NCBI GenBank assembly: GCA_902537425.1
Contig: CACBBD010000001.1
Location: 62,001 to 126,000, forward strand
Source of the DNA: an uncultured SAR86 cluster bacterium
GTDB lineage: Bacteria > Pseudomonadota > Gammaproteobacteria > Magnimaribacterales > Magnimaribacteraceae
Reading direction: 5' to 3'
Length of the DNA: 64,000 nucleotides
Numbering within the stretch: position 1 is the first letter of the stretch; each line of letters begins with the position of its first letter. Under the pieces are notes generated by a model. That model made no database searches. It was not told where the DNA came from and saw only the letters and a list, made by a program, of their open reading frames with translations. Positions 1-64,000 of this stretch are shown one piece after another. A program made the position numbers and the translations under genes.

Positions 1-2
1 CT

Positions 3-983
3 TTTGAACTTGACCCTTTAACCTTAGAGTCAAAAGGTGCCTGGAACTATAAAGGAAAACTAGACTCAGCAATGACTGCACATCCAAAGATAGACCCAAA
101 AACTGGAGAGATGATAGGTTTTAGCTATGGTTTTGGGGTAAATAAAATGAGCTACTTTGTAGTTAACTCAGAAGGGATAATGACTACATACAAAGAGTTT
201 AAAACGCCTTACTCAAGTATGGTGCATGACTTTGTAGTTACCACCAAACATGTTATTTTCCCGATATTTCCTTTAATTATTGATTTTAATCTAGCAGCAA
301 GCGGTAAATCACCTATTGCTTGGGATGTTAATCGCCCGAGTCAAATAGGTATAATGCCAAGAGATGGTTCAACTGAAGATATAAAGTGGATAGAAAGCGA
401 TCCATGTTTTGTCTTCCATCCAATGAATGCCTTCGAAGATGGAGATAAAATAATTGCTGATATGATGCAATTTGAAGAGGCACCTATGTTTCCTCATTTA
501 GATGGATCAAGACCTGATCTTAAAAAAGGTGAAGCCAGATTGAATAGATGGGAAATTGATCTAAGTTCAAACTCGGGTTCAATAAAAAAGCAGTATCTCG
601 ACGAAAGCATTGGCGAATTTCCAAGGCTAGACGAAAGAAAAACAATGTCTAAGTACAGATATGGATATTATGCTTCAAATAATGGAGATTCTCCTAAAGG
701 GGTAAGCTTCAATACAGTAACTAGTTATGACTATGATACAGGCCATAAAGATAGTTTTACTCTTTCTGAGTTTGATGCTGTAGGTGAACCAATATTTGTT
801 CCAAAAAATCAGGAATCTAAAGAGGGAGAAGGTTATTTAATCGCACTTTCTTACCTGGGCAAAGAGAATCGTTCAGATTTGATGATCTTTGATGCACAAA
901 ATGTTTCCAGTGGGCCGCTTGCAAAGGCTATGCTACCCCATAGAATTCCTTATGGTTTCCATGGAAACTGGAGACAAGGTTAA
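3..983 (+). CDS. Carotenoid oxygenase family protein (5' truncated)
   Basis: Non-heme iron dioxygenase of the RPE65/carotenoid cleavage family, which splits carotenoids or stilbene-type substrates. The frame is open to the left edge, so the gene begins outside the window and about a third or more of the usual ~480 residues is missing. All four iron-ligand histidine contexts expected in this part are visible: TAHPK near the left edge, VHDF, FHPMNAFEDG, and GFHGNW at the C-terminus. It converges with the LON-domain gene and overlaps it by 4 bases. The family is clear; the substrate (retinal-forming or another apocarotenoid) cannot be read from the sequence. The internal ATG at 72 is not the start, because conserved sequence continues upstream of it. 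Confidence 0.9.
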   Translation, partial: FELDPLTLESKGAWNYKGKLDSAMTAHPKIDPKTGEMIGFSYGFGVNKMSYFVVNSEGIMTTYKEFKTPYSSMVHDFVVTTKHVIFPIFPLIIDFNLAASGKSPIAWDVNRPSQIGIMPRDGSTEDIKWIESDPCFVFHPMNAFEDGDKIIADMMQFEEAPMFPHLDGSRPDLKKGEARLNRWEIDLSSNSGSIKKQYLDESIGEFPRLDERKTMSKYRYGYYASNNGDSPKGVSFNTVTSYDYDTGHKDSFTLSEFDAVGEPIFVPKNQESKEGEGYLIALSYLGKENRSDLMIFDAQNVSSGPLAKAMLPHRIPYGFHGNWRQG

Positions 984-1576
984 CCGCCTAATCTTTTAAT
1001 CAAAACCTTTAAATAATCTAGCTTATCTCGGTTGTTTTCGAATTCTAGAATTGTTTGTTTCTCTTGAGGTCTCAGAGGAAGCACACTCGCCAGGATATAA
1101 CAAACACTTATGGAACTATGGAGATCAAGATCCAAGTTAAGCTTTTTAATTTCGGGATGATTTGTAATTTCTTTGACCATATTCCATAAATCTAGGTATT
1201 TCGGCTCATTTGATAGATTGTCATCTTCTTCGTTAATCCTTTCTATTTTTCCAAGCAATAATTCATCTTCCTTTTTCCATACATCTTTAATCCTGATCTT
1301 ATATTTACCCTGAACCGTTATGCCTAGTAAGCCATTATCAAGTTTATTAAAATCAACTATCTCGACATAAGTAGCAATTTTATGATGAGGAAGATGATCA
1401 TTATTTTCTTCGTTAAAATCATCTTTAAATAGGACAATACAAAAACCCTCAGAATTAGCTAGACATTCACTCACCATATCAATATATCTAGGCTCAAATA
1501 TCTGTAAAGGCAAATAGGCACCCGGCAAAACATTCACAGATAAAGGAAATAAAGCTGAAGAGGTTTCTTTTTCCAT
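980..1576 (-). CDS. LON substrate-binding domain protein
   Basis: A 198-residue stand-alone protein matching the N-terminal substrate-recognition domain of Lon protease, with the hallmark LFPLSVNVLPGAYLPLQIFEPRY near the start. There is no AAA+ ATPase or Ser-Lys protease domain, so it is not Lon. Such free domains are common in proteobacteria and their cellular role is poorly defined. Its ATG overlaps the mpl stop codon by one base (TAATG), implying an operon with mpl and translational coupling. Family assignment is firm, function unknown. Confidence 0.85.
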   Translation of the reverse strand: MEKETSSALFPLSVNVLPGAYLPLQIFEPRYIDMVSECLANSEGFCIVLFKDDFNEENNDHLPHHKIATYVEIVDFNKLDNGLLGITVQGKYKIRIKDVWKKEDELLLGKIERINEEDDNLSNEPKYLDLWNMVKEITNHPEIKKLNLDLDLHSSISVCYILASVLPLRPQEKQTILEFENNRDKLDYLKVLIKRLGG

Positions 1577-2925
1577 TAATTATATTTTTCTAAAAGTTTT
1601 TTGGAGAGGTTATCAAAATTGCCATTAGACATAATAAGCAAAATATCACCTGCAACAAATAATGAATCGATACCATCTACAAAATTGTCAACATTACAAA
1701 TATCAGAAAACTTTGATGGATTCTTATTAATAATTCCTTTGACTTGTTCAGAATCATCTCCTTTCCAAAAGATAAGGTCAGCAGCGGAAACTGAATGCAG
1801 TAATTGCTCATCATGAAAACCTGATTTCATAGTATTTGACCTCAGTTCAATTGCAGCTAGTAAGCGTTTTTTTGGAAATTTCTTCCTCAGGCCATCTAGG
1901 GTTGTTTTGATAGCTGTTGGGTGGTGAGCAAAGTCCTCTATAATCATGAGGTCTTCCGTATCCAAAATAATATCTTGTCTCTTTGAAACACCTTGAAACT
2001 TTTCTAGTGAAGACAAAGAATCTTTCAACGAAATCCCATATTGTTTTGCTGCTAAAGCTGCTGAGATCGCATTTCTTGCGTTGTGCTCACCAAACATCTC
2101 CCAATCTATTCGACCTTGTTCTTGATCAATTTTATAGGTAGTTTGCTTTGAATCATCATTGAATATTACTGAATTTTTGTTATTACTATTTACGTCATAA
2201 CTTATTAATTTGCTCCAAGTACCCATGTCGAGAACTTTTGAGATATTTGAATCATCATTTGGAAAAATAATCTGTGCTTCCTTTTTTAAAGTCCTTAGTA
2301 AGTGATGAAATTCTCGAAAAATATAAGATATATCAGGAAATATATCTGCATGATCAAATTCTAAGTTGTTTAAGATCAAAGTATCTGGTTTGTAGTGAAT
2401 GAATTTTGATCTTTTGTCAAAGAATGCTGTGTCATATTCATCCGCCTCAATGACGAATATATCTTCACTCCCAAGTCTCGCAGACTTTTCAAAGTCTTTC
2501 GGTTTTCCTGCTATCAGATAGCCGACATCAATATTATTATCTTCAAATATCCAAGCGATCATAGCTGTAGTGGTAGTTTTGCCATGAGTTCCTGATACTG
2601 CGATAACTTTCTTATCTTTTATAACATAATCATAAAGCCATTCGGGACCCGAAATAAGATTAGATTTTTTAGAGAGTAAATATTCCAATGCTGGATTGCC
2701 CCGGGAGATTGAATTCCCAATTACAAAGTAATCAGCGACAGGGAGATCAGAGGAGTCATAGCCTTCGATTATTTCTATGCCCATGTCCTTCAGATGATCC
2801 GACATTGGAGGATATATATTTTCATCACATCCGGAAATCTCTATACCCTTCTCTTTCCCCATCAAGGCAAGACCGCCCATAAAAGTTCCACAAATACCAA
2901 GTATATGAACTCTTTCTTTAGACAT
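1576..2925 (-). CDS. mpl: UDP-N-acetylmuramate:L-alanyl-gamma-D-glutamyl-meso-diaminopimelate ligase
   Basis: Murein-peptide recycling ligase that joins the tripeptide recovered from old peptidoglycan to UDP-MurNAc in the cytoplasm. The N-terminus HILGICGTFMGGLA is the Mpl form of the Mur-ligase Rossmann motif, and the ATP loop GTHGKTTTT lies at residues 112-120. The frame stays open upstream to 3018, but that extension would overlap the divergent phosphofructokinase gene and has no family similarity. I therefore take the ATG at 2925, giving 449 residues, the normal Mpl length. It precedes and is coupled to the LON-domain gene. Mpl is characteristic of gammaproteobacteria and their relatives. 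Confidence 0.93.
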   Translation of the reverse strand: MSKERVHILGICGTFMGGLALMGKEKGIEISGCDENIYPPMSDHLKDMGIEIIEGYDSSDLPVADYFVIGNSISRGNPALEYLLSKKSNLISGPEWLYDYVIKDKKVIAVSGTHGKTTTTAMIAWIFEDNNIDVGYLIAGKPKDFEKSARLGSEDIFVIEADEYDTAFFDKRSKFIHYKPDTLILNNLEFDHADIFPDISYIFREFHHLLRTLKKEAQIIFPNDDSNISKVLDMGTWSKLISYDVNSNNKNSVIFNDDSKQTTYKIDQEQGRIDWEMFGEHNARNAISAALAAKQYGISLKDSLSSLEKFQGVSKRQDIILDTEDLMIIEDFAHHPTAIKTTLDGLRKKFPKKRLLAAIELRSNTMKSGFHDEQLLHSVSAADLIFWKGDDSEQVKGIINKNPSKFSDICNVDNFVDGIDSLFVAGDILLIMSNGNFDNLSKKLLEKYN

Positions 2926-2988
2926 GACTTCATTATAACTATCAAGAATGATTACAAGATAGATTTGTTTTAAAGTATTATTCTTACA

Positions 2989-4245
2989 ATGAAGTCTCAG
3001 AATGCAATCTATGCTCAATCAGGAGGGGTTACTTCTGTTATTAATGCAACTGCCTCTGCGGTAATAGAGGCTTCTAGAAAATCAAAGAAAATTAATAAGC
3101 TTTATGCTGGTAAGGATGGAATCATTGGGATACTCAATGAAGAGCTAATTGATACCAGTCTGGAAAATTCTTTGGATATCAAAAAATTAATGCACACTCC
3201 AGGAGGTGCTTTTGGTTCCTGTAGACATAAACTCAAAGACATCAATCAAAGCAAAAGAGAATATGAAAGACTCATTGATGTTTTTAAGGCTCATGACATC
3301 GGTTACTTTTTTTACAATGGCGGAGGTGATTCTCAAGATACCTCAAACAAAATCGCCCAATATACAAAAGATGCAGGATTTCCCGTCACCTGTATTGGCA
3401 TACCAAAAACAATAGATAATGACTTGCCCTATACGGATAACTGTCCTGGTTTTGGATCCGTTGCAAAGTATATTGCCACATCAACTAAAGAAGCGGCTTT
3501 AGATGTAAAAAGTATGTCTAAGAGCTCAACCAAAGTATTTATCTTTGAGGTTATGGGCAGGCATGCAGGATGGTTGGCTGCTTCTGCAGGTCTTGCTAAA
3601 TCAAAAAATAACTCTGCTCCTCATATTATCCTACTTCCTGAAATAGACTTTAATGAAAAATTATTTCTAAAAAAAGTAAAAGAAGTTGTAAAAAAAGAGA
3701 ATTATTGCGTCATTGTCGTTTCTGAAGGAGCTAAATACAAGAATGGAAAATTTCTTGCGGATGCAGGGACAGTGGACTCATTTGGTCATAAACAACTTGG
3801 CGGGGTTGCACCTCGTATTGCTGAAATGATAAGCAATAAATTAGGCTTTAAATATCATTGGGCAGTCTCAGACTATTTACAACGTTCTGCTAGACATATT
3901 TCATCCCAGGTAGATTTAGATCATGCATATGCAGTGGGAAAAGCAGCTGTTGAATACGCTTCTTCGGGAGAAAACGCGATTATGCCAATAATAGTTAGAA
4001 AAAAAACTAAGTCATATTCCTGGGAAGTTGGAAAAGTTGCATTGAGCAAAGTGGCAAATATAGAGAAGAAGATGCCTAGAAATTTCATCTCAAAAGATGG
4101 TTTTGGAATTACTCAGTCCTGTAAAAATTATCTAAGCCCATTAATTCAAGGTGAAGCTTGGGCGCCATTTGAAGATGGTGTGATTCAAACTGCCTCTTTG
4201 AAAAATAAACTTATAAGAAAAAAGCTTAGAAATTTCAAAATTTAA
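2989..4245 (+). CDS. pfp: 6-phosphofructokinase, pyrophosphate-dependent type
   Basis: Interconverts fructose 6-phosphate and fructose 1,6-bisphosphate in glycolysis. Its 418 residues carry the nucleotide/PPi loop GGGDSQDT (about 111-118), the active-site PKTIDND (139-145) and the sugar-phosphate site MGRHAGWLA. Lys in PKTIDND instead of Gly (PGTIDND in ATP enzymes), and Asp directly before the Ser of the first loop, are the classic marks of pyrophosphate use; PPi dependence is therefore an inference from known residues. The loop is slightly unusual, GGGDS rather than GGDDS. It is divergent from mpl, with 63 bases between starts holding both promoters, and its last 4 bases overlap the convergent saccharopine-dehydrogenase-like gene. 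Confidence 0.88.
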   Translation: MKSQNAIYAQSGGVTSVINATASAVIEASRKSKKINKLYAGKDGIIGILNEELIDTSLENSLDIKKLMHTPGGAFGSCRHKLKDINQSKREYERLIDVFKAHDIGYFFYNGGGDSQDTSNKIAQYTKDAGFPVTCIGIPKTIDNDLPYTDNCPGFGSVAKYIATSTKEAALDVKSMSKSSTKVFIFEVMGRHAGWLAASAGLAKSKNNSAPHIILLPEIDFNEKLFLKKVKEVVKKENYCVIVVSEGAKYKNGKFLADAGTVDSFGHKQLGGVAPRIAEMISNKLGFKYHWAVSDYLQRSARHISSQVDLDHAYAVGKAAVEYASSGENAIMPIIVRKKTKSYSWEVGKVALSKVANIEKKMPRNFISKDGFGITQSCKNYLSPLIQGEAWAPFEDGVIQTASLKNKLIRKKLRNFKI

Positions 4246-5420
4246 GTTACAACTTTAAATTCAATTTCTGCATTTTTTAATCTATCTACCAATACCTCTC
4301 CTAGTCCGACAGCAGAGGTTAGAACTCCTCCATACTCCGGACCACCGGGCAAGTTGTCAGAACGTGCAAGAGCCATTGCGGATTCACAAACTAATTTAGC
4401 CGTAGACTTATAACCCGGATCTCCAGACCCATACATCGAACAAATCTTCTTTTCATTATCTTCAGAACGAGCTACAAAAGTAGCCCTAAACCAACCATTA
4501 TCTTGTGTTTCTTGACTAGGTCCTTCTCCTGGTTTGGGTAGAAAAGGTCTTACTAAATGTTTTATTGGAGAGCTTAAAACTATAAAACCGATTATGAGTC
4601 CTATCGAAGCTAATCTTGCATTTCTTTTTGAAGAAAATAAACCATGTTCTCCAAAAGTAAAATTGTTTCCATAGGGTCTTTGATTCTGCTCCATTAGAGC
4701 GGCTGATCGTCTTACAACTCTTGTATTGGCTACAGCCATTACGCCTACACCGGCCCATCCATCAAGGCCATCAACTTTCTCTACCTTAAATCCGTCTTTA
4801 GAATTTTCCCTCTGCTCATCTGATACTGTATCTTTAGGATTCAAAACAAAAGGGTCTCTCATTTCTTTTCCAACGCCATCCATAGTAAATATTGTCTCGG
4901 TTGTTCCGCCCGATGCCCCGCCTTGAGCTTCATGATAGACGTCTACTCTTGATACAGGTTTGTCAAATTGAGAAATAGTAAAAAAAGCTCCGATATCAGA
5001 AGGTATAGAATCATAACCGCAAGATGGAATAATTCTTATTCCTTTAGAAGCAGCTTCTTCATGATGTTTATCAATTAAACCTTTTACCCAATGATTCTCT
5101 CCAGTTATATCAGTATAGTGAGAGCCTTCTTCAACACATGCTTGAACTAGCAAAGAGCCATATCTTGCAAATGGCCCAGCAGTAGATAACACAACTTTAG
5201 TTTGACTTGTTATTAGTTTTAAAGCATCTATGTCTGCTCCATCAGCGACAACTACGTCACAATTGAGATTAAAATCTGATTTAATTTGCTGAAGTTTCTC
5301 TTTATTTCTTCCTCCAATTGCCCAAAGCAAATCAGGATAATTATCTCGGATGTATTTACAACAAATCTGACCAGTAAAACCGGTAGCTCCGTAAAGAATT
5401 ATTTCGTACTTTTTATCCAT
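4242..5420 (-). CDS. Saccharopine dehydrogenase-like NAD(P)-binding protein (trans-acting enoyl reductase type)
   Basis: A 392-residue protein with an N-terminal Rossmann fold (YGATGFTG at 10-17) of the saccharopine dehydrogenase family, and a hydrophobic stretch around residue 270 that could contact the membrane. Homologues of this layout include mycobacterial trans-acting enoyl reductases for lipid synthesis and the eukaryotic SCCPDH lipid-droplet protein, so a lipid substrate is more likely than lysine metabolism. It overlaps the upstream hotdog thioesterase by 8 bases, indicating one operon and a shared acyl substrate. The precise reaction is not known. Confidence 0.75.
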   Translation of the reverse strand: MDKKYEIILYGATGFTGQICCKYIRDNYPDLLWAIGGRNKEKLQQIKSDFNLNCDVVVADGADIDALKLITSQTKVVLSTAGPFARYGSLLVQACVEEGSHYTDITGENHWVKGLIDKHHEEAASKGIRIIPSCGYDSIPSDIGAFFTISQFDKPVSRVDVYHEAQGGASGGTTETIFTMDGVGKEMRDPFVLNPKDTVSDEQRENSKDGFKVEKVDGLDGWAGVGVMAVANTRVVRRSAALMEQNQRPYGNNFTFGEHGLFSSKRNARLASIGLIIGFIVLSSPIKHLVRPFLPKPGEGPSQETQDNGWFRATFVARSEDNEKKICSMYGSGDPGYKSTAKLVCESAMALARSDNLPGGPEYGGVLTSAVGLGEVLVDRLKNAEIEFKVVT

Positions 5421-5826
5421 TATTTTTAATTATTCTTCCGACTCCTCCAAAAGTGATTATAGTCTCTCCATCCACAGTTATGTCACCTTCTGAAAAACCT
5501 AATGATTTACCAATTTTTTTTGGTTTACAGCGGATTAAGAGTTTGCTGCCTATAGGTGCAGGGGCTAAAAACTCCGAATGAAAGCTAACCGTCGTCACTA
5601 AACTATTTCTGTCTTTCATCATAGAAGATGTCAGACAAAAATCAGCTAATGCCATTAGTGCTCCACCATGTGCTGAGTTGTAAAAATTACTATGCTCCTC
5701 TTTAGCGAAGAAGATCATAAATAATTGATCATCCTCTTTTTTATAAAACCCCGGACCTAAATTTTCTATATGAGGTTGGGGAATTTTTAACTCCTTGAAG
5801 CCGTCTGGTATTTCTTGATCTGTCAT
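5413..5826 (-). CDS. PaaI-family hotdog thioesterase
   Basis: A 137-residue single hotdog domain with the HGGALMALADFC helix (about 65-76) typical of PaaI/YbgC-like acyl-CoA thioesterases, which hydrolyse acyl- or aryl-CoA in the cytoplasm. It is the first gene of a two-gene operon with the saccharopine-dehydrogenase-like reductase, overlapping by 8 bases. It is divergent from the CoA-transferase gene across a short AT-rich promoter region. The substrate chain is unknown. Confidence 0.8.
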   Translation of the reverse strand: MTDQEIPDGFKELKIPQPHIENLGPGFYKKEDDQLFMIFFAKEEHSNFYNSAHGGALMALADFCLTSSMMKDRNSLVTTVSFHSEFLAPAPIGSKLLIRCKPKKIGKSLGFSEGDITVDGETIITFGGVGRIIKNNG

Positions 5827-5892
5827 AGCTTGATTATAATCCTAGTATGCATGAAATAAATGGGGAAGTTTAATTTAAAGGAAACAAGTTTT

Positions 5893-7077
5893 ATGAGTGG
5901 AATTCTAGAGGGCGTAAAAGTTTTAGATTTTGGAAGATATATTGCAGGACCATTCTGTGGTGCTCTGCTTGCAGACTATGGTGCAGAAGTTATCAGAATA
6001 GAAAGAGTTAGCGGAAGTGAAGATAGATATGTAACACCTGTAACAAAAGATGGACAGGGTGCAATGTTCCTTCAGCTTAATCGGAATAAAATGGGTTTAA
6101 CATTAAATCCAACTAAGGATAAAGGTAGGGAAATAGTAAGAAGACTTGTAGAAAATTCTGATATTGTCATTGCAAACTTACCAGAACAGACACTCAAATC
6201 AATGGGTCTTGACTATGATGATCTTAAATTAATAAATCCAGGAATAATACTGACTTCAAACACAGCTTTTGGAACAACCGGTCCTTATGCAGAAAGAGTT
6301 GGATTTGACGGCGTTGCTCAAGCTATGTCAGGAGCTATGGATATGACCGGGCAGCCGGATCAACCAACCAAAGCATATGCACCTTATGTAGATTTTTGTA
6401 GTGCCTCGCTTGCAGCCTTTGGAACTCTATTAGCTTATTTGGAAAAACAAAAAACTGGTAGAGGTCAGAGAGTTCAAACATCTTTATTACAAACAGCGCT
6501 TACAACAACTAATAGTCTTTTAATCGAACAAGAAATACTAAATGTTAATAGGGTTGCATCTATGAATAGAGCCCAGACATCAGGTCCATCAGATACATTC
6601 AAAACAAAAGATGGATGGATCCTTGTTCAGACCGTAGGAGGTCCACTTTTCGAAAGATGGGTCAACCTGATGGGTGAAGATGATTGGTTAACTGATGAGA
6701 GGTTTAAAGATGACTTAAGTAGAGGCGAAAACGGAGAAATAATAAGTGCAAGGATGTCAGATTGGTGTGCAGAAAGAACATCTCAAGAAGCCATAGAAGC
6801 TCTAGAGAGTTCAAGAATTCCAGTAGGAGAAGTACTAAAAGCAAAACAGACACTTAATGAAGAACATATTCTCAAAAAGGGGTCTTATATTAAAATGAGT
6901 TACCCAACCATGGACAAAGAATACTCGGTAGTTGGTCCTGCAATAGAATTATCAGAAAATCCAGGACAAATTAAGACTAGATCGCCTGAATTAGGTGAAC
7001 ATAATGTAGAAATTCTGTCTAGCCTTGGCTACACTCAAGAAGATATAGAGCAATTTAAAACGGATAGAATTATCTAG
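5893..7077 (+). CDS. CaiB/BaiF family (class III) CoA-transferase
   Basis: Transfers CoA between acyl-CoA and a free carboxylic acid through an aspartyl anhydride. It has the family start GVKVLDFGRYIAGPFCG, and the candidate catalytic Asp is Asp167 in YAPYVDF, close to Asp169 of formyl-CoA transferase. I use the ATG at 5893 because AAAGGA at 5877-5882 sits 10 bases before it and because family similarity begins there; an ATG at 5860 would add 11 unsupported residues. An acyl-CoA dehydrogenase follows after 9 bases, so the pair probably activates and then desaturates one acid. The acid cannot be named. Confidence 0.88.
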   Translation: MSGILEGVKVLDFGRYIAGPFCGALLADYGAEVIRIERVSGSEDRYVTPVTKDGQGAMFLQLNRNKMGLTLNPTKDKGREIVRRLVENSDIVIANLPEQTLKSMGLDYDDLKLINPGIILTSNTAFGTTGPYAERVGFDGVAQAMSGAMDMTGQPDQPTKAYAPYVDFCSASLAAFGTLLAYLEKQKTGRGQRVQTSLLQTALTTTNSLLIEQEILNVNRVASMNRAQTSGPSDTFKTKDGWILVQTVGGPLFERWVNLMGEDDWLTDERFKDDLSRGENGEIISARMSDWCAERTSQEAIEALESSRIPVGEVLKAKQTLNEEHILKKGSYIKMSYPTMDKEYSVVGPAIELSENPGQIKTRSPELGEHNVEILSSLGYTQEDIEQFKTDRII

Positions 7078-7086
7078 GAGAGCGAT

Positions 7087-8250
7087 ATGGACTTTAAACT
7101 ATCTGACCAGCAAAAAGAACTTCAAGATACTGCAAGATCATTTGCTCAAAATGAAATGGTTGAAGTGGCTAACTCAATGGAACAAACCAGTGAGCCACTT
7201 TCTAAGGAATGGCTAAAAAAATACTCAGAAATGGGTTTTTTAGGCATCAATGTTTCTGAAGATTATGGTGGACTAGGTTTATCTAATTTAGATGCGCTCC
7301 TTGTCATGGAAGAATTCGCTAAAGTTTCTTCAGCAGTCGCATTTCCAATATTTGAAAGCTGTGTTGGTCCTGTTAAGGCAATAGAGCATTTTGCTTCTGA
7401 AGAATTAAAACAGAAGGTCATTCCTGAAGTTTGTGCAGGAAATATAGTAGTTGCTGTCTCAATGTCAGAACCAAATGCAGGTTCAGCCTTGACTGATCTG
7501 ACTACCAAAGCTGAAATTAAGGATAATAAATTTATTCTAAATGGTACTAAAAGATGGTGTTCTGGTGGAGGTCATTCTGAGGGTTATGTTGTTTATTGCA
7601 GAATGTCAGATGATCCGGGTGCAAATGGTATTGGAGCAGTTTATATCGAGAAAGATACTCCTGGAGTAAGTTTTGGTCAGCAAGAAAAACTCATGGGTTG
7701 GAATGGCATACCCTCAGCGGACATTTATTTTGATAACGTAGAAGTACCGGTTGAAAATATAATTGTTGAAGCTAATGGTGGTTTTAAAAAACTAATGGAA
7801 GCCTTCGATCTGGAGAGGTGTGGCAATGCGATAATGTGTTTAGGACAAGCTTCTGGAGCATTAGAGAGTGCAATTGACTATGTTCAAGAGAGAGAACAAT
7901 TCGGTAAGCCTATTGTTGAATTTCAAGCTGTCCAAATGAAATTAGCGGAAATGGCAATGAAAGTTGAAGCATCAAGGCTTCTTATTCACCGAGCAGCTCA
8001 TAATGCCCAAGAAGGTTTTCCAAGTATCTTTGAGTCGAGTGTTGGAAAATGTTTTTCAAATGAAACAGCTAGAGAAGTAGTTGCATCTGCTATGCAGCTA
8101 ATGGGTGGTTACGGATTTAACAAAGAATACTCTATGGAAAGAAAATACAGAGACGTTTGGGGCTGGGGAATAGCTGGTGGAACTATAGATATTCAAAAGA
8201 TAAATATCACTTCGGCAATGGTGGGAAAAAGATTTAACCAAAGAAAGTAG
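7087..8250 (+). CDS. Acyl-CoA dehydrogenase
   Basis: FAD-dependent alpha,beta-dehydrogenase of acyl-CoA, 387 residues, with the FAD/substrate signature SMSEPNAGS and the C-terminal QLMGGYGF region. The usual catalytic Glu near the C-terminus (YEGT in short and medium-chain enzymes) is replaced by Gly in GIAGGT. A Glu in DLERCGNA fits the alternative position used by isovaleryl- and long-chain enzymes, so activity is probably retained with a branched or bulky substrate; that is inference. It lies 9 bases after the CoA-transferase and is almost certainly co-transcribed with it. It ends one base before the convergent DUF2244 gene. Confidence 0.88.
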   Translation: MDFKLSDQQKELQDTARSFAQNEMVEVANSMEQTSEPLSKEWLKKYSEMGFLGINVSEDYGGLGLSNLDALLVMEEFAKVSSAVAFPIFESCVGPVKAIEHFASEELKQKVIPEVCAGNIVVAVSMSEPNAGSALTDLTTKAEIKDNKFILNGTKRWCSGGGHSEGYVVYCRMSDDPGANGIGAVYIEKDTPGVSFGQQEKLMGWNGIPSADIYFDNVEVPVENIIVEANGGFKKLMEAFDLERCGNAIMCLGQASGALESAIDYVQEREQFGKPIVEFQAVQMKLAEMAMKVEASRLLIHRAAHNAQEGFPSIFESSVGKCFSNETAREVVASAMQLMGGYGFNKEYSMERKYRDVWGWGIAGGTIDIQKINITSAMVGKRFNQRK

Positions 8251-8733
8251 TTACTTTAATTCCAGAATTATTCTTTCAAGGTTTTCTACCAATTCTTCTT
8301 TTTCATCTTCAGTAAGAAAGTCACCTATTGGAACGCGCTCTCCTTTTGAAGAAACTACTATATGCGCTGGATACCATGGATGCTCAGGTCGCTCTACCGA
8401 AACAAAAGACCACATCCTAAAATATTCCCAAACTTGGTCTCGTTTTCCTTTTCCTTTTTCAATTTTTAATGTTTCTTTTGTTAGGGTTATCACTTCTTGC
8501 TTATAGGTATTTTTCATAACTAAATAAACGCATACACCAACAAAAAGTATTTCTAATCCTGCAAATGGCAGAATCATGGTGGCACCGGCTAAGGCAAAAC
8601 CAATGCCGATTGATAAACATGTGAATGCTATTATGAGGATAAAAATCAAACTAGATTTCCAATCAGAAGACTGATTGGGACGAAGCAATATCCTGTATAT
8701 TTTATCTTCTAAGTTATTTTCAATTTTGACCAT
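8251..8733 (-). CDS. DUF2244 membrane protein
   Basis: A 160-residue inner-membrane protein with two adjacent hydrophobic segments (about residues 28-75) followed by a soluble beta-rich domain. The turn ILPFAGLEILFVGVCVYL between the helices and the C-terminal GERVPIGDFLTEDEK match DUF2244. In many proteobacteria this family sits near cytochrome oxidase genes; no such gene is adjacent here. Function unknown. It converges on the acyl-CoA dehydrogenase gene and diverges from the aminotransferase gene. Confidence 0.75.
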   Translation of the reverse strand: MVKIENNLEDKIYRILLRPNQSSDWKSSLIFILIIAFTCLSIGIGFALAGATMILPFAGLEILFVGVCVYLVMKNTYKQEVITLTKETLKIEKGKGKRDQVWEYFRMWSFVSVERPEHPWYPAHIVVSSKGERVPIGDFLTEDEKEELVENLERIILELK

Positions 8734-8783
8734 ATAAAAAGGGTATCTATAATACTACTCTCTCGCCCAATAAACTTCAGTGA

Positions 8784-9983
8784 ATGAAACAAAATAGTAA
8801 AAACAATAAATTAAGAGGGGTATATGACAGCGTCATGTTACCCAATTATTCTCCCGCAAATTTCGTGCCGAAGAAAGCAGAGGGATCTCTTGTTTGGGAT
8901 CAAGATGATAAAGAATACATAGATTTTGGAGGAGGAATTGCCGTCAATTCCTTAGGGCATTCACACCCCTCTCTGATCAAGGCACTGACTGATCAGTCAA
9001 AAAAAATATGGCATCTTAGTAATTACTTAACAAATGAACCAGCGATTAAATTAGCAAATAAACTAACTGAGTTAACTTTTGCAGAAAATATTTTTTTTAG
9101 TAATTCGGGATCAGAGGCTAATGAAGCTGCTGTAAAAATAGCCAGAAAATATCACTCTTCGAGAAATGAAAATAGAAATGAAATAGTTTCTTTTCAAAAC
9201 TCTTTTCATGGAAGATCCCTTTTAAATATCTCTCTAGGAAGTTCTGAAATGCACAGGAATGGATTCGAACCCTTAATGCCTGGAATCAAACACGGAACAT
9301 TTAATGACTTATCATGTTTAGAAGAGCTTATTACTGATCAAACTGCAGCCGTTATTCTTGAACCAGTTCAAGGAGAGGCTGGGGTCTTCAAAGCGACAAA
9401 TGACTTTATGACAAAACTCAATGAGGTGACATCTGAAAAAGGTGCTCTTCTAATAATTGACGAAGTACAAAGTGGAGTTGGGAGAATGGGAAGCCTCTAT
9501 GGATACATGAACTATGGCATTCAACCCGACATAGTGACATCCGCCAAGGGATTAGGTGGTGGAATACCTATTGGGGCCACACTAACGACAAAAGTTATTG
9601 GCGAGAGTATGCAGCCAGGCACTCATGGCTCAACCTTTGGAGGCAATCCAATTGCCTGTGCAGTCGCTCATGAAGTATTAAATATAGTAAGTGATGAAAA
9701 ATTTCTTAATGATGTCAATGAAAAGGAGAAATTATTTTTAAATCTTTTATCTGAGTTAGAGAGTCAGGGAGTCTTCTCAGATATAAGGTCGGCGGGATTA
9801 TGGATTGGTTGCGATTTAGTAGATAAAAGTGCTAATGAAGTATTAGATCAAGCATATGAACAAGGTTTAATATTAGTTTCCGCTGGTTCAAATTGCCTTA
9901 GGCTAGCTCCTGCTCTAAATATCCCGAATTCGGAAATAGAAAAAGGTGTTGAGATATTAAAACAAGTTTTATTAGGGGAATAA
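8784..9983 (+). CDS. argD: Acetylornithine/succinylornithine-type aminotransferase
   Basis: PLP-dependent class III aminotransferase of 399 residues. In arginine synthesis such an enzyme makes N-acetylornithine; close paralogues act on succinylornithine or succinyl-diaminopimelate. Visible are the ArgD-type start LPNYSPANFVPKKAEGS, GGIAVNSLGH, IDEVQSGVGRMG and the PLP lysine (about Lys255) in SAKGLGGG. An aldo/keto reductase starts one base after its stop, so they share a transcript. No other arg genes are in the window, so the exact substrate is open; the family is firm. Confidence 0.85.
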   Translation: MKQNSKNNKLRGVYDSVMLPNYSPANFVPKKAEGSLVWDQDDKEYIDFGGGIAVNSLGHSHPSLIKALTDQSKKIWHLSNYLTNEPAIKLANKLTELTFAENIFFSNSGSEANEAAVKIARKYHSSRNENRNEIVSFQNSFHGRSLLNISLGSSEMHRNGFEPLMPGIKHGTFNDLSCLEELITDQTAAVILEPVQGEAGVFKATNDFMTKLNEVTSEKGALLIIDEVQSGVGRMGSLYGYMNYGIQPDIVTSAKGLGGGIPIGATLTTKVIGESMQPGTHGSTFGGNPIACAVAHEVLNIVSDEKFLNDVNEKEKLFLNLLSELESQGVFSDIRSAGLWIGCDLVDKSANEVLDQAYEQGLILVSAGSNCLRLAPALNIPNSEIEKGVEILKQVLLGE

Positions 9984-9984
9984 T

Positions 9985-10953
9985 ATGAAATATAGAAACT
10001 TAGGCAAATCGGGTCTGAAAGTTTCAGAACTATCATTCGGATCATGGGTAACTTTCAACAAACAAGTAGATACCAAGCTTGCTGAATCGATGTTTGGAAC
10101 TTGCCTAGATGCTGGTGTTAACTTCTTTGATAATGCTGAAGGATACGAAAGAGGAGAATCTGAAATTGTAATGGGAAAGGCATTAAAAGCCCTAACAAAT
10201 CCTAGAGACTCTTATTGCGTTTCTTCAAAGGTATTCTTTGGAGCGAAAGAAAATCCATTACCAACTCAAATCGGTCTTAGCAGAAAGCATATAACCGAAG
10301 CCTGTCATCAAGCATTAGAAAGACTACAAGTAGATTATCTTGATCTCTTTTTCTGTCATAGGGCCGACCCTGATACACCGATAGGTGAAACTGTATGGGC
10401 GATGCATAATCTAGTTACCCAAGGTAAAGTTTTGTATTGGGGAACTTCAGAGTGGACTGCTGAAGAAATTACAGAAGCGTACGAATTTGCTTTTACGAAT
10501 CACTTAACTCCTCCTTCTATGGAGCAACCACAATATAACCTGCTCGATAGAAATAGATTTGAAAACGAATACGCACAACTCTACGAGAAGTATGGTCTTG
10601 GCACCACTATCTGGTCTCCATTAGCTTCTGGTGCTTTAACAGGAAAATATCTTGATGGTATTCCAGAGGGCTCAAGAGCAACCTTATCCGGTTATGAATG
10701 GCTCAAAAAAAGTATGGTAGAGTCTGATCGAGGTCAGGAGAGGATGGGAAGAGTCACAAAGATAGCTCCTATTGCAGAAAAGCTAAATATCAGTATGTCA
10801 AAACTTGCTATAGCCTGGTGTTTGCTAAATAAAAACGTCTCGACTGTAATCTTAGGAGCCTCCAAACTTGAGCAATTAAAAGAAAATCTGGAGAGTACCG
10901 AAGTTATTCCTTTAATTGATGAGAATATACAAAAAGAATTATTATCTATTTAA
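9985..10953 (+). CDS. Aldo/keto reductase (Kv-beta/YghZ-like)
   Basis: NADPH-dependent carbonyl reductase on a TIM barrel, 322 residues. The catalytic tetrad contexts are present: Asp and Tyr in FFDNAEGYERGESE, Lys in SSKVFF and His in FCHRADPDTP. RNLGKSGLKVSELSFGSW at the N-terminus is typical of the potassium-channel beta subunit-like subfamily, which often reduces methylglyoxal or other aldehydes. It is co-transcribed with the aminotransferase (one-base gap) and overlaps the convergent thioesterase gene by 4 bases. Substrate unknown. Confidence 0.87.
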   Translation: MKYRNLGKSGLKVSELSFGSWVTFNKQVDTKLAESMFGTCLDAGVNFFDNAEGYERGESEIVMGKALKALTNPRDSYCVSSKVFFGAKENPLPTQIGLSRKHITEACHQALERLQVDYLDLFFCHRADPDTPIGETVWAMHNLVTQGKVLYWGTSEWTAEEITEAYEFAFTNHLTPPSMEQPQYNLLDRNRFENEYAQLYEKYGLGTTIWSPLASGALTGKYLDGIPEGSRATLSGYEWLKKSMVESDRGQERMGRVTKIAPIAEKLNISMSKLAIAWCLLNKNVSTVILGASKLEQLKENLESTEVIPLIDENIQKELLSI

Positions 10954-11411
10954 ATCTTTAGTCTTAACTCAAAGTCTACATCTCCCGTAGCTGAGTGTTC
11001 ATCCAGCATTCCATTAAGATGCTGAATCATTTCATCTTTCATCTCACAGGATCTTCGTGTACTCATATCGACATTGACCAAAATATTTTCTGTTATTGCA
11101 GAAACCTCACCGGACTCATTAAGAATAACCCCTCCATAATGGATTAATTTTGGTTTGATCGCAAAGTACCTAAAACAAGGCAAAGCAATTTCACCTTTTT
11201 TCATCTCTTTCAAATATCTTATATTCATTTCTAGAGTAAAGAATGAATAACCTTCCTTGAAGTAATCAGAGTTAAACCCTAAATTAGAATAAAAAGGAAA
11301 CTCATCTTCAAAAATTTGAGCATAATAGATTACGTTCATATGACCGTTAAGATCACACATTTCTTCGGTGATAGTTACCTCATTACCTAAAGATGGAAAT
11401 TTTTCTTTCAT
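10950..11411 (-). CDS. Hotdog-fold acyl-CoA thioesterase (4HBT-like)
   Basis: A single-hotdog thioesterase of the 4-hydroxybenzoyl-CoA thioesterase group, with the active-site motif DLNGHMNVIYYAQ near residue 20. The open frame reaches a TTG at 11423, but the ATG at 11411 is preceded at good spacing by GGAG (11417-11420), so I use the ATG, giving 153 residues. It lies 37 bases downstream of parC on the same strand and may be read through from it. Substrate unknown; family reasonably sure. Confidence 0.78.
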   Translation of the reverse strand: MKEKFPSLGNEVTITEEMCDLNGHMNVIYYAQIFEDEFPFYSNLGFNSDYFKEGYSFFTLEMNIRYLKEMKKGEIALPCFRYFAIKPKLIHYGGVILNESGEVSAITENILVNVDMSTRRSCEMKDEMIQHLNGMLDEHSATGDVDFELRLKI

Positions 11412-11448
11412 TGATTTCTCCAATTAAAAGTATATTTCTTTTTTAAAA

Positions 11449-13695
11449 TTAAGACTGTAAGTTTTCTGGAGTGACTACCTCAACTTTATCGACTTTTCTA
11501 AAGCCTTTCGGTAAGAAGTTTCCTCTTCGTCCTCTGTTGCCATAAAAATTTTCTAAATCCTTGAACTTAATTGTGAAATGTCGTTTTCCACTTATCAACT
11601 TTAACTCCCTGCCTTCACTTATTACAGCCAACTCTTGTAAAAATTCTTCACCAGATTCAAAGTTTGCTTTTGGAATTCCAATAATTTTATTACCTTTACC
11701 TCTGGCTAATTGAGGTAATTCAGAATGAGGAAAGACTAGCATACGACCTTGATTTGATATGGCAGCTAGCACATCTTTTTCATCTTCTATTAGTTTGGGA
11801 ATCAAAACTTTTGCATTCTCTTGAACCCGTATTGCAGCTTTTCCAGATTTATTTTTGGTTTGCAAGTCTCCAAGATTTGCTAAGAATCCATATCCTGACG
11901 AAGTTGCTAAGACAATCTTTTCTTCGATTGTTCCAGAAATTACTCCCATGAAAGTTTCACCGGATTCTGCATTTAATCTTCCAGAAAGGGGTTCCCCTTG
12001 TCCTCTTGCAGATGGAAGTGAATGACAAGGTAACGTGTACGCCTTACCTTTTGAATCAAAGAATACAGCATTCTGATTGTTTCTCGATAAGGCTGATGAA
12101 AAATAACTATCCCCTTCCCTATAATTCAAAGATTCTGGATCAATTTCATGTCCTTTTGCAGCCCTTATCCAGCCTCTTTCTGACAAAACAACCGTAACTG
12201 GATCAGACGATATCAATTCTGTTTCATCGAAAGCGGAAGCTTCCTCTCTTGTGACTATAGGACTGTTCCTTTGATCTCCATAAATCTCTGCATCAGCTTT
12301 CAACTCTTTTTTGATTAAAGTCTTGAGGCGAGTTTTGGAACCTAATAACTTTTCTAAATCTTTCCTCTCGGAGTCAAGATTACTCTGTTCTTCTTTTATT
12401 TTTATTTCTTCAAGCTTCGCAAGTTGTCTCAGTCTTATCTCTAAAATAGCATCAACTTGGACTACGCTTAATTTAAACTTTTTCTGTAATACTTTCTTCG
12501 GGTCATCTTCATTTCTGATGATATCAATCACCTCTTCGATATTTAGATAGATAACTAGAAGACCCTCAAGTATATGAAGTCTATCTAAAACCCAATCCAA
12601 CCTATATTGAAGTCTTCTCGTTACTGTTTGAGATCTAAATTTTAGCCATTCTTTTAGAACAAGCTTAATATCTCTTGTCTGAGGTTTACCATTAAGGCCA
12701 ATAAGATTCATATTTACCCTATAGTTCTTTTGAAGATCTGTTGTGGCAAACAAATGTTTCATAACTGCATCTTTATCAACTCTGTTAGATTTCGGTACTA
12801 GCACTAATCTAGTAGGGTTCTCTTCATCGCTCTCATCTCTTAAATCTACTATCATGGGAAGCTTCTTTGCATCCATTTGAAGTGCTATTTGTTCCAATAT
12901 CTTTGAACTTGATGTTTGATGAGGCAAGGCAGTAATGACAATTTCACCATTTTCAATACTATAAGTAGACCTCATTCTTACAGACCCTCTACCGGATTGA
13001 TAAATTTCTTTGAGTTCTTCTTCAGATGAAATTATTTCAGCTTGAGTCGGGAAATCAGGTCCGGGAATAATTTTATAAAGTTCTTCAACAGAAACTTTAG
13101 GTTCATCCAGGATTTTAATACATGCGTTTACAACTTCATTTAGGTTGTGAGGAGGTATGTCAGTTGCCATTCCGACAGCTATGCCTGTAGCGCCATTCAA
13201 TAATAGATTTGGTAACCTCGCTGGTAATACAGTAGGTTCTAGAAGTGTTCCATCGAAATTACTATCCCAATCTACAGTACCTTGCCCAAGCTCTTCCAAA
13301 AGACTTTTCGCATATGGCGAGAGACGGCACTCGGTATATCTCATTGCAGCAAAAGATTTTGGATCATCTATGGAGCCCCAATTGCCTTGACCATCAATAA
13401 GAGGATATCTGGTCGAGAAAGATTGAGATAGAAGGACCATTGCTTCGTAAGCGGCAGTATCGCCATGAGGATGAAATTTACCTATTACATCTCCTACCGT
13501 CCTCGCACTCTTTTTATATTTAGCTGCTGAACTTAGACCTAACTCAGACATAGCATAGATAATTCTCCTTTGTACAGGTTTAAGTCCATCACCTATATGG
13601 GGTAAAGCTCGATCAAGGATGACGTACATTGAGTAATCAAGGTATGCCTTCTCGCTAAACTGACTTAAAGATTGCTGTTCAAGTTTTTCAGACAT
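11449..13695 (-). CDS. parC: DNA topoisomerase IV subunit A
   Basis: Cleavage-religation subunit of topoisomerase IV, which decatenates replicated chromosomes. It has 748 residues, like other gammaproteobacterial ParC and unlike longer GyrA. The catalytic tyrosine is Tyr120 in AMRYTE, the same number as in E. coli ParC. The quinolone-determining region reads [10 protein letters not shown], with Thr at position 80 where E. coli has Ser and the conserved Glu at 84. The C-terminal domain has degenerate beta-pinwheel repeats and lacks a GyrA box. It overlaps the end of parE by 8 bases, so the two are translated together. Confidence 0.96.
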
Positions 13696-15574
13696 TAGCT
13701 AAGTTTCCTTTATCTTCAAGCCATTCTTTTCTATCTTGAGACCTCTTTTTTGATAGCAACATATCAACCATTTGAGATGATTTATCTCCATTTTTAACTG
13801 TAAGTTGAACCAGTCTTCTTGCTCCAGGCAACATAGTAGTCTCTCTCAGTTGGGAAGCATTCATTTCTCCTAGACCTTTAAATCTTTGAACTTCTATTTT
13901 TGTCCTTTTATTTTTCTTCTGTAATTCATCCACCAATTTATCTTTTTCTGGATCATCTAAAGCGTAATACACATCTTTCCCTTGATCAATTCTGTAGAGA
14001 GGTGGCATCGAAACGAAGACTCTTCCTGCTTCTACTAAAGGTCGGAAATGCTTCAAGAAAAGAGCACATAATAAAGTGGCAATATGTAGTCCATCCGAAT
14101 CTGCATCAGCTAAAATACAAACTTTGCCATATCTGAGTCCATCTAAATTATTGCTTCCGGGTTCAACGCCAAGAGCGATTGCAATGTTATTGACCTCTTG
14201 AGATGCTAATACTTCACTTACGTCTACTTCCCAAGTATTCATAATTTTGCCTTTGAGTGGGAGAATAGCTTGGAAGTTTCTGTCTCTTGCCCTTTTGGCA
14301 GATCCGCCAGCTGACTCTCCCTCCACTAAAAATAGTTCTCCTTGCTCTGGATCATCACTAGTACAGTCAGTTAATTTTCCTGGTAATGCGGGTCCTGATA
14401 CTATTTTTTTTCTATCAACTTTCTTATTGCTCTTTTGTCTAGCTTGAGCATTAGCAATACATATTTCTGCAATAGTTTCACCTTCTTCTGTATGTTGATT
14501 GAGCCAAAGACTGAAAGAGTCTTTAATAATCTGTGAAGAAATATTTGTGAATTCTTTAGATGATAATCTCTCCTTGGTCTGACCAGTAAATTGAGGATCT
14601 TTTACTTTTGCCGAGATTATGGAACTACAGTTTAGCCAAATATCATCAGCCGTTAATTTAACACCTCTGGGAATTAAGCTCCTAAAATCACAAAACTCTT
14701 TTAGAGCTTCAGTAAGTCCTGATCTAGTGCCATTTACATGAGTCCCTCCCTGAGAAGTAGGAATTAAGTTAACATAACTCTCAGATATAGGATCAGCTAT
14801 TCCTTGTACCCATTGTAGTGCCCACGTAAGACCTCCATCATCTGAAAGATACTCACCTTCAAAAGGATCTGAAGGAACTACTTCCCCTCCTTGATTTGAA
14901 GCAGCTAGATAAGAGGCGAGTCCGTCTACAAAACACCAACTTTCTGAATTTCCTGTATTTTCATCAAAAAAAGAAATCTTTAAACCCGGCGATAGAACTG
15001 CTTTGGCCTTTAAGGCTGCAGTTAGTTGAGATACAGATATTTTAGCATTATCAAAATACTGTGGATCAGCTAAAAAAGTCACCTTAGTGCCAGTGTTCTT
15101 TTGTCCCACGCTATCGATAGTTTTGAGATCTATCTTTTTTTCACTATCTTCAAATCTTATTGAATATTTTTTTCCATCTCTTTTTATTTCTGCTTCCAGA
15201 TAGAGTGACAGAGCATTAACAACAGAGACGCCAACTCCGTGAAGGCCTCCTGAGAATTTATAATCTTCATTAGAAAACTTTGCCCCAGCATGTAGCCTAG
15301 TAAATATCAATTCAACCGCAGGTATACCTTCATCAGGATGAATATCAACCGGCATACCTCTTCCGTCATCCTCTACACTCAAAGATCCATCTTTGAACAA
15401 ACAAACACTGATCTTAGATGCAAAGCCTCCAAGAGCTTCGTCAATACTATTGTCTATTACTTCAAGAGCTAGGTGATTTGGACGAGATGTCTCGGTGTAC
15501 ATGCCCGGCCTTTTTTTGACAGGATCAAGCCCAGAAAGGACTTCAATTGACTTTGCAGTATATTCTCTTGCCAT
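13688..15574 (-). CDS. parE: DNA topoisomerase IV subunit B
   Basis: ATPase subunit of topoisomerase IV, 628 residues, the usual ParE length and shorter than GyrB. The GHKL ATP site ([29 protein letters not shown]) comes first, then the transducer domain, then the TOPRIM metal-binding residues EGESAGG and DADSDG. Together with the overlapping parC it makes a complete topoisomerase IV operon. It is divergent from the GH43-like gene, with about 70 bases of AT-rich promoter DNA before the next small reading frame. Confidence 0.96.
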
Positions 15575-15641
15575 TTGGTTTTGGCATATTATAACCTCTG
15601 GGTAGCAAACTGAGTGACTAGAAATTAAATATTATTTAGAG

Positions 15642-15704
15642 ATGAAGATTTATTTATTACTATCAATCATAGGATTATTATTAAGCTTCATTGAAAAAGA
15701 ATAA
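15642..15704 (+). other. Short hydrophobic reading frame, possible detached N-terminus of the next gene
   Basis: A 20-codon frame beginning with ATG encodes a very hydrophobic peptide (MKIYLLLSIIGLLLSF) and ends at a TAA inside the start region of the next gene. Removing one A from the AAAAA run at 15695-15699 would join it in frame to the GH43-like protein and give that protein a membrane anchor or signal-like N-terminus. It may therefore be a frameshifted 5' end, an assembly indel, or a chance frame. Confidence 0.25.
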
Positions 15705-16692
15705 TGTGAAAATAAAAATTACTCGTTTTGTTGATGAACCAATAATACCTCCATTTCTTGATCAGGAGATCGGCTCTAATATAAATGGTCCTTCTTTAAT
15801 AAGAGCACCTGATTGGATTGAAGGCTTAGGAAAATACTATTTGTACTTTGCAGATCATAAAGGAGATAACATTAAACTTGCCTATTCAGATAAACTTGAA
15901 GGTCCCTGGAAGATCTTAAGTGGAGGGACATTAAAACTCGAGAATTCATATTTTTTAAATGAAAAACCATCCATTCCTGATGATTTCAATGTTAATGACT
16001 TGGGAGATAGAGATGCCCATGATGATCTTATCGCACACATACCAACGAAAATTGATGACATGACCATTCCTCATATTGCTTCACCAGATGTCCATGTTGA
16101 TCAAACTAATCAGAGAATAATCCTGTATTTTCATGGATTAGATGATTTTGGCCTCCAGAAGACAAGAGTAGCCACATCCAAAGATGGAATTAATTTTGTA
16201 GCAAATAAGAAAATAGTTGGATGGCCTTATTTTAGAAAATTTGCATATAAAGGTAAAAATTATGCGATATCTATGCCCGGCGTTATATATAAAAATACTG
16301 GAGATATAGAAGATTTCACTGTTATTAATCAAATAATGGAAACAGAAACGAGGCACAGCGCAGTGATGGTTAATGGAGATGAATTACTTGTCTTTCACAC
16401 AAGAAAGGGAGACAAACCAGAACGTATACTTCTCTCGAAAATTGACCTTTCACTTCCATCAAATCTGTGGAAAGCTTCTACACCGATCGAGGTTCTTAGA
16501 CCTGAGAAGATTTGGGAGGGTGCTTTGTTACCAAACTATGAATCTGTTGAAAGCGCAATAAATATTCCAGTTAATCAGCTTCGAGATCCAGCAATTTTTT
16601 TAGAAGACGGTAAAAACTATCTACTTTATTCTCTAAGAGGGGAGAATGGTATAGGAATAGTCCAATTTTCTATTGAAAATTCTAAAAAGTAG
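15691..16692 (+). CDS. GH43-like five-bladed beta-propeller protein
   Basis: A 333-residue protein resembling the glycosyl hydrolase 43/levansucrase-type five-bladed propeller. The repeated blade pattern is seen in RAPDWIEGLGKYYLYFADH, KLAYSDKLEGPW, and near the end RDPAIFLEDGKNYLLYS. Catalytic acids are not securely identifiable and no sugar-binding module is attached, so activity is unproven. The only in-frame starts are a TTG (15691) or a GTG (15706), both weak, which fits a disturbed 5' end (see the hydrophobic frame just upstream). It is divergent from parE. It could act on a surface or intracellular glycan; the family match is moderate. Confidence 0.65.
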   Translation: MKKNNVKIKITRFVDEPIIPPFLDQEIGSNINGPSLIRAPDWIEGLGKYYLYFADHKGDNIKLAYSDKLEGPWKILSGGTLKLENSYFLNEKPSIPDDFNVNDLGDRDAHDDLIAHIPTKIDDMTIPHIASPDVHVDQTNQRIILYFHGLDDFGLQKTRVATSKDGINFVANKKIVGWPYFRKFAYKGKNYAISMPGVIYKNTGDIEDFTVINQIMETETRHSAVMVNGDELLVFHTRKGDKPERILLSKIDLSLPSNLWKASTPIEVLRPEKIWEGALLPNYESVESAINIPVNQLRDPAIFLEDGKNYLLYSLRGENGIGIVQFSIENSKK

Positions 16693-16696
16693 CTAT

Positions 16697-16735
16697 TTCA
16701 CAGCTTTTTCACAATATATTCACAGGAATTATAGA
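16697..16735 (+). promoter_or_regulatory. Three TTCACA boxes at exact 11-bp spacing with an embedded promoter
   Basis: TTCACA occurs at 16697, 16708 and 16719, one DNA helical turn apart and on the same face. The middle copy can serve as a -35 (5 of 6 to TTGACA) with TATAGA at 16730-16735 as -10, spacer 16. A perfect 10-bp palindrome ATGATATCAT follows at 16751-16760. The array sits upstream of the 39-residue membrane protein gene. The boxes also resemble relaxed DnaA boxes, but the binding protein is unknown. Confidence 0.5.
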
Positions 16736-16766
16736 CTTACATCATTCAAAATGATATCATCGAAAT

Positions 16767-16886
16767 ATGGAAAAAATTGAAAAAACAGCAAGAAAAGTGT
16801 CAGAAGTAATATTGCCTACGCTTTACCTAGCACCTTTGGTTCTAGGAGCTTATGGATTTATATCTTTTGTTCAATGGACAAGCTAA
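16767..16886 (+). CDS. 39-residue single-span membrane protein
   Basis: A small gene with a charged N-terminus (about 12 residues rich in Lys, Glu and Arg) and one long hydrophobic segment (about residues 14-36, VILPTLYLAPLVLGAYGF), ending in QWTS. It is preceded by a plausible promoter and a phased hexamer array, and its last 4 bases overlap the 3' end of the convergent gene. There is no strong ribosome-binding site. The clean amphiphilic-then-hydrophobic design supports a real microprotein, probably an inner-membrane regulator or small subunit. I do not recognise a family. Confidence 0.5.
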   Translation: MEKIEKTARKVSEVILPTLYLAPLVLGAYGFISFVQWTS

Positions 16887-17326
16887 TCTAGGCTTTGCTG
16901 CAGTAAACCAACTAAATCACTCACTTTTCTTCTATGATGCATAGACCTTAACAGCCCGTAGGCAGTTAATATTTCATTTTTTTTGCCACCACTCTCTAAA
17001 AACTCTACTTCTTTAGTCAACAGTGTCCTTAACTTCTGATTATTTTCATCTAGAAAGCTTATGGTTTCACTGTCAGAATCAGATGACTTAAAAACTTCTA
17101 ACTGATCTGCATTAATTCTTGAATGTGACAATAACCAATCAATGATGTCTTGATTCTCCTTATCTAACAAAGTACCAGCTCCGTCCACTTTCATGGCAGA
17201 GATTAAAATAAGGGCGCCCCATGAACCTAAACGAGATCTCTCATATTCATCCTCAATGAGTGGGCTAAATCTATTAAGTATTTCTTGAGCAGCATTTAAT
17301 AGAGCTATATTGATATCTGGTTTCAT
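16883..17326 (-). CDS. Conserved hypothetical protein, partner of APH-type kinase (DUF6285-like)
   Basis: A 147-residue, mainly helical, soluble protein with no signal peptide or membrane span. Length, helix pattern and position immediately after an APH-family kinase are reminiscent of DUF6285 proteins, which co-occur with such kinases and acyl-CoA dehydrogenases; this match is by memory and weak. Its ATG overlaps the kinase stop codon (ATGA), so it is translationally coupled and likely forms a complex with, or regulates, the kinase. It is the last gene of a five-gene operon. Confidence 0.55.
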   Translation of the reverse strand: MKPDINIALLNAAQEILNRFSPLIEDEYERSRLGSWGALILISAMKVDGAGTLLDKENQDIIDWLLSHSRINADQLEVFKSSDSDSETISFLDENNQKLRTLLTKEVEFLESGGKKNEILTAYGLLRSMHHRRKVSDLVGLLQQSLD

Positions 17327-18327
17327 ATCTTACTTTCCAACGTATTCAAAATTATTTCTAAATGTATGTCACCAGGTATCCAGGCAGAAAATAAATTAAT
17401 AGGATCAATATTCTTTCCAGATTTAAACTCATTTCCAGCTGAAATCCATATAGCCATACCTTTGATTGCCGCAAAAAGTTCCCACCATTCCAGGTCTTTT
17501 TTATCAACTTTGTGAGCACTGGAGTTTTCCCAAACGTCAAGGGCTTCATCTCTTGGTATCAAATATGCTGGACGGTCTCTATCTTGCCAACTCCAAATTG
17601 GAGACAATGCCCAACCTAGGTCTTCTAAAGGATCACCTAAATGAGCCATTTCCCAGTCAAGAATACCGGTTATTTTATTCTTAAAATAAAGGAAATTACC
17701 GCTTCTATAGTCTCCATGAACCATGCAAATATTGTTAGATTCTTTAGGAGGATACTTATATAAATATCTTATTCCGGCATCTAATATTGGCTCTACTCCA
17801 ATTGAATCTTCTTCTATAACTTTTACCCATTTATCCAATTCAGTTTTCCAAAAAGGTTTATCCAGATCTTTAGCAAAAGCTTTAAAGATTTCGTTATCTA
17901 TTCTCTTTTTAGCTATTTCACCGAGAATTGACCAGAATTGAATGCCAATATCCTGTTCGTAAGGAGAGTAGCTATTTGGAGTAAAAGGATTTGCAGCTTC
18001 GCCATTCAACTCTCTCATCAACATGAAAGGAACATTGAATGTGGAATCATCTTCCGACATATCAATCAAGATTGGAACTGGAACATTGGATTTTTGAAAA
18101 GCAGAATAAGCTAAATATTCTATTCTTTGTTCAGTTTCTATAAGAGAGCTTTCTTGAGAAAGTCTTAAAATTAATCGTTCTTCACTGCCCAAACTATCTT
18201 TGAGTCTAATCTTATAAGTTTCTCGACTTGCTCCTCCAAAAATTCTTTCAAAACTCAGTAAAGAAAATTCTTTTTTAGATAGGTTGGAGTAATAAGAGAG
18301 GAAAGATTTAGAGAGTTTTTGAGACAT
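17323..18327 (-). CDS. Phosphotransferase family protein (APH/choline-kinase fold)
   Basis: A 334-residue kinase-fold enzyme that would phosphorylate a small hydroxylated molecule. The catalytic loop HGDYRSGNF and the metal-binding ILDWEMAHLGDPLEDLGW are intact. It is closest in pattern to the kinase half of ACAD10/ACAD11, which phosphorylates 4-hydroxyacyl-CoA, rather than to antibiotic kinases. In the operon it follows a P450 and an AttH-like gene; hydroxylation by the P450 followed by phosphorylation is an attractive but inferred order. The gap to the preceding gene is 4 bases, and it overlaps the following gene by 4. Confidence 0.82.
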   Translation of the reverse strand: MSQKLSKSFLSYYSNLSKKEFSLLSFERIFGGASRETYKIRLKDSLGSEERLILRLSQESSLIETEQRIEYLAYSAFQKSNVPVPILIDMSEDDSTFNVPFMLMRELNGEAANPFTPNSYSPYEQDIGIQFWSILGEIAKKRIDNEIFKAFAKDLDKPFWKTELDKWVKVIEEDSIGVEPILDAGIRYLYKYPPKESNNICMVHGDYRSGNFLYFKNKITGILDWEMAHLGDPLEDLGWALSPIWSWQDRDRPAYLIPRDEALDVWENSSAHKVDKKDLEWWELFAAIKGMAIWISAGNEFKSGKNIDPINLFSAWIPGDIHLEIILNTLESKI

Positions 18328-18331
18328 ATAC

Positions 18332-19420
18332 CTAAGTATCTAAAAGGCTCTCGAATCCACTAGTTAGATGAGGGCCTATAAGAAGTTGTTCTAATGCACC
18401 TATTCCCTTCTTAGATGATTTTCCTTCCAGTAACTCTACATCACAAATAGCTTGAATATGAAGGAATGGTGGATCATGTGGATCTTCGCTTAGATCATAA
18501 AAATCATAAAGTGACTGATTTTCGCCGTGGAACTGACCATGACCCCATTCGGGATGCATATAGCCTAATCCACACATGAAAATATGATATTTGGGAATTA
18601 AAGACCAAGTTAATTCAGTGCCATCATGTTTTAAAGCTGAGAATCGGGCCTGTGAGACTCTCCTTGTTCCATCTTTATATTCAACTTCCTTTTTTAATTC
18701 ATATAGTTTCATATTTTCGTTCTTATTTTGAAGGACAGAATGACAATTTGTTGCATATCCCTGCTCATCATCAACGAAATACAGATGAGAAGATTGATCT
18801 TTAAAATTTACAGGAGCCCATAACCAATAAAATTGGGGTAATTTGATTGGTGGCACAATCTGTGAATCTTGCGCTCCAACAGGTCGAATACCCCAGGATC
18901 TATCCCGAGTACCTACATATTTTTTTTCAGATAAATTAACTTCATTGCTTTTGAACTTTATCAAGCCACTCCAATTACCATGTTGTGTCATGCGGGTTGA
19001 ATCCATATAAATGCGAGGGCCATTTTTGATGGTCATTCTTGGTTCTTCCATAGGTTCAAATCTTCCTACAAAAGTTAAATTTGCTGATATTTCTTTGTCT
19101 TCATCGTCTATAAGTATTTTTAATTTCTCAAGTGGCTCTAATATTTCTATCTTGAAAGAACCAACCTCTGTTTCCATTCTCTCGTGGTTCAAAACATCCG
19201 AATATCTGAAATTATGTTGAATACCATCTAACACCAAAATAAAACTAGCATCTTTTATATTAAGATTTGGATAGACACAAAATGCTGCTCCAAAAAATAT
19301 ACTTCCATCTTCGCTATAACCATTAAAAAAATATCTATCATAGAAGTTTCTTTCAGTGCCTACCTCAGCAACAGGCGCAGGCAACTGATGAATAGGAAAA
19401 TCGTCCCCTTTTGAGATCAT
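18332..19420 (-). CDS. AttH/CrtC-like (DUF7064-type) protein
   Basis: A 362-residue soluble, beta-rich protein with no signal peptide. GTRDRSWGIRPVG in the middle and the late PEWGHGQFHGE recall the lipocalin-like double barrel of the AttH/hydroxyneurosporene-hydratase group, including DUF7064/7065 proteins often found beside P450s and APH kinases. Members are thought to handle hydrophobic molecules; no specific reaction is known. It starts 2 bases after the P450 stop and ends 4 bases before the kinase. Family assignment is moderate. Confidence 0.6.
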   Translation of the reverse strand: MISKGDDFPIHQLPAPVAEVGTERNFYDRYFFNGYSEDGSIFFGAAFCVYPNLNIKDASFILVLDGIQHNFRYSDVLNHERMETEVGSFKIEILEPLEKLKILIDDEDKEISANLTFVGRFEPMEEPRMTIKNGPRIYMDSTRMTQHGNWSGLIKFKSNEVNLSEKKYVGTRDRSWGIRPVGAQDSQIVPPIKLPQFYWLWAPVNFKDQSSHLYFVDDEQGYATNCHSVLQNKNENMKLYELKKEVEYKDGTRRVSQARFSALKHDGTELTWSLIPKYHIFMCGLGYMHPEWGHGQFHGENQSLYDFYDLSEDPHDPPFLHIQAICDVELLEGKSSKKGIGALEQLLIGPHLTSGFESLLDT

Positions 19421-19422
19421 TT

Positions 19423-20661
19423 TTATATCCTAACTTTTAGTTCTGAAATTCCAGCTAAAAAATTAGAAGGTATTCTTACCGGATCTGATGTTGAGTGAAT
19501 ATTAGGAAAACGATCTAGAAGCTCCTCAAATAAAATCCTTATCTGCATATGACCCAATCTATTGCCTAAACAAAGATGTTCTCCAGCACCGAATGCAAGA
19601 TGCTTTTTAGCATTCTCTCTATCTACTCTGAATAAATGTCCATCTTCAAATATTTCTTCATCCCTATTCGCTGAGCCATACCACATTACTACTTTGTCTC
19701 CAGCTTTTATGTCCTGACCTCTAATATTCGTATCTTTTGTTGCAGTTCTTCTGAAATAGATAACAGAAGTCACCCATCTCAACATTTCATCAGTAGCATT
19801 TGAAATTAGAGCGGGATCTTTCAAAAGCTTTTCTCTCTCATCAGGATTATCAGTTAATGCCATCAAACCTCCAGTAAGTGTATTCCTTGTAGTTTCATTT
19901 CCAGCAATAACCATCAACAGAAAGAAGCCGTCTAGTAACTCTGGGGGAAGTTCTCCGCCCTCAATCTTAGTATTAGCAACCACACTCATCAGATCATCTG
20001 TTGGACTTTTCCTTCTCTCTTCAATCATGTCCCTTCCCATCTTGAAAAGTTCCATATAATTGACCCATATTTGAAAGGCATTATTAGGATCTTGCTGTAT
20101 TGAGGCATCAGTTAGATTATTTACTAGATCTCTTATTTTAGGTCTCTCAGATTCTGGGATTCCCATCATTTCACAAAGGACCCACAGAGGTAATTGTTCA
20201 GATATTTCAGTAACGAAATTAAATTCTCCTTTGTCTTCAACATTTTCAAGAAGCTCCCGTATCTTGAGCCTCATATCACCTTCAAGTGTTCTAATGGCTT
20301 TAGGTGTAAAGCTTGGTGCTACCATTTTTCTGTAAATTTGATGATCTGGAGGATCCATTCCTATCATATTCCCAATTATTGCAGCTACGGCAGATGGATC
20401 CACCACCTCGGGATCACCCATTGTCATTAAATGTCCGCCTACTGCAGATGAAAAAGTCATTGGATCCTTAGAAACTCTAACTATATCTTCGTGCTTAGTG
20501 AGAGCCCAAAAGCCAGGCTCAAAATCTAGACTTTCCTCGTGCCAATATATTGGTGCTTCTTCACGAAGTCTTTTGAAGATATCAAATGGTTGACCATTGA
20601 TGAAAGTCTCCCATTTATCTAATTCACAGATTTGTCCTATGTCATAAATAGGCTTAGTCAT
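19423..20661 (-). CDS. Cytochrome P450
   Basis: Soluble bacterial P450 of about 412 residues, a mono-oxygenase. The heme-thiolate loop FGAGEHLCLG (Cys at about 364), the oxygen-activating I-helix AGNETTRN and the ExxR motif EMLR are all intact. The frame extends to a TTG at 20676, but the ATG at 20661 is the better start and only one base separates it from the peroxiredoxin stop. Motifs are like those of CYPs for terpenoid, steroid or fatty-acid substrates. No ferredoxin or reductase gene is adjacent, so its electron supply lies elsewhere. Substrate unknown. Confidence 0.92.
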   Translation of the reverse strand: MTKPIYDIGQICELDKWETFINGQPFDIFKRLREEAPIYWHEESLDFEPGFWALTKHEDIVRVSKDPMTFSSAVGGHLMTMGDPEVVDPSAVAAIIGNMIGMDPPDHQIYRKMVAPSFTPKAIRTLEGDMRLKIRELLENVEDKGEFNFVTEISEQLPLWVLCEMMGIPESERPKIRDLVNNLTDASIQQDPNNAFQIWVNYMELFKMGRDMIEERRKSPTDDLMSVVANTKIEGGELPPELLDGFFLLMVIAGNETTRNTLTGGLMALTDNPDEREKLLKDPALISNATDEMLRWVTSVIYFRRTATKDTNIRGQDIKAGDKVVMWYGSANRDEEIFEDGHLFRVDRENAKKHLAFGAGEHLCLGNRLGHMQIRILFEELLDRFPNIHSTSDPVRIPSNFLAGISELKVRI

Positions 20662-20662
20662 C

Positions 20663-21145
20663 TTAAAGTTGTGCAAGGATTGTTTCAGCTGAACTCACAT
20701 CTAAACCAGGACCAGATTCCACGTTTAAAATTGAGACTACTCCATCATCTATCACCATTGCATATCTTTGGGATCTTGTTCCCAGACCAAATCCACTCCC
20801 ATCCATTTCTAGGCCTATTGCAGCTGTAAATTCTCCATTTCCATCTGATAACATCAATAAATCATCTCCAACTTTCCTATCTTCTCCCCATGCTTGCATT
20901 ACAAAAGGGTCATTTACAGAAATACATGCAACAATATCGACCCCTTTATCTTTCAATTCGCTATTCTTTTCAAGAAATCCAGGCAAATGTTGTACGCTGC
21001 ATGTAGGAGTGAAAGCTCCAGGAACTGCAAATAAAACAACTTTTTTTCCTGCAGAAAGTTCTGTCAAAGAAACTGGTTTAGGACCTTCAGAGGTCATGGT
21101 TGTTAAATTAATTGAGGGTAACGTATCTCCAACTTGTATTGTCAT
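20663..21145 (-). CDS. Peroxiredoxin (Prx5/AhpE-type, glutaredoxin/thioredoxin-dependent)
   Basis: A 160-residue thiol peroxidase that reduces H2O2 and organic peroxides. The peroxidatic Cys49 is in PGAFTPTCS, the Prx5 signature. A conserved Arg lies in GTRSQRYAMV. It opens a tight five-gene operon leading into the P450, so it may remove peroxide leaked by uncoupled P450 turnover; that link is inference. A stretch just before its ATG gives a good ribosome-binding site (AGGAG on the minus strand). Confidence 0.9.
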   Translation of the reverse strand: MTIQVGDTLPSINLTTMTSEGPKPVSLTELSAGKKVVLFAVPGAFTPTCSVQHLPGFLEKNSELKDKGVDIVACISVNDPFVMQAWGEDRKVGDDLLMLSDGNGEFTAAIGLEMDGSGFGLGTRSQRYAMVIDDGVVSILNVESGPGLDVSSAETILAQL

Positions 21146-21204
21146 TTTTTCTCCTTAGTAAAATCTCATTATAGGCTAAGAATTAATTTTGTTGTGAGTC
21201 TAAG

Positions 21205-21230
21205 AGGTGTTATAGTAGACTAATACACCT
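21205..21230. promoter_or_regulatory. Inverted repeat in the tolC-like/peroxiredoxin promoter region
   Basis: AGGTGT and ACACCT form a perfect 6-bp inverted repeat with a 14-base centre that contains a possible -10 (TATAGT at 21211-21216). It lies 14 bases before the outer-membrane efflux gene and in the region shared with the divergent peroxiredoxin operon. The position suits a repressor operator. The regulator is unknown and the arms are short. Confidence 0.35.
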
Positions 21231-21244
21231 AAAGATCATAAAAA

Positions 21245-22579
21245 ATGCGCTCAAAAAAAATAATAGTCCCTCTCTTTTGTTTAATCCTTGCAACAACGAC
21301 AAGCTCGATCAGAGGAGAAAATCTTTCTGAAGTTTATGAATTAGCACTCAAGAATGACCCCCTATTAAGAGCTGCTGAGGCTTCTTACCGTTCTGGAAAA
21401 GAGAATAAAGCTCAAGGAATAGCGGGCCTCCTTCCAACACTGAGTGTGTCCGGAAGCACTAACTGGAATGAGTATAGAGTTGAAGAGCAGCTTATAGATC
21501 AATACAACTCTAATGCTTATTTTGCGAATTTAAATCAACCAATTTTTAGATTAGATAAATGGTTTCAATTTGAGAGAGGAACAGCTTTGTCAGAAGCAGC
21601 AGCTGCAGAATTTGCTTATCAACAACAAGAAACTATGATCAGGGTAGCCTCAGCTTACTTTAATGTTCTTAACTCAATCGATAGCCTAAATGCCGCTAAA
21701 GCAGAAGAAAAAGCAATAGGTAGACAGAGAGATTTAGCTAAAAAAAGATTTGATGTTGGTCTAGCGGCAATTACAGAAGTGCAAGAAACCCAAGCAGCAT
21801 TCGACTTAACAGTCGTATCGAGAATTGCACAAGAATCTCAACTGGATACTGCAAAAGAAACTCTTACTTCAATAGTCGGTAGAGATATAAGCTTACTTGC
21901 TCCATTAATGGATGAATTTGAAATATCACTACCTGATCCATTAGATCGAGAGAGCTGGGTATCTTTAGGCATAAAAAATAATTATCAACTCAAAGCAGCT
22001 AAACTTCAAAGAGATGCGGCGCGAGCGACAGCGAGAGCATCTGCTTCCAATCATCTTCCCCAAATTGACCTGGTTGGAAGAGTCTCAACAAGTACGACAA
22101 AACAAGGTAAATTCGGTGGTTTTATTCAAAATCCATTATTCGGAGTTGAACAAGATACCAGACAATATTCTATTCAGTTTAACTTACCATTGTTTGCAGG
22201 AGGAGCCATTAGCTCAGCAAGAAGGCAAGCTTACGCTAATTATGATCGATCTAAAGAGCAAGCAATTTACTCTGAGAGATCGACTATTAGAGATATTAGA
22301 TCTAATCACTTTGGCGTTCAAACTCAAGTGGCTAATGTCACCGCTAGAAAACAAGCCCTGGCATCTGCAGAATCTGCACTTGAAGCTACGCAAGTGGGCT
22401 ATGAGGTTGGGACAAGAAATACTGTAGATTTACTGGATGCTCAAAAAAGAGTCTTTCAAGCACAGAGAGATTATGCTAGCTCCAGATATAATTACATTAT
22501 TTCAATGCTGAGACTGAAGGCTTCTGTCGGAATACTAAGCCCCGATGACCTGATAAAAATAAGCAATCAAATGAACTGA
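21245..22579 (+). CDS. tolC: TolC-family outer membrane efflux protein
   Basis: Trimeric outer-membrane channel with a periplasmic helical barrel, the exit duct for type I secretion and RND/ABC efflux. It has 444 residues, a signal peptide (first ~24 residues, basic then hydrophobic), the opening LSEVYELALKNDP and two long coiled-coil halves, the internal duplication usual for TolC. GTRNTVDLLDAQ near the end is the second-repeat hallmark. No adaptor or pump gene is adjacent, so it probably serves several systems, as E. coli TolC does. Confidence 0.9.
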   Translation: MRSKKIIVPLFCLILATTTSSIRGENLSEVYELALKNDPLLRAAEASYRSGKENKAQGIAGLLPTLSVSGSTNWNEYRVEEQLIDQYNSNAYFANLNQPIFRLDKWFQFERGTALSEAAAAEFAYQQQETMIRVASAYFNVLNSIDSLNAAKAEEKAIGRQRDLAKKRFDVGLAAITEVQETQAAFDLTVVSRIAQESQLDTAKETLTSIVGRDISLLAPLMDEFEISLPDPLDRESWVSLGIKNNYQLKAAKLQRDAARATARASASNHLPQIDLVGRVSTSTTKQGKFGGFIQNPLFGVEQDTRQYSIQFNLPLFAGGAISSARRQAYANYDRSKEQAIYSERSTIRDIRSNHFGVQTQVANVTARKQALASAESALEATQVGYEVGTRNTVDLLDAQKRVFQAQRDYASSRYNYIISMLRLKASVGILSPDDLIKISNQMN

Positions 22580-22586
22580 AAATTTT

Positions 22587-23633
22587 ATGAAAACTTTTCT
22601 AAGAATTCTCGTTCTCATAACTTTAGCTTTGATTATCCTAAGTTTCTTTATAACTCGTGATGGATATGTAGTTACTCCAACTGGTAACGGCCAAGTAGTT
22701 TTGGATTCAGGAACTTATGAAGCTTTTCCTCTGCCAATTTATGCTTCAAGTATGGTTGATTCAAACTATAAAAGTTACTTTATTGAGGTTGAACCAGGAT
22801 TGAAGGTTCATGTTGTAGAGACAGGGGAAGGGTTCCCTATTTTTTTAATGCATGGTAACCCTACTTCAGGGTTTTTATATAGAAAAGTAGTAGAAAAATT
22901 ACCTCTGGATAAGGTAAGAGTCATTATGCCGACCAGTCTGGGTTTGGGATTTTCTTCAAAAATACCAGCAAGTGAACATACTGTAGAAAATCATATTTAT
23001 TGGATAAATAAGGTCTTAAAGGAGCTTGAGCTTAAAGAATTAGTATACGCAGGACAAGATTGGGGCGGACCCATCGGTATGGGTGCATTATCCCTTTCTC
23101 CTGAATTGCTAAAAGGAGCTGTTTTGCTCAATACGGGCTTTAATGCTCCTAAAGAAAATGCTGACCTGTCTCCGGCTCATGCATTAGTCAAAACTCCAGT
23201 AATTGGTGAGCTTTTGCTAGAGGTAATCTTTTCGATATTCGAGAGATTGAAAAGTGTTCAAGGAAATCCTAATTCATGGACCTCAGAAGTTGCTGAACTT
23301 TATGGAAGACCTGTTTATGAAAGTGGAAATTCCAAGGCACCTCTTGCAATGATGAGAATGGTACCCGATGGACCAAATCATCCAAGTACTCCTTCGATGC
23401 GCCGAATAGAAGAATACGTAAATACATTAGAAATTCCTGCCGAAATAGTTTGGGGCGAAAATGATCCCATTCTGGGAAGAGGACTTCCCATAATGCAACA
23501 AAATTTTCCAAATGCGCGTCTTACAAAAACTACAGCTGGTCATTTTCTTCAAGAAGAGGTTCCAAATGAGATAGCTGAAGCATTAATAAGAGTGATTGAA
23601 GAAATAACTGATTCACAAACTCAAAAAAAATAG
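22587..23633 (+). CDS. Haloalkane dehalogenase-like alpha/beta hydrolase, membrane-anchored
   Basis: A 348-residue alpha/beta hydrolase. The nucleophile elbow is GQDWGG, Asp158 followed by Trp159, as in haloalkane dehalogenases, and HGNP (Asn91) supplies the second halide-binding residue of subfamily II. Asp293 in GENDP and His319 in TAGHF complete the triad positions. Unlike most dehalogenases it has an N-terminal membrane segment (residues 5-23), so it is anchored or exported. Dehalogenation is the best guess; fluoroacetate or epoxide hydrolysis are alternatives. It starts 7 bases after the tolC-like gene. Confidence 0.8.
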   Translation: MKTFLRILVLITLALIILSFFITRDGYVVTPTGNGQVVLDSGTYEAFPLPIYASSMVDSNYKSYFIEVEPGLKVHVVETGEGFPIFLMHGNPTSGFLYRKVVEKLPLDKVRVIMPTSLGLGFSSKIPASEHTVENHIYWINKVLKELELKELVYAGQDWGGPIGMGALSLSPELLKGAVLLNTGFNAPKENADLSPAHALVKTPVIGELLLEVIFSIFERLKSVQGNPNSWTSEVAELYGRPVYESGNSKAPLAMMRMVPDGPNHPSTPSMRRIEEYVNTLEIPAEIVWGENDPILGRGLPIMQQNFPNARLTKTTAGHFLQEEVPNEIAEALIRVIEEITDSQTQKK

Positions 23634-23644
23634 CTATAGCGAAA

Positions 23645-24463
23645 GTGCCTGAATTACCAGAAGTAGAAACAACCTTAAGAGGCATAGAACCCCACATAAT
23701 CAATAAGACAATAAGTTCGGTGATAATTCGGCAACCCTCGTTAAGATGGCCTGTACCTAAATCTTTGATCAAAAGAAAATTAGAGAAGAAAAAAATTGAA
23801 AACATAAAAAGAAGAGGAAAATATCTTTTACTCGAGAGTTCAAATGAATATCTGATCGTACATTTAGGGATGTCTGGAAGTCTTAGGATATCCAAAAAAG
23901 AGAATCTCAAAAAACATGATCATATCGACATTTGCTTTGAAGATGGGACCGTTTTGAGGTACTGCGATCCTAGAAGATTTGGTTGCTTTTTATGGTCAAA
24001 GGATATCGATACACATTTTCTTTTAAAAAACTTAGGTCCAGAGCCTCTTGGTAATAGCTTTAGTGGCGATTATCTCTTTTATAAATCTAGAAAGAGAAAA
24101 GTTGCCATTAAAAATTTTATAATGAATTCTAAAGTTGTAGTTGGAGTAGGAAACATCTACGCAAGCGAAGCTTTATTCGCAGCTGGAATTAGGCCTTCAT
24201 CCATCGCAGGTAAGGTGCCTAGAAAAAAATATGATTTGCTTGCTAAAGAGATTGTACAAATTCTCAGAAAATCAATTGAGGAAGGAGGAACTACACTACG
24301 TGACTTTATTGGAGGGGATAATACGCCAGGGTATTTTAAACAAAGTTTAAGGGTTTATGGACGTGAAGAAAAAGCATGTTATCAATGTAACTCAATCATT
24401 AAAGGTCAAAGAATTGGACAGAGAGCCAGTGCCTATTGCTCCAAATGCCAATCTATTTTTTAA
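23645..24463 (+). CDS. mutM: Formamidopyrimidine-DNA glycosylase
   Basis: Removes 8-oxoguanine and formamidopyrimidines from oxidised DNA. The mature N-terminus PELPEVETT provides the catalytic Pro and Glu; Lys59 in RRGKYLL is the second catalytic residue. The C-terminal zinc finger is intact, with CYQCN and YCSKCQ supplying four cysteines, and 272 residues is the normal length. The start codon is GTG, fixed by the invariant PELPE. The 3' end overlaps convergent coaD by 11 bases. Confidence 0.95.
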   Translation: MPELPEVETTLRGIEPHIINKTISSVIIRQPSLRWPVPKSLIKRKLEKKKIENIKRRGKYLLLESSNEYLIVHLGMSGSLRISKKENLKKHDHIDICFEDGTVLRYCDPRRFGCFLWSKDIDTHFLLKNLGPEPLGNSFSGDYLFYKSRKRKVAIKNFIMNSKVVVGVGNIYASEALFAAGIRPSSIAGKVPRKKYDLLAKEIVQILRKSIEEGGTTLRDFIGGDNTPGYFKQSLRVYGREEKACYQCNSIIKGQRIGQRASAYCSKCQSIF

Positions 24464-24932
24464 ACTTTTCTTGTAAAGCTTTCATTACGATAGGATCAAC
24501 GAATGAGTCAATTTTTCCACCCATGGAGGCTATTTCTCTCACCAAGGTAGAAGAAAGAAATGAAAATTTTGCTTTGGGAGTCAAGAATACGCTCTCTAAA
24601 TCTGGAGACATTGCTCTATTCATATTTGCAAGTTGAAATTCGTATTCGAAATCAGATACGGCTCTTAGACCTCTAATGAGAATATTAGATTCCTGTTCTT
24701 TTGCAAGATCTACCACAAGGCCGGTAAATCCTATTGCCTTTACCTTTTTATTTCCTTCAAATATGTTTTCAATGTGTTCAATCCTCTCTTCAAGAGTAAA
24801 AATGGGTTTTTTTGCTGCGCTAGTTGCAATTGCCACTGTAACCTCATCAAATAGATGCAATGCCCTATCAATGATATCTATATGACCAAGTGTTATTGGA
24901 TCGAACGTACCGGGATATAAAGCTTTTGCCAT
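24453..24932 (-). CDS. coaD: Phosphopantetheine adenylyltransferase
   Basis: Penultimate step of coenzyme A synthesis: ATP plus 4'-phosphopantetheine gives dephospho-CoA. Its 159 residues match the family length. The nucleotidyltransferase motif TLGH (14-17) follows YPGTFDP, and ILIRGLRAVSDFEYE and the later FLSSTLVRE loop are present. It is paired tail to tail with mutM, an arrangement seen in many proteobacteria. Essential housekeeping gene. Confidence 0.96.
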   Translation of the reverse strand: MAKALYPGTFDPITLGHIDIIDRALHLFDEVTVAIATSAAKKPIFTLEERIEHIENIFEGNKKVKAIGFTGLVVDLAKEQESNILIRGLRAVSDFEYEFQLANMNRAMSPDLESVFLTPKAKFSFLSSTLVREIASMGGKIDSFVDPIVMKALQEKFKK

Positions 24933-25009
24933 AATTTACTCCATTTGAATATATTCTCTCATATAAATCAGACAAACTCATAAAGCTTTTAAAGGGATAA
25001 GAAGTGTTT

Positions 25010-25921
25010 TCACCCAACTTTGATTTTTTGGTTACTATTTAATTGTTCAGTAAATAAATCTATCAGACTTTTAATATCTCTATCACCTGCATAATTATTT
25101 CGTGATATTATCGCTATTTCTCTGTGTGGACCTTTTTCATCCAATTTGGTTTCTTTAAGTTCAGGATTAGCAATCAATAATTGGTTTACGGCCATTTCAG
25201 GCACAAAGGTTGTCCCTATATCACCTTTTACTAATTCTATAGAGGTGCTTAGAGTCGATGCATTGAAGGTAATTTTTGAAGTATTCTTTATTTTACATGC
25301 ATCCAAGATGTGATCTTTTAAACAGTTTCCTTCCTCCAACATAATTAACTCATCTAAATCTATCTCTTTTGCTTTTATGGACGGTTTTTTTGATCTTGGA
25401 TCATTTTTTCTACTAATCCAATAAAAATCTTCAGTCCAAAACTTGTATACATTGAAGCCATTAGTATTGAAAGGTAGGGCCATAATTGCTAATTCAATTT
25501 CTCCTGATGATATCTTGTTAAGTAATACATCAGTTTGAGCCTCAATTATATTAAGATTCAAATTTGGATAATCCGACTTTAATTTAGGCAGCAAAATAGG
25601 CAATAGAAAAGGTCCAATGGTAGGGATTATTCCTAGAGATATTTTATTTGAGAGAGGCTCAGCATTTAGCTGGCTAATTTTATTTATACCATCAATTTCA
25701 GTCTTGATAACTTTGGCTTTATCGATAACTAAAGAACCTAATTCGGTGATTATTACCTTTTTATTATCCCTTTCAAAGATCTGAATTCCGAGTTGAGTTT
25801 CCATTTCCGTTATTGCGTTACTTAGTGTCGAGGGAGAAACAAAACACTTATCTGCAGCGCGCTTGAAATGAAGTGTATCTGCTACAGCTAAAGCATAGTT
25901 AATTTGTTTAAGTGTAATCAT
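25010..25921 (-). CDS. oxyR: LysR-type hydrogen peroxide sensor
   Basis: Transcription activator of the peroxide response, 303 residues. The N-terminal winged helix-turn-helix includes RAADKCFVSPSTLS. In the effector domain Cys200 and Cys209 (GNCLKDHILDAC) match the redox pair Cys199/Cys208 of E. coli OxyR in position and spacing, which separates it from generic LysR proteins. It is divergent from katG, its classical target, with 105 bases between. A perfect inverted repeat lies just before its start codon and suggests autoregulation. Confidence 0.93.
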   Translation of the reverse strand: MITLKQINYALAVADTLHFKRAADKCFVSPSTLSNAITEMETQLGIQIFERDNKKVIITELGSLVIDKAKVIKTEIDGINKISQLNAEPLSNKISLGIIPTIGPFLLPILLPKLKSDYPNLNLNIIEAQTDVLLNKISSGEIELAIMALPFNTNGFNVYKFWTEDFYWISRKNDPRSKKPSIKAKEIDLDELIMLEEGNCLKDHILDACKIKNTSKITFNASTLSTSIELVKGDIGTTFVPEMAVNQLLIANPELKETKLDEKGPHREIAIISRNNYAGDRDIKSLIDLFTEQLNSNQKIKVG

Positions 25922-25926
25922 TGTAT

Positions 25927-25943
25927 ATTCGATTTTATCGAAT
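25927..25943. promoter_or_regulatory. Perfect palindrome at the oxyR start, candidate autoregulatory site
   Basis: ATTCGAT, three T, ATCGAAT: a 7-bp perfect inverted repeat with a 3-base centre, 5 bases before the oxyR start codon. LysR-family genes usually repress themselves from such a site while activating the divergent gene. It does not match the E. coli OxyR tetrad consensus, so binding by OxyR is inferred from position only. Confidence 0.5.
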
Positions 25944-25990
25944 TATTAAGTAGAAAAATATATATTTATCAAAACTTAAAAAAATAGTAA

Positions 25991-28165
<2,175 letters not shown>

Positions 28166-28180
28166 CTAAAGCAAAATATG

Positions 28181-28211
28181 AAAAGGGGTTAATTTATATT
28201 AACCCCTTTTT
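28181..28211. terminator. Bidirectional rho-independent terminator between katG and pnuT
   Basis: AAAAGGGGTTAAT pairs perfectly with ATTAACCCCTTTT around a TTAT loop, with a T-run on the katG strand and an equivalent run on the other. It starts 16 bases after the katG stop. The right arm includes the stop codon and last codons of the convergent pnuT gene, so one hairpin ends both transcripts. Confidence 0.9.
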
Positions 28212-28750
28212 GTTTGAAGCATAGATCTTTTCCATGCCAGGTAACCAAATACTATTATTATTAAATAACCAGTAAAAAGAAAAGCCGTTATGTATAGCTC
28301 TCTTGAGATAAATAGAAATACTGATACAAAATCAATTACAAACCAATAAATCCAATTTTCAAGCAATTTTTTAGCTACCATATAAGTGGCTACAACAGCA
28401 CCCCAAGTGGTAAATGCATCAAAATATGGAAGCGATGCGTTAGTATATTTAGCTAATAGATAACCAGAAATGATTGTCAAAACAAATATCAGCATCAATG
28501 ATTTTAGATGATTACTAAAATTCCAATTTGTCACAAGTAATTCAGTTTCTTTTACTTGCCACTGCGACCATCCATATAAAGCCATCAAAATATAAAATAT
28601 TTGCAAAAAGGCCTCCATGTAAAGTCCTGCTGAGTACATTATGAAGAAGTAAAGCGATGAGCTTAAGATAGCCGCAAGCCAACATAGAATATTTTGCTTA
28701 ACTGCAAGTAAAAGATAAATAATTGCTAAAGAGACAGCAAGAATCTCCAT
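28199..28750 (-). CDS. pnuT: PnuC-family transporter, probably thiamine-specific (PnuT)
   Basis: A 183-residue inner-membrane facilitator with about seven hydrophobic segments and the family motif LYGWSQW (about residues 57-63). PnuC-family members import vitamin precursors that are then trapped by phosphorylation. The gene name PnuC usually implies nicotinamide riboside, but here it lies 9 bases after a TonB receptor whose leader is a TPP riboswitch. In comparative genomics that context marks PnuT, the thiamine-specific branch. Specificity is inferred from regulation, not from residues. Its 3' end lies in the shared terminator. Confidence 0.85.
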   Translation of the reverse strand: MEILAVSLAIIYLLLAVKQNILCWLAAILSSSLYFFIMYSAGLYMEAFLQIFYILMALYGWSQWQVKETELLVTNWNFSNHLKSLMLIFVLTIISGYLLAKYTNASLPYFDAFTTWGAVVATYMVAKKLLENWIYWFVIDFVSVFLFISRELYITAFLFTGYLIIIVFGYLAWKRSMLQTKRG

Positions 28751-28759
28751 TGATGTTAT

Positions 28760-30853
28760 CTAAAATTCATATCGGAATGTTAGACCATAATTACGTGGAT
28801 CCCCATGACGTTCATACAAAGTATCTTCGAAAGCAGGAGGTTCATTACCGAAATAAAAACCTCTTAAAGAATAATATTCATCAAAAATATTTCGTATCCA
28901 GAAATTTAAATTAATTTTATCTTTCTTATAAATCATATTTATATTTGTAAGGATGTAATCATCGGAAGTATTATTATGAGAATCTGAATAATAAAAGTCA
29001 CTTTTGCCATTCAAGTCCAATAGTAATTCCAGATTATTTGATATGTCCCAGCTCAATCCTGCAGAAAAGCTATAGTCAGGTGCATGTGCTTGCTCCCTCC
29101 CCTCTAAATCAGGTCTTGATTGGTACTGTCTTATTTCTGTTTCGAGTATTCCTAAGTTTAAAAACATACTGATAGTGTCTGAAATTTCAGAATTTAGACT
29201 TAACTCGGCTCCATAATTTCTACCTTCAGCTGCATTTTTTGTTAAAAATAAGAATGTATTAGGGTCTTGTGGGTCGACTTGAGTTGATGACAAAACTTGT
29301 TGATCTCTTCTGTCTGAATAAAAAATTACTAAATCTAAAAAAGTTTTTGAAGAAAAGAAATATTTGCTTATTCCAAACTCGTAGTTGGTTAGGTATTCAG
29401 GTGAATAAGATACTGCTTCAATTAGTGAAGAACTATTTAAACCAGTTCCTAAGTTAAAACCACCCTGTTTGTAACCCCTTGCAATGCTCAGATAGTATTT
29501 AAGATCATTGTCTAAAGAGTTAATGAGAGATATTTTTCCTCCATTCATTGAATCATCAGGTGTGAATAATTCTTCATTTGAATCTAAATAATCAGCATCC
29601 CAATCCTCCCATCTAAAACCAAAAGAGAGCTTTAATGTTTCGCTTATTAGGTAATCCAAATTTCCAAAAAGGGATTTGCTTTCTGAAGAATAATCACTAG
29701 AGAAAAATGATTCGCTGTAGAAAGTTCCGAAACCATCGTTTGGATCTCCGTAAGCCCCATCATCTTTTCTATCATTGGATTCATCAATTTCATAAAATGA
29801 AAATCCAGCTATCCACTGTATTTGATTAGAAAAATTTGTTTCCAATTTATTGGATAGTATTCTAAGTTCTATATTAGAAGTTTCTCTATGCCTAAGAGTT
29901 TCAGAAAAATAATCATAGACATAGGGAAAGTGTGACTGTGCATTACCCCAATCGGCATCGTAACTAAAAACTACATCTGTATCTGTTTTAGAATATAAAA
30001 CCTTGAGAGTATTTAACCTGTTTATAAATCCGAGATTTACACCAAGAGCTCTTGTATCTTGAGAGTCCATACCAGGTCTATCTGAAAGGGTATTTAGAGA
30101 GCCATCAATAGTCCATATATCTGCAGGATCATCAAAATTGTTATCAAAATAGACTAGATGAAAAGAGGTGGCATCATTAATCGACCAATTAGTCTTGAGT
30201 CTAAGAGACTGCTCATCTTTCCTGGAAGTGTCATCTCTGTTTAAAAATAAATTTTCCCTGAACCCATCAAAATCTTCTTTCCTTATACTTAATCTCGATT
30301 TTAAGCCTTTTGTGAAAGGAATATTAATTGACGCACTCAAGTCGTTCCTTCCATAATTACCGATGGTTATTTCTCCGTTTGCTTCAAATAAGTCCTTAGG
30401 ATCCTTAGTTTTAATATATATCATACCTGCAAGTGAACTAGCACCCATCCTAGAACCTTGTGGACCTCTATAAACTTCTACTTGGTCAATATCGTATACA
30501 GAAGCTATACCTGCTTGTCCTGAAAAGTCTATGTCGTCAATCAAAAATCCCACTGAAGAATTTGGAGTTCCTTCGTATCCAGATCGTTCTCCAATTCCTC
30601 TGATCTGAAAATATCGCGGTCTTGAATCACTAGCGGCAAAATTAAGATTTGGAATTAAGTAAGTGATATCCTCAAAATGCTTGTATTGTTTTTTTTGGAT
30701 ATCTTCATCATTAACAAGAATGAGACTGCTATCAACTTCACTTAAATTGGTGTCCCGCCAATCACCACTTACGACAATCTCATCAATTGCTTCAGTATGA
30801 GCAGGAAAGAGAATAAAGAAAACTGAAAAAAATAAAAATATATGTTTTAGCAT
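28760..30853 (-). CDS. TonB-dependent outer membrane receptor, probable thiamine receptor
   Basis: A 697-residue outer-membrane barrel with a signal peptide (to about residue 22), a short IDEIVVSGD TonB-box-like start, a plug domain (QIRGIGERSG, IDDIDF, QVEVYRGPQGS) and a C-terminus ending in aromatic Phe (TFRYEF). Expression is controlled by a TPP riboswitch overlapping its ribosome-binding site, so the ligand is very likely thiamine or a derivative taken up across the outer membrane using TonB energy. pnuT follows in the same transcript for the inner-membrane step. Confidence 0.9.
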   Translation of the reverse strand: MLKHIFLFFSVFFILFPAHTEAIDEIVVSGDWRDTNLSEVDSSLILVNDEDIQKKQYKHFEDITYLIPNLNFAASDSRPRYFQIRGIGERSGYEGTPNSSVGFLIDDIDFSGQAGIASVYDIDQVEVYRGPQGSRMGASSLAGMIYIKTKDPKDLFEANGEITIGNYGRNDLSASINIPFTKGLKSRLSIRKEDFDGFRENLFLNRDDTSRKDEQSLRLKTNWSINDATSFHLVYFDNNFDDPADIWTIDGSLNTLSDRPGMDSQDTRALGVNLGFINRLNTLKVLYSKTDTDVVFSYDADWGNAQSHFPYVYDYFSETLRHRETSNIELRILSNKLETNFSNQIQWIAGFSFYEIDESNDRKDDGAYGDPNDGFGTFYSESFFSSDYSSESKSLFGNLDYLISETLKLSFGFRWEDWDADYLDSNEELFTPDDSMNGGKISLINSLDNDLKYYLSIARGYKQGGFNLGTGLNSSSLIEAVSYSPEYLTNYEFGISKYFFSSKTFLDLVIFYSDRRDQQVLSSTQVDPQDPNTFLFLTKNAAEGRNYGAELSLNSEISDTISMFLNLGILETEIRQYQSRPDLEGREQAHAPDYSFSAGLSWDISNNLELLLDLNGKSDFYYSDSHNNTSDDYILTNINMIYKKDKINLNFWIRNIFDEYYSLRGFYFGNEPPAFEDTLYERHGDPRNYGLTFRYEF

Positions 30854-30930
30854 GCAATTCCTCCGCCATTATTGTATGGATCAGGTTCAAAGAGTTTCAA
30901 TGATCTCAGGCCGAAGCCACCCCTTTGCAA
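30854..30930 (-). promoter_or_regulatory. TPP (thi-box) riboswitch with embedded Shine-Dalgarno
   Basis: Read on the minus strand, the conserved thi-box elements occur in order: GGGGTGGC, CTGAGA, TTTGAACCTGATC, then GGCGGAGGAA. TGCAA at the 5' end (30925-30929) pairs with TTGCA (30853-30857) to close helix P1. The GGAGG ribosome-binding site is part of the aptamer and P1 reaches the A of the ATG, so TPP binding should hide the initiation site directly. No terminator hairpin separates it from the gene, which fits translational control. Confidence 0.93.
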
Positions 30931-31055
30931 TAAACTAATTTTAGCAAAGCCTTTTAGACTTAACCAGAAACTTATCTTCAAATAGTTTTCTCGTGAAAAA
31001 AAATATAAAATGTATAAGCCTTTCAAATTAATTCATAAATTAGCTGCTATAAAGA

Positions 31056-31460
31056 ATGTCGAATTCTCTTGAAAACTGTGATGTGAGGTCTATATCAATA
31101 GGCTCCAAAATTTCACTTCTTTTTAAAGAAAGTGCAATATTTGAAGAGCAAACTGCCCTCATAGGAATAGTAGAAACCGTTAAATATCCAGGTGATAAGA
31201 ATTCTGACTTTCCAGAAATACTGGATTTGCTTGATAAGATATGGATTCAGATTGGTGAAAATAAAAGAATATATGGAGATAAAAAAAGGAGTAATGACTC
31301 GATCAAGGAAGAAATATTTTTTAGATTAAGCAAACAGATGATAGAAGATTTTAAGCGTACAGAAATGATGTACGCCGGCGTTAATCATCCCAAATATAAT
31401 ATTAAAACTAAAGAAATAGCATTATCTACAGTGAAAAGTCTCGCAGAAGATTTTAAATAA
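31056..31460 (+). CDS. Hypothetical protein (134 aa)
   Basis: Soluble protein with no signal peptide, membrane span or recognised motif. The N-terminal half is mixed strand and helix, and the C-terminal half (from about residue 70) is charged and helical. It is followed after 35 bases by a second unknown small gene on the same strand, and is divergent from the thiamine receptor operon. Codon use looks like that of its neighbours, supporting a real gene. Function unknown. Confidence 0.55.
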   Translation: MSNSLENCDVRSISIGSKISLLFKESAIFEEQTALIGIVETVKYPGDKNSDFPEILDLLDKIWIQIGENKRIYGDKKRSNDSIKEEIFFRLSKQMIEDFKRTEMMYAGVNHPKYNIKTKEIALSTVKSLAEDFK

Positions 31461-31495
31461 AATACTAATTTTCTGCTCTCTCCTTTAATAATTTT

Positions 31496-31777
31496 ATGAA
31501 ACTAAAAGAGCTTAAAAAATTGATTGAAGGATGTCATCCTGAAGATCTTAATAATGATGTTGAGGCTGTTGTTATATCAAAGAAAAATAAAGTGTTTAAA
31601 TCGGATAGCATTCGCTTAGATACTGACTCAGGAAGGATTATTATTGCTACTCAGGACTCAGAGCAATATAAATTGAATAAAATCAATGCAGACAAAGAAA
31701 TGGGATTCGCTAAGAAAATGCTATCTATAAAATCAAAGAAAAAGACAATTGCGGATATCCTAAATCAAAAGAAGTAA
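31496..31777 (+). CDS. Hypothetical basic protein (93 aa)
   Basis: Small, lysine-rich, soluble protein. The first 60 residues suggest a compact alpha-beta fold (LKELKKLIEGC, then EAVVISKKNKVF and RIIIATQD strands), and the last 30 are a very basic helix that could bind nucleic acid. It follows another unknown gene closely and ends 2 bases before the convergent acyl-CoA dehydrogenase. I do not recognise a family. Confidence 0.5.
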   Translation: MKLKELKKLIEGCHPEDLNNDVEAVVISKKNKVFKSDSIRLDTDSGRIIIATQDSEQYKLNKINADKEMGFAKKMLSIKSKKKTIADILNQKK

Positions 31778-31779
31778 AA

Positions 31780-32997
31780 CTAAGCTGAGTCCAAGTACTT
31801 TTTGAGTTCCTCTTTAGCAATTGTCCTCATGTGTACCTCATCCGGTCCATCACCTATGCGCAGATATCTAATTGAACTGTAAAGACTAGCTAAAGGAGTA
31901 TCTTGAGAGACTCCAGCTCCTCCATGAATTTGTACAGCTCTTTCTATTACTCTGACTGCCATTGATGGTACTTCAACTTTCGGTTGTGCTATTTCGCTTT
32001 TAGCTTCCTTGTTACCTAAAGTATCCATCATGTAGGCTGCCTTAAGGGTTAACAATCTGCACATCTCAATTTCATTACGACACTTGGCTATAACATCAAA
32101 GTTACCACCTAATTCTGCGATTGCTTTACCAAAGGCTTTACGTGTTGAGGCTCTTTTACAAAGTAGTTCTAGGGCAAGTTCAGCAGCACCAATTATTTTC
32201 ATGCAATGATGAATACGGCCAGGACCGAGACGGCCTTGAGCAATTTCAAAACCTCTTCCCTCACCTAAAATAATATTTTCTTTTGGTATCCTCACATTAT
32301 CAAATTTTAAATGGGCATGACCATTAGGTGCATGGTCTGAACCGTAAACAGTTAACATTCTTTGCAGAGTGATGCCCGGAGTGTCTTTTGGAATAATTAT
32401 CTGAGATTGTCTTTGATGCTTAGGAGCATCAGGATTTGAAACTCCCATGAAAATCATAAATTCACAGTCAGGCCTGCCATACCCAGAAGTCCACCATTTT
32501 TCTCCATTGATCACATAATCATCACCATCTTTAGATATAGTGCTAGCAATGTTCGTTGCATCTGAAGAGGCCACATTTGGCTCAGTCATGGCAAACGCTG
32601 ATCGAATCTGGCCATCTAACAAAGGCTTTAGCCATTTTTCTTTCTGGTAACTACTACCGTACTTATCTAGAACTTCCATATTTCCAGCATCTGGTGCAGA
32701 TGAATTAAAAACTTCAGAAGTCCACCCAACTCCCATCATCTCAGCAAGAGGTGCGAATTCGAGATTAGTTAGTCCATAACCCTCATCACCCGTTAACGAA
32801 AAATTCCACAAACCTTCAGCTTTTGCTTCTGTTTTGAGATCATATAATACTTTCGGAACTTGCCACGGATTACCGGATTCTCTAAAAGAATTCATGGCCT
32901 GAGTATATTCTGCCTCTTTAGGTTTTATCTTTTGATCGATAAAGTTTGAGACTTGCACTATCAGATCTTTAGTTTTTTGTGTGTGTTCGAAATTCAT
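31780..32997 (-). CDS. Acyl-CoA dehydrogenase, ACAD10/ACAD11-like
   Basis: A 405-residue flavoenzyme whose sequence follows the dehydrogenase half of eukaryotic ACAD10/11 closely: [55 protein letters not shown] and [10 protein letters not shown]. In ACAD10/11 this domain is fused to an APH-type kinase and removes phosphate from 4-phosphoacyl-CoA made from 4-hydroxy acids. Here it stands alone, while separate APH- and CHK-type kinases occur elsewhere in the window. It is divergent from the amidase gene across a perfect palindrome. Confidence 0.88.
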
Positions 32998-33024
32998 GGT
33001 TAATTTAAAATTTTAGTATTAAAA

Positions 33025-33041
33025 AAATGATAACATCATTT
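33025..33041. promoter_or_regulatory. Perfect 7-3-7 palindrome between divergent acyl-CoA dehydrogenase and amidase genes
   Basis: AAATGAT, AAC, ATCATTT: perfect 7-bp arms, 27 bases before the dehydrogenase start and 20 bases before the amidase ATG. Its place in both promoter zones suits an operator for a TetR- or GntR-type regulator controlling both genes. No such regulator gene is adjacent. The same ATGAT half-site recurs in ATGATATCAT at 16751. Confidence 0.45.
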
Positions 33042-33061
33042 CAATTATTGGAGAGAATACT

Positions 33062-34468
33062 ATGGACTTTAGAGATTATTCATTGAAAGAGTTAGTCAGC
33101 AATGTTCAAAGAAAGAAAATATCTGCTAAAGAGTTAACACAATCAGCTTTAAATAATATCGAAAAGTTCGATGGAGAGATAAATGCTTTTTGTTCCGTCA
33201 AACCGGAAGATGCACTTCTGCAAGCAGAACAAATTGATTCTGCAATCATGAAAGGCGAAGACGTCGGAATACTTGCTGGAATTCCCATTGGTGTAAAAGA
33301 TCTAGAGGATGCAAAAGGATTTATAACTAGTTTTGGTTCAGAATTGCACATTAATGATGCTCCAGCAAATGAAGACTCAATTTTAGTCCAAAGAATGAGG
33401 GATCAAGGGTGCGTAATCCTTGGTAAAACCAATACACCAGAGTTTGGTCATAAAGGAAAGACTGACAATGTACCTTTTGGGAGTACAAAAAATCCATGGA
33501 ATCTTCTATATTCAGCCGGTGGCTCATCTGGAGGAACTTCAGCGGCATTAGCTTCGGGAATGATTCCTCTTGGAACAGGATCTGATGGAGGTGGCTCTAT
33601 TAGGATACCTGCTGCATTGGGCGGGCTATCAGGCATAAAGACATCTCAAGGAAGGATTCCCATAGGAGGAAAGACACCCCCAGGATCAGGACTCTTGACG
33701 GTAAAAGGCCCTATGGCTAATACAACTCAAGATAATGCTTTAGCTCTAGACGCAACTGTTGGACCAGATCCAACAGATATTTTTTCTTTAGAATCAGATA
33801 ATTTAAATTGGTCAGATGAATTAATTAATGACGTACCTAAAACTGTTATATGGTCACCAACAATGGGTTTCTCAACCGTAGATGAAGAAGTTCTATCTAA
33901 ATGTGAAGAGGCTATAAATTTACTTTCCAATGCAGGGGTTGAGATAATAGAAAAAGAAACCATATGGAACGAAAATCCTGTTGATGATTGGATGATATTT
34001 TGGGCTTGTGCATGTGCAAGAAGACAACAACATTTAATGGGCACGAAAGACTTTGAGAAAATAGATCCTTTACTTAGATTCTTTATCGAAATGGGAACTA
34101 ACATGGATGGAGCTTCATATGCTTCCGCAATAGACTCATGTCATAAGTTAGGCTATCAGTTAGAAAAATTCTTCGAAGAAGCTCCTCTTATTATTACACC
34201 TGCAACTTGTGGACAGGCACCTAAACTTGAAGGAGACGGTTTTGTTAATGGAAATGAAACTCCATCTTGGGTTGATTTTACAATGGGTATCAATATGACA
34301 AGAAATCCTGCTGGGGTGATCCCAATCTCTCTGTTGGATTCAGGTTTACCTGCTTCCCTTCAGATTATAGGAGGACAAAGACAAGATTTAGATGTGCTTA
34401 GAGCTATGAACTCTTTTGAAGAAATAATAGCCTTCGATGAAAAAGCAGATTTTCCCTTAAATACTTAA
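33062..34468 (+). CDS. Amidase (amidase-signature family)
   Basis: A 468-residue hydrolase of carboxamides. The Ser-cisSer-Lys triad is in place: Lys79 in GVKDLED, the GGSSGG serines (155/156) and the nucleophile Ser179 in GSDGGGSIR. No signal peptide, so cytoplasmic. The pattern is that of general amidases (6-aminohexanoate-cyclic-dimer hydrolase or fatty amide hydrolase-like) rather than GatA, because no gatC/gatB neighbours exist. It is divergent from the ACAD10/11-like gene and may share its operator. A GGAGAG ribosome-binding site (33050-33055) precedes the ATG. Confidence 0.9.
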   Translation: MDFRDYSLKELVSNVQRKKISAKELTQSALNNIEKFDGEINAFCSVKPEDALLQAEQIDSAIMKGEDVGILAGIPIGVKDLEDAKGFITSFGSELHINDAPANEDSILVQRMRDQGCVILGKTNTPEFGHKGKTDNVPFGSTKNPWNLLYSAGGSSGGTSAALASGMIPLGTGSDGGGSIRIPAALGGLSGIKTSQGRIPIGGKTPPGSGLLTVKGPMANTTQDNALALDATVGPDPTDIFSLESDNLNWSDELINDVPKTVIWSPTMGFSTVDEEVLSKCEEAINLLSNAGVEIIEKETIWNENPVDDWMIFWACACARRQQHLMGTKDFEKIDPLLRFFIEMGTNMDGASYASAIDSCHKLGYQLEKFFEEAPLIITPATCGQAPKLEGDGFVNGNETPSWVDFTMGINMTRNPAGVIPISLLDSGLPASLQIIGGQRQDLDVLRAMNSFEEIIAFDEKADFPLNT

Positions 34469-34474
34469 GTCTTA

Positions 34475-35263
34475 CTATTTATCTTCATCGAGCATAGTGG
34501 CATGATTCCACCACGCTAGATCTGAAAAAGCTCTTAAATCCAATTCATGAGTCCAAGCAGATCGATGTTGTTGAGATAAATGATAATAGGTTTTTGCTAT
34601 TTCCTTGGGTAATAGCAGTCCGTCATGTTCCATACCTTTTGTTTCTCTAAGCTGCTGATACATTTCAGGTCCCAACATCTTACCAAGTGTATCTGGAGCA
34701 TCTACAGCGCCATCTACAATAATATGTGCAACGTGTATTCCTTTAGATGAAAATTCAGCATTTAGGGACTGACAAAGCATTCTTCTTGCTGCCATAGCTG
34801 CTGCATGAGAATGCTGAGTTGCATTTCCTCTCATCGCAGCGGTTGCTGAAGTCACTAATATTGTACCTTTTCCCCTGTCAACCATTAAGGGACAAAGCAT
34901 CTTAGCAACTCTAAACAAACCAAAGCTTGCCATTTTCCATCCCCATTCAAATTCTTTATAAGTTGTTTGACTCAGCAGCTTCATGCCTGTTTGGGCTCCT
35001 AAGTTATAAATAACTACCTCAATCGGACCAACATCAGATTCGACCTTGTTTATGACTTCTTCTATTGCATCCTCTTCTATTGCATTAAGGAGTTGTCCTG
35101 AAGCAGAGCCTCCAGAGGCTTCTATATCTCCAATTAATTTATCTAAACCTTCTTTATCGGAACGTCTGCATAAAAAAGAATGATAGCCTTCTTCAGCAAA
35201 TTTAGCTGCAACTGTTCCACCGATTCCCGCTCCTGCTCCAAAGACTAAACATACTGGTTTCAT
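34475..35263 (-). CDS. SDR-family protein lacking the catalytic Tyr/Lys
   Basis: A 262-residue short-chain dehydrogenase fold. The nucleotide loop FGAGAGIG (8-15) and the later YNLGAQ are present, but where YxxxK (FxxxK in the closest subfamily) should be, the sequence reads QHSHAAAMAARR, with His153 and Met157 at the Tyr and Lys positions. The end HVAHIIVDGAVD matches the divergent subfamily that uses FxxxK. Catalysis by the normal mechanism looks impossible, so it may bind nucleotide or act as a partner subunit. It follows the thioesterase gene by 18 bases in one operon. Confidence 0.82.
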   Translation of the reverse strand: MKPVCLVFGAGAGIGGTVAAKFAEEGYHSFLCRRSDKEGLDKLIGDIEASGGSASGQLLNAIEEDAIEEVINKVESDVGPIEVVIYNLGAQTGMKLLSQTTYKEFEWGWKMASFGLFRVAKMLCPLMVDRGKGTILVTSATAAMRGNATQHSHAAAMAARRMLCQSLNAEFSSKGIHVAHIIVDGAVDAPDTLGKMLGPEMYQQLRETKGMEHDGLLLPKEIAKTYYHLSQQHRSAWTHELDLRAFSDLAWWNHATMLDEDK

Positions 35264-35281
35264 ATTTCTCTCCTATACTTT

Positions 35282-35689
35282 CTATCCAATATCTACAGGC
35301 TGAGCTGTATGCATCAGTGTAGCAACTAACTCACCCTCCAAATTGAATATTCTACCCTCCGAAGTAGCACTTCTGGTTCCTAATTTTACTAAATTTACTT
35401 TCATTTTTGCTTTTCCTAATGCGAGTGGTCGATGAAACGAAATATTTAAATTGGTGCTCATAGGGGCCTTTTTTTCTTCATAAGCAACAATCATTGCTGC
35501 AGAGGTAGCGTCATCTAAAGCTGCAGAGATCATTCCACCCTGAACGAAACCTATTGGATTTCCTGACATTTTATTGAATTCACAAGAAAACCAGATTTGC
35601 TCATCTTCAATAGAATCATACTTTAAATTAAAAAATTTCATGGACGGTCCACGAAACTCATCGTTAAATTTTTCTAATAGTTCTTCCAT
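35282..35689 (-). CDS. PaaI-family hotdog thioesterase
   Basis: A 135-residue hotdog thioesterase with the motif GNPIGFVQGGMISAALDDATSAA (about 42-64), where the Asp at the helix end is the usual catalytic acid. It would hydrolyse medium- or aryl-chain acyl-CoA. It is first in a two-gene operon with the SDR-like protein and divergent from the paired acyl-CoA dehydrogenases. This is the third separate hotdog thioesterase in the window. Confidence 0.82.
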   Translation of the reverse strand: MEELLEKFNDEFRGPSMKFFNLKYDSIEDEQIWFSCEFNKMSGNPIGFVQGGMISAALDDATSAAMIVAYEEKKAPMSTNLNISFHRPLALGKAKMKVNLVKLGTRSATSEGRIFNLEGELVATLMHTAQPVDIG

Positions 35690-35815
35690 AATTTGTTTAT
35701 CATAATGGGAAAATGAAAAAAATATTAAAATATCTTTAAAAGCGCTATTTTCCTAGCTTTCGAAGTCAAAAAACATTAGTATTTACGCTCATTTTCAACT
35801 ATTTCAGTAATTAAT

Positions 35816-36988
35816 ATGGATATAAATCTAAGCAGTGAAGATCTTGCATTTAGGGACGAAGTTAGATCTTTTTTCGAAGAAAATAAAATTAAATCTGGAG
35901 AAGACTATTTCTCCTGGAGGTTGGGCTGGTTTGAAAAAGCCAGAGAAAAAGGAGGCTGGGATGTACCTAAGTGGCCGGAAAAATTTGGCGGTCCAGGATG
36001 GACTCCAACCCAACATTATATTTGGGAACAGGAGACAGCAAAAGCGAACATCCCTTTTGATCTCCCTTTTGGACTTGGTATGTTGGCACCCATATTAATG
36101 AATTACGGAAATGAAGAACAACAAAACAGATTCCTGCCCGATATTAGAGATCGAAAGGTAAATTGGTGCCAGGGTTATTCCGAGCCCGGAGCTGGTTCAG
36201 ATTTAGCCAACCTTAAAACAAAAGCTGTGTTGTCAGATGATGGAACTTATTACACAGTAAATGGTTCGAAAATATGGACAACCTTGGCTCATGTTGCGGA
36301 TTGGATATTTTGTCTTACCAGAACAGATGATTCGGGAATTAAACAGCAAGGAATCACCTTTTTATTGTTTCCCATGAAACAGGAAGGTATAGAGGTCAAA
36401 CCAATAATCACATTAGGCGGTTCACATACTGTTAATACAGTTCATTTTACAGATGTAAAAGTTCCTGTTGAAAATAGAATTGGTGAAGAAGGTAAGGGTT
36501 GGACCTACGCAAAAGGGCTGCTTGAACATGAAAGAACTGGATTGGCAGGGTTATCTAAATCTTTAGTAGAGCTAGAACAACTCAAAGATAATGCTCGATC
36601 CATACAAAGAGGTAACGGAAATCTCATGGATAATTCTAGTTATAAATCTAAAGTGGGTGAGTTAGAAATAGACTTGTTAGCCACGGAGTTCACTGAGTTG
36701 AGAAGCTTAGCTTCGGCAGCAGCTGGTGGTGAGCCTGGTCCTGAATCCTCGATCTTAAAACTCAAAGGGACAGAGATTAAGCAACGAATTCAGAAACTTA
36801 CCGTCGAAGCCAGCGGGATATACTCTTCTGCTTGGGGTGATAAAGGTGTTGGCCCTTCTTTCGCAAAAGGAGGAACGGCAGGATATTTAAATAGTCGATA
36901 TTTCACAATCTATGGCGGAGCAAGCGAAGTCCAAAAGGATATTGTCGCAAAAAAAGTTCTGGGTCTAACAAAAAGTAGCTCAAAATGA
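35816..36988 (+). CDS. Acyl-CoA dehydrogenase, first subunit of a likely heterotetramer
   Basis: A 390-residue flavoenzyme: WPEKFGGPGW early, YSEPGAGSDLA for FAD/acyl binding, and TIYGGASEVQKDIVAKKVLG at the C-terminus. In the last motif the usual catalytic Glu of YEGTSE is Gly. The following gene overlaps by 4 bases (ATGA) and is a second, divergent dehydrogenase. Such overlapping pairs resemble the alpha2-beta2 enzymes of Mycobacterium that oxidise steroid side-chain CoA esters. Complex formation here is inference from this pattern. Confidence 0.88.
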   Translation: MDINLSSEDLAFRDEVRSFFEENKIKSGEDYFSWRLGWFEKAREKGGWDVPKWPEKFGGPGWTPTQHYIWEQETAKANIPFDLPFGLGMLAPILMNYGNEEQQNRFLPDIRDRKVNWCQGYSEPGAGSDLANLKTKAVLSDDGTYYTVNGSKIWTTLAHVADWIFCLTRTDDSGIKQQGITFLLFPMKQEGIEVKPIITLGGSHTVNTVHFTDVKVPVENRIGEEGKGWTYAKGLLEHERTGLAGLSKSLVELEQLKDNARSIQRGNGNLMDNSSYKSKVGELEIDLLATEFTELRSLASAAAGGEPGPESSILKLKGTEIKQRIQKLTVEASGIYSSAWGDKGVGPSFAKGGTAGYLNSRYFTIYGGASEVQKDIVAKKVLGLTKSSSK

Positions 36989-38112
36989 ATTTTGAACTGT
37001 CTGAAGAACAGAAAATGATTCAGCAAAGCGTCGAACGTTTTGTTCAAGAAAACTATGACCTTTCGAATAGAATAAAAATAAGCTCAGAAGATCCTGGCTT
37101 TAGCAAAGAATACTGGTCATCTATGGCCGAATTAGGCTGGCTCGGATTGGCATTTAGTGAAGAGGATGGAGGGTTTGGTGGTAACCAGATAGATACGTTA
37201 GTCCTCATGGAACAATTCGGTAAAGGATTGGTACTTGAACCTTTTTTAGCGAATATAGTTTTGGGTGGAGGATCTATAAAAAGAGGAGGTTCTCAAGAAA
37301 TTAAAGACTCAATCATTCCTAAGCTCATAGATGGTAGTTTACAAATTACTCTCGCTTATGCAGAAGAACAAAGTAGATTTGATATAGAGGATGTTGCAAC
37401 CTCAGCCAGAAAAGAAGGTGATGGTTTCATTATCAATGGTAAAAAATCTATGGTACTCAATGCAGAATCGGCAGATAAAATCGTTGTGGTTGCCAGAACA
37501 AATGGTAGTCAGGTAGATGAAGAAGGGATCAGTTTATTTCTTATAGATGCAGATGCTGAAGGAATAGACAGAGAGAATTTCCCAACTGTTGACGGTCTTA
37601 GGGCTTCCGAAATTTCATTCAAAGATGTACAAGTAACATCAGAATGCCTCATCGGAGAAAAAGATAAAGGGTTTTCCATTCTTCAAGCAGTGGTAAATGA
37701 TGCTATCTTGGCTTTAGCAGCCGAGGCTGTTGGAGCCATGGAAGTGTTATATAAAGACACAGTGGAATACACTCAGCAGAGAGAACAGTTCGATCATCCA
37801 CTATCTGATTTTCAAGTACTTCAACATCGAATGGTAGATATGTTTATGGAGTATGAACAGTGTAAATCTCTATTATTTCGTGCCACCATGGAAACTGTTC
37901 AAGATCCTTCTCTTTCTCAAAGAACTATTCATGCCTTAAAACATTTAATTGGTAAATCTGGAATATTTGTAGGAGAAAGTGCCGTTCAACTGCACGGAGG
38001 TATGGGAGTCACCGAAGAGTTAAGGATAGGCCATTTCTTTAAAAGATTACTCGTTATTGACTCTCAATTTGGAAATGCTGATTTCCACTTAGATAAATTC
38101 ACAAGTCTCTAA
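36985..38112 (+). CDS. Acyl-CoA dehydrogenase, second subunit of a likely heterotetramer
   Basis: A 375-residue dehydrogenase paralogue translationally coupled to the preceding one. It keeps the fold (LGWLGLAFSEEDGGFGG, QLHGGMGVTEELRIGHFFKRL) but the FAD/substrate signature is weak (LAYAEEQSRFD in place of SEPxAGSD), and the C-terminus LVIDSQFGNADFHL has no YEGT motif. These are the features of the non-FAD-binding or half-site partner in alpha2-beta2 acyl-CoA dehydrogenases. The serine hydrolase gene follows after one base. Confidence 0.86.
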   Translation: MNFELSEEQKMIQQSVERFVQENYDLSNRIKISSEDPGFSKEYWSSMAELGWLGLAFSEEDGGFGGNQIDTLVLMEQFGKGLVLEPFLANIVLGGGSIKRGGSQEIKDSIIPKLIDGSLQITLAYAEEQSRFDIEDVATSARKEGDGFIINGKKSMVLNAESADKIVVVARTNGSQVDEEGISLFLIDADAEGIDRENFPTVDGLRASEISFKDVQVTSECLIGEKDKGFSILQAVVNDAILALAAEAVGAMEVLYKDTVEYTQQREQFDHPLSDFQVLQHRMVDMFMEYEQCKSLLFRATMETVQDPSLSQRTIHALKHLIGKSGIFVGESAVQLHGGMGVTEELRIGHFFKRLLVIDSQFGNADFHLDKFTSL

Positions 38113-38113
38113 A

Positions 38114-39271
38114 ATGCAAATAGATTCTCCAAAAATAGATAATATTTTAGAGAATGCTGCTAAGCAAAATGTCCCAGCTATATCGGCTGCGGTTATATCT
38201 AAGGACAGTGACCTATACAAAGGTCATTTTGGTTTTAAGGATCTAGAGAATAAAAATCCAGTCGATGATAATACGCTTTTTAGAATTGCTTCTATGACCA
38301 AGGCAATAACCTCAACGTGTATTTATCAATTGATAGATAGAGATATTCTTTCCCTAGATACAAATTTAAAAGATTTTTTTCCAGAAATTAGCGACAAAAA
38401 AGTCATTCAAGGCTTTGATGATAACGGCGATGTAATATTATCTGATGTATCAAATGATATAAATATCGGACATCTGTTAACACATACCTCTGGTTTTGCT
38501 TACGAAATATGGAACGAATCAATAGCTAAGCTTGTCGAGAGAGGTGATTTACAAAGTGCCTTCGCAAATAATGATGAGTTTCTAAAAGCTCCACTGATCT
38601 TTGAACCCGGTACAAGCTGGGAATATGGTATTGGGATTGATTGGCTGGGTGTGTTGATAGAAAAAATCAGTGAATGCTCTCTACAAGAATACATGCATAC
38701 TAATATTTTTGAGCCATTAGAAATGGCTAACACATCTTATGATCTTGATAAAAGCAAACATTCACGAGTAGCTAAAGTTTACGGAAGAAATGACGATGAA
38801 TACTTTGAAATGCCCTTCGAAGTTCCTGAAAAATCCTCATTTTACTCCGGTGGAGGAAACCTTATATCCAGCATTAAAGATTATTCGAAGTTTCTTAAGA
38901 TTTTCCTTAATGCAGGCCAAGGACCTGACAGACAGATAATTTCTATCTCTTCCCATAAGTCTATGCTCAAAAGCCTGAATGAAGAGTTAGTTATGAAACA
39001 AATGCTTTCTCAGGCACCCATGCTTTCTGAGGATGTAGATTTTTTTCCCTCATCCACCAAATCTTGGAGTCCAGGTTTCATGATTAATCATGAAGACATA
39101 GATTCCGGACGACCGAAGAATAGTGCAGGATGGGCTGGCTTATTTAACTCGTTTTTTTGGATTGATCCAAAAAATGAAATTGCCGCAGTCATTTTAATGC
39201 AAATGCTTCCTTTTTCTGAAGGCGGATGCCTTAATACCCTTAAAGAATTTGAAAGTTCTATATATAGCTAA
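38114..39271 (+). CDS. Serine hydrolase of the beta-lactamase (class C)/esterase family
   Basis: A 385-residue penicillin-binding-fold hydrolase. The nucleophile is Ser60 in SMTK, and WEYGIGIDWLG gives the Tyr of the second motif. No signal peptide is visible, so it is probably a cytoplasmic esterase of the EstB type and not a secreted beta-lactamase. It is the third gene of an operon with the two acyl-CoA dehydrogenases, which suggests hydrolysis of an ester related to their substrate. Confidence 0.85.
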   Translation: MQIDSPKIDNILENAAKQNVPAISAAVISKDSDLYKGHFGFKDLENKNPVDDNTLFRIASMTKAITSTCIYQLIDRDILSLDTNLKDFFPEISDKKVIQGFDDNGDVILSDVSNDINIGHLLTHTSGFAYEIWNESIAKLVERGDLQSAFANNDEFLKAPLIFEPGTSWEYGIGIDWLGVLIEKISECSLQEYMHTNIFEPLEMANTSYDLDKSKHSRVAKVYGRNDDEYFEMPFEVPEKSSFYSGGGNLISSIKDYSKFLKIFLNAGQGPDRQIISISSHKSMLKSLNEELVMKQMLSQAPMLSEDVDFFPSSTKSWSPGFMINHEDIDSGRPKNSAGWAGLFNSFFWIDPKNEIAAVILMQMLPFSEGGCLNTLKEFESSIYS

Positions 39272-39277
39272 ACAAGA

Positions 39278-39739
39278 ATGAAACAATTTATTCTACTAAT
39301 AACTTATATCTGTTTTCTAACAAGTTGTGCCAATTCATCTCTAAAACCTGATACATACGATCGTGACTCTTCACAAAGAATTTCAAATGTACTTTACGGA
39401 GAAGTAGTCTCTTTAAAAAGAGTATCAATAGAAGGAGAGACAAAGTCCGGAACTATCGTAGGTGGATTAGTAGGTGCTGCAGCAGGAAGTCAAGTAAGTG
39501 ACTCTAAACCTGAATCTGAAATAGGAGCTGTTTTAGGAGGAGCTATAGGAGCTACCATAGGTGGCAATGTATCTAAAAATATTCAGTCTGTTGAAGGAAT
39601 CCAGCTGACCATCAATATGGACGATGGAAGAACAATTTCTGTAGTACAAGAAATTAGTGATTATAAATTTGAAGTTGGTGATCTTGTTGAAGTCATAACC
39701 ATAAAAGGTAGAACAAGAATATCTCCTTCGGGCGCATGA
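39278..39739 (+). CDS. Glycine-zipper outer membrane lipoprotein (SlyB/Pcp-like)
   Basis: A 153-residue lipoprotein: a short signal sequence, lipobox FLTSC with Cys17 as the lipidated residue, then two glycine-zipper spans (GGLVGAAAG and GGAIGATIGG) and a small beta domain. Length and layout match the SlyB/17-kDa antigen group, which stabilises the outer membrane. The Ser after Cys (CANS begins with Ala) gives no inner-membrane retention signal. It starts 6 bases after the serine hydrolase. Confidence 0.85.
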   Translation: MKQFILLITYICFLTSCANSSLKPDTYDRDSSQRISNVLYGEVVSLKRVSIEGETKSGTIVGGLVGAAAGSQVSDSKPESEIGAVLGGAIGATIGGNVSKNIQSVEGIQLTINMDDGRTISVVQEISDYKFEVGDLVEVITIKGRTRISPSGA

Positions 39740-39749
39740 TATAAGAATT

Positions 39750-39778
39750 AATGGCAGCCCATGATATGAACTGCCATT
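39750..39778. terminator. Hairpin between convergent lipoprotein and PDZ genes
   Basis: AATGGCAG and CTGCCATT form a perfect 8-bp stem with a 13-base loop in the 48-base gap between two convergent genes. There is no long T-run, so termination strength is uncertain; position and symmetry fit a bidirectional terminator. Confidence 0.45.
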
Positions 39779-39787
39779 TGAATTAAA

Positions 39788-40513
39788 TTATCTTGTAAGA
39801 GAGAATCCTAATTGACTTTGCGCAAGTCTTTCCTCTGAAAGATCTCCTATAGCTATAACCTTTCCTTCATCATTAAAAGCAAGTCTTGTCACAACATTTT
39901 GTTCAAACTCTAAATCAAAAGTCCTATTAAGGGATTTATGCCAGTGCCAAACATAAACAGTATTATCACTCGTATTAGAAGCAACTTCGTTTATACGATG
40001 TTCAATGGTGGTCCAGTTTTCTGCATCTGCACCGGATAAATTTTCTAGAACTTGTGACTTCGTATTGGATGAATTAACAATCCCTCGCGTCACAGCAATG
40101 TTCATTTCCTCACCATTACGTAATATCACTGCGTTTACTATCTTTCCTGGGAGCCCAGAAAAAGGTAATTTCTCATCATCAATATTTTTTTGATTCACCT
40201 CAATACCTTCTACAGAAATAAATTCATCGCCTGGCTCTAAAATTCCTTCTGCAGGACTACCTGAGATTACTCTTTGGACAATCATTTTTCCTTCATCTAA
40301 GTCTGGATTCCAATTGAATCCAAATCCAACAAACCTACCTGGATAATTCAAACCATCTTCTGCCATATTATCTCTGACTGAGGCGATCATCTCCTCTTTT
40401 CCAGTATAGGCAGCATTTATCCAAGATCTAGCGGTATCTTCATTTGAAGCAAATGAATTGCTTGCAATAAATGATAAAGAAATTATGGTCAATAATGTTC
40501 TTATGATATTCAT
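39788..40513 (-). CDS. Exported PDZ-domain protein
   Basis: A 241-residue protein with a signal peptide (about 22 residues, cleavage after SNSFA). The middle contains a PDZ domain: VISGSPAEGILEPGDEFISVEGIEV is typical. A C-terminal beta region (WHWHKSLNRTFDLEF) resembles a small outer-membrane-associated domain. There is no protease domain, so it is probably a periplasmic adaptor. It stands alone between a hairpin and the divergent acylase gene. Function unknown. Confidence 0.75.
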   Translation of the reverse strand: MNIIRTLLTIISLSFIASNSFASNEDTARSWINAAYTGKEEMIASVRDNMAEDGLNYPGRFVGFGFNWNPDLDEGKMIVQRVISGSPAEGILEPGDEFISVEGIEVNQKNIDDEKLPFSGLPGKIVNAVILRNGEEMNIAVTRGIVNSSNTKSQVLENLSGADAENWTTIEHRINEVASNTSDNTVYVWHWHKSLNRTFDLEFEQNVVTRLAFNDEGKVIAIGDLSEERLAQSQLGFSLTR

Positions 40514-40631
40514 AATTTTATCTCCTTATAATCATGAATCTAAAATATAACTTAAGTGGGGAAAAAACAAAAAAATATTTTATTCATATAAGACCTTATT
40601 CTGTAAGATTGTTATGCATTTGCAGATAATT

Positions 40632-42728
40632 ATGATAAGAATTTCTTTAACTTTAATCATTTTAGTGATGCTTATCTCATGTAAGTCTATGGATGATTCG
40701 CAGATTAGCATCTACCTTGAAAAATCTAGCTCATATAAAGCACAAATTACAAGAGATGTTTGGGGGGTACCTCACGTCTACGGTAAGACTGATGCAGATG
40801 CTGCCTTTGGATTAGCTTATGCACATGCAGAGGATGACTTTAAAAATATTGCAGAAAATATGTATCTGTATAGAGCAGAAATGGGTCTAAAAGATGGAAT
40901 TGATGGTGCCATACAAGATTATCTAATTAAGGTTCTTAAGATAAGAGAACAAATTGATGAAAACTATACAAATGATTTAAATGCAGATGTTCGTAAAGTT
41001 ATTGAAGCTTATGCAGCAGGTATAAATTATTGGATGATAAAAAATCCAAGTAATGGCTATAACCACTTTTTTCCAGTTACAGAAAAAGATATTGTGGCAG
41101 GGTTCTCAATACAGAATCTTTTCTTTTCTGGTGTTGTAAGTTCTATAGAGAAACTTCAGAGAGAATCCGATCTAAAAGAGGAATATACAAGCTTGTATCG
41201 GAATCAAGAATTTGTAACCGGTTCTAATGTTTTAGCTGTCAACTCTCGTAAGACGTATGATCAATCTACAAGAATTATTATTAATTCGCATCAACCACTC
41301 GACGGACCTTTAGCTTGGTATGAAGCGCATGTGAGAAGTGATGAAGGATGGAATATGATGGGTGGCCTTTTTCCTGGCTCACCTTTTGTATTTGTAGGGT
41401 TTAATGAAAATATAGCTTGGGGATTTACAGTCAATAAACCCGATCTTTCTGATAGTTACTTGCTCGAAGTTAATCCAGAAAATGAAAATCAATACCTACT
41501 TGATGGAGAATGGGTAGATTTCAAAATTGAGATGGTAAGACTTCCAATCAAACTATTTGGACCTCTCAAATGGACGGTTAAGAGAGAGGCAAAGTATTCA
41601 GTTCATGGCCCTGTATTGGAAGTAGCTGATAAAAGCTATGCCCTTAGGTTTTCGGGAATGAGTGATATCAAACAAGTCAATCAATGGTACGCGATGAATA
41701 AATCAAATTCTCTTGAAGATTGGCTAGAAGCTATGAAAATGAGATCTATAATATCTTTCAACGGTGTTTATGCCGATAGAGAAGATAATATATATTTCCT
41801 TCATAATTCTTCCTCACCGCTTAGGAAAGAGGGAATAGATTGGAAAAATGTCATCGATGGTTCAAGGTCTGATCTTGTTTGGGATAAATATGTAAATTTT
41901 GAATCAATTCCACAACTACAAAACCCATCCTCAGGATGGATTGCGAGCACAAATCAAGATCCATTCAAAGTAACGGGTGAGAAAGACAACTTGTTATCAA
42001 AGAATTATTCTCCTACTTTGGGCCTACAAACTAGGATGACTAATAGAGCATACAGATCAATTGAACTTTTTAGCCAAAACAACAAGCTAAACGAAAAGGA
42101 TTTTGATGACATAAAGTTTGATAATAAATACTCAAGGCAATCTAGATCTTACAAGTACGTATCTGAATTATTCAACAAAGATTTCGAGTCTGATGAACTA
42201 AATTATGCGCGAGATATTTTAAAAAAGTGGGACTTGGCAACAGATTTTAAGAATACTTCTGCGGCACTCGGGGTATGTGTACTGTCGAGTGAATGGATTT
42301 CTGAACAGGGGCAAAGAATTCCTCAAGATCCTGAAATATCCTTTAGAGAATGCGTGAAAGAATTAATGGAAACTTACGGAAGAGTTGACCCGCCTTGGTC
42401 AGAAAGAAATTTTATTGTTAGGGGAAGTAAAAAAGAGTCAGTGCAAGGCGGTCCCGATGTTCTAAGGGCTATTTATGGAAGGAATGATGAAGCAGGAGAT
42501 TTAAATGCTGCGGGAGGAGATGGACTTTACATTCATGTAAGTTGGGATAAGGATGGTCAACAAAAATCTAAAAGCATTCACCAATATGGTAGTGCTACTC
42601 AAGACGAGAGCTCTATTCATTTTGCTGATCAAATGGATTTGTATATTCAAGAAGAATACAAACCTACTTTCTTCGACAAAGAAGATTTATCAAAAAATAT
42701 CTCAAAAATTTATAATGTTCCTTATTAA
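40632..42728 (+). CDS. Penicillin acylase-family N-terminal-nucleophile hydrolase, lipoprotein
   Basis: A precursor of about 698 residues that self-cleaves into alpha and beta chains and hydrolyses amide bonds of acylated substrates (penicillins, acyl-homoserine lactones, aculeacin-type lipopeptides). Alpha-chain motif TRDVWGVPHVYGKTDADAAFG is present. The new beta N-terminus is the Ser of TGSNVLAVN (residue 204 counted from an upstream ATG at 40614). The signal sequence ends in a lipobox LISC, so it is lipid-anchored in the envelope. I chose the ATG at 40632, which gives a compact lipoprotein signal; 40614 is also possible. A DUF4149-like gene follows after 21 bases. Confidence 0.88.
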   Translation: MIRISLTLIILVMLISCKSMDDSQISIYLEKSSSYKAQITRDVWGVPHVYGKTDADAAFGLAYAHAEDDFKNIAENMYLYRAEMGLKDGIDGAIQDYLIKVLKIREQIDENYTNDLNADVRKVIEAYAAGINYWMIKNPSNGYNHFFPVTEKDIVAGFSIQNLFFSGVVSSIEKLQRESDLKEEYTSLYRNQEFVTGSNVLAVNSRKTYDQSTRIIINSHQPLDGPLAWYEAHVRSDEGWNMMGGLFPGSPFVFVGFNENIAWGFTVNKPDLSDSYLLEVNPENENQYLLDGEWVDFKIEMVRLPIKLFGPLKWTVKREAKYSVHGPVLEVADKSYALRFSGMSDIKQVNQWYAMNKSNSLEDWLEAMKMRSIISFNGVYADREDNIYFLHNSSSPLRKEGIDWKNVIDGSRSDLVWDKYVNFESIPQLQNPSSGWIASTNQDPFKVTGEKDNLLSKNYSPTLGLQTRMTNRAYRSIELFSQNNKLNEKDFDDIKFDNKYSRQSRSYKYVSELFNKDFESDELNYARDILKKWDLATDFKNTSAALGVCVLSSEWISEQGQRIPQDPEISFRECVKELMETYGRVDPPWSERNFIVRGSKKESVQGGPDVLRAIYGRNDEAGDLNAAGGDGLYIHVSWDKDGQQKSKSIHQYGSATQDESSIHFADQMDLYIQEEYKPTFFDKEDLSKNISKIYNVPY

Positions 42729-42749
42729 AATATATAAAAATTAAAAGTA

Positions 42750-43142
42750 ATGTTATTTGCTCAAATCTTAATTTCAGGTTTAGTTTGTGGTTTGATTATA
42801 TTTCAGTCCGCCTTTGTTGCACCTACAGTTTTTCGAGACTTACCCGAAGAAAGCAGACCAGTAATATTAAGATCTCTGTTTCCAAAACTTTTTAAGTCAA
42901 TAACTCTAGCTGGGATTTTATTAACCTTATTAGCCTTTTTAGAGGGTTCTAATTTAATAATCGCATATTGCGTTGGAGTTTTTACCTTCTTAGCAGGTTT
43001 AATCTGCAATTCCATGATAGGAGCAACAAATAGGGCTAGAGATGATGGAAATGATAAACTTTTTGCTACTCTTCATCGAATTAGTGTGTTACTGACAATA
43101 TCAGTTTTACTGACAAATCTCATTTGGGTATTTATAGTTTAA
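42750..43142 (+). CDS. DUF4149-like small membrane protein
   Basis: A 130-residue inner-membrane protein with four hydrophobic segments. FVAPTVFRDLPEESR after the first segment and NRARDDGNDKLFATLHRIS before the last match the DUF4149/TMEM205-like pattern. The reaction or cargo is unknown. It follows the acylase and precedes the PsiE-like gene by 2 bases, so it is in an operon with both. Confidence 0.65.
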   Translation: MLFAQILISGLVCGLIIFQSAFVAPTVFRDLPEESRPVILRSLFPKLFKSITLAGILLTLLAFLEGSNLIIAYCVGVFTFLAGLICNSMIGATNRARDDGNDKLFATLHRISVLLTISVLLTNLIWVFIV

Positions 43143-43144
43143 TT

Positions 43145-43573
43145 ATGAAAGAAAGATTTAATAAATTTCTTAACACCGGCATGAATAAAGGTTTGAGTTG
43201 GACCACCATAGCAAGTGAAAAATTACTTCTAGCACTAATTGGAATATCAACATGTATAGCTTCGGCCATGTATCTCTATGAGATGATCTTACAAAGAGAA
43301 ATCTTACTAGGTGATCTATTCATGCTTTTTATTTATGCAGAAATCCTCGCCATGGTTGGGGCTTTCTATAGCACTAATAGGATACCTGTTACTCTTCCAA
43401 TCATTGTTGCAATCACTGCTCTGTGTCGTTTGATTATAATGCAAACGAAAGAAATGGATGCGATTATGGTCATGTGGGAGGCAGGTGCAATTTTTATTCT
43501 TGCAGGTTCAGCCTATCTAATGAGCCTCAAAGACAAAATAAGTCTAGAGAAATTAAAACAGTCGGAAGAATAA
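43145..43573 (+). CDS. PsiE family membrane protein
   Basis: A 142-residue inner-membrane protein with four hydrophobic segments, similar to phosphate-starvation-inducible PsiE (EILAMVGAFYSTNRIPVTLPIIVAITALCRLII region). The frame extends to 43124, but that would overlap the preceding gene; the ATG at 43145 begins just after its stop and is preferred. No Pho box is evident upstream, so phosphate regulation is not supported here. Converges on an unknown gene with a one-base gap. Confidence 0.78.
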   Translation: MKERFNKFLNTGMNKGLSWTTIASEKLLLALIGISTCIASAMYLYEMILQREILLGDLFMLFIYAEILAMVGAFYSTNRIPVTLPIIVAITALCRLIIMQTKEMDAIMVMWEAGAIFILAGSAYLMSLKDKISLEKLKQSEE

Positions 43574-43574
43574 C

Positions 43575-44003
43575 TTATAAATAAGAACTAAACCTTTCCG
43601 ATCTCCAAGAATTAATGAGGTCTTTGGAAGATTCATCTCTGGAAAACCAAACCTTGTCTGATTCATTATTTATCTGATGAACCTTGAGTTCTTCTAGTCC
43701 TGAAGGTGATGAATCATTAAAAAACTCCATCATGAATTTTGCATATAAATTTCGTTGGTTTAACTCCAACAAATAGTTTGACACTCTTTTTATCTCTTGT
43801 AATTCTCTGTAGTGATAAATATACAGAAAAGAATCCTCAGCTTGATTTTCCTCTATAAAGATCGGATCATCTTTGAGAACAAGTTCCTTAAATTTATCGC
43901 GTACCTCAGACATATCTAATTTCTTTAAATCAAGGTTTAACTCCTCTTTAAAAAATACCTCAAAGTCTTTATAGGTTTTTTCTATTTGTTCACTTATCTT
44001 CAA
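43575..44003 (-). CDS. Hypothetical acidic helical protein
   Basis: A soluble, strongly charged, mainly helical protein of about 142 residues without motifs I recognise. No ATG is available near the N-terminus; a TTG at 44003 lies 10 bases after GGAG (44014-44017) and is my choice, while the frame is open to a TTG at 44039. It is convergent with the PsiE-like gene and divergent from the TPR gene. Function unknown. Confidence 0.55.
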   Translation of the reverse strand: MKISEQIEKTYKDFEVFFKEELNLDLKKLDMSEVRDKFKELVLKDDPIFIEENQAEDSFLYIYHYRELQEIKRVSNYLLELNQRNLYAKFMMEFFNDSSPSGLEELKVHQINNESDKVWFSRDESSKDLINSWRSERFSSYL

Positions 44004-44131
44004 AATAAACACGCTCCAACAAAATTTTTTATGTGACAAAGAGATACTTTAAAACTTTCAAAAAAACCTGAATGCTTTAAAATTATGTTCATCGCTGCTT
44101 GCCTGCCTGAATTTATATTCTTAAATATTAT

Positions 44132-44599
44132 ATGAAAAAATTCTTAAAAGTTGGTCTGATTATTTTGACACTCTCTTCGCTAGTGGCTATGCCAATAAAA
44201 GCAGCAAAATACGACAAAAAAAAGCCATCAGATCTTTATTCAAAAGCGATAGAACATCTAGACAAAAACCAATATGGTAAAGCTCAAAAGGTACTCCGAA
44301 TCTATACTAGAAAAAAGAAAGATGATGCTGACGGATGGACACTCCTAGCCTTCTCGTCAAGAAAACTCGGCAGTTATGCAAATGCCGAAAAATACTATGA
44401 AAAAGCTTTAGATTTAGATCCCGAGAACAAAGCAGCCCTAGAATATCAAGGAGAGCTTTTTGTTGTACTAGATAAACTTGAGTTGGCTAATGAAAATTTG
44501 AATAAACTAAAGACTTTATGTCCAGATTCATGCGATGAATTGGAAAAACTAGAAGATTTTATCTCCAGTAAAATAGAGAAAGAAAAAATTAATATCTAA
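44132..44599 (+). CDS. Exported TPR-repeat protein
   Basis: A 155-residue protein with a signal peptide (first ~24 residues, ending around PIKAA) and about two to three tetratricopeptide repeats; SYANAEKYYEKALDLDPENKAALEYQGEL is typical. TPRs mediate protein binding, so it is likely a periplasmic scaffold. Two cysteines near the end (TLCPDSCDEL) could form a disulfide. It stands alone between an unknown gene and the NMT1/THI5-like gene. Confidence 0.8.
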   Translation: MKKFLKVGLIILTLSSLVAMPIKAAKYDKKKPSDLYSKAIEHLDKNQYGKAQKVLRIYTRKKKDDADGWTLLAFSSRKLGSYANAEKYYEKALDLDPENKAALEYQGELFVVLDKLELANENLNKLKTLCPDSCDELEKLEDFISSKIEKEKINI

Positions 44600-44610
44600 T
44601 TGATATCCCT

Positions 44611-44629
44611 AACTCTAAATATCAGAGTT
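44611..44629. terminator. Weak hairpin after the TPR gene
   Basis: AACTCT and AGAGTT form a 6-bp stem around a 7-base loop, 11 bases after the TPR gene stop. There is no T-run. It may be a weak terminator or chance. Confidence 0.25.
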
Positions 44630-44672
44630 GCTATTATTGAAATGAGTTATGAATTATTTATTGAATAAATTA

Positions 44673-45575
44673 TTAAAATTCTAAATCTATGTAGAATTGA
44701 CTACTTTTGAGATCAAAGCTTTCTATCTCTTTAGATTTAATCCATTTAAAGAAATCGTCAAAGACTTTAGGATCGATTTTTCCGAAAGTTTCATCATCAC
44801 CGAAGTAATCTTTTGAAAACTCCAAAGAATTAACCAAATCAATATTTCTTTCCTCAAGAGGGACATTAGGTCTCAGGATGTTAGTTGACTCCTCAGTATG
44901 TTTGAAAGAATACAACAAACCTTTTTTTGTTGCCGAGAGAAATCTTCTTAGTTCATCCTTACTTCTCCCGATCAATAAGTGAGGTACAACTATCAATGGT
45001 GAATATGAATAAGGAATTCCGTAATCTTCTAATTTAAAAAACTTAAAATTAGGTCTCTGTATACCTTCCCAATTGAGAAATATCCAAGTTGCATCTAAAT
45101 TTTGATTAATCAAAGCATTCCATACCCCTAGTCTATCGGGATAATGTATGTCTAAATCACCTACTCCTCCATCTTTTTTAATTAATTCTTTTACAATTAG
45201 ATCTTCGTATCTAGCTCCATAAGATGCATAAGACTTTGAATCCAGGTCCATTGGTCTATTAACATTTGAATCTTCTCGAACAGCAATAGCGCTAACATCT
45301 CTTTGGAAAAGAGTAGCTATTGCCATTAAACTAAAAGGTGAATCTTTTGTTCTAAAACTTATTATTGACTCTGTTGGACACAGGGCAATATCAGCCAAGC
45401 CCAATTCCACTTTTTTCGCAGGTGAATGTTCGTAATTATCAGCTTCAGGTGAAATTATCCTTAAATCTATTCCCTTCTCTTGATAAAACTCTTTTTTTTG
45501 AGCAACAAAAAAACCGATATGGTTAATATTTGGAGTCCAGTCTAGGGCAAGCTTAAATGTTTTTAGTCTTTTCAA
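44673..45575 (-). CDS. NMT1/THI5-like protein without signal peptide
   Basis: A 300-residue periplasmic-binding-protein fold of the NMT1/THI5 group (LALDWTPNINHIGFFVAQK at the N-terminus, KKVELGLADIALCPTES later). Bacterial homologues usually bind thiamine pyrimidine precursors for ABC import, while fungal Thi5 and its Legionella relative make the pyrimidine themselves. This protein starts at a TTG with GAGGG (45586-45590) ahead of it, an in-frame TAG stands just upstream, and there is no signal peptide or lipobox, so it is predicted to be cytoplasmic. No ABC permease or ATPase is adjacent. The fungal CCCFC iron-site motif is absent. Role unresolved. Confidence 0.75.
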   Translation of the reverse strand: MKRLKTFKLALDWTPNINHIGFFVAQKKEFYQEKGIDLRIISPEADNYEHSPAKKVELGLADIALCPTESIISFRTKDSPFSLMAIATLFQRDVSAIAVREDSNVNRPMDLDSKSYASYGARYEDLIVKELIKKDGGVGDLDIHYPDRLGVWNALINQNLDATWIFLNWEGIQRPNFKFFKLEDYGIPYSYSPLIVVPHLLIGRSKDELRRFLSATKKGLLYSFKHTEESTNILRPNVPLEERNIDLVNSLEFSKDYFGDDETFGKIDPKVFDDFFKWIKSKEIESFDLKSSQFYIDLEF

Positions 45576-45599
45576 TGCAGTTAAACCCTCAAAAGGCTA

Positions 45600-46049
45600 T
45601 TACATTGGAGAGTTATGTGTATGCGCTATTCCCCAATTTCCATCTTCCTCAACTAATACGAGAGTAATGTACGTGAATGTTGGTGGACTCATCTCGCCCA
45701 TACTCGGAATAAAATCTGTTCGCCTCACAAAATCTGCAATAGCTACCTCGCCATAAATTCTCACTTCTGGAGAAGATATAGTAGAAATTAACTTTAAGTC
45801 AGGATCTCGTGAAAGGCTCGCAGCCCTTCTCTCCTTTTGAATCATTAAATTCTCTGCCTGATTAGGCCATCTTTTGGAGGTTATCATAACCCGATCATCC
45901 CTTATTAGTTCTGCCTGAGCATCAAGGTCACCCTCTAAGGCAGACCATTTATATATCGTATCCAGGACATCCTTTTCGGAACTGAAACTAAAAAACGATA
46001 AGCTTGATAAAAATATTACACTTATTATTTTAGAAATTAAATTTTTCAT
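45600..46049 (-). CDS. Exported SnoaL/NTF2-like protein
   Basis: A 149-residue protein with a signal peptide (about 22 residues) followed by an NTF2-like cone fold, recognised from the helix-strand order and VLDTIYKWSALEGDLDAQAELIRDD early and VLVEEDGNWGIAHTHNSPM at the end. Such domains serve as small-molecule binding or isomerase pockets. A good ribosome-binding site (AAAGGAG) precedes the ATG. The NMT1/THI5-like gene follows after 24 bases and may be co-transcribed. Confidence 0.72.
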   Translation of the reverse strand: MKNLISKIISVIFLSSLSFFSFSSEKDVLDTIYKWSALEGDLDAQAELIRDDRVMITSKRWPNQAENLMIQKERRAASLSRDPDLKLISTISSPEVRIYGEVAIADFVRRTDFIPSMGEMSPPTFTYITLVLVEEDGNWGIAHTHNSPM

Positions 46050-46148
46050 TATGTACTCCTTTACATTACAAAATTTATATTTTGGATTTAAACTGCCAGT
46101 GAATGATAAATCAAGACCTTTAGGTTAAGCCGACACTGAATATAACCA

Positions 46149-46224
46149 TGGTGCCCCCTGTAGGACTCGAACCTACGACCAAGTGATTAAGAGTCACCTG
46201 CTCTACCAACTGAGCTAAGGAGGC
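46149..46224 (-). tRNA. tRNA-Lys (anticodon CTT)
   Basis: A full cloverleaf of 76 bases with encoded CCA: acceptor GCCTCCT pairs with AGGGGGC, D arm AGCTCAGTTGGTAGAGC, anticodon loop CTCTTAA giving CTT, and T arm with GTTCGAGTC. The anticodon stem is closed with one G-U pair. It is transcribed on the minus strand and flanked by unrelated protein genes. Confidence 0.95.
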
Positions 46225-46238
46225 AATAAAAGTTTTTT

Positions 46239-46667
46239 CTACCAAGTGTAAGTTGCCAAACAAACGATATAAGAAATAGTTACCAATATGGTCAAATTTG
46301 CTCTTAGGTTTCTATATTTCATGTGCCTCATCTTCTCTGAGACTCTCAATTCAAATAGATAGAATAAAATAAATGTAAGGAGACTTAGGTATAGACTGTA
46401 ATAAAGAAACATATTGGAGAGTGCAATTATCAAAAAACCGGCTAGTGAAACCAAAATACCCACTATTAATGAAAGATTATTTTCATCCTCTCCTTCCCAT
46501 CCCCAAGTCATACCTCCTAGGAAAGATAGTATTACACCTCCGTAAAATGATAAAAGTAGATTGAAGACATAACCCTCAGGAAAATCTAAAAAGAGCGGAT
46601 AAAAGGATAAAAAAATAAAGGGAATAACCCCCAGATATCCTAATATTTGCCTAGTTCTAATGTTCAT
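46239..46667 (-). CDS. DUF3429 membrane protein
   Basis: A 142-residue inner-membrane protein with about five hydrophobic segments. LGYLGVIPFIFLS at the start and FYGGVILSFLGGMTWGWE in the second segment are DUF3429 hallmarks. Function unknown; the family commonly neighbours photolyase or light-stress genes, as here, where it lies 2 bases after the photolyase. Probably the same operon. Confidence 0.8.
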   Translation of the reverse strand: MNIRTRQILGYLGVIPFIFLSFYPLFLDFPEGYVFNLLLSFYGGVILSFLGGMTWGWEGEDENNLSLIVGILVSLAGFLIIALSNMFLYYSLYLSLLTFILFYLFELRVSEKMRHMKYRNLRANLTILVTISYIVCLATYTW

Positions 46668-46669
46668 TT

Positions 46670-48079
46670 TTAACTTCTTTTTCTACTGCCATGTTTATAA
46701 TAAACAGATCTAGCAATCTTTTTAAACTCATCTCCTTTTCTTATTGACCAAATAGTATCTCTTGCATATTTTGCTGATTGTTTTAAGTCTACGACTGGAG
46801 AAATGTAAGCTGTCTGTAAATCTGCGGAATGTATTTTTTTTGGATCAATATCATTGAGACTTGGGATTATTTGTTTTATCCACTTTGCTTCGGGATCTTG
46901 ATCTAAGCTCTGTTTATTGACTGAATAAATTCTAGGTAGATTTATTCCAGTAACTCCACTTTGCATCTGTACTTGGGGAATGTGTATACCTGGTTCATAG
47001 TCGACAAACAGTTCTCCAAGCAAAGGAGATGTGGATTGCCATGGTTGCCATAAATTATAAGATGCAAATGACATGATCATCGCTCTCATTCTAAAATTGA
47101 TCCAACCCTTTTCTCTGAGATAAAGCATACAAGCATCCATAAAAGGAAATCCTGTTTCACCATTAATCCATCTATCAATAAATTCTTTATTCTCGGATTC
47201 TCTGAGGTTGTCACACATTCTGTGCATGGAATTAAATTCCAACTCGGGTTCTGTTTCTAATTTTTGTATGAAATGACAATGCCAATATAGTCTTTTCCTG
47301 AACGAATAGAGATCTCTCTTAAAATGTGATTGAGGATAATTAGCTTCAAGCCTTTGATATATTTCTCTGATAGATATTGAGCCAAATGCAATATGAGGAG
47401 AAAGTCTTGAGCATGATTCTTCAGCATCATGAGGGCTAGACATTTTCTTTGAATACCCTTCAGATCTGCTCTCAAAGAAAGAATTAAGTAGTGCATTTGC
47501 CTCTTTAGTACCACCTTTCTGGAATCCTTTTTGGATAATACTTTTAGATAGGTCTAAAAAGTCATCAAAATTCATGAGATCTGTAGGCTTACTACTTAGA
47601 TTTGGTTTTGGCTGATCATATCGACATTTTCTCATTTGCCTATTCCAATCAAAAGACCACCTGTCTCTGTTAAATTTGTCGATTTGTATTCCAAAATCTT
47701 CATATATATGCAGTTTTGATGACCCCTTGAATGTATTTTTGAATTTACTAATTTGATTTCTGTAATACGATGTATCAGTTGAGTGATTTAGATGAATTTT
47801 AGACTGTGGATAATTTTTTTCGATGAACGCGGCGAGATCTTGGTAAGAACCTTCAAAAATCTCAATAGATGAATTGAGTTTCTTCAATTTTAATTGAACC
47901 TCTTTAAGGCAATCAATTAAAAATGAAAATTGCCTCGGAGATCTCCCATCAATAGACCAATAGTAACTATCATAAACATAAATAATTTTATAATTTTGGT
48001 TTAACGAACCATAGAAAAGGGCTGAGTTATCCTCTAATCTAAGATTCCTATGTAATATGATGATATCCACTTTGAACAA
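46670..48079 (-). CDS. Cryptochrome/photolyase family protein
   Basis: A 469-residue flavoprotein that repairs UV-damaged DNA or senses blue light. The N-terminal alpha/beta domain begins VDIIILHRNLRLEDN. The FAD domain includes SRLSPHIAFGSISIREIY, the substrate-site ETGFPFMDACMLYL, and NFRMRAMIMSFASYNLWQPW. The Trp electron-transfer chain cannot be confirmed by eye. It starts with TTG (48079) or a GTG nine bases later. A DUF3429 gene follows. It may be a CPD photolyase or a member of the cryptochrome-like marine group; repair activity is likely but unproven. Confidence 0.88.
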   Translation of the reverse strand: MFKVDIIILHRNLRLEDNSALFYGSLNQNYKIIYVYDSYYWSIDGRSPRQFSFLIDCLKEVQLKLKKLNSSIEIFEGSYQDLAAFIEKNYPQSKIHLNHSTDTSYYRNQISKFKNTFKGSSKLHIYEDFGIQIDKFNRDRWSFDWNRQMRKCRYDQPKPNLSSKPTDLMNFDDFLDLSKSIIQKGFQKGGTKEANALLNSFFESRSEGYSKKMSSPHDAEESCSRLSPHIAFGSISIREIYQRLEANYPQSHFKRDLYSFRKRLYWHCHFIQKLETEPELEFNSMHRMCDNLRESENKEFIDRWINGETGFPFMDACMLYLREKGWINFRMRAMIMSFASYNLWQPWQSTSPLLGELFVDYEPGIHIPQVQMQSGVTGINLPRIYSVNKQSLDQDPEAKWIKQIIPSLNDIDPKKIHSADLQTAYISPVVDLKQSAKYARDTIWSIRKGDEFKKIARSVYYKHGSRKRS

Positions 48080-48192
48080 GTGGGCGCAGCATTATTTTAC
48101 TAGATTGAGCACATAATAACAGTAGGGAAAATTATCTACTAAATACCTATCGTAATATGGTAGGCTCAATAAAAAAAATCTAAATTGGAATT

Positions 48193-49404
48193 ATGATGAA
48201 TACAAAAACAAGGGACTTTCCACTTTACCCAAAAGAGGTGACTAATGATTTCTTATCAAAGTGTTTTGGTGAATCTGTAATATCTTTTGAACTGGACACA
48301 AGTATGACAGCTGGAGGTGTTTTAGCTGATGCTTTTAGAGTCTTTAATATTAGATATGATAAGGTTAATGATCTCCCTACAAGCTGCTTTGTCAAATGTA
48401 CAAAAGAAATACCAGAAGTTGTCGAACTCTGCCTCGCAACCCAAGTATATGCAAAAGAAGTATATTTCTATTCAACTCTAATCGAAAAAGTAAGAGATGT
48501 AATTAGAGTCCCAGAGTGTTATGGAATCTTCAAAGATGAAGATGATGAAGAATGTAAAGAGTTCTGTTTAGTTCTAGAGGATTTTGATCAAGATAACTGG
48601 ATGCCTTTTGATCAGTTTGATAACCCTATGGATTTTGAAGATACCGCTATGCTAATGAGAGATCTTGGATCATTCCATGCAGCTTGTTGGAATGAACCAG
48701 TTTCTGATCAGCCTGGTTTAGGTCACTATAGGGCCCACTGGCAATCACTTAATGATAGTTTTTGGGATGAAGAAGGTACAGCATGGGATGAAGTTATTCC
48801 TAAGTGGGAGGAAGTGTATGGAGAAGATTTATTATCTTTAGTGGATTCTGAAGTTAAAGAGACAATTCTCAAGATTAATGCAATCTATACCTCAGATAAT
48901 GGAAAAAAAATTCAAGAAAATCTAATTAAAGAATTACAGAAAAGACCAAGGACTATTACCCACGGAGATGCAAGAGGAAATAATATCTTTAAATCTAGCG
49001 ATGGCAGGACTATAGGGATAATTGATTGGCAAATGTGGGCAGCTGGTCCGGCGAGTAATGAATTTAGCCAGTTGTGGTTTAATTCGTACTCCCTAGAAAG
49101 TGGTATGATTCATAAGTTAAATGAACTTACTCAAATCTACTATGACTCTTTAACCGGGAGTAATTCCGAAATAAAAAATTCTTATCCTTTTGAGCAGCTT
49201 CTAGATGATACGAAACTCATATTTATTAATATGTGGATTCAATATATTGGTTTTACCTTAGGTTCTATTGAAGGATACAAAGATCCAGAACTTAAAAAAT
49301 CTAAAGATAATTGGCGTGAGATGATGAAAAGAAATATGGAGACAGTGCATTATTCTGGATGTTTAGAGTCTTTTGAGAAGTTTATCGCTCAATCAAAGTT
49401 ATAG
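48193..49404 (+). CDS. CHK/EcKinase-like phosphotransferase, copy 1
   Basis: A 403-residue kinase-fold protein of the CHK (ecdysteroid-kinase-like, DUF1679) branch. The catalytic loop THGDARGNNIF (about 257-267) and metal-binding IIDWQMWAAGP are intact. It would phosphorylate a hydroxyl on a small hydrophobic molecule; steroid-like or acyl substrates are known for relatives. The next gene is a clear duplicate with the same motifs and similar length. Cytoplasmic. Substrate unknown. Confidence 0.8.
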   Translation: MMNTKTRDFPLYPKEVTNDFLSKCFGESVISFELDTSMTAGGVLADAFRVFNIRYDKVNDLPTSCFVKCTKEIPEVVELCLATQVYAKEVYFYSTLIEKVRDVIRVPECYGIFKDEDDEECKEFCLVLEDFDQDNWMPFDQFDNPMDFEDTAMLMRDLGSFHAACWNEPVSDQPGLGHYRAHWQSLNDSFWDEEGTAWDEVIPKWEEVYGEDLLSLVDSEVKETILKINAIYTSDNGKKIQENLIKELQKRPRTITHGDARGNNIFKSSDGRTIGIIDWQMWAAGPASNEFSQLWFNSYSLESGMIHKLNELTQIYYDSLTGSNSEIKNSYPFEQLLDDTKLIFINMWIQYIGFTLGSIEGYKDPELKKSKDNWREMMKRNMETVHYSGCLESFEKFIAQSKL

Positions 49405-49432
49405 ATTTTAGTTTAAATCCAAGGAGGGAAAA

Positions 49433-50653
49433 ATGTCAGCAATAGGAAGAAACTTTCCACTATCACCTGAAGAAGTAACAATAGAATTTCTTTCGGCCTG
49501 TTTTGGGAAAGAAGTTACCTCATTCAAACTCGATACCAGTATGATTGATGGCGGCGTATTAGCTGATGCGTTTAAAGTAGAAGAAATTAAATATTTAGAA
49601 AAGCAAGATGAAACTGGTCTTATTTCAAGCTGTTTTATAAAGTGCACCAAAGACATTCCAGAAGTCGTAGATATGAGCCTGTCAACACAGATATATGCTA
49701 AAGAAGTATATTTTTACTCAAAGTTAATCAGTAGGATAAAGAAGGCTATAAGAGTTCCTGAATGCTACGGAATTTTTACTGATAAAGATGATAAAGATTG
49801 CAAAGATTTTTGTATTGTTTTAGAGGATTTGTCAGGTGAGGATTGGGAAGCATATGAACAATTTGAGAATCCTATGGGCCTTGAAGATCTAAAAACATAT
49901 ATGTTGGATCTTGCTTCATTCCACGCAGCATCTTGGAACGAGCCTATCTCAGATCAGCCAGGTCTTGGTGTTTTCAGACCACATTGGCAAAATCTTAATG
50001 ATGAATATTGGGATAATGGAACTACCACTTGGAATGAAGTGAAAATAAAGTGGAAAGAAATATATGGTGAACCTTTTGAGCTCCTTGCTGGCGATGAAGT
50101 AAAAGTAACCATAGAAAAAATAGCTGAAATATTCACATCTGAAAATGGGAAAAAAATACAAGACGCTATGCTAAAAAGGCTGGAATCAAGACCCAGGACG
50201 ATTACTCATGGTGATGCAAGAGGAAACAATGTGTTCAAATCAAAATCTAAAGGGAACATGGCTTTGATTGATTGGCAAATGTGGGTCGCTGGACCTTGCA
50301 GTAATGAATTTTGTCAAATTTGGTTAAATTCTTGGTCTCTAGAAAGTGGAATGGTATTTAAATTAGAAGAAGTTACAAGAATTTACTATGAAGAGCTTTG
50401 CAGATTGAGGCCTGAAGTAGAGAAAGATTATCCATTTGATGATATGTTTTTTGATATGAAGTTGATCTTTATAAATATGTGGAATCAGTATCAAGGTTTT
50501 GCAGCGGGTGCATTAGATGGATATAAAGATCCAAAACAAAAAAAAGCAAAAGAAAACTTTTATAATTTATTTAAAAGATCAATGGAAACACTGCACTATT
50601 CCAATTGCCTTGAAACATTTGAAGAATTTATTAACTTATTGGAAACAAAATAA
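49433..50653 (+). CDS. CHK/EcKinase-like phosphotransferase, copy 2
   Basis: A 406-residue tandem paralogue of the preceding kinase: both begin with a similar FPLSPEEVT or FPLYPKEVT segment, share FCLVLEDF/FCIVLEDL, SFHAA(C/S)WNEP and DQPGLG, and carry THGDARGNN and LIDWQMWVAGP. The copies differ most in the N-terminal 60 residues and the substrate-facing middle, suggesting related but different substrates. An AAGGAGG ribosome-binding site precedes the ATG. The stop overlaps the start of a histidine phosphatase by one base. Confidence 0.8.
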   Translation: MSAIGRNFPLSPEEVTIEFLSACFGKEVTSFKLDTSMIDGGVLADAFKVEEIKYLEKQDETGLISSCFIKCTKDIPEVVDMSLSTQIYAKEVYFYSKLISRIKKAIRVPECYGIFTDKDDKDCKDFCIVLEDLSGEDWEAYEQFENPMGLEDLKTYMLDLASFHAASWNEPISDQPGLGVFRPHWQNLNDEYWDNGTTTWNEVKIKWKEIYGEPFELLAGDEVKVTIEKIAEIFTSENGKKIQDAMLKRLESRPRTITHGDARGNNVFKSKSKGNMALIDWQMWVAGPCSNEFCQIWLNSWSLESGMVFKLEEVTRIYYEELCRLRPEVEKDYPFDDMFFDMKLIFINMWNQYQGFAAGALDGYKDPKQKKAKENFYNLFKRSMETLHYSNCLETFEEFINLLETK

Positions 50654-51369
50654 TGCAACCAAATATGTCACTAGATGGCCATCATAGAAAACGTATCTAT
50701 CTCTTTAGGCATGGCGAAGTAAATTACATGCCATCTGGTAAGGTCGTCAAAGACCCTAATCAGGTTGATTTAACAGAATTAGGGCTTCTACAAGCAAAAC
50801 TAATAGATGAGAATACTAAGAATATTGATTTTGAGAGGATAATTAGCTCGGGCCTGCCGAGGACTATCCAGACAGGTGCTCATATGGCCAAAAGAAGGAA
50901 CATATCTATAGAAGCTTATCCAGAGCTGAAAGAATACCAATGGGACCCTAAATCTTTTAAAGATAATGACGTAAGAAAATTTGGATATTTATTTGAAAAT
51001 TCCAAATCAAAAGATGCAATTGGGGGAATTGAAGAGGCTGATGAATTCTATAATAGAGTAATTAATCAATTGGAAAAGATTATCAAAGAAGAGTGGAGTC
51101 AAATAGCCATTGTTTTGCATGGTGCAGTTAATGCTGCAATCATGTGTTGGTTAAATGACATCGATATAAGTCTAGCATCAAAATTTGATCAAGATCATGC
51201 CGCTCTGAACATTATTGATGTCGATACAAATGAAGATGGTGAAATCGTAAGGAAATCAATAAGACGATATAACATTCCTCCAGACTTATCTAATATAGAC
51301 TCCGATATTTGGTCTTCTTGGGAATCTACAGCAAGTAAGATAATTAGCTTTAATGAGTCAGCCACTTAA
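50653..51369 (+). CDS. Histidine phosphatase family protein
   Basis: A 238-residue phosphohydrolase of the phosphoglycerate-mutase-like superfamily. The phospho-His site is LFRHGEVNY (His20), and the second His lies in IVLHGAVNAA. It starts in the stop codon of the second CHK-type kinase (TAATG), so kinase and phosphatase are translationally coupled, implying that one removes phosphate added by the other or acts on a later phosphorylated product; this is inference. Its end overlaps the convergent hydrolase by 20 bases. Confidence 0.85.
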   Translation: MQPNMSLDGHHRKRIYLFRHGEVNYMPSGKVVKDPNQVDLTELGLLQAKLIDENTKNIDFERIISSGLPRTIQTGAHMAKRRNISIEAYPELKEYQWDPKSFKDNDVRKFGYLFENSKSKDAIGGIEEADEFYNRVINQLEKIIKEEWSQIAIVLHGAVNAAIMCWLNDIDISLASKFDQDHAALNIIDVDTNEDGEIVRKSIRRYNIPPDLSNIDSDIWSSWESTASKIISFNESAT

Positions 51370-52147
51370 TTATGTCCTGGAAGGCATTGGTATCCTGCAT
51401 TAGAAATAAATGACCCCCTTCATAGAACTCTAACTTACTGTTACGAATTTTTTGATGCATCTTCTCCATGTTTAACATAGGAGCTATACCGTCATATTTA
51501 CCTCCGAGTAAAAAAGTGGGAATATTTATATGATCTAAATCAAAGTAAGTATTATGGTCCTTTCTTGCCAAGAGTTGCTTAAGGAGGTTTCTTGGCTTTG
51601 GTTTAAATGCGTTCCTATTTTTTGCCTGTTCTTTTATAGATCGCCATAAATCCTTATTTTGCTCTATCCATTCATCAGTAATCCTTAAGTCATTTATTTT
51701 GATACTTTTCTCTAATTTCTCCTCTTCATTCAACTCTTCTAATATGTGTAAAGGATATGAAGAGCCACCCTCTCCACCTGAGGAAGTACAAGCCAAGACT
51801 AGTTTACTAACTCTAGATGAATGCCTTTTTATAAATTCTTGAGCAACCATACCGCCAAAAGAAACACCCATAACTGGAATAGTATTTATTTCAAGGACAT
51901 CAAGAAGATGAGCAGCATCATCAGCATATTGTTGCATTGAATAAGCTCCAGATGGGCTAGATGTCTGACCTAAGCCTCTTTGATCATAACTAATAATTTC
52001 AAAATGTTCTGAAAGAGGTGAATGAAGCTGATTGGGCTTATTACGTAAGTCTCCACCTGTTCCTCCTATAAACAATAATGGTCCATTAGGGCGTGGTGCA
52101 CTCCTTTCAAAATACATATCTAACTCTTTTGTGCTTATAATGGCCAT
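51350..52147 (-). CDS. Alpha/beta hydrolase
   Basis: A 265-residue hydrolase. Nucleophile Ser96 in GVSFGGM, the acid in GGKYDGIAP and the His in YEGGHLFLMQD make the triad. No signal peptide. The pattern is like 3-oxoadipate enol-lactonase and related esterases, but no aromatic-degradation genes are nearby, so the substrate is open. It is convergent with the phosphatase, overlapping by 20 bases, and divergent from the small exported protein. Confidence 0.85.
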   Translation of the reverse strand: MAIISTKELDMYFERSAPRPNGPLLFIGGTGGDLRNKPNQLHSPLSEHFEIISYDQRGLGQTSSPSGAYSMQQYADDAAHLLDVLEINTIPVMGVSFGGMVAQEFIKRHSSRVSKLVLACTSSGGEGGSSYPLHILEELNEEEKLEKSIKINDLRITDEWIEQNKDLWRSIKEQAKNRNAFKPKPRNLLKQLLARKDHNTYFDLDHINIPTFLLGGKYDGIAPMLNMEKMHQKIRNSKLEFYEGGHLFLMQDTNAFQDIIKWLTH

Positions 52148-52181
52148 GCTCAGTCAGTATGAATTATAGAATAAAAAAATT

Positions 52182-52391
52182 ATGAAAAAGGCTTTTATAC
52201 TAACCGTGTTTATCACTTTATTCGTTTATCCATCAACTTCATTTGCAAATGAGTTTAGTCTCTTTATAAAACCCTGTAAAAGTTGTGAATGGTTAACCTA
52301 TCCCACTCCTTTTCGTCTTAAAGAGCAATGTGAAATAGCAAGACAAGGTATTTTTATACAAGGCATGACTAAATGTCTAAAAACTGACTAA
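52182..52391 (+). CDS. Small exported cysteine-containing protein (69 aa)
   Basis: A signal peptide (about 22 residues, cleavage after SFA) followed by a mature part of only ~47 residues with four cysteines (CKSC, then two single Cys), suitable for two disulfides in the periplasm or outside the cell. The GH5-like gene starts 3 bases after its stop, so they are co-transcribed. I do not recognise a family. Confidence 0.6.
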   Translation: MKKAFILTVFITLFVYPSTSFANEFSLFIKPCKSCEWLTYPTPFRLKEQCEIARQGIFIQGMTKCLKTD

Positions 52392-52394
52392 ATT

Positions 52395-53459
52395 ATGACT
52401 AAATGGACAGAGTCGGAAGCTTTTACATGGTATAAAAACCAAGATTGGATAGTTGGATGCAACTATCTACCCAGTAATGCAATAAATCAGCTGGAAATGT
52501 TTCAACCAGAAACATTTGATATTGAAATAAATAAAAGGGAATTATCTTGGGCAAATGATTTAGGCTTTAACTCAGTTAGGGTTTATCTGCATGACTTACT
52601 TTGGAGTGATCCAGAAACCTTTAAAACTATCTTAGATCAATTTCTAGATATTTGTGCCCGAAATAAGATAAGGCCAATGTTAGTTTTATTTGATGACTGT
52701 CACAGACCCTATCCAAAACTTGGTGCACAACCCAAACCAGTTAAAGGTGTTCATAATTCAGGTTGGAAACAGAGCCCGGGTATGGCTCTTGTAAGTGAAA
52801 TTCATGATAATGATAGTCATCCAGAAATACCTAGACTTAAGAGTTTTGTTCAAGAAGTACTAGGGCACTTTGGCAATGATCAGAGAATTCTTCTTTGGGA
52901 TATTTACAATGAACCCGGTCAATTTGGGATAGGTGACAAATCTTTGGCCTTATTAAAATTGGTTTGGGAATGGGCACTGGAGGTAAGACCTTCCCAGCCT
53001 CTAACAGCCTGTTTAGATGGCTCCGTAGGTGAAGAGATTATTGAATTGAATCAAAAAAATTCTGATGTTATTACCTTTCATACTTATGAGGGCGAAAAAC
53101 TTCAAGAGACAATCGATAGACTGAAAAACCTCAATAGACCTTTAATCTGTAGTGAGTATATGGCTAGAGAATTTGGTTCAACTTTTGAATTAAGCTTACC
53201 TATTTTTAAAAAAAATAATATTGGATGTTTTAACTGGGGGCTTGTAGCTGGAAAAAGCCAAACTCATTTTGGCTGGTCTACAATCTTAGACCTAAAAAAG
53301 AAAAAGGAAGAAGGTGATTTTTTAAATGAAGGTGATGATATACCTGAGCCTGAATTATGGTTTCATGATATTTTAAGAGCTGATGGTAGCCCTTACTCTT
53401 CGGAAGAGGCAATTTTTATAAAAGAAATGACTGCTTCTAAGAAGCTAGTTTGGAAATAA
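52395..53459 (+). CDS. GH5-like glycoside hydrolase, cytoplasmic
   Basis: A 354-residue TIM-barrel hydrolase of clan GH-A. The acid/base Glu lies in DIYNEP (about residue 174) and the nucleophile Glu in SEYMARE (about 253), with the expected VRVYL strand early. There is no signal peptide, so it is intracellular, unlike most cellulases and mannanases; the substrate is then a short imported or internal beta-glycoside. It lies directly after the small cysteine protein gene. Confidence 0.82.
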   Translation: MTKWTESEAFTWYKNQDWIVGCNYLPSNAINQLEMFQPETFDIEINKRELSWANDLGFNSVRVYLHDLLWSDPETFKTILDQFLDICARNKIRPMLVLFDDCHRPYPKLGAQPKPVKGVHNSGWKQSPGMALVSEIHDNDSHPEIPRLKSFVQEVLGHFGNDQRILLWDIYNEPGQFGIGDKSLALLKLVWEWALEVRPSQPLTACLDGSVGEEIIELNQKNSDVITFHTYEGEKLQETIDRLKNLNRPLICSEYMAREFGSTFELSLPIFKKNNIGCFNWGLVAGKSQTHFGWSTILDLKKKKEEGDFLNEGDDIPEPELWFHDILRADGSPYSSEEAIFIKEMTASKKLVWK

Positions 53460-53462
53460 ACT

Positions 53463-53981
53463 TTAATCGATATCAATATATTTAGTCCATTCCTCATCTT
53501 TGAAGTTATAAGAAGAATCCAAATAAGACCTCGTCATATGCTTTAAAGTTGGCTTTTTAGGCGTCGTCAATGGCTTCAAATCAGAATTCCCTTTTTTGTT
53601 ATTACAAACTTTGCAAGAAGTAGTGACATTCTCCCAAGAAGTATCACCTCCTTTTGAAATTGGAATTACATGATCTAGAGTAAGATCATTTCTCGAAAAT
53701 TTTTTCTCACAGTACTGGCATACATAGTTATCCCTAAAAAAAACATTGGATCTTGAAAACTTTACCTCTTTTTTGAGATGATGATAATCTGAAAGCATAA
53801 TTATGCTTGGGACATTGAAGGCCATGCTGGGAGACCTGACGACCCAATCGCTGTGATCTTTAACCACAAAGACTTTTCGATTTAAAGTGAGTTTTATAGC
53901 AGAGTGCCAGTCGACTACTGAAAGCGGAAAAAAACTCAGAGGCCTTCCATCTCTATTCAATATCAAACAATCAGCAGACAC
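53463..53981 (-). CDS. HNH endonuclease-domain protein
   Basis: A 172-residue protein with a central HNH nuclease domain: two zinc Cys pairs (CQYC and CKVC) and the catalytic LTLDHVIPISKGG with the later ENVTTSC. This stand-alone type is widespread in marine bacteria and is not part of an intron or restriction system here. The start is GTG. It converges on the GH5-like gene and is divergent from the exported protein gene. Biological role unknown. Confidence 0.85.
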   Translation of the reverse strand: MSADCLILNRDGRPLSFFPLSVVDWHSAIKLTLNRKVFVVKDHSDWVVRSPSMAFNVPSIIMLSDYHHLKKEVKFSRSNVFFRDNYVCQYCEKKFSRNDLTLDHVIPISKGGDTSWENVTTSCKVCNNKKGNSDLKPLTTPKKPTLKHMTRSYLDSSYNFKDEEWTKYIDID

Positions 53982-54050
53982 CCAGTTAATATAATATTTT
54001 TCTGTACAATTTTCTAGAGCAATAAAGTTACTTTCTAGTTACTTTTTTTG

Positions 54051-54067
54051 TAGGTAAAATTTACCTA
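54051..54067. promoter_or_regulatory. Perfect 17-bp palindrome directly before a start codon
   Basis: TAGGTAAA, A, TTTACCTA: a perfect inverted repeat with 8-bp arms, 3 bases before the ATG at 54071. TAAAAT inside it (54055-54060) is a good -10. It therefore looks like a repressor operator over the core promoter, or a hairpin in a very short leader. No normal ribosome-binding site lies between it and the ATG. Confidence 0.55.
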
Positions 54068-54070
54068 AAA

Positions 54071-54667
54071 ATGAATAAATTATTTACCTTGCTAGCAATA
54101 ATTTTTATTGCTGACCCCTTATATTCAGAGGAGCCCAAGAGAGTTTTATGTGAATTGGAGGGTAATTATTCCATTACTTATGATGACTTCAGAAGGAATT
54201 ATTTTAATGAAGCTGTAGAGATTGCAAAAAATGTAGCAGTAACTACAACTCAATCGATATTTGTTTTAAATAGAGCAAAGCAAACTCTAAATAAAGATGC
54301 ATGGGATAAAAATAAAATTGATGTTACCCAATATTGGGCCCTAGATGAAAATTCAGATGATCTCCTAAAACTAGACTATGTGGTCGAACCAGCTCCAGTC
54401 TGGGTTACGCAAAGTGATTGGGTAAAGGAGAAGAAAGAAACAGGCATTACGGTAACTCATTTTATTGAGAATGGTGCAATGCATCCAAATTATCCTGAAT
54501 ATAAAGTTGATATTTATCAAATAAATAATGAGATAAATTGGTTTACTGGAAAAGCAAGAATTAAAGGAGATATTTGGCTTAAAAGAGTAGATGGTAAAAA
54601 AGGCAAAGATCCAAAAATAGAAATTCTTGCAAAAGGAAACTGTGAAAAACAAAAGAAAAAGTTTTGA
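54071..54667 (+). CDS. Exported hypothetical protein (198 aa)
   Basis: A signal peptide (about 20 residues, ending near YSE) and a mature soluble domain with beta-rich character, one Cys near the mature start and one near the C-terminus (a possible disulfide), and a lysine-rich tail. No domain recognised. A perfect palindrome immediately precedes its ATG and no clear ribosome-binding site is present, so its expression is probably specially controlled. It ends directly against the convergent YeiH-type gene. Confidence 0.65.
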   Translation: MNKLFTLLAIIFIADPLYSEEPKRVLCELEGNYSITYDDFRRNYFNEAVEIAKNVAVTTTQSIFVLNRAKQTLNKDAWDKNKIDVTQYWALDENSDDLLKLDYVVEPAPVWVTQSDWVKEKKETGITVTHFIENGAMHPNYPEYKVDIYQINNEINWFTGKARIKGDIWLKRVDGKKGKDPKIEILAKGNCEKQKKKF

Positions 54668-55597
54668 TTAAAGGCCTCGCACTAATAACAAAGAAGTTGG
54701 AATAATTATTGACCAAACTAAACATGCTAAGGCTATTGGCTTAAATTGAAGCTTACTCAAGCTTTCCCTATTTATCTGAGTTCCAATACAAAAAAGACCT
54801 ATCAAAAGACAAATTCGATTAATTTCCTTGAGATAGCCCGAAATAATCTCATCAGGCTGGAGGAAAGAATTTAGTAAAGCAGCAATCAAGAAGAATATAA
54901 CAAAAAGAGGCAAACCTAGTCCTTCATTTTTACTTCTATAAAGCCAAGCTGCAAAAATTACCAAGGGAACTATCCATATAGTCCTTGCTACTTTAAGTGT
55001 TGCTGCAACTTCAACTGATAATTCACCAATGCTAGAAGCAGCCCCAACAACAGATGCAGTATCATGTATCGCAAGTGCAACCCATGCACCAAACTGAATT
55101 TCATTTAGTTGAATGAAGTTATTTAAAAAGGGGAATAATAAGACTGCGACAGCATTTAATAAAAAAACTATTGTTATAGACATCGTTAAGTCTTCTGGTT
55201 TGGCTTTGATTGAAGGTGCAACTGAAGCGATTGCTGTACCTCCACAAACTGCTGTTCCAGAAGCTAAAAGAAAGGAAAGCTTCTGTGATACGCCCAGTAT
55301 TTTACCTAGTAATATGACTGCACCGAATGCCAAAACCACACAGAGCGAGATCCAAAAGAAATAAACTGAATTTGTTTCGTAAAATGAATCTAAACTCAAA
55401 CTACCTCCTAAAAAAACTATCCCGGTCTGTAAAATTTTGGATCCATACTTTTGAGTAAGAAAATCTTTAGGTAATTTATAAAAGAGTGCTAGAGATATAC
55501 CTAAAAATAATGAGACAGCTGAATTACCAATCCATAAGCTTATTGCAATGATAATTATCGTAATAAAATAAAGCATTATTGAGGTTTGGTGAGTCAC
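54668..55597 (-). CDS. YeiH/UPF0324 family putative sulfate exporter
   Basis: A 309-residue inner-membrane protein with about nine to ten hydrophobic segments. GIVFLGGSLSLDSF, SGTAVCGGTAIASVAPSIKAK and the HDTASVVGAASS segment are signatures of the family, which has been linked to sulfate or sulfite/taurine-derived export. The frame opens with GTG (55597); an ATG at 55576 is also possible. It converges on the exported protein and is divergent from the metal GTPase. Confidence 0.85.
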   Translation of the reverse strand: MTHQTSIMLYFITIIIIAISLWIGNSAVSLFLGISLALFYKLPKDFLTQKYGSKILQTGIVFLGGSLSLDSFYETNSVYFFWISLCVVLAFGAVILLGKILGVSQKLSFLLASGTAVCGGTAIASVAPSIKAKPEDLTMSITIVFLLNAVAVLLFPFLNNFIQLNEIQFGAWVALAIHDTASVVGAASSIGELSVEVAATLKVARTIWIVPLVIFAAWLYRSKNEGLGLPLFVIFFLIAALLNSFLQPDEIISGYLKEINRICLLIGLFCIGTQINRESLSKLQFKPIALACLVWSIIIPTSLLLVRGL

Positions 55598-55714
55598 AAA
55601 TGAAATTTATCTGTGACAATCCAATTATGAAAGCATTGATAGTATAAATCAATCTTACAAAAGACTTTTCATGTGGTCATTAAGTCAAAAATTCCTTTTT
55701 TATCAATTTTCAAA

Positions 55715-55722
55715 GGGGGGGG
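55715..55722 (+). repeat. Run of eight G next to a -35 box
   Basis: An uninterrupted G8 in very AT-rich DNA, directly touching the TTGACA -35 at 55723. Slippage here would not alter the -35 to -10 spacing but could alter upstream contacts. No repeats of this kind occur in the other promoter regions I examined. Confidence 0.6.
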
Positions 55723-55754
55723 TTGACAACTATGCTATGTTATCTAGATATAAC
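55723..55754 (+). promoter_or_regulatory. Promoter with Zur-like palindrome before the COG0523 GTPase
   Basis: TTGACA at 55723-55728 is a perfect -35. GTTATCTAGATATAAC at 55739-55754 is a palindrome matching at 6 of 8 pairs, with GTTAT/ATAAC arms like the proteobacterial Zur operator, and covers the -10 zone. The downstream genes (COG0523 GTPase, DUF1826) are classic Zur targets. The zur gene itself is not in the window. Confidence 0.55.
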
Positions 55755-55772
55755 TATTTTTTAAGGGCAAAA

Positions 55773-56978
55773 ATGGAAAATCTTCTGAGTAATAAACTTC
55801 CAGTTACTGTGCTTTCGGGTTTTTTGGGCGCAGGCAAAACTACCGTACTAAGTCATATCTTAAATAACAGAGAAAATAAAAGAGTGGCAGTGATAGTAAA
55901 TGATATGAGTGAAATTAATATAGATGCTGCTATCGTTCAAAACGAAGTTTCTTTAAACCGCAGTGAAGAGAAACTGATTGAAATGAGTAATGGTTGTATC
56001 TGCTGTACGCTTAGAGAAGATCTCCTTGAAGAGGTTAATAAACTTGCGCAAGAAGGTAGATTTGATTATCTAGTCATCGAATCCACTGGAATATCTGAAC
56101 CCCTACCTGTAGCAGAGACATTCACTTTTGAAGATGAAAATGGTGTTTCTTTGTCCGACGTAGCTAATTTGGACACAATGGTGACAGTAGTTGATTCCGT
56201 AAACTTCTTGAAGGATTATGATGAAGCAAAGTATCTACAAGATACTGGTGAATCTTTAGGTGAAGACGATGAGCGGAGTGTCGCAGACCTTCTCGTTGAT
56301 CAGGTTGAATTTGCTGATATTATTTTGTTGAGTAAAACCGATCTAGTTAGTCCGCAAGAAATAGAACGTTTAGAAGCCATTTTAAAAACACTTAATACTG
56401 AAGCCAAAATAGTACCTATTGCCCACGGAAAGGTTGATATAGATGAGGTCTTAGATACAGGTCTTTTCGACTTTGAGCGTGCTCAACAAGCTCCAGGTTG
56501 GTTAAAAGAAATGCGTGGTGAACACGTACCGGAAACTGAGGAATATGGAATTGGTAGTTTCACATATGAAGCAAGAAGACCCTTTCATCCTGACAAATTT
56601 TTCAAATTTCTTCATGGTACTAAACAGTTCGGTAAGCTTATCCGCTCAAAAGGCTATTTTTGGTTAGCCACTCGTCCGGAGTTTGCAGGACAATGGAGTC
56701 AAGCTGGTGGCATTGCTCATTACGGATTTGCAGGGATGTTCTGGAAATCTGTACCGAAGAAAGATTGGCCTTTAGATGAAGAATACTTAGATGCAATTAG
56801 AAAGATGTGGGTGGAACCTTTCGGTGATATGCGTCAAGAATTGGTCTTTATCGGTCAAGGGTTAGATCAAGAAAAGATGATAGAAAGACTTGATGAGTGT
56901 CTTTTGAGCGAAGATGAAGTTCTAAAAGGTAAAGCATACTGGAAAACATTAAATGATCCGTTCCCAGCATGGCAATAA
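55773..56978 (+). CDS. COG0523 (CobW/ZigA-type) metal chaperone GTPase
   Basis: A G3E-family GTPase that delivers metal, probably zinc, to client enzymes under starvation. GxxGAGKTT (GFLGAGKTT, 16-24), the metal-binding GCICC (74-78) and the ESTG switch are intact, and a CobW C-terminal domain follows. The frame is open to 55671, but the ATG at 55773 has AAGGG ahead of it and starts at family similarity, giving about 401 residues. DUF1826 follows after 19 bases. The size and C-terminal region are of the ZigA/YciC type. Confidence 0.9.
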   Translation: MENLLSNKLPVTVLSGFLGAGKTTVLSHILNNRENKRVAVIVNDMSEINIDAAIVQNEVSLNRSEEKLIEMSNGCICCTLREDLLEEVNKLAQEGRFDYLVIESTGISEPLPVAETFTFEDENGVSLSDVANLDTMVTVVDSVNFLKDYDEAKYLQDTGESLGEDDERSVADLLVDQVEFADIILLSKTDLVSPQEIERLEAILKTLNTEAKIVPIAHGKVDIDEVLDTGLFDFERAQQAPGWLKEMRGEHVPETEEYGIGSFTYEARRPFHPDKFFKFLHGTKQFGKLIRSKGYFWLATRPEFAGQWSQAGGIAHYGFAGMFWKSVPKKDWPLDEEYLDAIRKMWVEPFGDMRQELVFIGQGLDQEKMIERLDECLLSEDEVLKGKAYWKTLNDPFPAWQ

Positions 56979-56997
56979 AGTTACTTAACTCTTAATT

Positions 56998-57615
56998 ATG
57001 ATGAATTCAGTTATAGGAGATCAATTAGCCTGCTTTAAAGATATACATCTTGACGACGTCGAATTAGTCAGTGTTAAAAGGCAAAAATTTGACACCATTA
57101 AAGATTTATCTACAAATTTTATTAAATCCAGAGAGGTCTTAAAACTTCAATGGCATCAAGATTTAAATGACTTCAGGACGATTCAAGAAATCTTCCCCGA
57201 GTCAGTAGAAACATCTTTTAGGTCAATGTTAATTGATTTGATTTTGGAAAGTGGTGAAATGCTAGGAAGTCTTGTAGATTGTAAAAAAATTGGAGTTAGA
57301 ATCGCCACCCTAAGATCACCTATGTGCCCGCTCTTTCATGTAGATAATATTAAATGCAGAATGCTCATTACTTTATGCGGAGAGGGAACACAATGGATCT
57401 CAAATCAAGACGTCGATTGGGAAATCTTTCTTGATAGAGAAAATAAAGACATACCCATTAAGGAAAATGCAGATATTAAACAACTGGCTACAGGTCATTG
57501 GTCTTTACTTAAAGGCGGTGCTTGGAATAATAATTTCAATGGCGTCGTGCACCGATCACCTCATGATGAAAAAGATAGATTGATTTTGTCAATTGACCCC
57601 CTTTTTGGCCTATGA
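56998..57615 (+). CDS. DUF1826 domain protein
   Basis: A 205-residue soluble protein whose core (RIATLRSPMCPLFHVDNIKCRMLITLCGEGTQW) is DUF1826. It resembles a cupin-like fold with possible metal-binding His and Cys in CPLFHVD and a later VVHRSP. In known Zur regulons this family sits beside COG0523 genes, as here, so a role in zinc starvation is inferred. Mechanism unknown. It starts 19 bases after the GTPase. Confidence 0.82.
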   Translation: MMNSVIGDQLACFKDIHLDDVELVSVKRQKFDTIKDLSTNFIKSREVLKLQWHQDLNDFRTIQEIFPESVETSFRSMLIDLILESGEMLGSLVDCKKIGVRIATLRSPMCPLFHVDNIKCRMLITLCGEGTQWISNQDVDWEIFLDRENKDIPIKENADIKQLATGHWSLLKGGAWNNNFNGVVHRSPHDEKDRLILSIDPLFGL

Positions 57616-57683
57616 AGTAGGATATAACCTTCCTGAAATAGACGTTCATTTTCAAAGAAGTATAGAAAGTATAAAATTAACAT

Positions 57684-58154
57684 ATGAAAAAAATATATTT
57701 TGGTTTTCTACTGTTTCTATTAACCTCCTCAGTAGGAGCTACTAGCAATAGAATACAAAATAGTGATTCCAATTTTGAACTACTAGTTCATAAAACTCCA
57801 ACCTGTGGTTGTTGCAAAATGTGGGTTAAGCATATGGAAGAAAATGGATTTACAATAAATACAAAAGATCACCAAAACCTTGTAAAAACAAAGGAGGAAC
57901 TAAAAATAGAACCTGAGTATAGGTCGTGTCATACAGGAGTTTCCTCGCAAGGACATTTTTTTGAAGGCCATATTCCAAGTAAATATGTCTCTCAATTTCT
58001 TTCAGAAGATAATCCAGATGCAATAGGCTTATCAGTTCCTGGAATGCCTTTGGGCTCTCCGGGCATGGAAGTTGAGGATCGCTTTACACCTTATGATGTA
58101 CTTGTGCATTTCAAAGATGGGTCAACTAAAGTTTATGCAGAAATAAGAAAATAA
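57684..58154 (+). CDS. DUF411 periplasmic metal-binding protein
   Basis: A 156-residue protein with a signal peptide (about 18 residues) and the DUF411 motif KTPTCGCCKMW, a thioredoxin-like CxCC metal site, then CHTGV and GHIPSKYV. Family members bind copper or related metals in the periplasm. It comes 68 bases after the DUF1826 gene and may belong to the same metal-response unit. Confidence 0.85.
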   Translation: MKKIYFGFLLFLLTSSVGATSNRIQNSDSNFELLVHKTPTCGCCKMWVKHMEENGFTINTKDHQNLVKTKEELKIEPEYRSCHTGVSSQGHFFEGHIPSKYVSQFLSEDNPDAIGLSVPGMPLGSPGMEVEDRFTPYDVLVHFKDGSTKVYAEIRK

Positions 58155-58235
58155 AATCGTAATTCAAGGATATTTTTTGTATGGACAAAGTTCCTTTCTA
58201 TTAAGCAGGCTATTGAATCATTATAAAAACTAAAG

Positions 58236-59075
58236 ATGAATGCAAAAGTATATGGTTTTATTCACTCTCCTTGGGTACAGGCAGTCTTACTAGCTCTATA
58301 TGATAAAGAACTAGATTACGATCTTTCTGTAAGACCACCTTATGATGTCTTCAAAAAATGGGGCGTCTATATGCCTGCAGTTTCACTAAATGAAGAACCT
58401 TGGGAAATTGAGTCAACTGAAATACTCACTAAATTAGGTTATAAACCTATACTTGCCGATGAACTAAAAGCTGCAAATAGTGCCTGGCAAGGAGTGCTAC
58501 ATCGAACTGATAATCCATTTAGGTTCTTTCTAAACTTTGCTCGCGGAGGACAGATTTCTGGATCTTTACTTAATAATTCGGTAAATAACTTTTTTTTAAG
58601 CTTTGTTGCCTTCTATATGTTTATGTTAATAAATATTGGAAAATGGACATTAAAACAAAAGGAACCTGATGACTTTGGTAATCAGTTTTTATATTGGGAA
58701 AATACACTTCATGCTTCTAAATGTCCTTTTATAGATGGCGAAAAACCTGGAACTAGAGACTTTATTTTGTTTGGGGTAGTTCAATGTCATTCCAGCATTC
58801 CTGTTCCAGCGCTCGATGCATTATTAATCGATGAGAGGCTAAATAATCTACGAACATGGATAGTTACCATGCAAAAAAGATTTCAGGAATATCCTTATCT
58901 TTACTCTGTAAAATATTTTGGATCTGATGCATCTCAACCTAAAAATGCTGGTATTTTCCAAATGGGAGTATTTTTCATAGGGCTATCTATAATTTTTTTA
59001 TTATTGCCGATTTCTATAGCCGCAGTGTTAAAATTAATGAGCAGGGTAGAGGATTATAGAATTAAAAGTTTTTAA
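58236..59075 (+). CDS. Glutathione S-transferase-like protein with C-terminal membrane anchor
   Basis: A 279-residue protein: N-terminal thioredoxin fold (VYGFIHSPWVQAVLLALYDKEL), a helical C-terminal GST domain, and a hydrophobic tail segment (about residues 247-268). The usual catalytic Ser/Cys is replaced by SPW, so enzymatic function is uncertain. The membrane tail is unusual for GSTs. An additional hydrophobic stretch occurs at about 120-138. It stands alone before the lipid operon. Confidence 0.65.
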   Translation: MNAKVYGFIHSPWVQAVLLALYDKELDYDLSVRPPYDVFKKWGVYMPAVSLNEEPWEIESTEILTKLGYKPILADELKAANSAWQGVLHRTDNPFRFFLNFARGGQISGSLLNNSVNNFFLSFVAFYMFMLINIGKWTLKQKEPDDFGNQFLYWENTLHASKCPFIDGEKPGTRDFILFGVVQCHSSIPVPALDALLIDERLNNLRTWIVTMQKRFQEYPYLYSVKYFGSDASQPKNAGIFQMGVFFIGLSIIFLLLPISIAAVLKLMSRVEDYRIKSF

Positions 59076-59147
59076 TCTGAAAATCTTCAAGAAGGAAAAT
59101 ATTCTGGAAGCAATAGCTTGTCCCATATCCTGAAAGCAAGGCTATCT

Positions 59148-59219
59148 ATGAAAAGAATATTTTTAATCCCAAAGTCATCCATGATCAATTCCTGTTATCA
59201 AAAAGAGGTAATGCTATGA
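59148..59219 (+). CDS. Possible 23-residue leader peptide of the lipid operon
   Basis: A short frame beginning ATG AAA AGA and ending in TGA overlaps the start of the COG2907 gene as ATGA, so it is translationally coupled. A weak AAGG ribosome-binding site precedes it. The composition shows no amino-acid bias typical of attenuators. It could be a real leader or chance. Confidence 0.3.
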   Translation: MKRIFLIPKSSMINSCYQKEVML

Positions 59220-60409
59220 AAATTGCAATTATCGGATCTGGAATATCGGGCCTCTCGGCTGCTTACTATTTATCCAATAAGCATGAAGTAGACTTATTTG
59301 AAAAAGATTTGAGGCTAGGTGGGCATACACATACGCACACTTTAGAGCTTGAAAAGAGAATAAAAGTTGATTCGGGCTTCATCGTGATGAATGACAGGAA
59401 TTATCCACTTCTTACAAAGTTGTTTTTGGATCTAGGGGTAGATCTTCATCCGACCTCAATGTCTTTTGGAGTAGAGACAGAGAATCTTAAGTGGTGCTCA
59501 AATGATTTCCTAAAATTAAGATTTTTAAAAAGTTTTAAAAAGATAAGACTTTTTGTTGAAATGATTAGATTCAATAATCTTGCATCTAATGTCGAGACAA
59601 ATTTATCTGTTGAAAATTGGCTAAGAAAAAATAATTTTTCAGATTTCTTCATCGCAAACTACCTACTCCCTATGTCCTCATCGATATGGTCGTCATCCCA
59701 GGAATCAATAAAAAGATTTCCTATGAAATCACTTTCAAGTTTTTTTAAAAACCATGGTCTTTTAAATTTAGTTAAAAGGCCACAATGGTTCACAGTCCTA
59801 GGGGGAAGCGATAACTACGTAGAAAAAATAATTAACATCTCTGAAATAAATAGTGTTGTTACTGATGCTGAACTGCTTATAAAGAGAGAAGGAAGAAAGG
59901 TATCACTTCAAAATAAAGGCGTAACAAGCCAATATGATTTATTAATTTTTGCCTGTCATGCCAATCAAATTGAAGAAATACTTACTGATATTTCTCCCAA
60001 GGAGGCTGAAATCTTATCTATGTTTGAATATACCAACAATAATGTGTTGCTTCATGATGACAAAAATCTTATGCCAAAAGAAGAATCTCTTTGGTCCTCT
60101 TGGAATTCTTTTAAAAATATGAATTATGATTATGTTACTTATTGGATGAATAATTTACAAAAATTGGATACAGAAAAAGAAATTTTCGTGACTTTAGGTA
60201 ATTGCCCTGAAATAGATGAAGAACGAGTTTTTAAAAAAATTTGTTATGAACATCCTTTGTATAGTGAAAATACTATTGAAGGACAAAAATACCTTAAATC
60301 TATCCAAGGGGAAAATAATACATATTTTGTTGGTGCACATCTGGGGTATGGATTCCATGAAGACGGAATAAGATCAACGGCTGAAATATTAAAAAATATT
60401 AATGAATAA
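59216..60409 (+). CDS. COG2907-type NAD/FAD-binding amine-oxidase-like flavoprotein
   Basis: A 397-residue flavoprotein with the FAD loop GSGISGLSAAYYL (7-19) followed by LGGHTHT, a pattern shared with COG2907 proteins of the CFA cluster. GAHLGYGFHEDGIRSTAEIL near the C-terminus is the closing FAD motif. In Rhodobacter and Vibrio relatives of this cluster act on membrane fatty acids during singlet-oxygen stress. It is first of four overlapping genes (8-base overlap with DUF1365). Probable function: desaturation or oxidation of an acyl chain. Confidence 0.85.
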   Translation: MKIAIIGSGISGLSAAYYLSNKHEVDLFEKDLRLGGHTHTHTLELEKRIKVDSGFIVMNDRNYPLLTKLFLDLGVDLHPTSMSFGVETENLKWCSNDFLKLRFLKSFKKIRLFVEMIRFNNLASNVETNLSVENWLRKNNFSDFFIANYLLPMSSSIWSSSQESIKRFPMKSLSSFFKNHGLLNLVKRPQWFTVLGGSDNYVEKIINISEINSVVTDAELLIKREGRKVSLQNKGVTSQYDLLIFACHANQIEEILTDISPKEAEILSMFEYTNNNVLLHDDKNLMPKEESLWSSWNSFKNMNYDYVTYWMNNLQKLDTEKEIFVTLGNCPEIDEERVFKKICYEHPLYSENTIEGQKYLKSIQGENNTYFVGAHLGYGFHEDGIRSTAEILKNINE

Positions 60410-61142
60410 TACAAGATTGAAATTCTTTGATGGCACTGTATTTCACAAAAGAGTGGGGTCTAAGATGCACAAGTTTAGATATAGATATAAATCAATTTTC
60501 ATTGAAGAGGTATATGATTTCAATTTAGAGAGTTTTCTATATGCGCACTCAAAAATTTTGAGTTTCGAAAGAAAATACTCTGATATGTCAGAAAAAGTTA
60601 TTGAGAAAATGAAATTATTTATCAAAGAAAATAATATTGATTCTGATACATGTCGTGTTAACTTATTGAGAACTCCTAACATCGGTTTTATTAAATCTTT
60701 CAATCCCGTATGTTTTTGGTTTTTAGAAACTGATGAAGGTTGTAAATTTTTTACTGCAGAGGTTGAAAATACTTTCCATGAAAAACAAATGTATGTCATT
60801 GAGAACAAAGGAGATACAATTTCTCAAAATATCTGGTTGGAAGTGAAGAAAAATATGTACGTTTCGCCATTTGCAGAAAAATCTGGATTTTATAAATTTA
60901 ATCTATCTAGTGATCCTTTTGAAATAAAAATAAATCAATTTAATAAAGAAAAAAAAGCAGAAATAGTCACAAATATTAGGGGATCAATTATTCAAGCTAA
61001 AGGCCTAAGAAAATTTAGGTTTTATATAGGATTGATTTCAAGTTCTCTACTTGTGCTTCTAAGAATTCATATTCAAGCATTCATTCTTTGGTTGAAAAGA
61101 TTCAAAGTTTTTCCACATGGAAGTAACGGATATGCTGACTAA
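60402..61142 (+). CDS. DUF1365 protein of the CFA cluster
   Basis: A 246-residue protein with the DUF1365 pattern (GTVFHKRVGSKMHKFRYRY at the N-terminus, FNPVCFWF, EVENTFHEKQMYV) and a hydrophobic C-terminal segment that probably touches the membrane. Function unknown; it almost always sits between COG2907 and CFA synthase. Both ends overlap its neighbours, so the operon is tight. Confidence 0.85.
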   Translation: MNNTRLKFFDGTVFHKRVGSKMHKFRYRYKSIFIEEVYDFNLESFLYAHSKILSFERKYSDMSEKVIEKMKLFIKENNIDSDTCRVNLLRTPNIGFIKSFNPVCFWFLETDEGCKFFTAEVENTFHEKQMYVIENKGDTISQNIWLEVKKNMYVSPFAEKSGFYKFNLSSDPFEIKINQFNKEKKAEIVTNIRGSIIQAKGLRKFRFYIGLISSSLLVLLRIHIQAFILWLKRFKVFPHGSNGYAD

Positions 61143-62295
61143 AGTTATTCAAAATTTTTTAAATAAAAATATCGGAAAATTAGAAAAAGAAAATCTTTCT
61201 TTAGTTCTTCCAAATGAGAAAAAAATTCAATTAGGAGATAATCTAGACTCTCTAGAAATTCGTTTTAACTCATGGCTTGGTGTATGGCTTATTCTAAGAC
61301 GGGGTGCTTTAGGACTGACTGAAGGATATATGAAAAATTATTGGCAAACAGATAAATTAATGGAATTGATGGATTATCTTCCTAAAAATTTAAATGCGCT
61401 TTCAAAAATCTCAAATGGAATACTTTTTTTTAATATCTTCGCAAGAATTAATCACTTCCTTAATAAAAATACTATCAAAGGAAGTAGGAAAAATATTGAA
61501 GCACACTATGATCTAGGTAATGACTTTTTTAGTCTTTGGCTGGATAACACTATGACTTATTCTTCAGGAATATTTTATCAAGATACAAAAAGCCTTTGTG
61601 AAGCTCAAAATAATAAATATCAATCAATCTTGGATTTACTGGACTTAAAAGAGGGATCGAAAATACTCGAAATTGGATGTGGCTGGGGAGGATTCCTAGA
61701 ATATGCAACCAAAAAGGGTTTTGATGTTAAGGGAATAACAATATCACCAAGCCAACTTGAGTTTGCAAAAACTAGGCTTCAAAAAATTAAAGAAAACCCT
61801 GAGATAGAGCTTATAGATTATAGAAAAGTTTCGGGAAAATATGATGCTATTGTATCGATTGAGATGTTCGAGGCTGTTGGATCGCAATATTGGGATACAT
61901 TTTTCTCCAAAATTAAATCATTATTAAAAAAAGATGGTAAAGCAGCTATCCAAACTATAACTATTGGAGATCATTTATTTGAATACTATAAAAATAATCC
62001 TGATTTTATTCAGACATATATTTTTCCTGGAGGTATGCTTGCCAGTAATCAAATAATTCATAATCTTGCCGAAAAAAATGAACTCAAATCAGAAATCCAA
62101 ATAGATTTTTCCCAATCTTATGCAAAAACATTAGAGACATGGTTCTACAATTTTCAAAAATACTGGCAGCAAATCGAAACTTTAAACTTCGATAAAAAAT
62201 TTAAGAATACTTGGGATATGTATCTTGCTTATTGTAGAGGCGGGTTCTTAAATGAAAGAATCTCTGTTTCACAATATTTATTGGAAAATAAATGA
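61132..62295 (+). CDS. cfa: Cyclopropane-fatty-acyl-phospholipid synthase family methyltransferase
   Basis: SAM-dependent enzyme acting on double bonds in phospholipid acyl chains. AHYDLGNDFFSLWLDNTMTYSSG and the SAM loop LEIGCGWGGF, with a C-terminal AYCRGGF, are CFA hallmarks. I use the ATG at 61132 because GGAAG (61119-61123) is 8 bases before it; the frame is open to 61117. The product may be a cyclopropane or a methylated acyl chain, the latter as in furan fatty acid synthesis. It overlaps DUF1365 and the next gene. Confidence 0.9.
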   Translation: MLTKVIQNFLNKNIGKLEKENLSLVLPNEKKIQLGDNLDSLEIRFNSWLGVWLILRRGALGLTEGYMKNYWQTDKLMELMDYLPKNLNALSKISNGILFFNIFARINHFLNKNTIKGSRKNIEAHYDLGNDFFSLWLDNTMTYSSGIFYQDTKSLCEAQNNKYQSILDLLDLKEGSKILEIGCGWGGFLEYATKKGFDVKGITISPSQLEFAKTRLQKIKENPEIELIDYRKVSGKYDAIVSIEMFEAVGSQYWDTFFSKIKSLLKKDGKAAIQTITIGDHLFEYYKNNPDFIQTYIFPGGMLASNQIIHNLAEKNELKSEIQIDFSQSYAKTLETWFYNFQKYWQQIETLNFDKKFKNTWDMYLAYCRGGFLNERISVSQYLLENK

Positions 62296-63305
62296 CAAAA
62301 ATAATATTACATTTAACAGAAAAAGGATTTGTTCCAGATTTTTTAATAAAAAAAGCCGCTCTTTATTTATCTAAGAGAAGGCTTGCGGAACCAGGTATCG
62401 GCAAGAATAAGGAAAAAGTAATCAAATTACTATCAGATGGAGACGTTGCGGAAAAAACAGTTGATGCAAACGAACAACACTATGAGGTACCTCCGGAATT
62501 TTTTAAAAAAGTTCTTGGCAAGAGATTGAAATATTCATGCTCATTATTTAATGACAGAGTAAGTTTAGATGAAGCTGAAGTAAAAATGTTGGATTTGTAT
62601 ATTGATCGAGCCGGTATAAAAAATGGTCAAGAAATCTTAGATCTTGGTTGTGGATGGGGTAGTTTTTCATTATACGTTGCAGCAAAATTTCCTGAGTCAA
62701 AAATAACTTCGCTAAGTAATTCAATAGATCAAATTAATTTTATTAATAATCAGGCAGAAACAAGAAATCTAAAGAATATAAATGCTCTTAAGATGGATGT
62801 AAATGAACTTACTTTAAATAAGAAATTTGATCGTATTCTTTCTATTGAAATGTTTGAACATCTCAGGAATTATCAATCAATACTAGCCTCTTTGAGTAAT
62901 CTTCTTTTGGAGGATGGAAAGTTATTTATCCATATTTTTTGTAATAAAGAAGTAGCTTATTTTTATGAAGTTAAAAATGATCTTGACTGGATGACTAAAT
63001 ATTTCTTTTTGGGGGGAATAATGCCAAGTAGAGATATTTTTAGTTACTTTAATGAAAATCTAACCTTGATAAATCAGTGGGATGTTAATGGTAATCATTA
63101 CTCTAGAACTTCAAGGGGGTGGCTTGAAAATCTTTACAGAAATAAAAAAGAAATAATGGATATTTTCAGAGATCATTACGATGAACCTATAATTTGGTTC
63201 AATAGATGGAGAGTATTTTTTCTTACTTGCGAAGTTTTTTTCGGAATGAATAAAGGGAATGAGTTTTTTGTTTCACATTACCTTTTTGAAAAGGCTAAAT
63301 CTTAA
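62292..63305 (+). CDS. Second SAM methyltransferase, CNMT-like branch of the CFA family
   Basis: A 337-residue methyltransferase in the CFA superfamily but of the branch resembling plant coclaurine N-methyltransferase: the motif reads NEQHYEVPPEFFKKVLGKRLKYSCSLF in place of AHYDxGN, with LDLGCGWGSFSLYVA as SAM loop and SIEMFEHLRNY later. It is therefore not a redundant copy; it may act on an amine, head group or a different acyl position. It overlaps cfa by 4 bases (ATGA), fixing the operon. Confidence 0.88.
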   Translation: MTKIILHLTEKGFVPDFLIKKAALYLSKRRLAEPGIGKNKEKVIKLLSDGDVAEKTVDANEQHYEVPPEFFKKVLGKRLKYSCSLFNDRVSLDEAEVKMLDLYIDRAGIKNGQEILDLGCGWGSFSLYVAAKFPESKITSLSNSIDQINFINNQAETRNLKNINALKMDVNELTLNKKFDRILSIEMFEHLRNYQSILASLSNLLLEDGKLFIHIFCNKEVAYFYEVKNDLDWMTKYFFLGGIMPSRDIFSYFNENLTLINQWDVNGNHYSRTSRGWLENLYRNKKEIMDIFRDHYDEPIIWFNRWRVFFLTCEVFFGMNKGNEFFVSHYLFEKAKS

Positions 63306-63372
63306 TTTGAACGAATATTAAATCAAAATATTTTAAGTAATTACTGGGATATTTCTGATAGATTCTCTTATG

Positions 63373-63449
63373 TGGTGGGCCCGGGAGGACTCGAACCTCC
63401 GACCAATGGATTATGAGTCCACTGCTCTAACCAACTGAGCTACAGGCCC
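63373..63449 (-). tRNA. tRNA with anticodon CAT, probably tRNA-Ile2 (lysidine-modified)
   Basis: A 77-base cloverleaf with encoded CCA: acceptor GGGCCTG pairs with CGGGCCC, anticodon loop CTCATAA giving CAT, and T arm GGTTCGAGTCC. The C4-G69 and C5-G68 acceptor pairs match the TilS identity elements of tRNA-Ile2 rather than elongator Met; this is an inference. Its first base follows the rpoD stop codon with no gap on the same strand, so it is excised from the rpoD transcript. Confidence 0.9.
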
Positions 63450-64000
63450 TTATTCGTCTAGGAAACCTTTCAAGTGAGAGGATCTAGTTGGGTGTCTTAA
63501 TTTTCTTAAAGCTTTAGCTTCTATTTGTCTAATTCTCTCTCGAGTCACATCAAACTGCTTACCAACTTCTTCCAGAGTATGATCAGTATTCATCCCAATA
63601 CCAAATCTCATCCTCAAAACCTTGGCTTCTCTGGCTGTAAGGCTGCCTAATATGTCATCAGTAGCACCTTCAAGGTTTTCTTCTATGGCAGCAACATCGG
63701 GCGCATCGATTGAAGTGTCTTCAATGAAGTCACCTAAAGTTGTATCTTCTTCATCTCCGATTGGAGTCTCAGTTGAAATAGGCTCTTTAGCTATTTTTAA
63801 TACCCTTCTAACCTTATCTTCGGGTAGATCCATACGCTCGCCTAATTCTTCAGGAGTAGGTTCTCTTCCCATTTCTTGAACCATTTGGCGAGATACACGA
63901 TTAAGCTTATTAATAGTTTCTATCATATGGACTGGTATACGGATAGTTCTTGCCTGGTCAGCAATTGAACGAGTGATTGCCTGACGGATCCACCAAGTGG
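63450..64000 (-). CDS. rpoD: RNA polymerase sigma-70 factor, C-terminal part (5' truncated)
   Basis: Primary sigma factor. The frame runs to the right edge, so the N-terminal ~430 residues are outside. Visible are the end of region 2 and region 3 ([24 protein letters not shown]), an acidic linker, and region 4 with the -35-binding helix-turn-helix ending [19 protein letters not shown], plus the conserved tail [10 protein letters not shown]. The TAA stop directly abuts a tRNA. The internal ATG at 63926 is not the start. Confidence 0.97.

Follow-up and report, generated by a model that had tools for sequence, protein, structure and literature searches.

Three intact genes, K1, K2 and P, were found in line in a 64-kb window of a SAR86 genome, the window being the whole stretch of DNA analysed (Table 1). 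Both kinase genes scored well above the Pfam cut-off for PF02958 (22 bits) and P above that for PF00300 (21.7 bits). The motifs F[VI]KCTK, HGDARGNN and IDWQ were complete in K1 and K2, and RHG and a later His were retained in P, all of which we take to serve in catalysis. Two ecdysteroid-kinase-like genes and a histidine phosphatase, as read from the DNA in an earlier note, were thereby confirmed. At the local base composition, the chance of a stop-free run of 400 codons was about 1e-13. K1 and K2 are separated by a spacer of 28 bases containing AAGGAGG, and the final A of the K2 stop codon TAA (50651-50653) is the first base of the P start codon ATG; a phosphatase start inside the stop codon of the second kinase, also described earlier, therefore holds as one shared base, and K2 and P are likely translationally coupled through this overlap, judging from the sequence. 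The ends of P and of the convergent hydrolase gene overlap by 20 bases. A promoter scan gave fewer matches than shuffled sequence. No ACAD, DUF6285 or SDR gene was present in the unit, which sits between the photolyase and hydrolase genes.

Table 1. Features at the K1-K2-P locus (positions in the 64-kb window)
Feature	Position	Strand	Basis
Photolyase or cryptochrome-like gene, divergent, boundary only	46670..48079	-	PF03441, PF00875
K1, EcKL-family small-molecule kinase, 403 aa	48193..49404	+	PF02958 57.4 bits, PF01636 39.8 bits, motifs intact
AAGGAGG, Shine-Dalgarno-like, 5′ of K2	49418..49424, +/- a base or two	+	Sequence reading
K2, second EcKL-family kinase, 406 aa	49433..50653	+	PF02958 58.3 bits, motifs intact
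TAATG, K2 stop/P start overlap	50651..50655	+	Sequence; same overlap in G016
P, branch-1 histidine phosphatase, lva-operon subfamily, 238 aa	50653..51369	+	PF00300 108 bits, subfamily profile 132.6 bits
Alpha/beta hydrolase, convergent, boundary only	51350..52147	-	PF00561

When K2 was compared with each of seven kinases, third-position differences exceeded first- and second-position differences in all comparisons, and K2 is therefore considered to be under coding constraint. The identity between K1 and K2 was 59-60%, while K1 was 87% identical to the kinase of the relative G016 and 71-87% identical to the lone kinase at the same place in genus relatives, and the two were not sisters in either of two kinase trees. 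By these sequence comparisons K1 and K2 are not recent duplicates, so that of the tandem duplication claimed earlier the adjacency stands and the close duplication does not. K2 was not found in the other 34 family genomes analysed, apart from one-kinase homologues at 58-62% identity. Within the conserved neighbourhood the kinase was the least conserved gene, and K1 appears to have been swapped with that of a relative.

Assignment of K1 and K2 as LvaA was rejected on profile and tree: neither was matched by the LvaA profile at E 10, although six of the nine other EcKL kinases in the set were listed, and both fell on the EcKL side of a split supported in 100/100. Charge was considered as a hint of CoA binding and rejected as uninformative, because K1, K2, the LvaA-like kinase and the other kinases of the same genome were all acidic (pI 4.6-5.0). 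EcKL kinases were detected by PF02958 search in 149 of 274 gammaproteobacterial genomes. To our knowledge no bacterial member has a proven substrate, and no paper on one was found in the literature searches. The kinase domains of ACAD10/ACAD11 and LvaA, which belong to the superfamily of K1 and K2, phosphorylate 4-hydroxyacyl-CoA, according to the excerpted texts of PMC6692424 and PMC12440821; the lack of an LvaA-profile match at E 10 sets K1 and K2 apart from them.

Kinase and phosphatase were adjacent in all eight genus genomes having both genes whole on one contig, with spacers of -1 to 40 bases; seven other genus genomes keep the pair with a single kinase, and in G016 the single kinase and the phosphatase are joined by the identical one-base overlap. 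Because gene order around the locus is generally conserved, this adjacency is weak evidence when taken alone. Across the family, kinase and P were both present in 10 genomes, P alone in 2 and neither in 23 (Fisher p 3.6e-7, with no correction for descent). In two genomes of the family, G023 and G024, the subfamily member had no adjoining kinase or acyl-CoA gene, and in G023 kinase and phosphatase were not linked; members without such neighbours were also found in G782 and in a Burkholderia cenocepacia replicon. Regions around other gammaproteobacterial EcKL-type genes (39 of the better-scoring PF02958 matches among those listed, some on contigs that gave short stretches) were scanned in all stop-to-stop frames, and an lva-type phosphatase was found in 0/39, with weak histidine phosphatase matches of generic level in four; as a phosphatase profile applied to these regions missed, in a control, one of the two other PF00300 genes of the SAR86 genome, distant histidine phosphatases may have been overlooked. 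Linkage of the families in other genomes, on which the earlier note had made its reading depend, was thus seen within the genus (8/8) and not in G023 or the 39 regions scanned.

The phosphatase was placed using a profile of four lva-operon phosphatases, on which P scored 132.6 bits and the SAR86 sequences 125-154 bits, while the four other histidine phosphatases compared reached 35-66 bits. Three marks, defined after inspection of the alignment (RHG-x-V-x-Y, H-x-x-[VIT]-N and a C-terminal N-x-[TSP]-[PA]), were all present in 7/7 SAR86 sequences, whereas none of the four other histidine phosphatases carried any; two Thermus sequences were without the second mark. On profile score and shared marks, P is a member of the lva-operon histidine phosphatase subfamily, at 24-30% identity to lva-type phosphatases. 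The joining of the groups was not resolved in the phosphatase tree, from which L170 (same genus as L169), L172 (start unclear) and L095 (no 120-aa frame with the motif) were left out.

Elsewhere (Azospirillum, Stutzerimonas and Thermus), subfamily phosphatases adjoin an APH-family kinase, DUF6285 and an acyl-CoA dehydrogenase. On plasmids the order lvaA-lvaB-phosphatase with a neighbouring lvaC-type ACAD was found in all five records examined, of 17 matched. Among seven other phylum genomes matched by the P profile, three had an adjoining APH kinase and an lvaC-type ACAD at a distance of 6 kb or less, and three an adjoining CoA-transferase III. The levulinate cluster of Pseudomonas citronellolis likewise contains a histidine phosphatase (PCLA_07f0390-0396), whose role is proposed rather than established in the excerpted text of PMC6692424. 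As at the present locus, a kinase of the protein-kinase-like superfamily adjoins a P-subfamily phosphatase in these lva operons (Pseudomonas citronellolis and the Azospirillum, Stutzerimonas and Thermus plasmids), and their genes often overlap, as K2 and P do. In contrast, the lva operons carry an APH/LvaA-type kinase together with lvaB, lvaC and SDR, whereas the SAR86 unit has EcKL kinases and none of those genes; no LvaA-type kinase, DUF6285 or lvaC-type ACAD gene adjoined P at 48-52 kb of the window. No paper joining SAR86 to DUF6285 was found in the literature searched.

The same genome carries, on contig C5, an lvaC-lvaA-lvaB block (ACAD-APH-DUF6285) without an adjoining phosphatase at the place where Azospirillum and Thermus have one, and of its three PF00300 genes one other than P was checked and was without the subfamily marks. 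It would accordingly be conceivable that P serves the C5 block and stands behind K1 and K2 incidentally; however, P accompanies an EcKL kinase in 10/10 family genomes having the kinase and is coupled to it through overlap or short spacers, and we regard this explanation as unlikely.

The K2 structure model showed a kinase fold (mean pLDDT 75.1), with best fold matches including Corramycin and other antibiotic phosphotransferases. These matches would suit inactivation of a hydroxylated antibiotic or xenobiotic by K1 and K2, with P recycling the product or doing another job, and a least conserved kinase with an apparently exchanged K1 would be expected of a changing target. A phosphatase in the same operon that undoes the modification nevertheless argues against inactivation, and no resistance or transport gene was located beside the unit, so that detoxification appears distinctly unlikely.

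The earlier note had likened the set to the insect ecdysteroid system. The insect ecdysteroid kinase belongs to the EcKL Pfam family, as K1 and K2 do, and the insect ecdysteroid-phosphate phosphatase is a member of the histidine phosphatase superfamily, like P. The insect phosphatase did not come up in the sequence and fold searches, however: of the 39 solved chains retrieved with the P profile (to E = 1, with no positive control), none bore the name of an ecdysteroid-phosphate or Sts phosphatase, and the former was not among the listed fold matches of P, where absence from the list does not amount to exclusion. The P profile instead found phosphoserine phosphatase, CobC and similar chains, and P has ties to lva-type acyl-CoA operons; the analogy is therefore not supported for the phosphatase. 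No paper joining SAR86 to ecdysteroid was found in the literature searched. A bacterial 25-hydroxy steroid kinase does exist, whose added phosphate serves as the leaving group in a dehydration according to the excerpted text of PMC8449060, and the Sterolibacterium denitrificans enzyme shares its fold with the K2 model (Z 15.7, rmsd 4.2, 303 residues, 11% identity). This Z score ties with those of choline, N-acetylhexosamine and antibiotic kinases, however, and among solved structures the steroid kinase gave no sequence match to the kinase profile to E = 1. Since profile and fold searches brought up the steroid kinase only among many tied folds, the steroid reading was not adopted, and a switch with storage of a sterol- or hopanoid-like alcohol by the EcKL kinases and its release through P seems quite improbable.

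That P is an ordinary housekeeping phosphatase (for phosphoserine, alpha-ribazole or a sugar phosphate) unrelated to the preceding kinases is very improbable: among solved structures it comes closest to phosphoserine phosphatase 1, CobC and a riboflavin-pathway phosphatase, but the NCBIfam cut-offs were widely missed (CobC, 70.1 of 162.9 bits; PspA, 60.7 of 350 bits), and the four ordinary histidine phosphatases compared lack its subfamily marks.

The best explanation, which we hold tentatively and short of calling it probable, is that the unit is a partner-swapped version of the known arrangement of a kinase and a histidine phosphatase, with a hydroxylated acyl or acyl-CoA-like metabolite as its substrate. 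K1 and K2 would use ATP to phosphorylate a small molecule at a hydroxyl group, and P would remove that phosphate. Because the P subfamily accompanies LvaA-type kinases in 4-hydroxyacyl-CoA operons, the phosphoester would most likely be a phosphorylated hydroxy-acyl or hydroxy-acyl-CoA-like compound. A reset or repair of the phosphoester by P may free CoA or the hydroxy acid when the following step stalls; alternatively, P may form an on/off cycle with the kinases. An EcKL kinase would replace the APH-family LvaA as the partner of P in SAR86, and K1 and K2 may differ in substrate range. We infer the class of substrate, its sharing by kinases and phosphatase, which way the flow runs and how K1 and K2 divide the work. 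Of the reversible phosphorylation of a hydrophobic metabolite suggested earlier, coupled enzymes probably acting on one phosphoester are retained, with a hydroxylated and possibly hydrophobic substrate being plausible, and the steroid analogy is left without support.

A broader and more doubtful possibility is that the P subfamily acts as a general 'eraser' and has teamed up on at least two occasions with different kinase branches (LvaA-type APH, and EcKL in SAR86), giving SAR86 a cycle that acts on a hydroxylated lipid or acyl-CoA and in which the kinase is exchanged between lineages to change the substrate and the phosphatase stays. If this were true, such a phosphorylation cycle in SAR86 would be previously undescribed. 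The presence of an EcKL kinase and the lva type of phosphatase in one compact operon would offer a direct test of both, in which the product of one would be the substrate of the other.

Two EcKL-family kinase genes (K1 and K2) and a histidine phosphatase gene (P) were located in line, bordered by a divergent photolyase-like gene on one side and a convergent hydrolase gene on the other, in a genome of 1.34 Mb (33 contigs, 74% complete). A clear ribosome-binding-like sequence (AAGGAGG) precedes K2, and P starts on the final base of the K2 stop codon. Catalytic motifs are kept in all three genes. The arrangement described in the earlier note, two kinases followed by a phosphatase starting in the K2 stop codon, was confirmed in coordinates, family cut-offs and motifs.

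Genes of the kinase-kinase-phosphatase unit
Gene	Position in window	Strand	Family match
K1	48193-49404	+	EcKL, 57.4 bits (cut-off 22); weaker APH match
K2	49433-50653	+	EcKL, 58.3 bits (cut-off 22); weaker APH match
P	50653-51369	+	above histidine phosphatase branch-1 cut-off

Using K2 as the query (E up to 1e-20), the kinase was found in 10 of the 35 genomes of the family, most of which are incomplete, and P in 12; both were present in 10 genomes, P alone in 2, and neither in 23 (Fisher's exact test, 3.6e-7, descent being ignored by the test). Counted by genus, both genes were present in two, P alone in one, and neither in four. By name, the homologous loci come from the SAR86 cluster apart from one K189A clade genome, which places the window in SAR86. 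Kinase and P were adjacent in all eight genomes of the genus with both genes whole on one contig, the window genome included; in G017 both genes are cut by contig ends, and in G012 a contig start falls inside P. Because the flanking genes are collinear across the genus regardless of the unit, this kept order is moderate evidence only. In a genome of another genus (G023), kinase and P were on separate contigs with different neighbors, and G024 carried P without the kinase; in both, a GCV_T-domain gene is followed by P and then by a uracil-DNA glycosylase gene. The coupling of kinase and phosphatase proposed in the earlier note is real in one genus, but the genes are unlinked in G023. A phosphatase gene between GCV_T-domain and uracil-DNA glycosylase genes was seen at L054 827-3183 and L055 8761-11068 (two other genera of the family), and in G226 (L115) the gene after the phosphatase resembles, by eye, a mismatch-type glycosylase.

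Two kinases occur at the locus in the window genome only, all relatives having one. K1 shares 87% identity with the G016 kinase and 74% with the G005 kinase, whereas P was 88% identical to P of G005 and 66% to that of G016, and the majority of the flanking genes were also nearer to G005; from this discordance in sequence, K1 appears to have been exchanged with a G016-like lineage. The discordance was seen with L049 and L052 as the loci compared, and is a hint of local kinase-gene exchange among SAR86 lineages. K2 was 57-62% identical to every kinase of the family and stood on a long branch; one tree grouped it with G023 (95/97, with a long-branch warning), and a second left its placement unsettled. 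Codon-position differences indicated continuing constraint on K2.

When the profile of P was compared with solved chains, the top matches were phosphoserine phosphatase 1, CobC and phosphoglycerate-mutase-like proteins, and fold searches with the predicted model (mean pLDDT 80.9) agreed; P fell well below the NCBIfam cut-offs for CobC and PspA. A profile of four annotated phosphatases from lva (levulinate-type, 4-hydroxyacyl-CoA) operons gave 125-154 bits for seven SAR86 rows, 178-205 bits for the CoA-transferase, Burkholderiales-like and G226 rows, and 35-66 bits for four ordinary histidine phosphatases. Every SAR86 row carried three marks (RHG-x-V-x-Y, H-x-x-[VIT]-N and a C-terminal N-x-[TSP]-[PA]), and the four ordinary enzymes carried none of them; two Thermus rows lacked the second. 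The marks were drawn from the alignment after inspection and are hence a description, not an independent test. P is only 24-30% identical to the lva-type phosphatases, and the joining of groups in the phosphatase tree was not settled.

P matched 17 plasmid records (14 Thermus, 2 Azospirillum and 1 Stutzerimonas), of which five were opened: four annotated (A. ramasamyi, S. stutzeri, T. thermophilus HB8 and T. brockianus) and that of A. lipoferum, unannotated, whose genes were read with profiles from these four plasmids and the window's own genome. All five had the order phosphotransferase, DUF6285, histidine phosphatase, with an acyl-CoA dehydrogenase (ACAD) alongside, and in Stutzerimonas further genes of a levulinate-type operon were present (SDR, acyl-CoA synthetase and symporter). 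In a separate B. cenocepacia record, the phosphatase was without lva-type neighbors. According to a published account, a histidine phosphatase adjoins the lvaA homologue in P. citronellolis, with 4-phosphovaleryl-CoA as its putative target (PMC6692424).

Among 273 other genomes of the class, the P profile gave one clear match (G226), where LvaA-like and lvaC-like genes lie no more than 8 kb away without adjoining the phosphatase, and three more that scored like ordinary histidine phosphatases. In the phylum, 7 of 397 other genomes were matched and all were opened. In three, all of family f190, the phosphatase adjoins an APH-family kinase, with an lvaC-type ACAD within 6 kb, and the opposite side carries enoyl-CoA hydratase and 3-hydroxyacyl-CoA dehydrogenase (full Pfam run for one; kinase or ACAD only for the other two). 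In three others, from two families, it adjoins a CoA-transferase family III gene (Pfam run for two, the third being a same-genus twin by first residues), and in the last neither gene adjoins it. CoA-transferase family III, which includes alpha-methylacyl-CoA racemase, forms a second acyl-CoA setting beside the phosphatase at L169, L170 and L171 (three alphaproteobacteria-like genomes). P points to acyl-CoA chemistry.

K1 and K2 as LvaA-type kinases were ruled out: neither was among the matches of the LvaA profile up to E = 10, and LvaA/APH and EcKL rows were separated in the tree with 100/100 support. Contig C5 of the same genome carries an APH-DUF6285-ACAD block (PF01636, PF19802, PF00441; L180 6799-9356, C5 about 70.8-73.4 kb) adjoined by a ketosynthase-like gene; the place behind the DUF6285 gene, which a phosphatase occupies in Azospirillum and Thermus, holds none here. 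Four of the 19 ACADs of this genome were near the lvaC-type ACAD of L173 (40-61% identity) and had DGPDEVH. The window also holds an LvaA-profile APH kinase (17323-18339, minus strand; 6.6e-37) and an lvaC-type ACAD (31780-33012, minus strand; 9.3e-100), 14 kb apart and not adjoining the unit. Elsewhere on C5 (L056 7551-9869, about 29.0-31.4 kb), one more EcKL kinase comes after a PhyH (phytanoyl-CoA dioxygenase family) gene; the two may form a hydroxylase-then-kinase pair.

The likening of the unit to insect ecdysteroid kinase-phosphatase pairs was not supported, P being nearest, among solved structures, to phosphoserine phosphatase 1 and CobC and its subfamily being tied to acyl-CoA operons. 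The closest proven bacterial case for a steroid reading is a 25-hydroxy steroid kinase, whose phosphate is a leaving group and not a storage form (PMC8449060). For LvaA and the kinase domains of ACAD10/11, published work describes phosphorylation of 4-hydroxyacyl-CoA, the ACAD part then eliminating the phosphate (PMC6692424, PMC12440821). Most likely, K1 and K2 would make a hydroxy-acyl phosphoester and P would hydrolyse such an ester. The EcKL kinases would phosphorylate a hydroxyl and P, whose subfamily is linked with operons for phosphorylated hydroxyacyl-CoAs, would strip the phosphate; together the enzymes may serve to cycle a phosphorylated hydroxy-acyl metabolite or to proof-read it.
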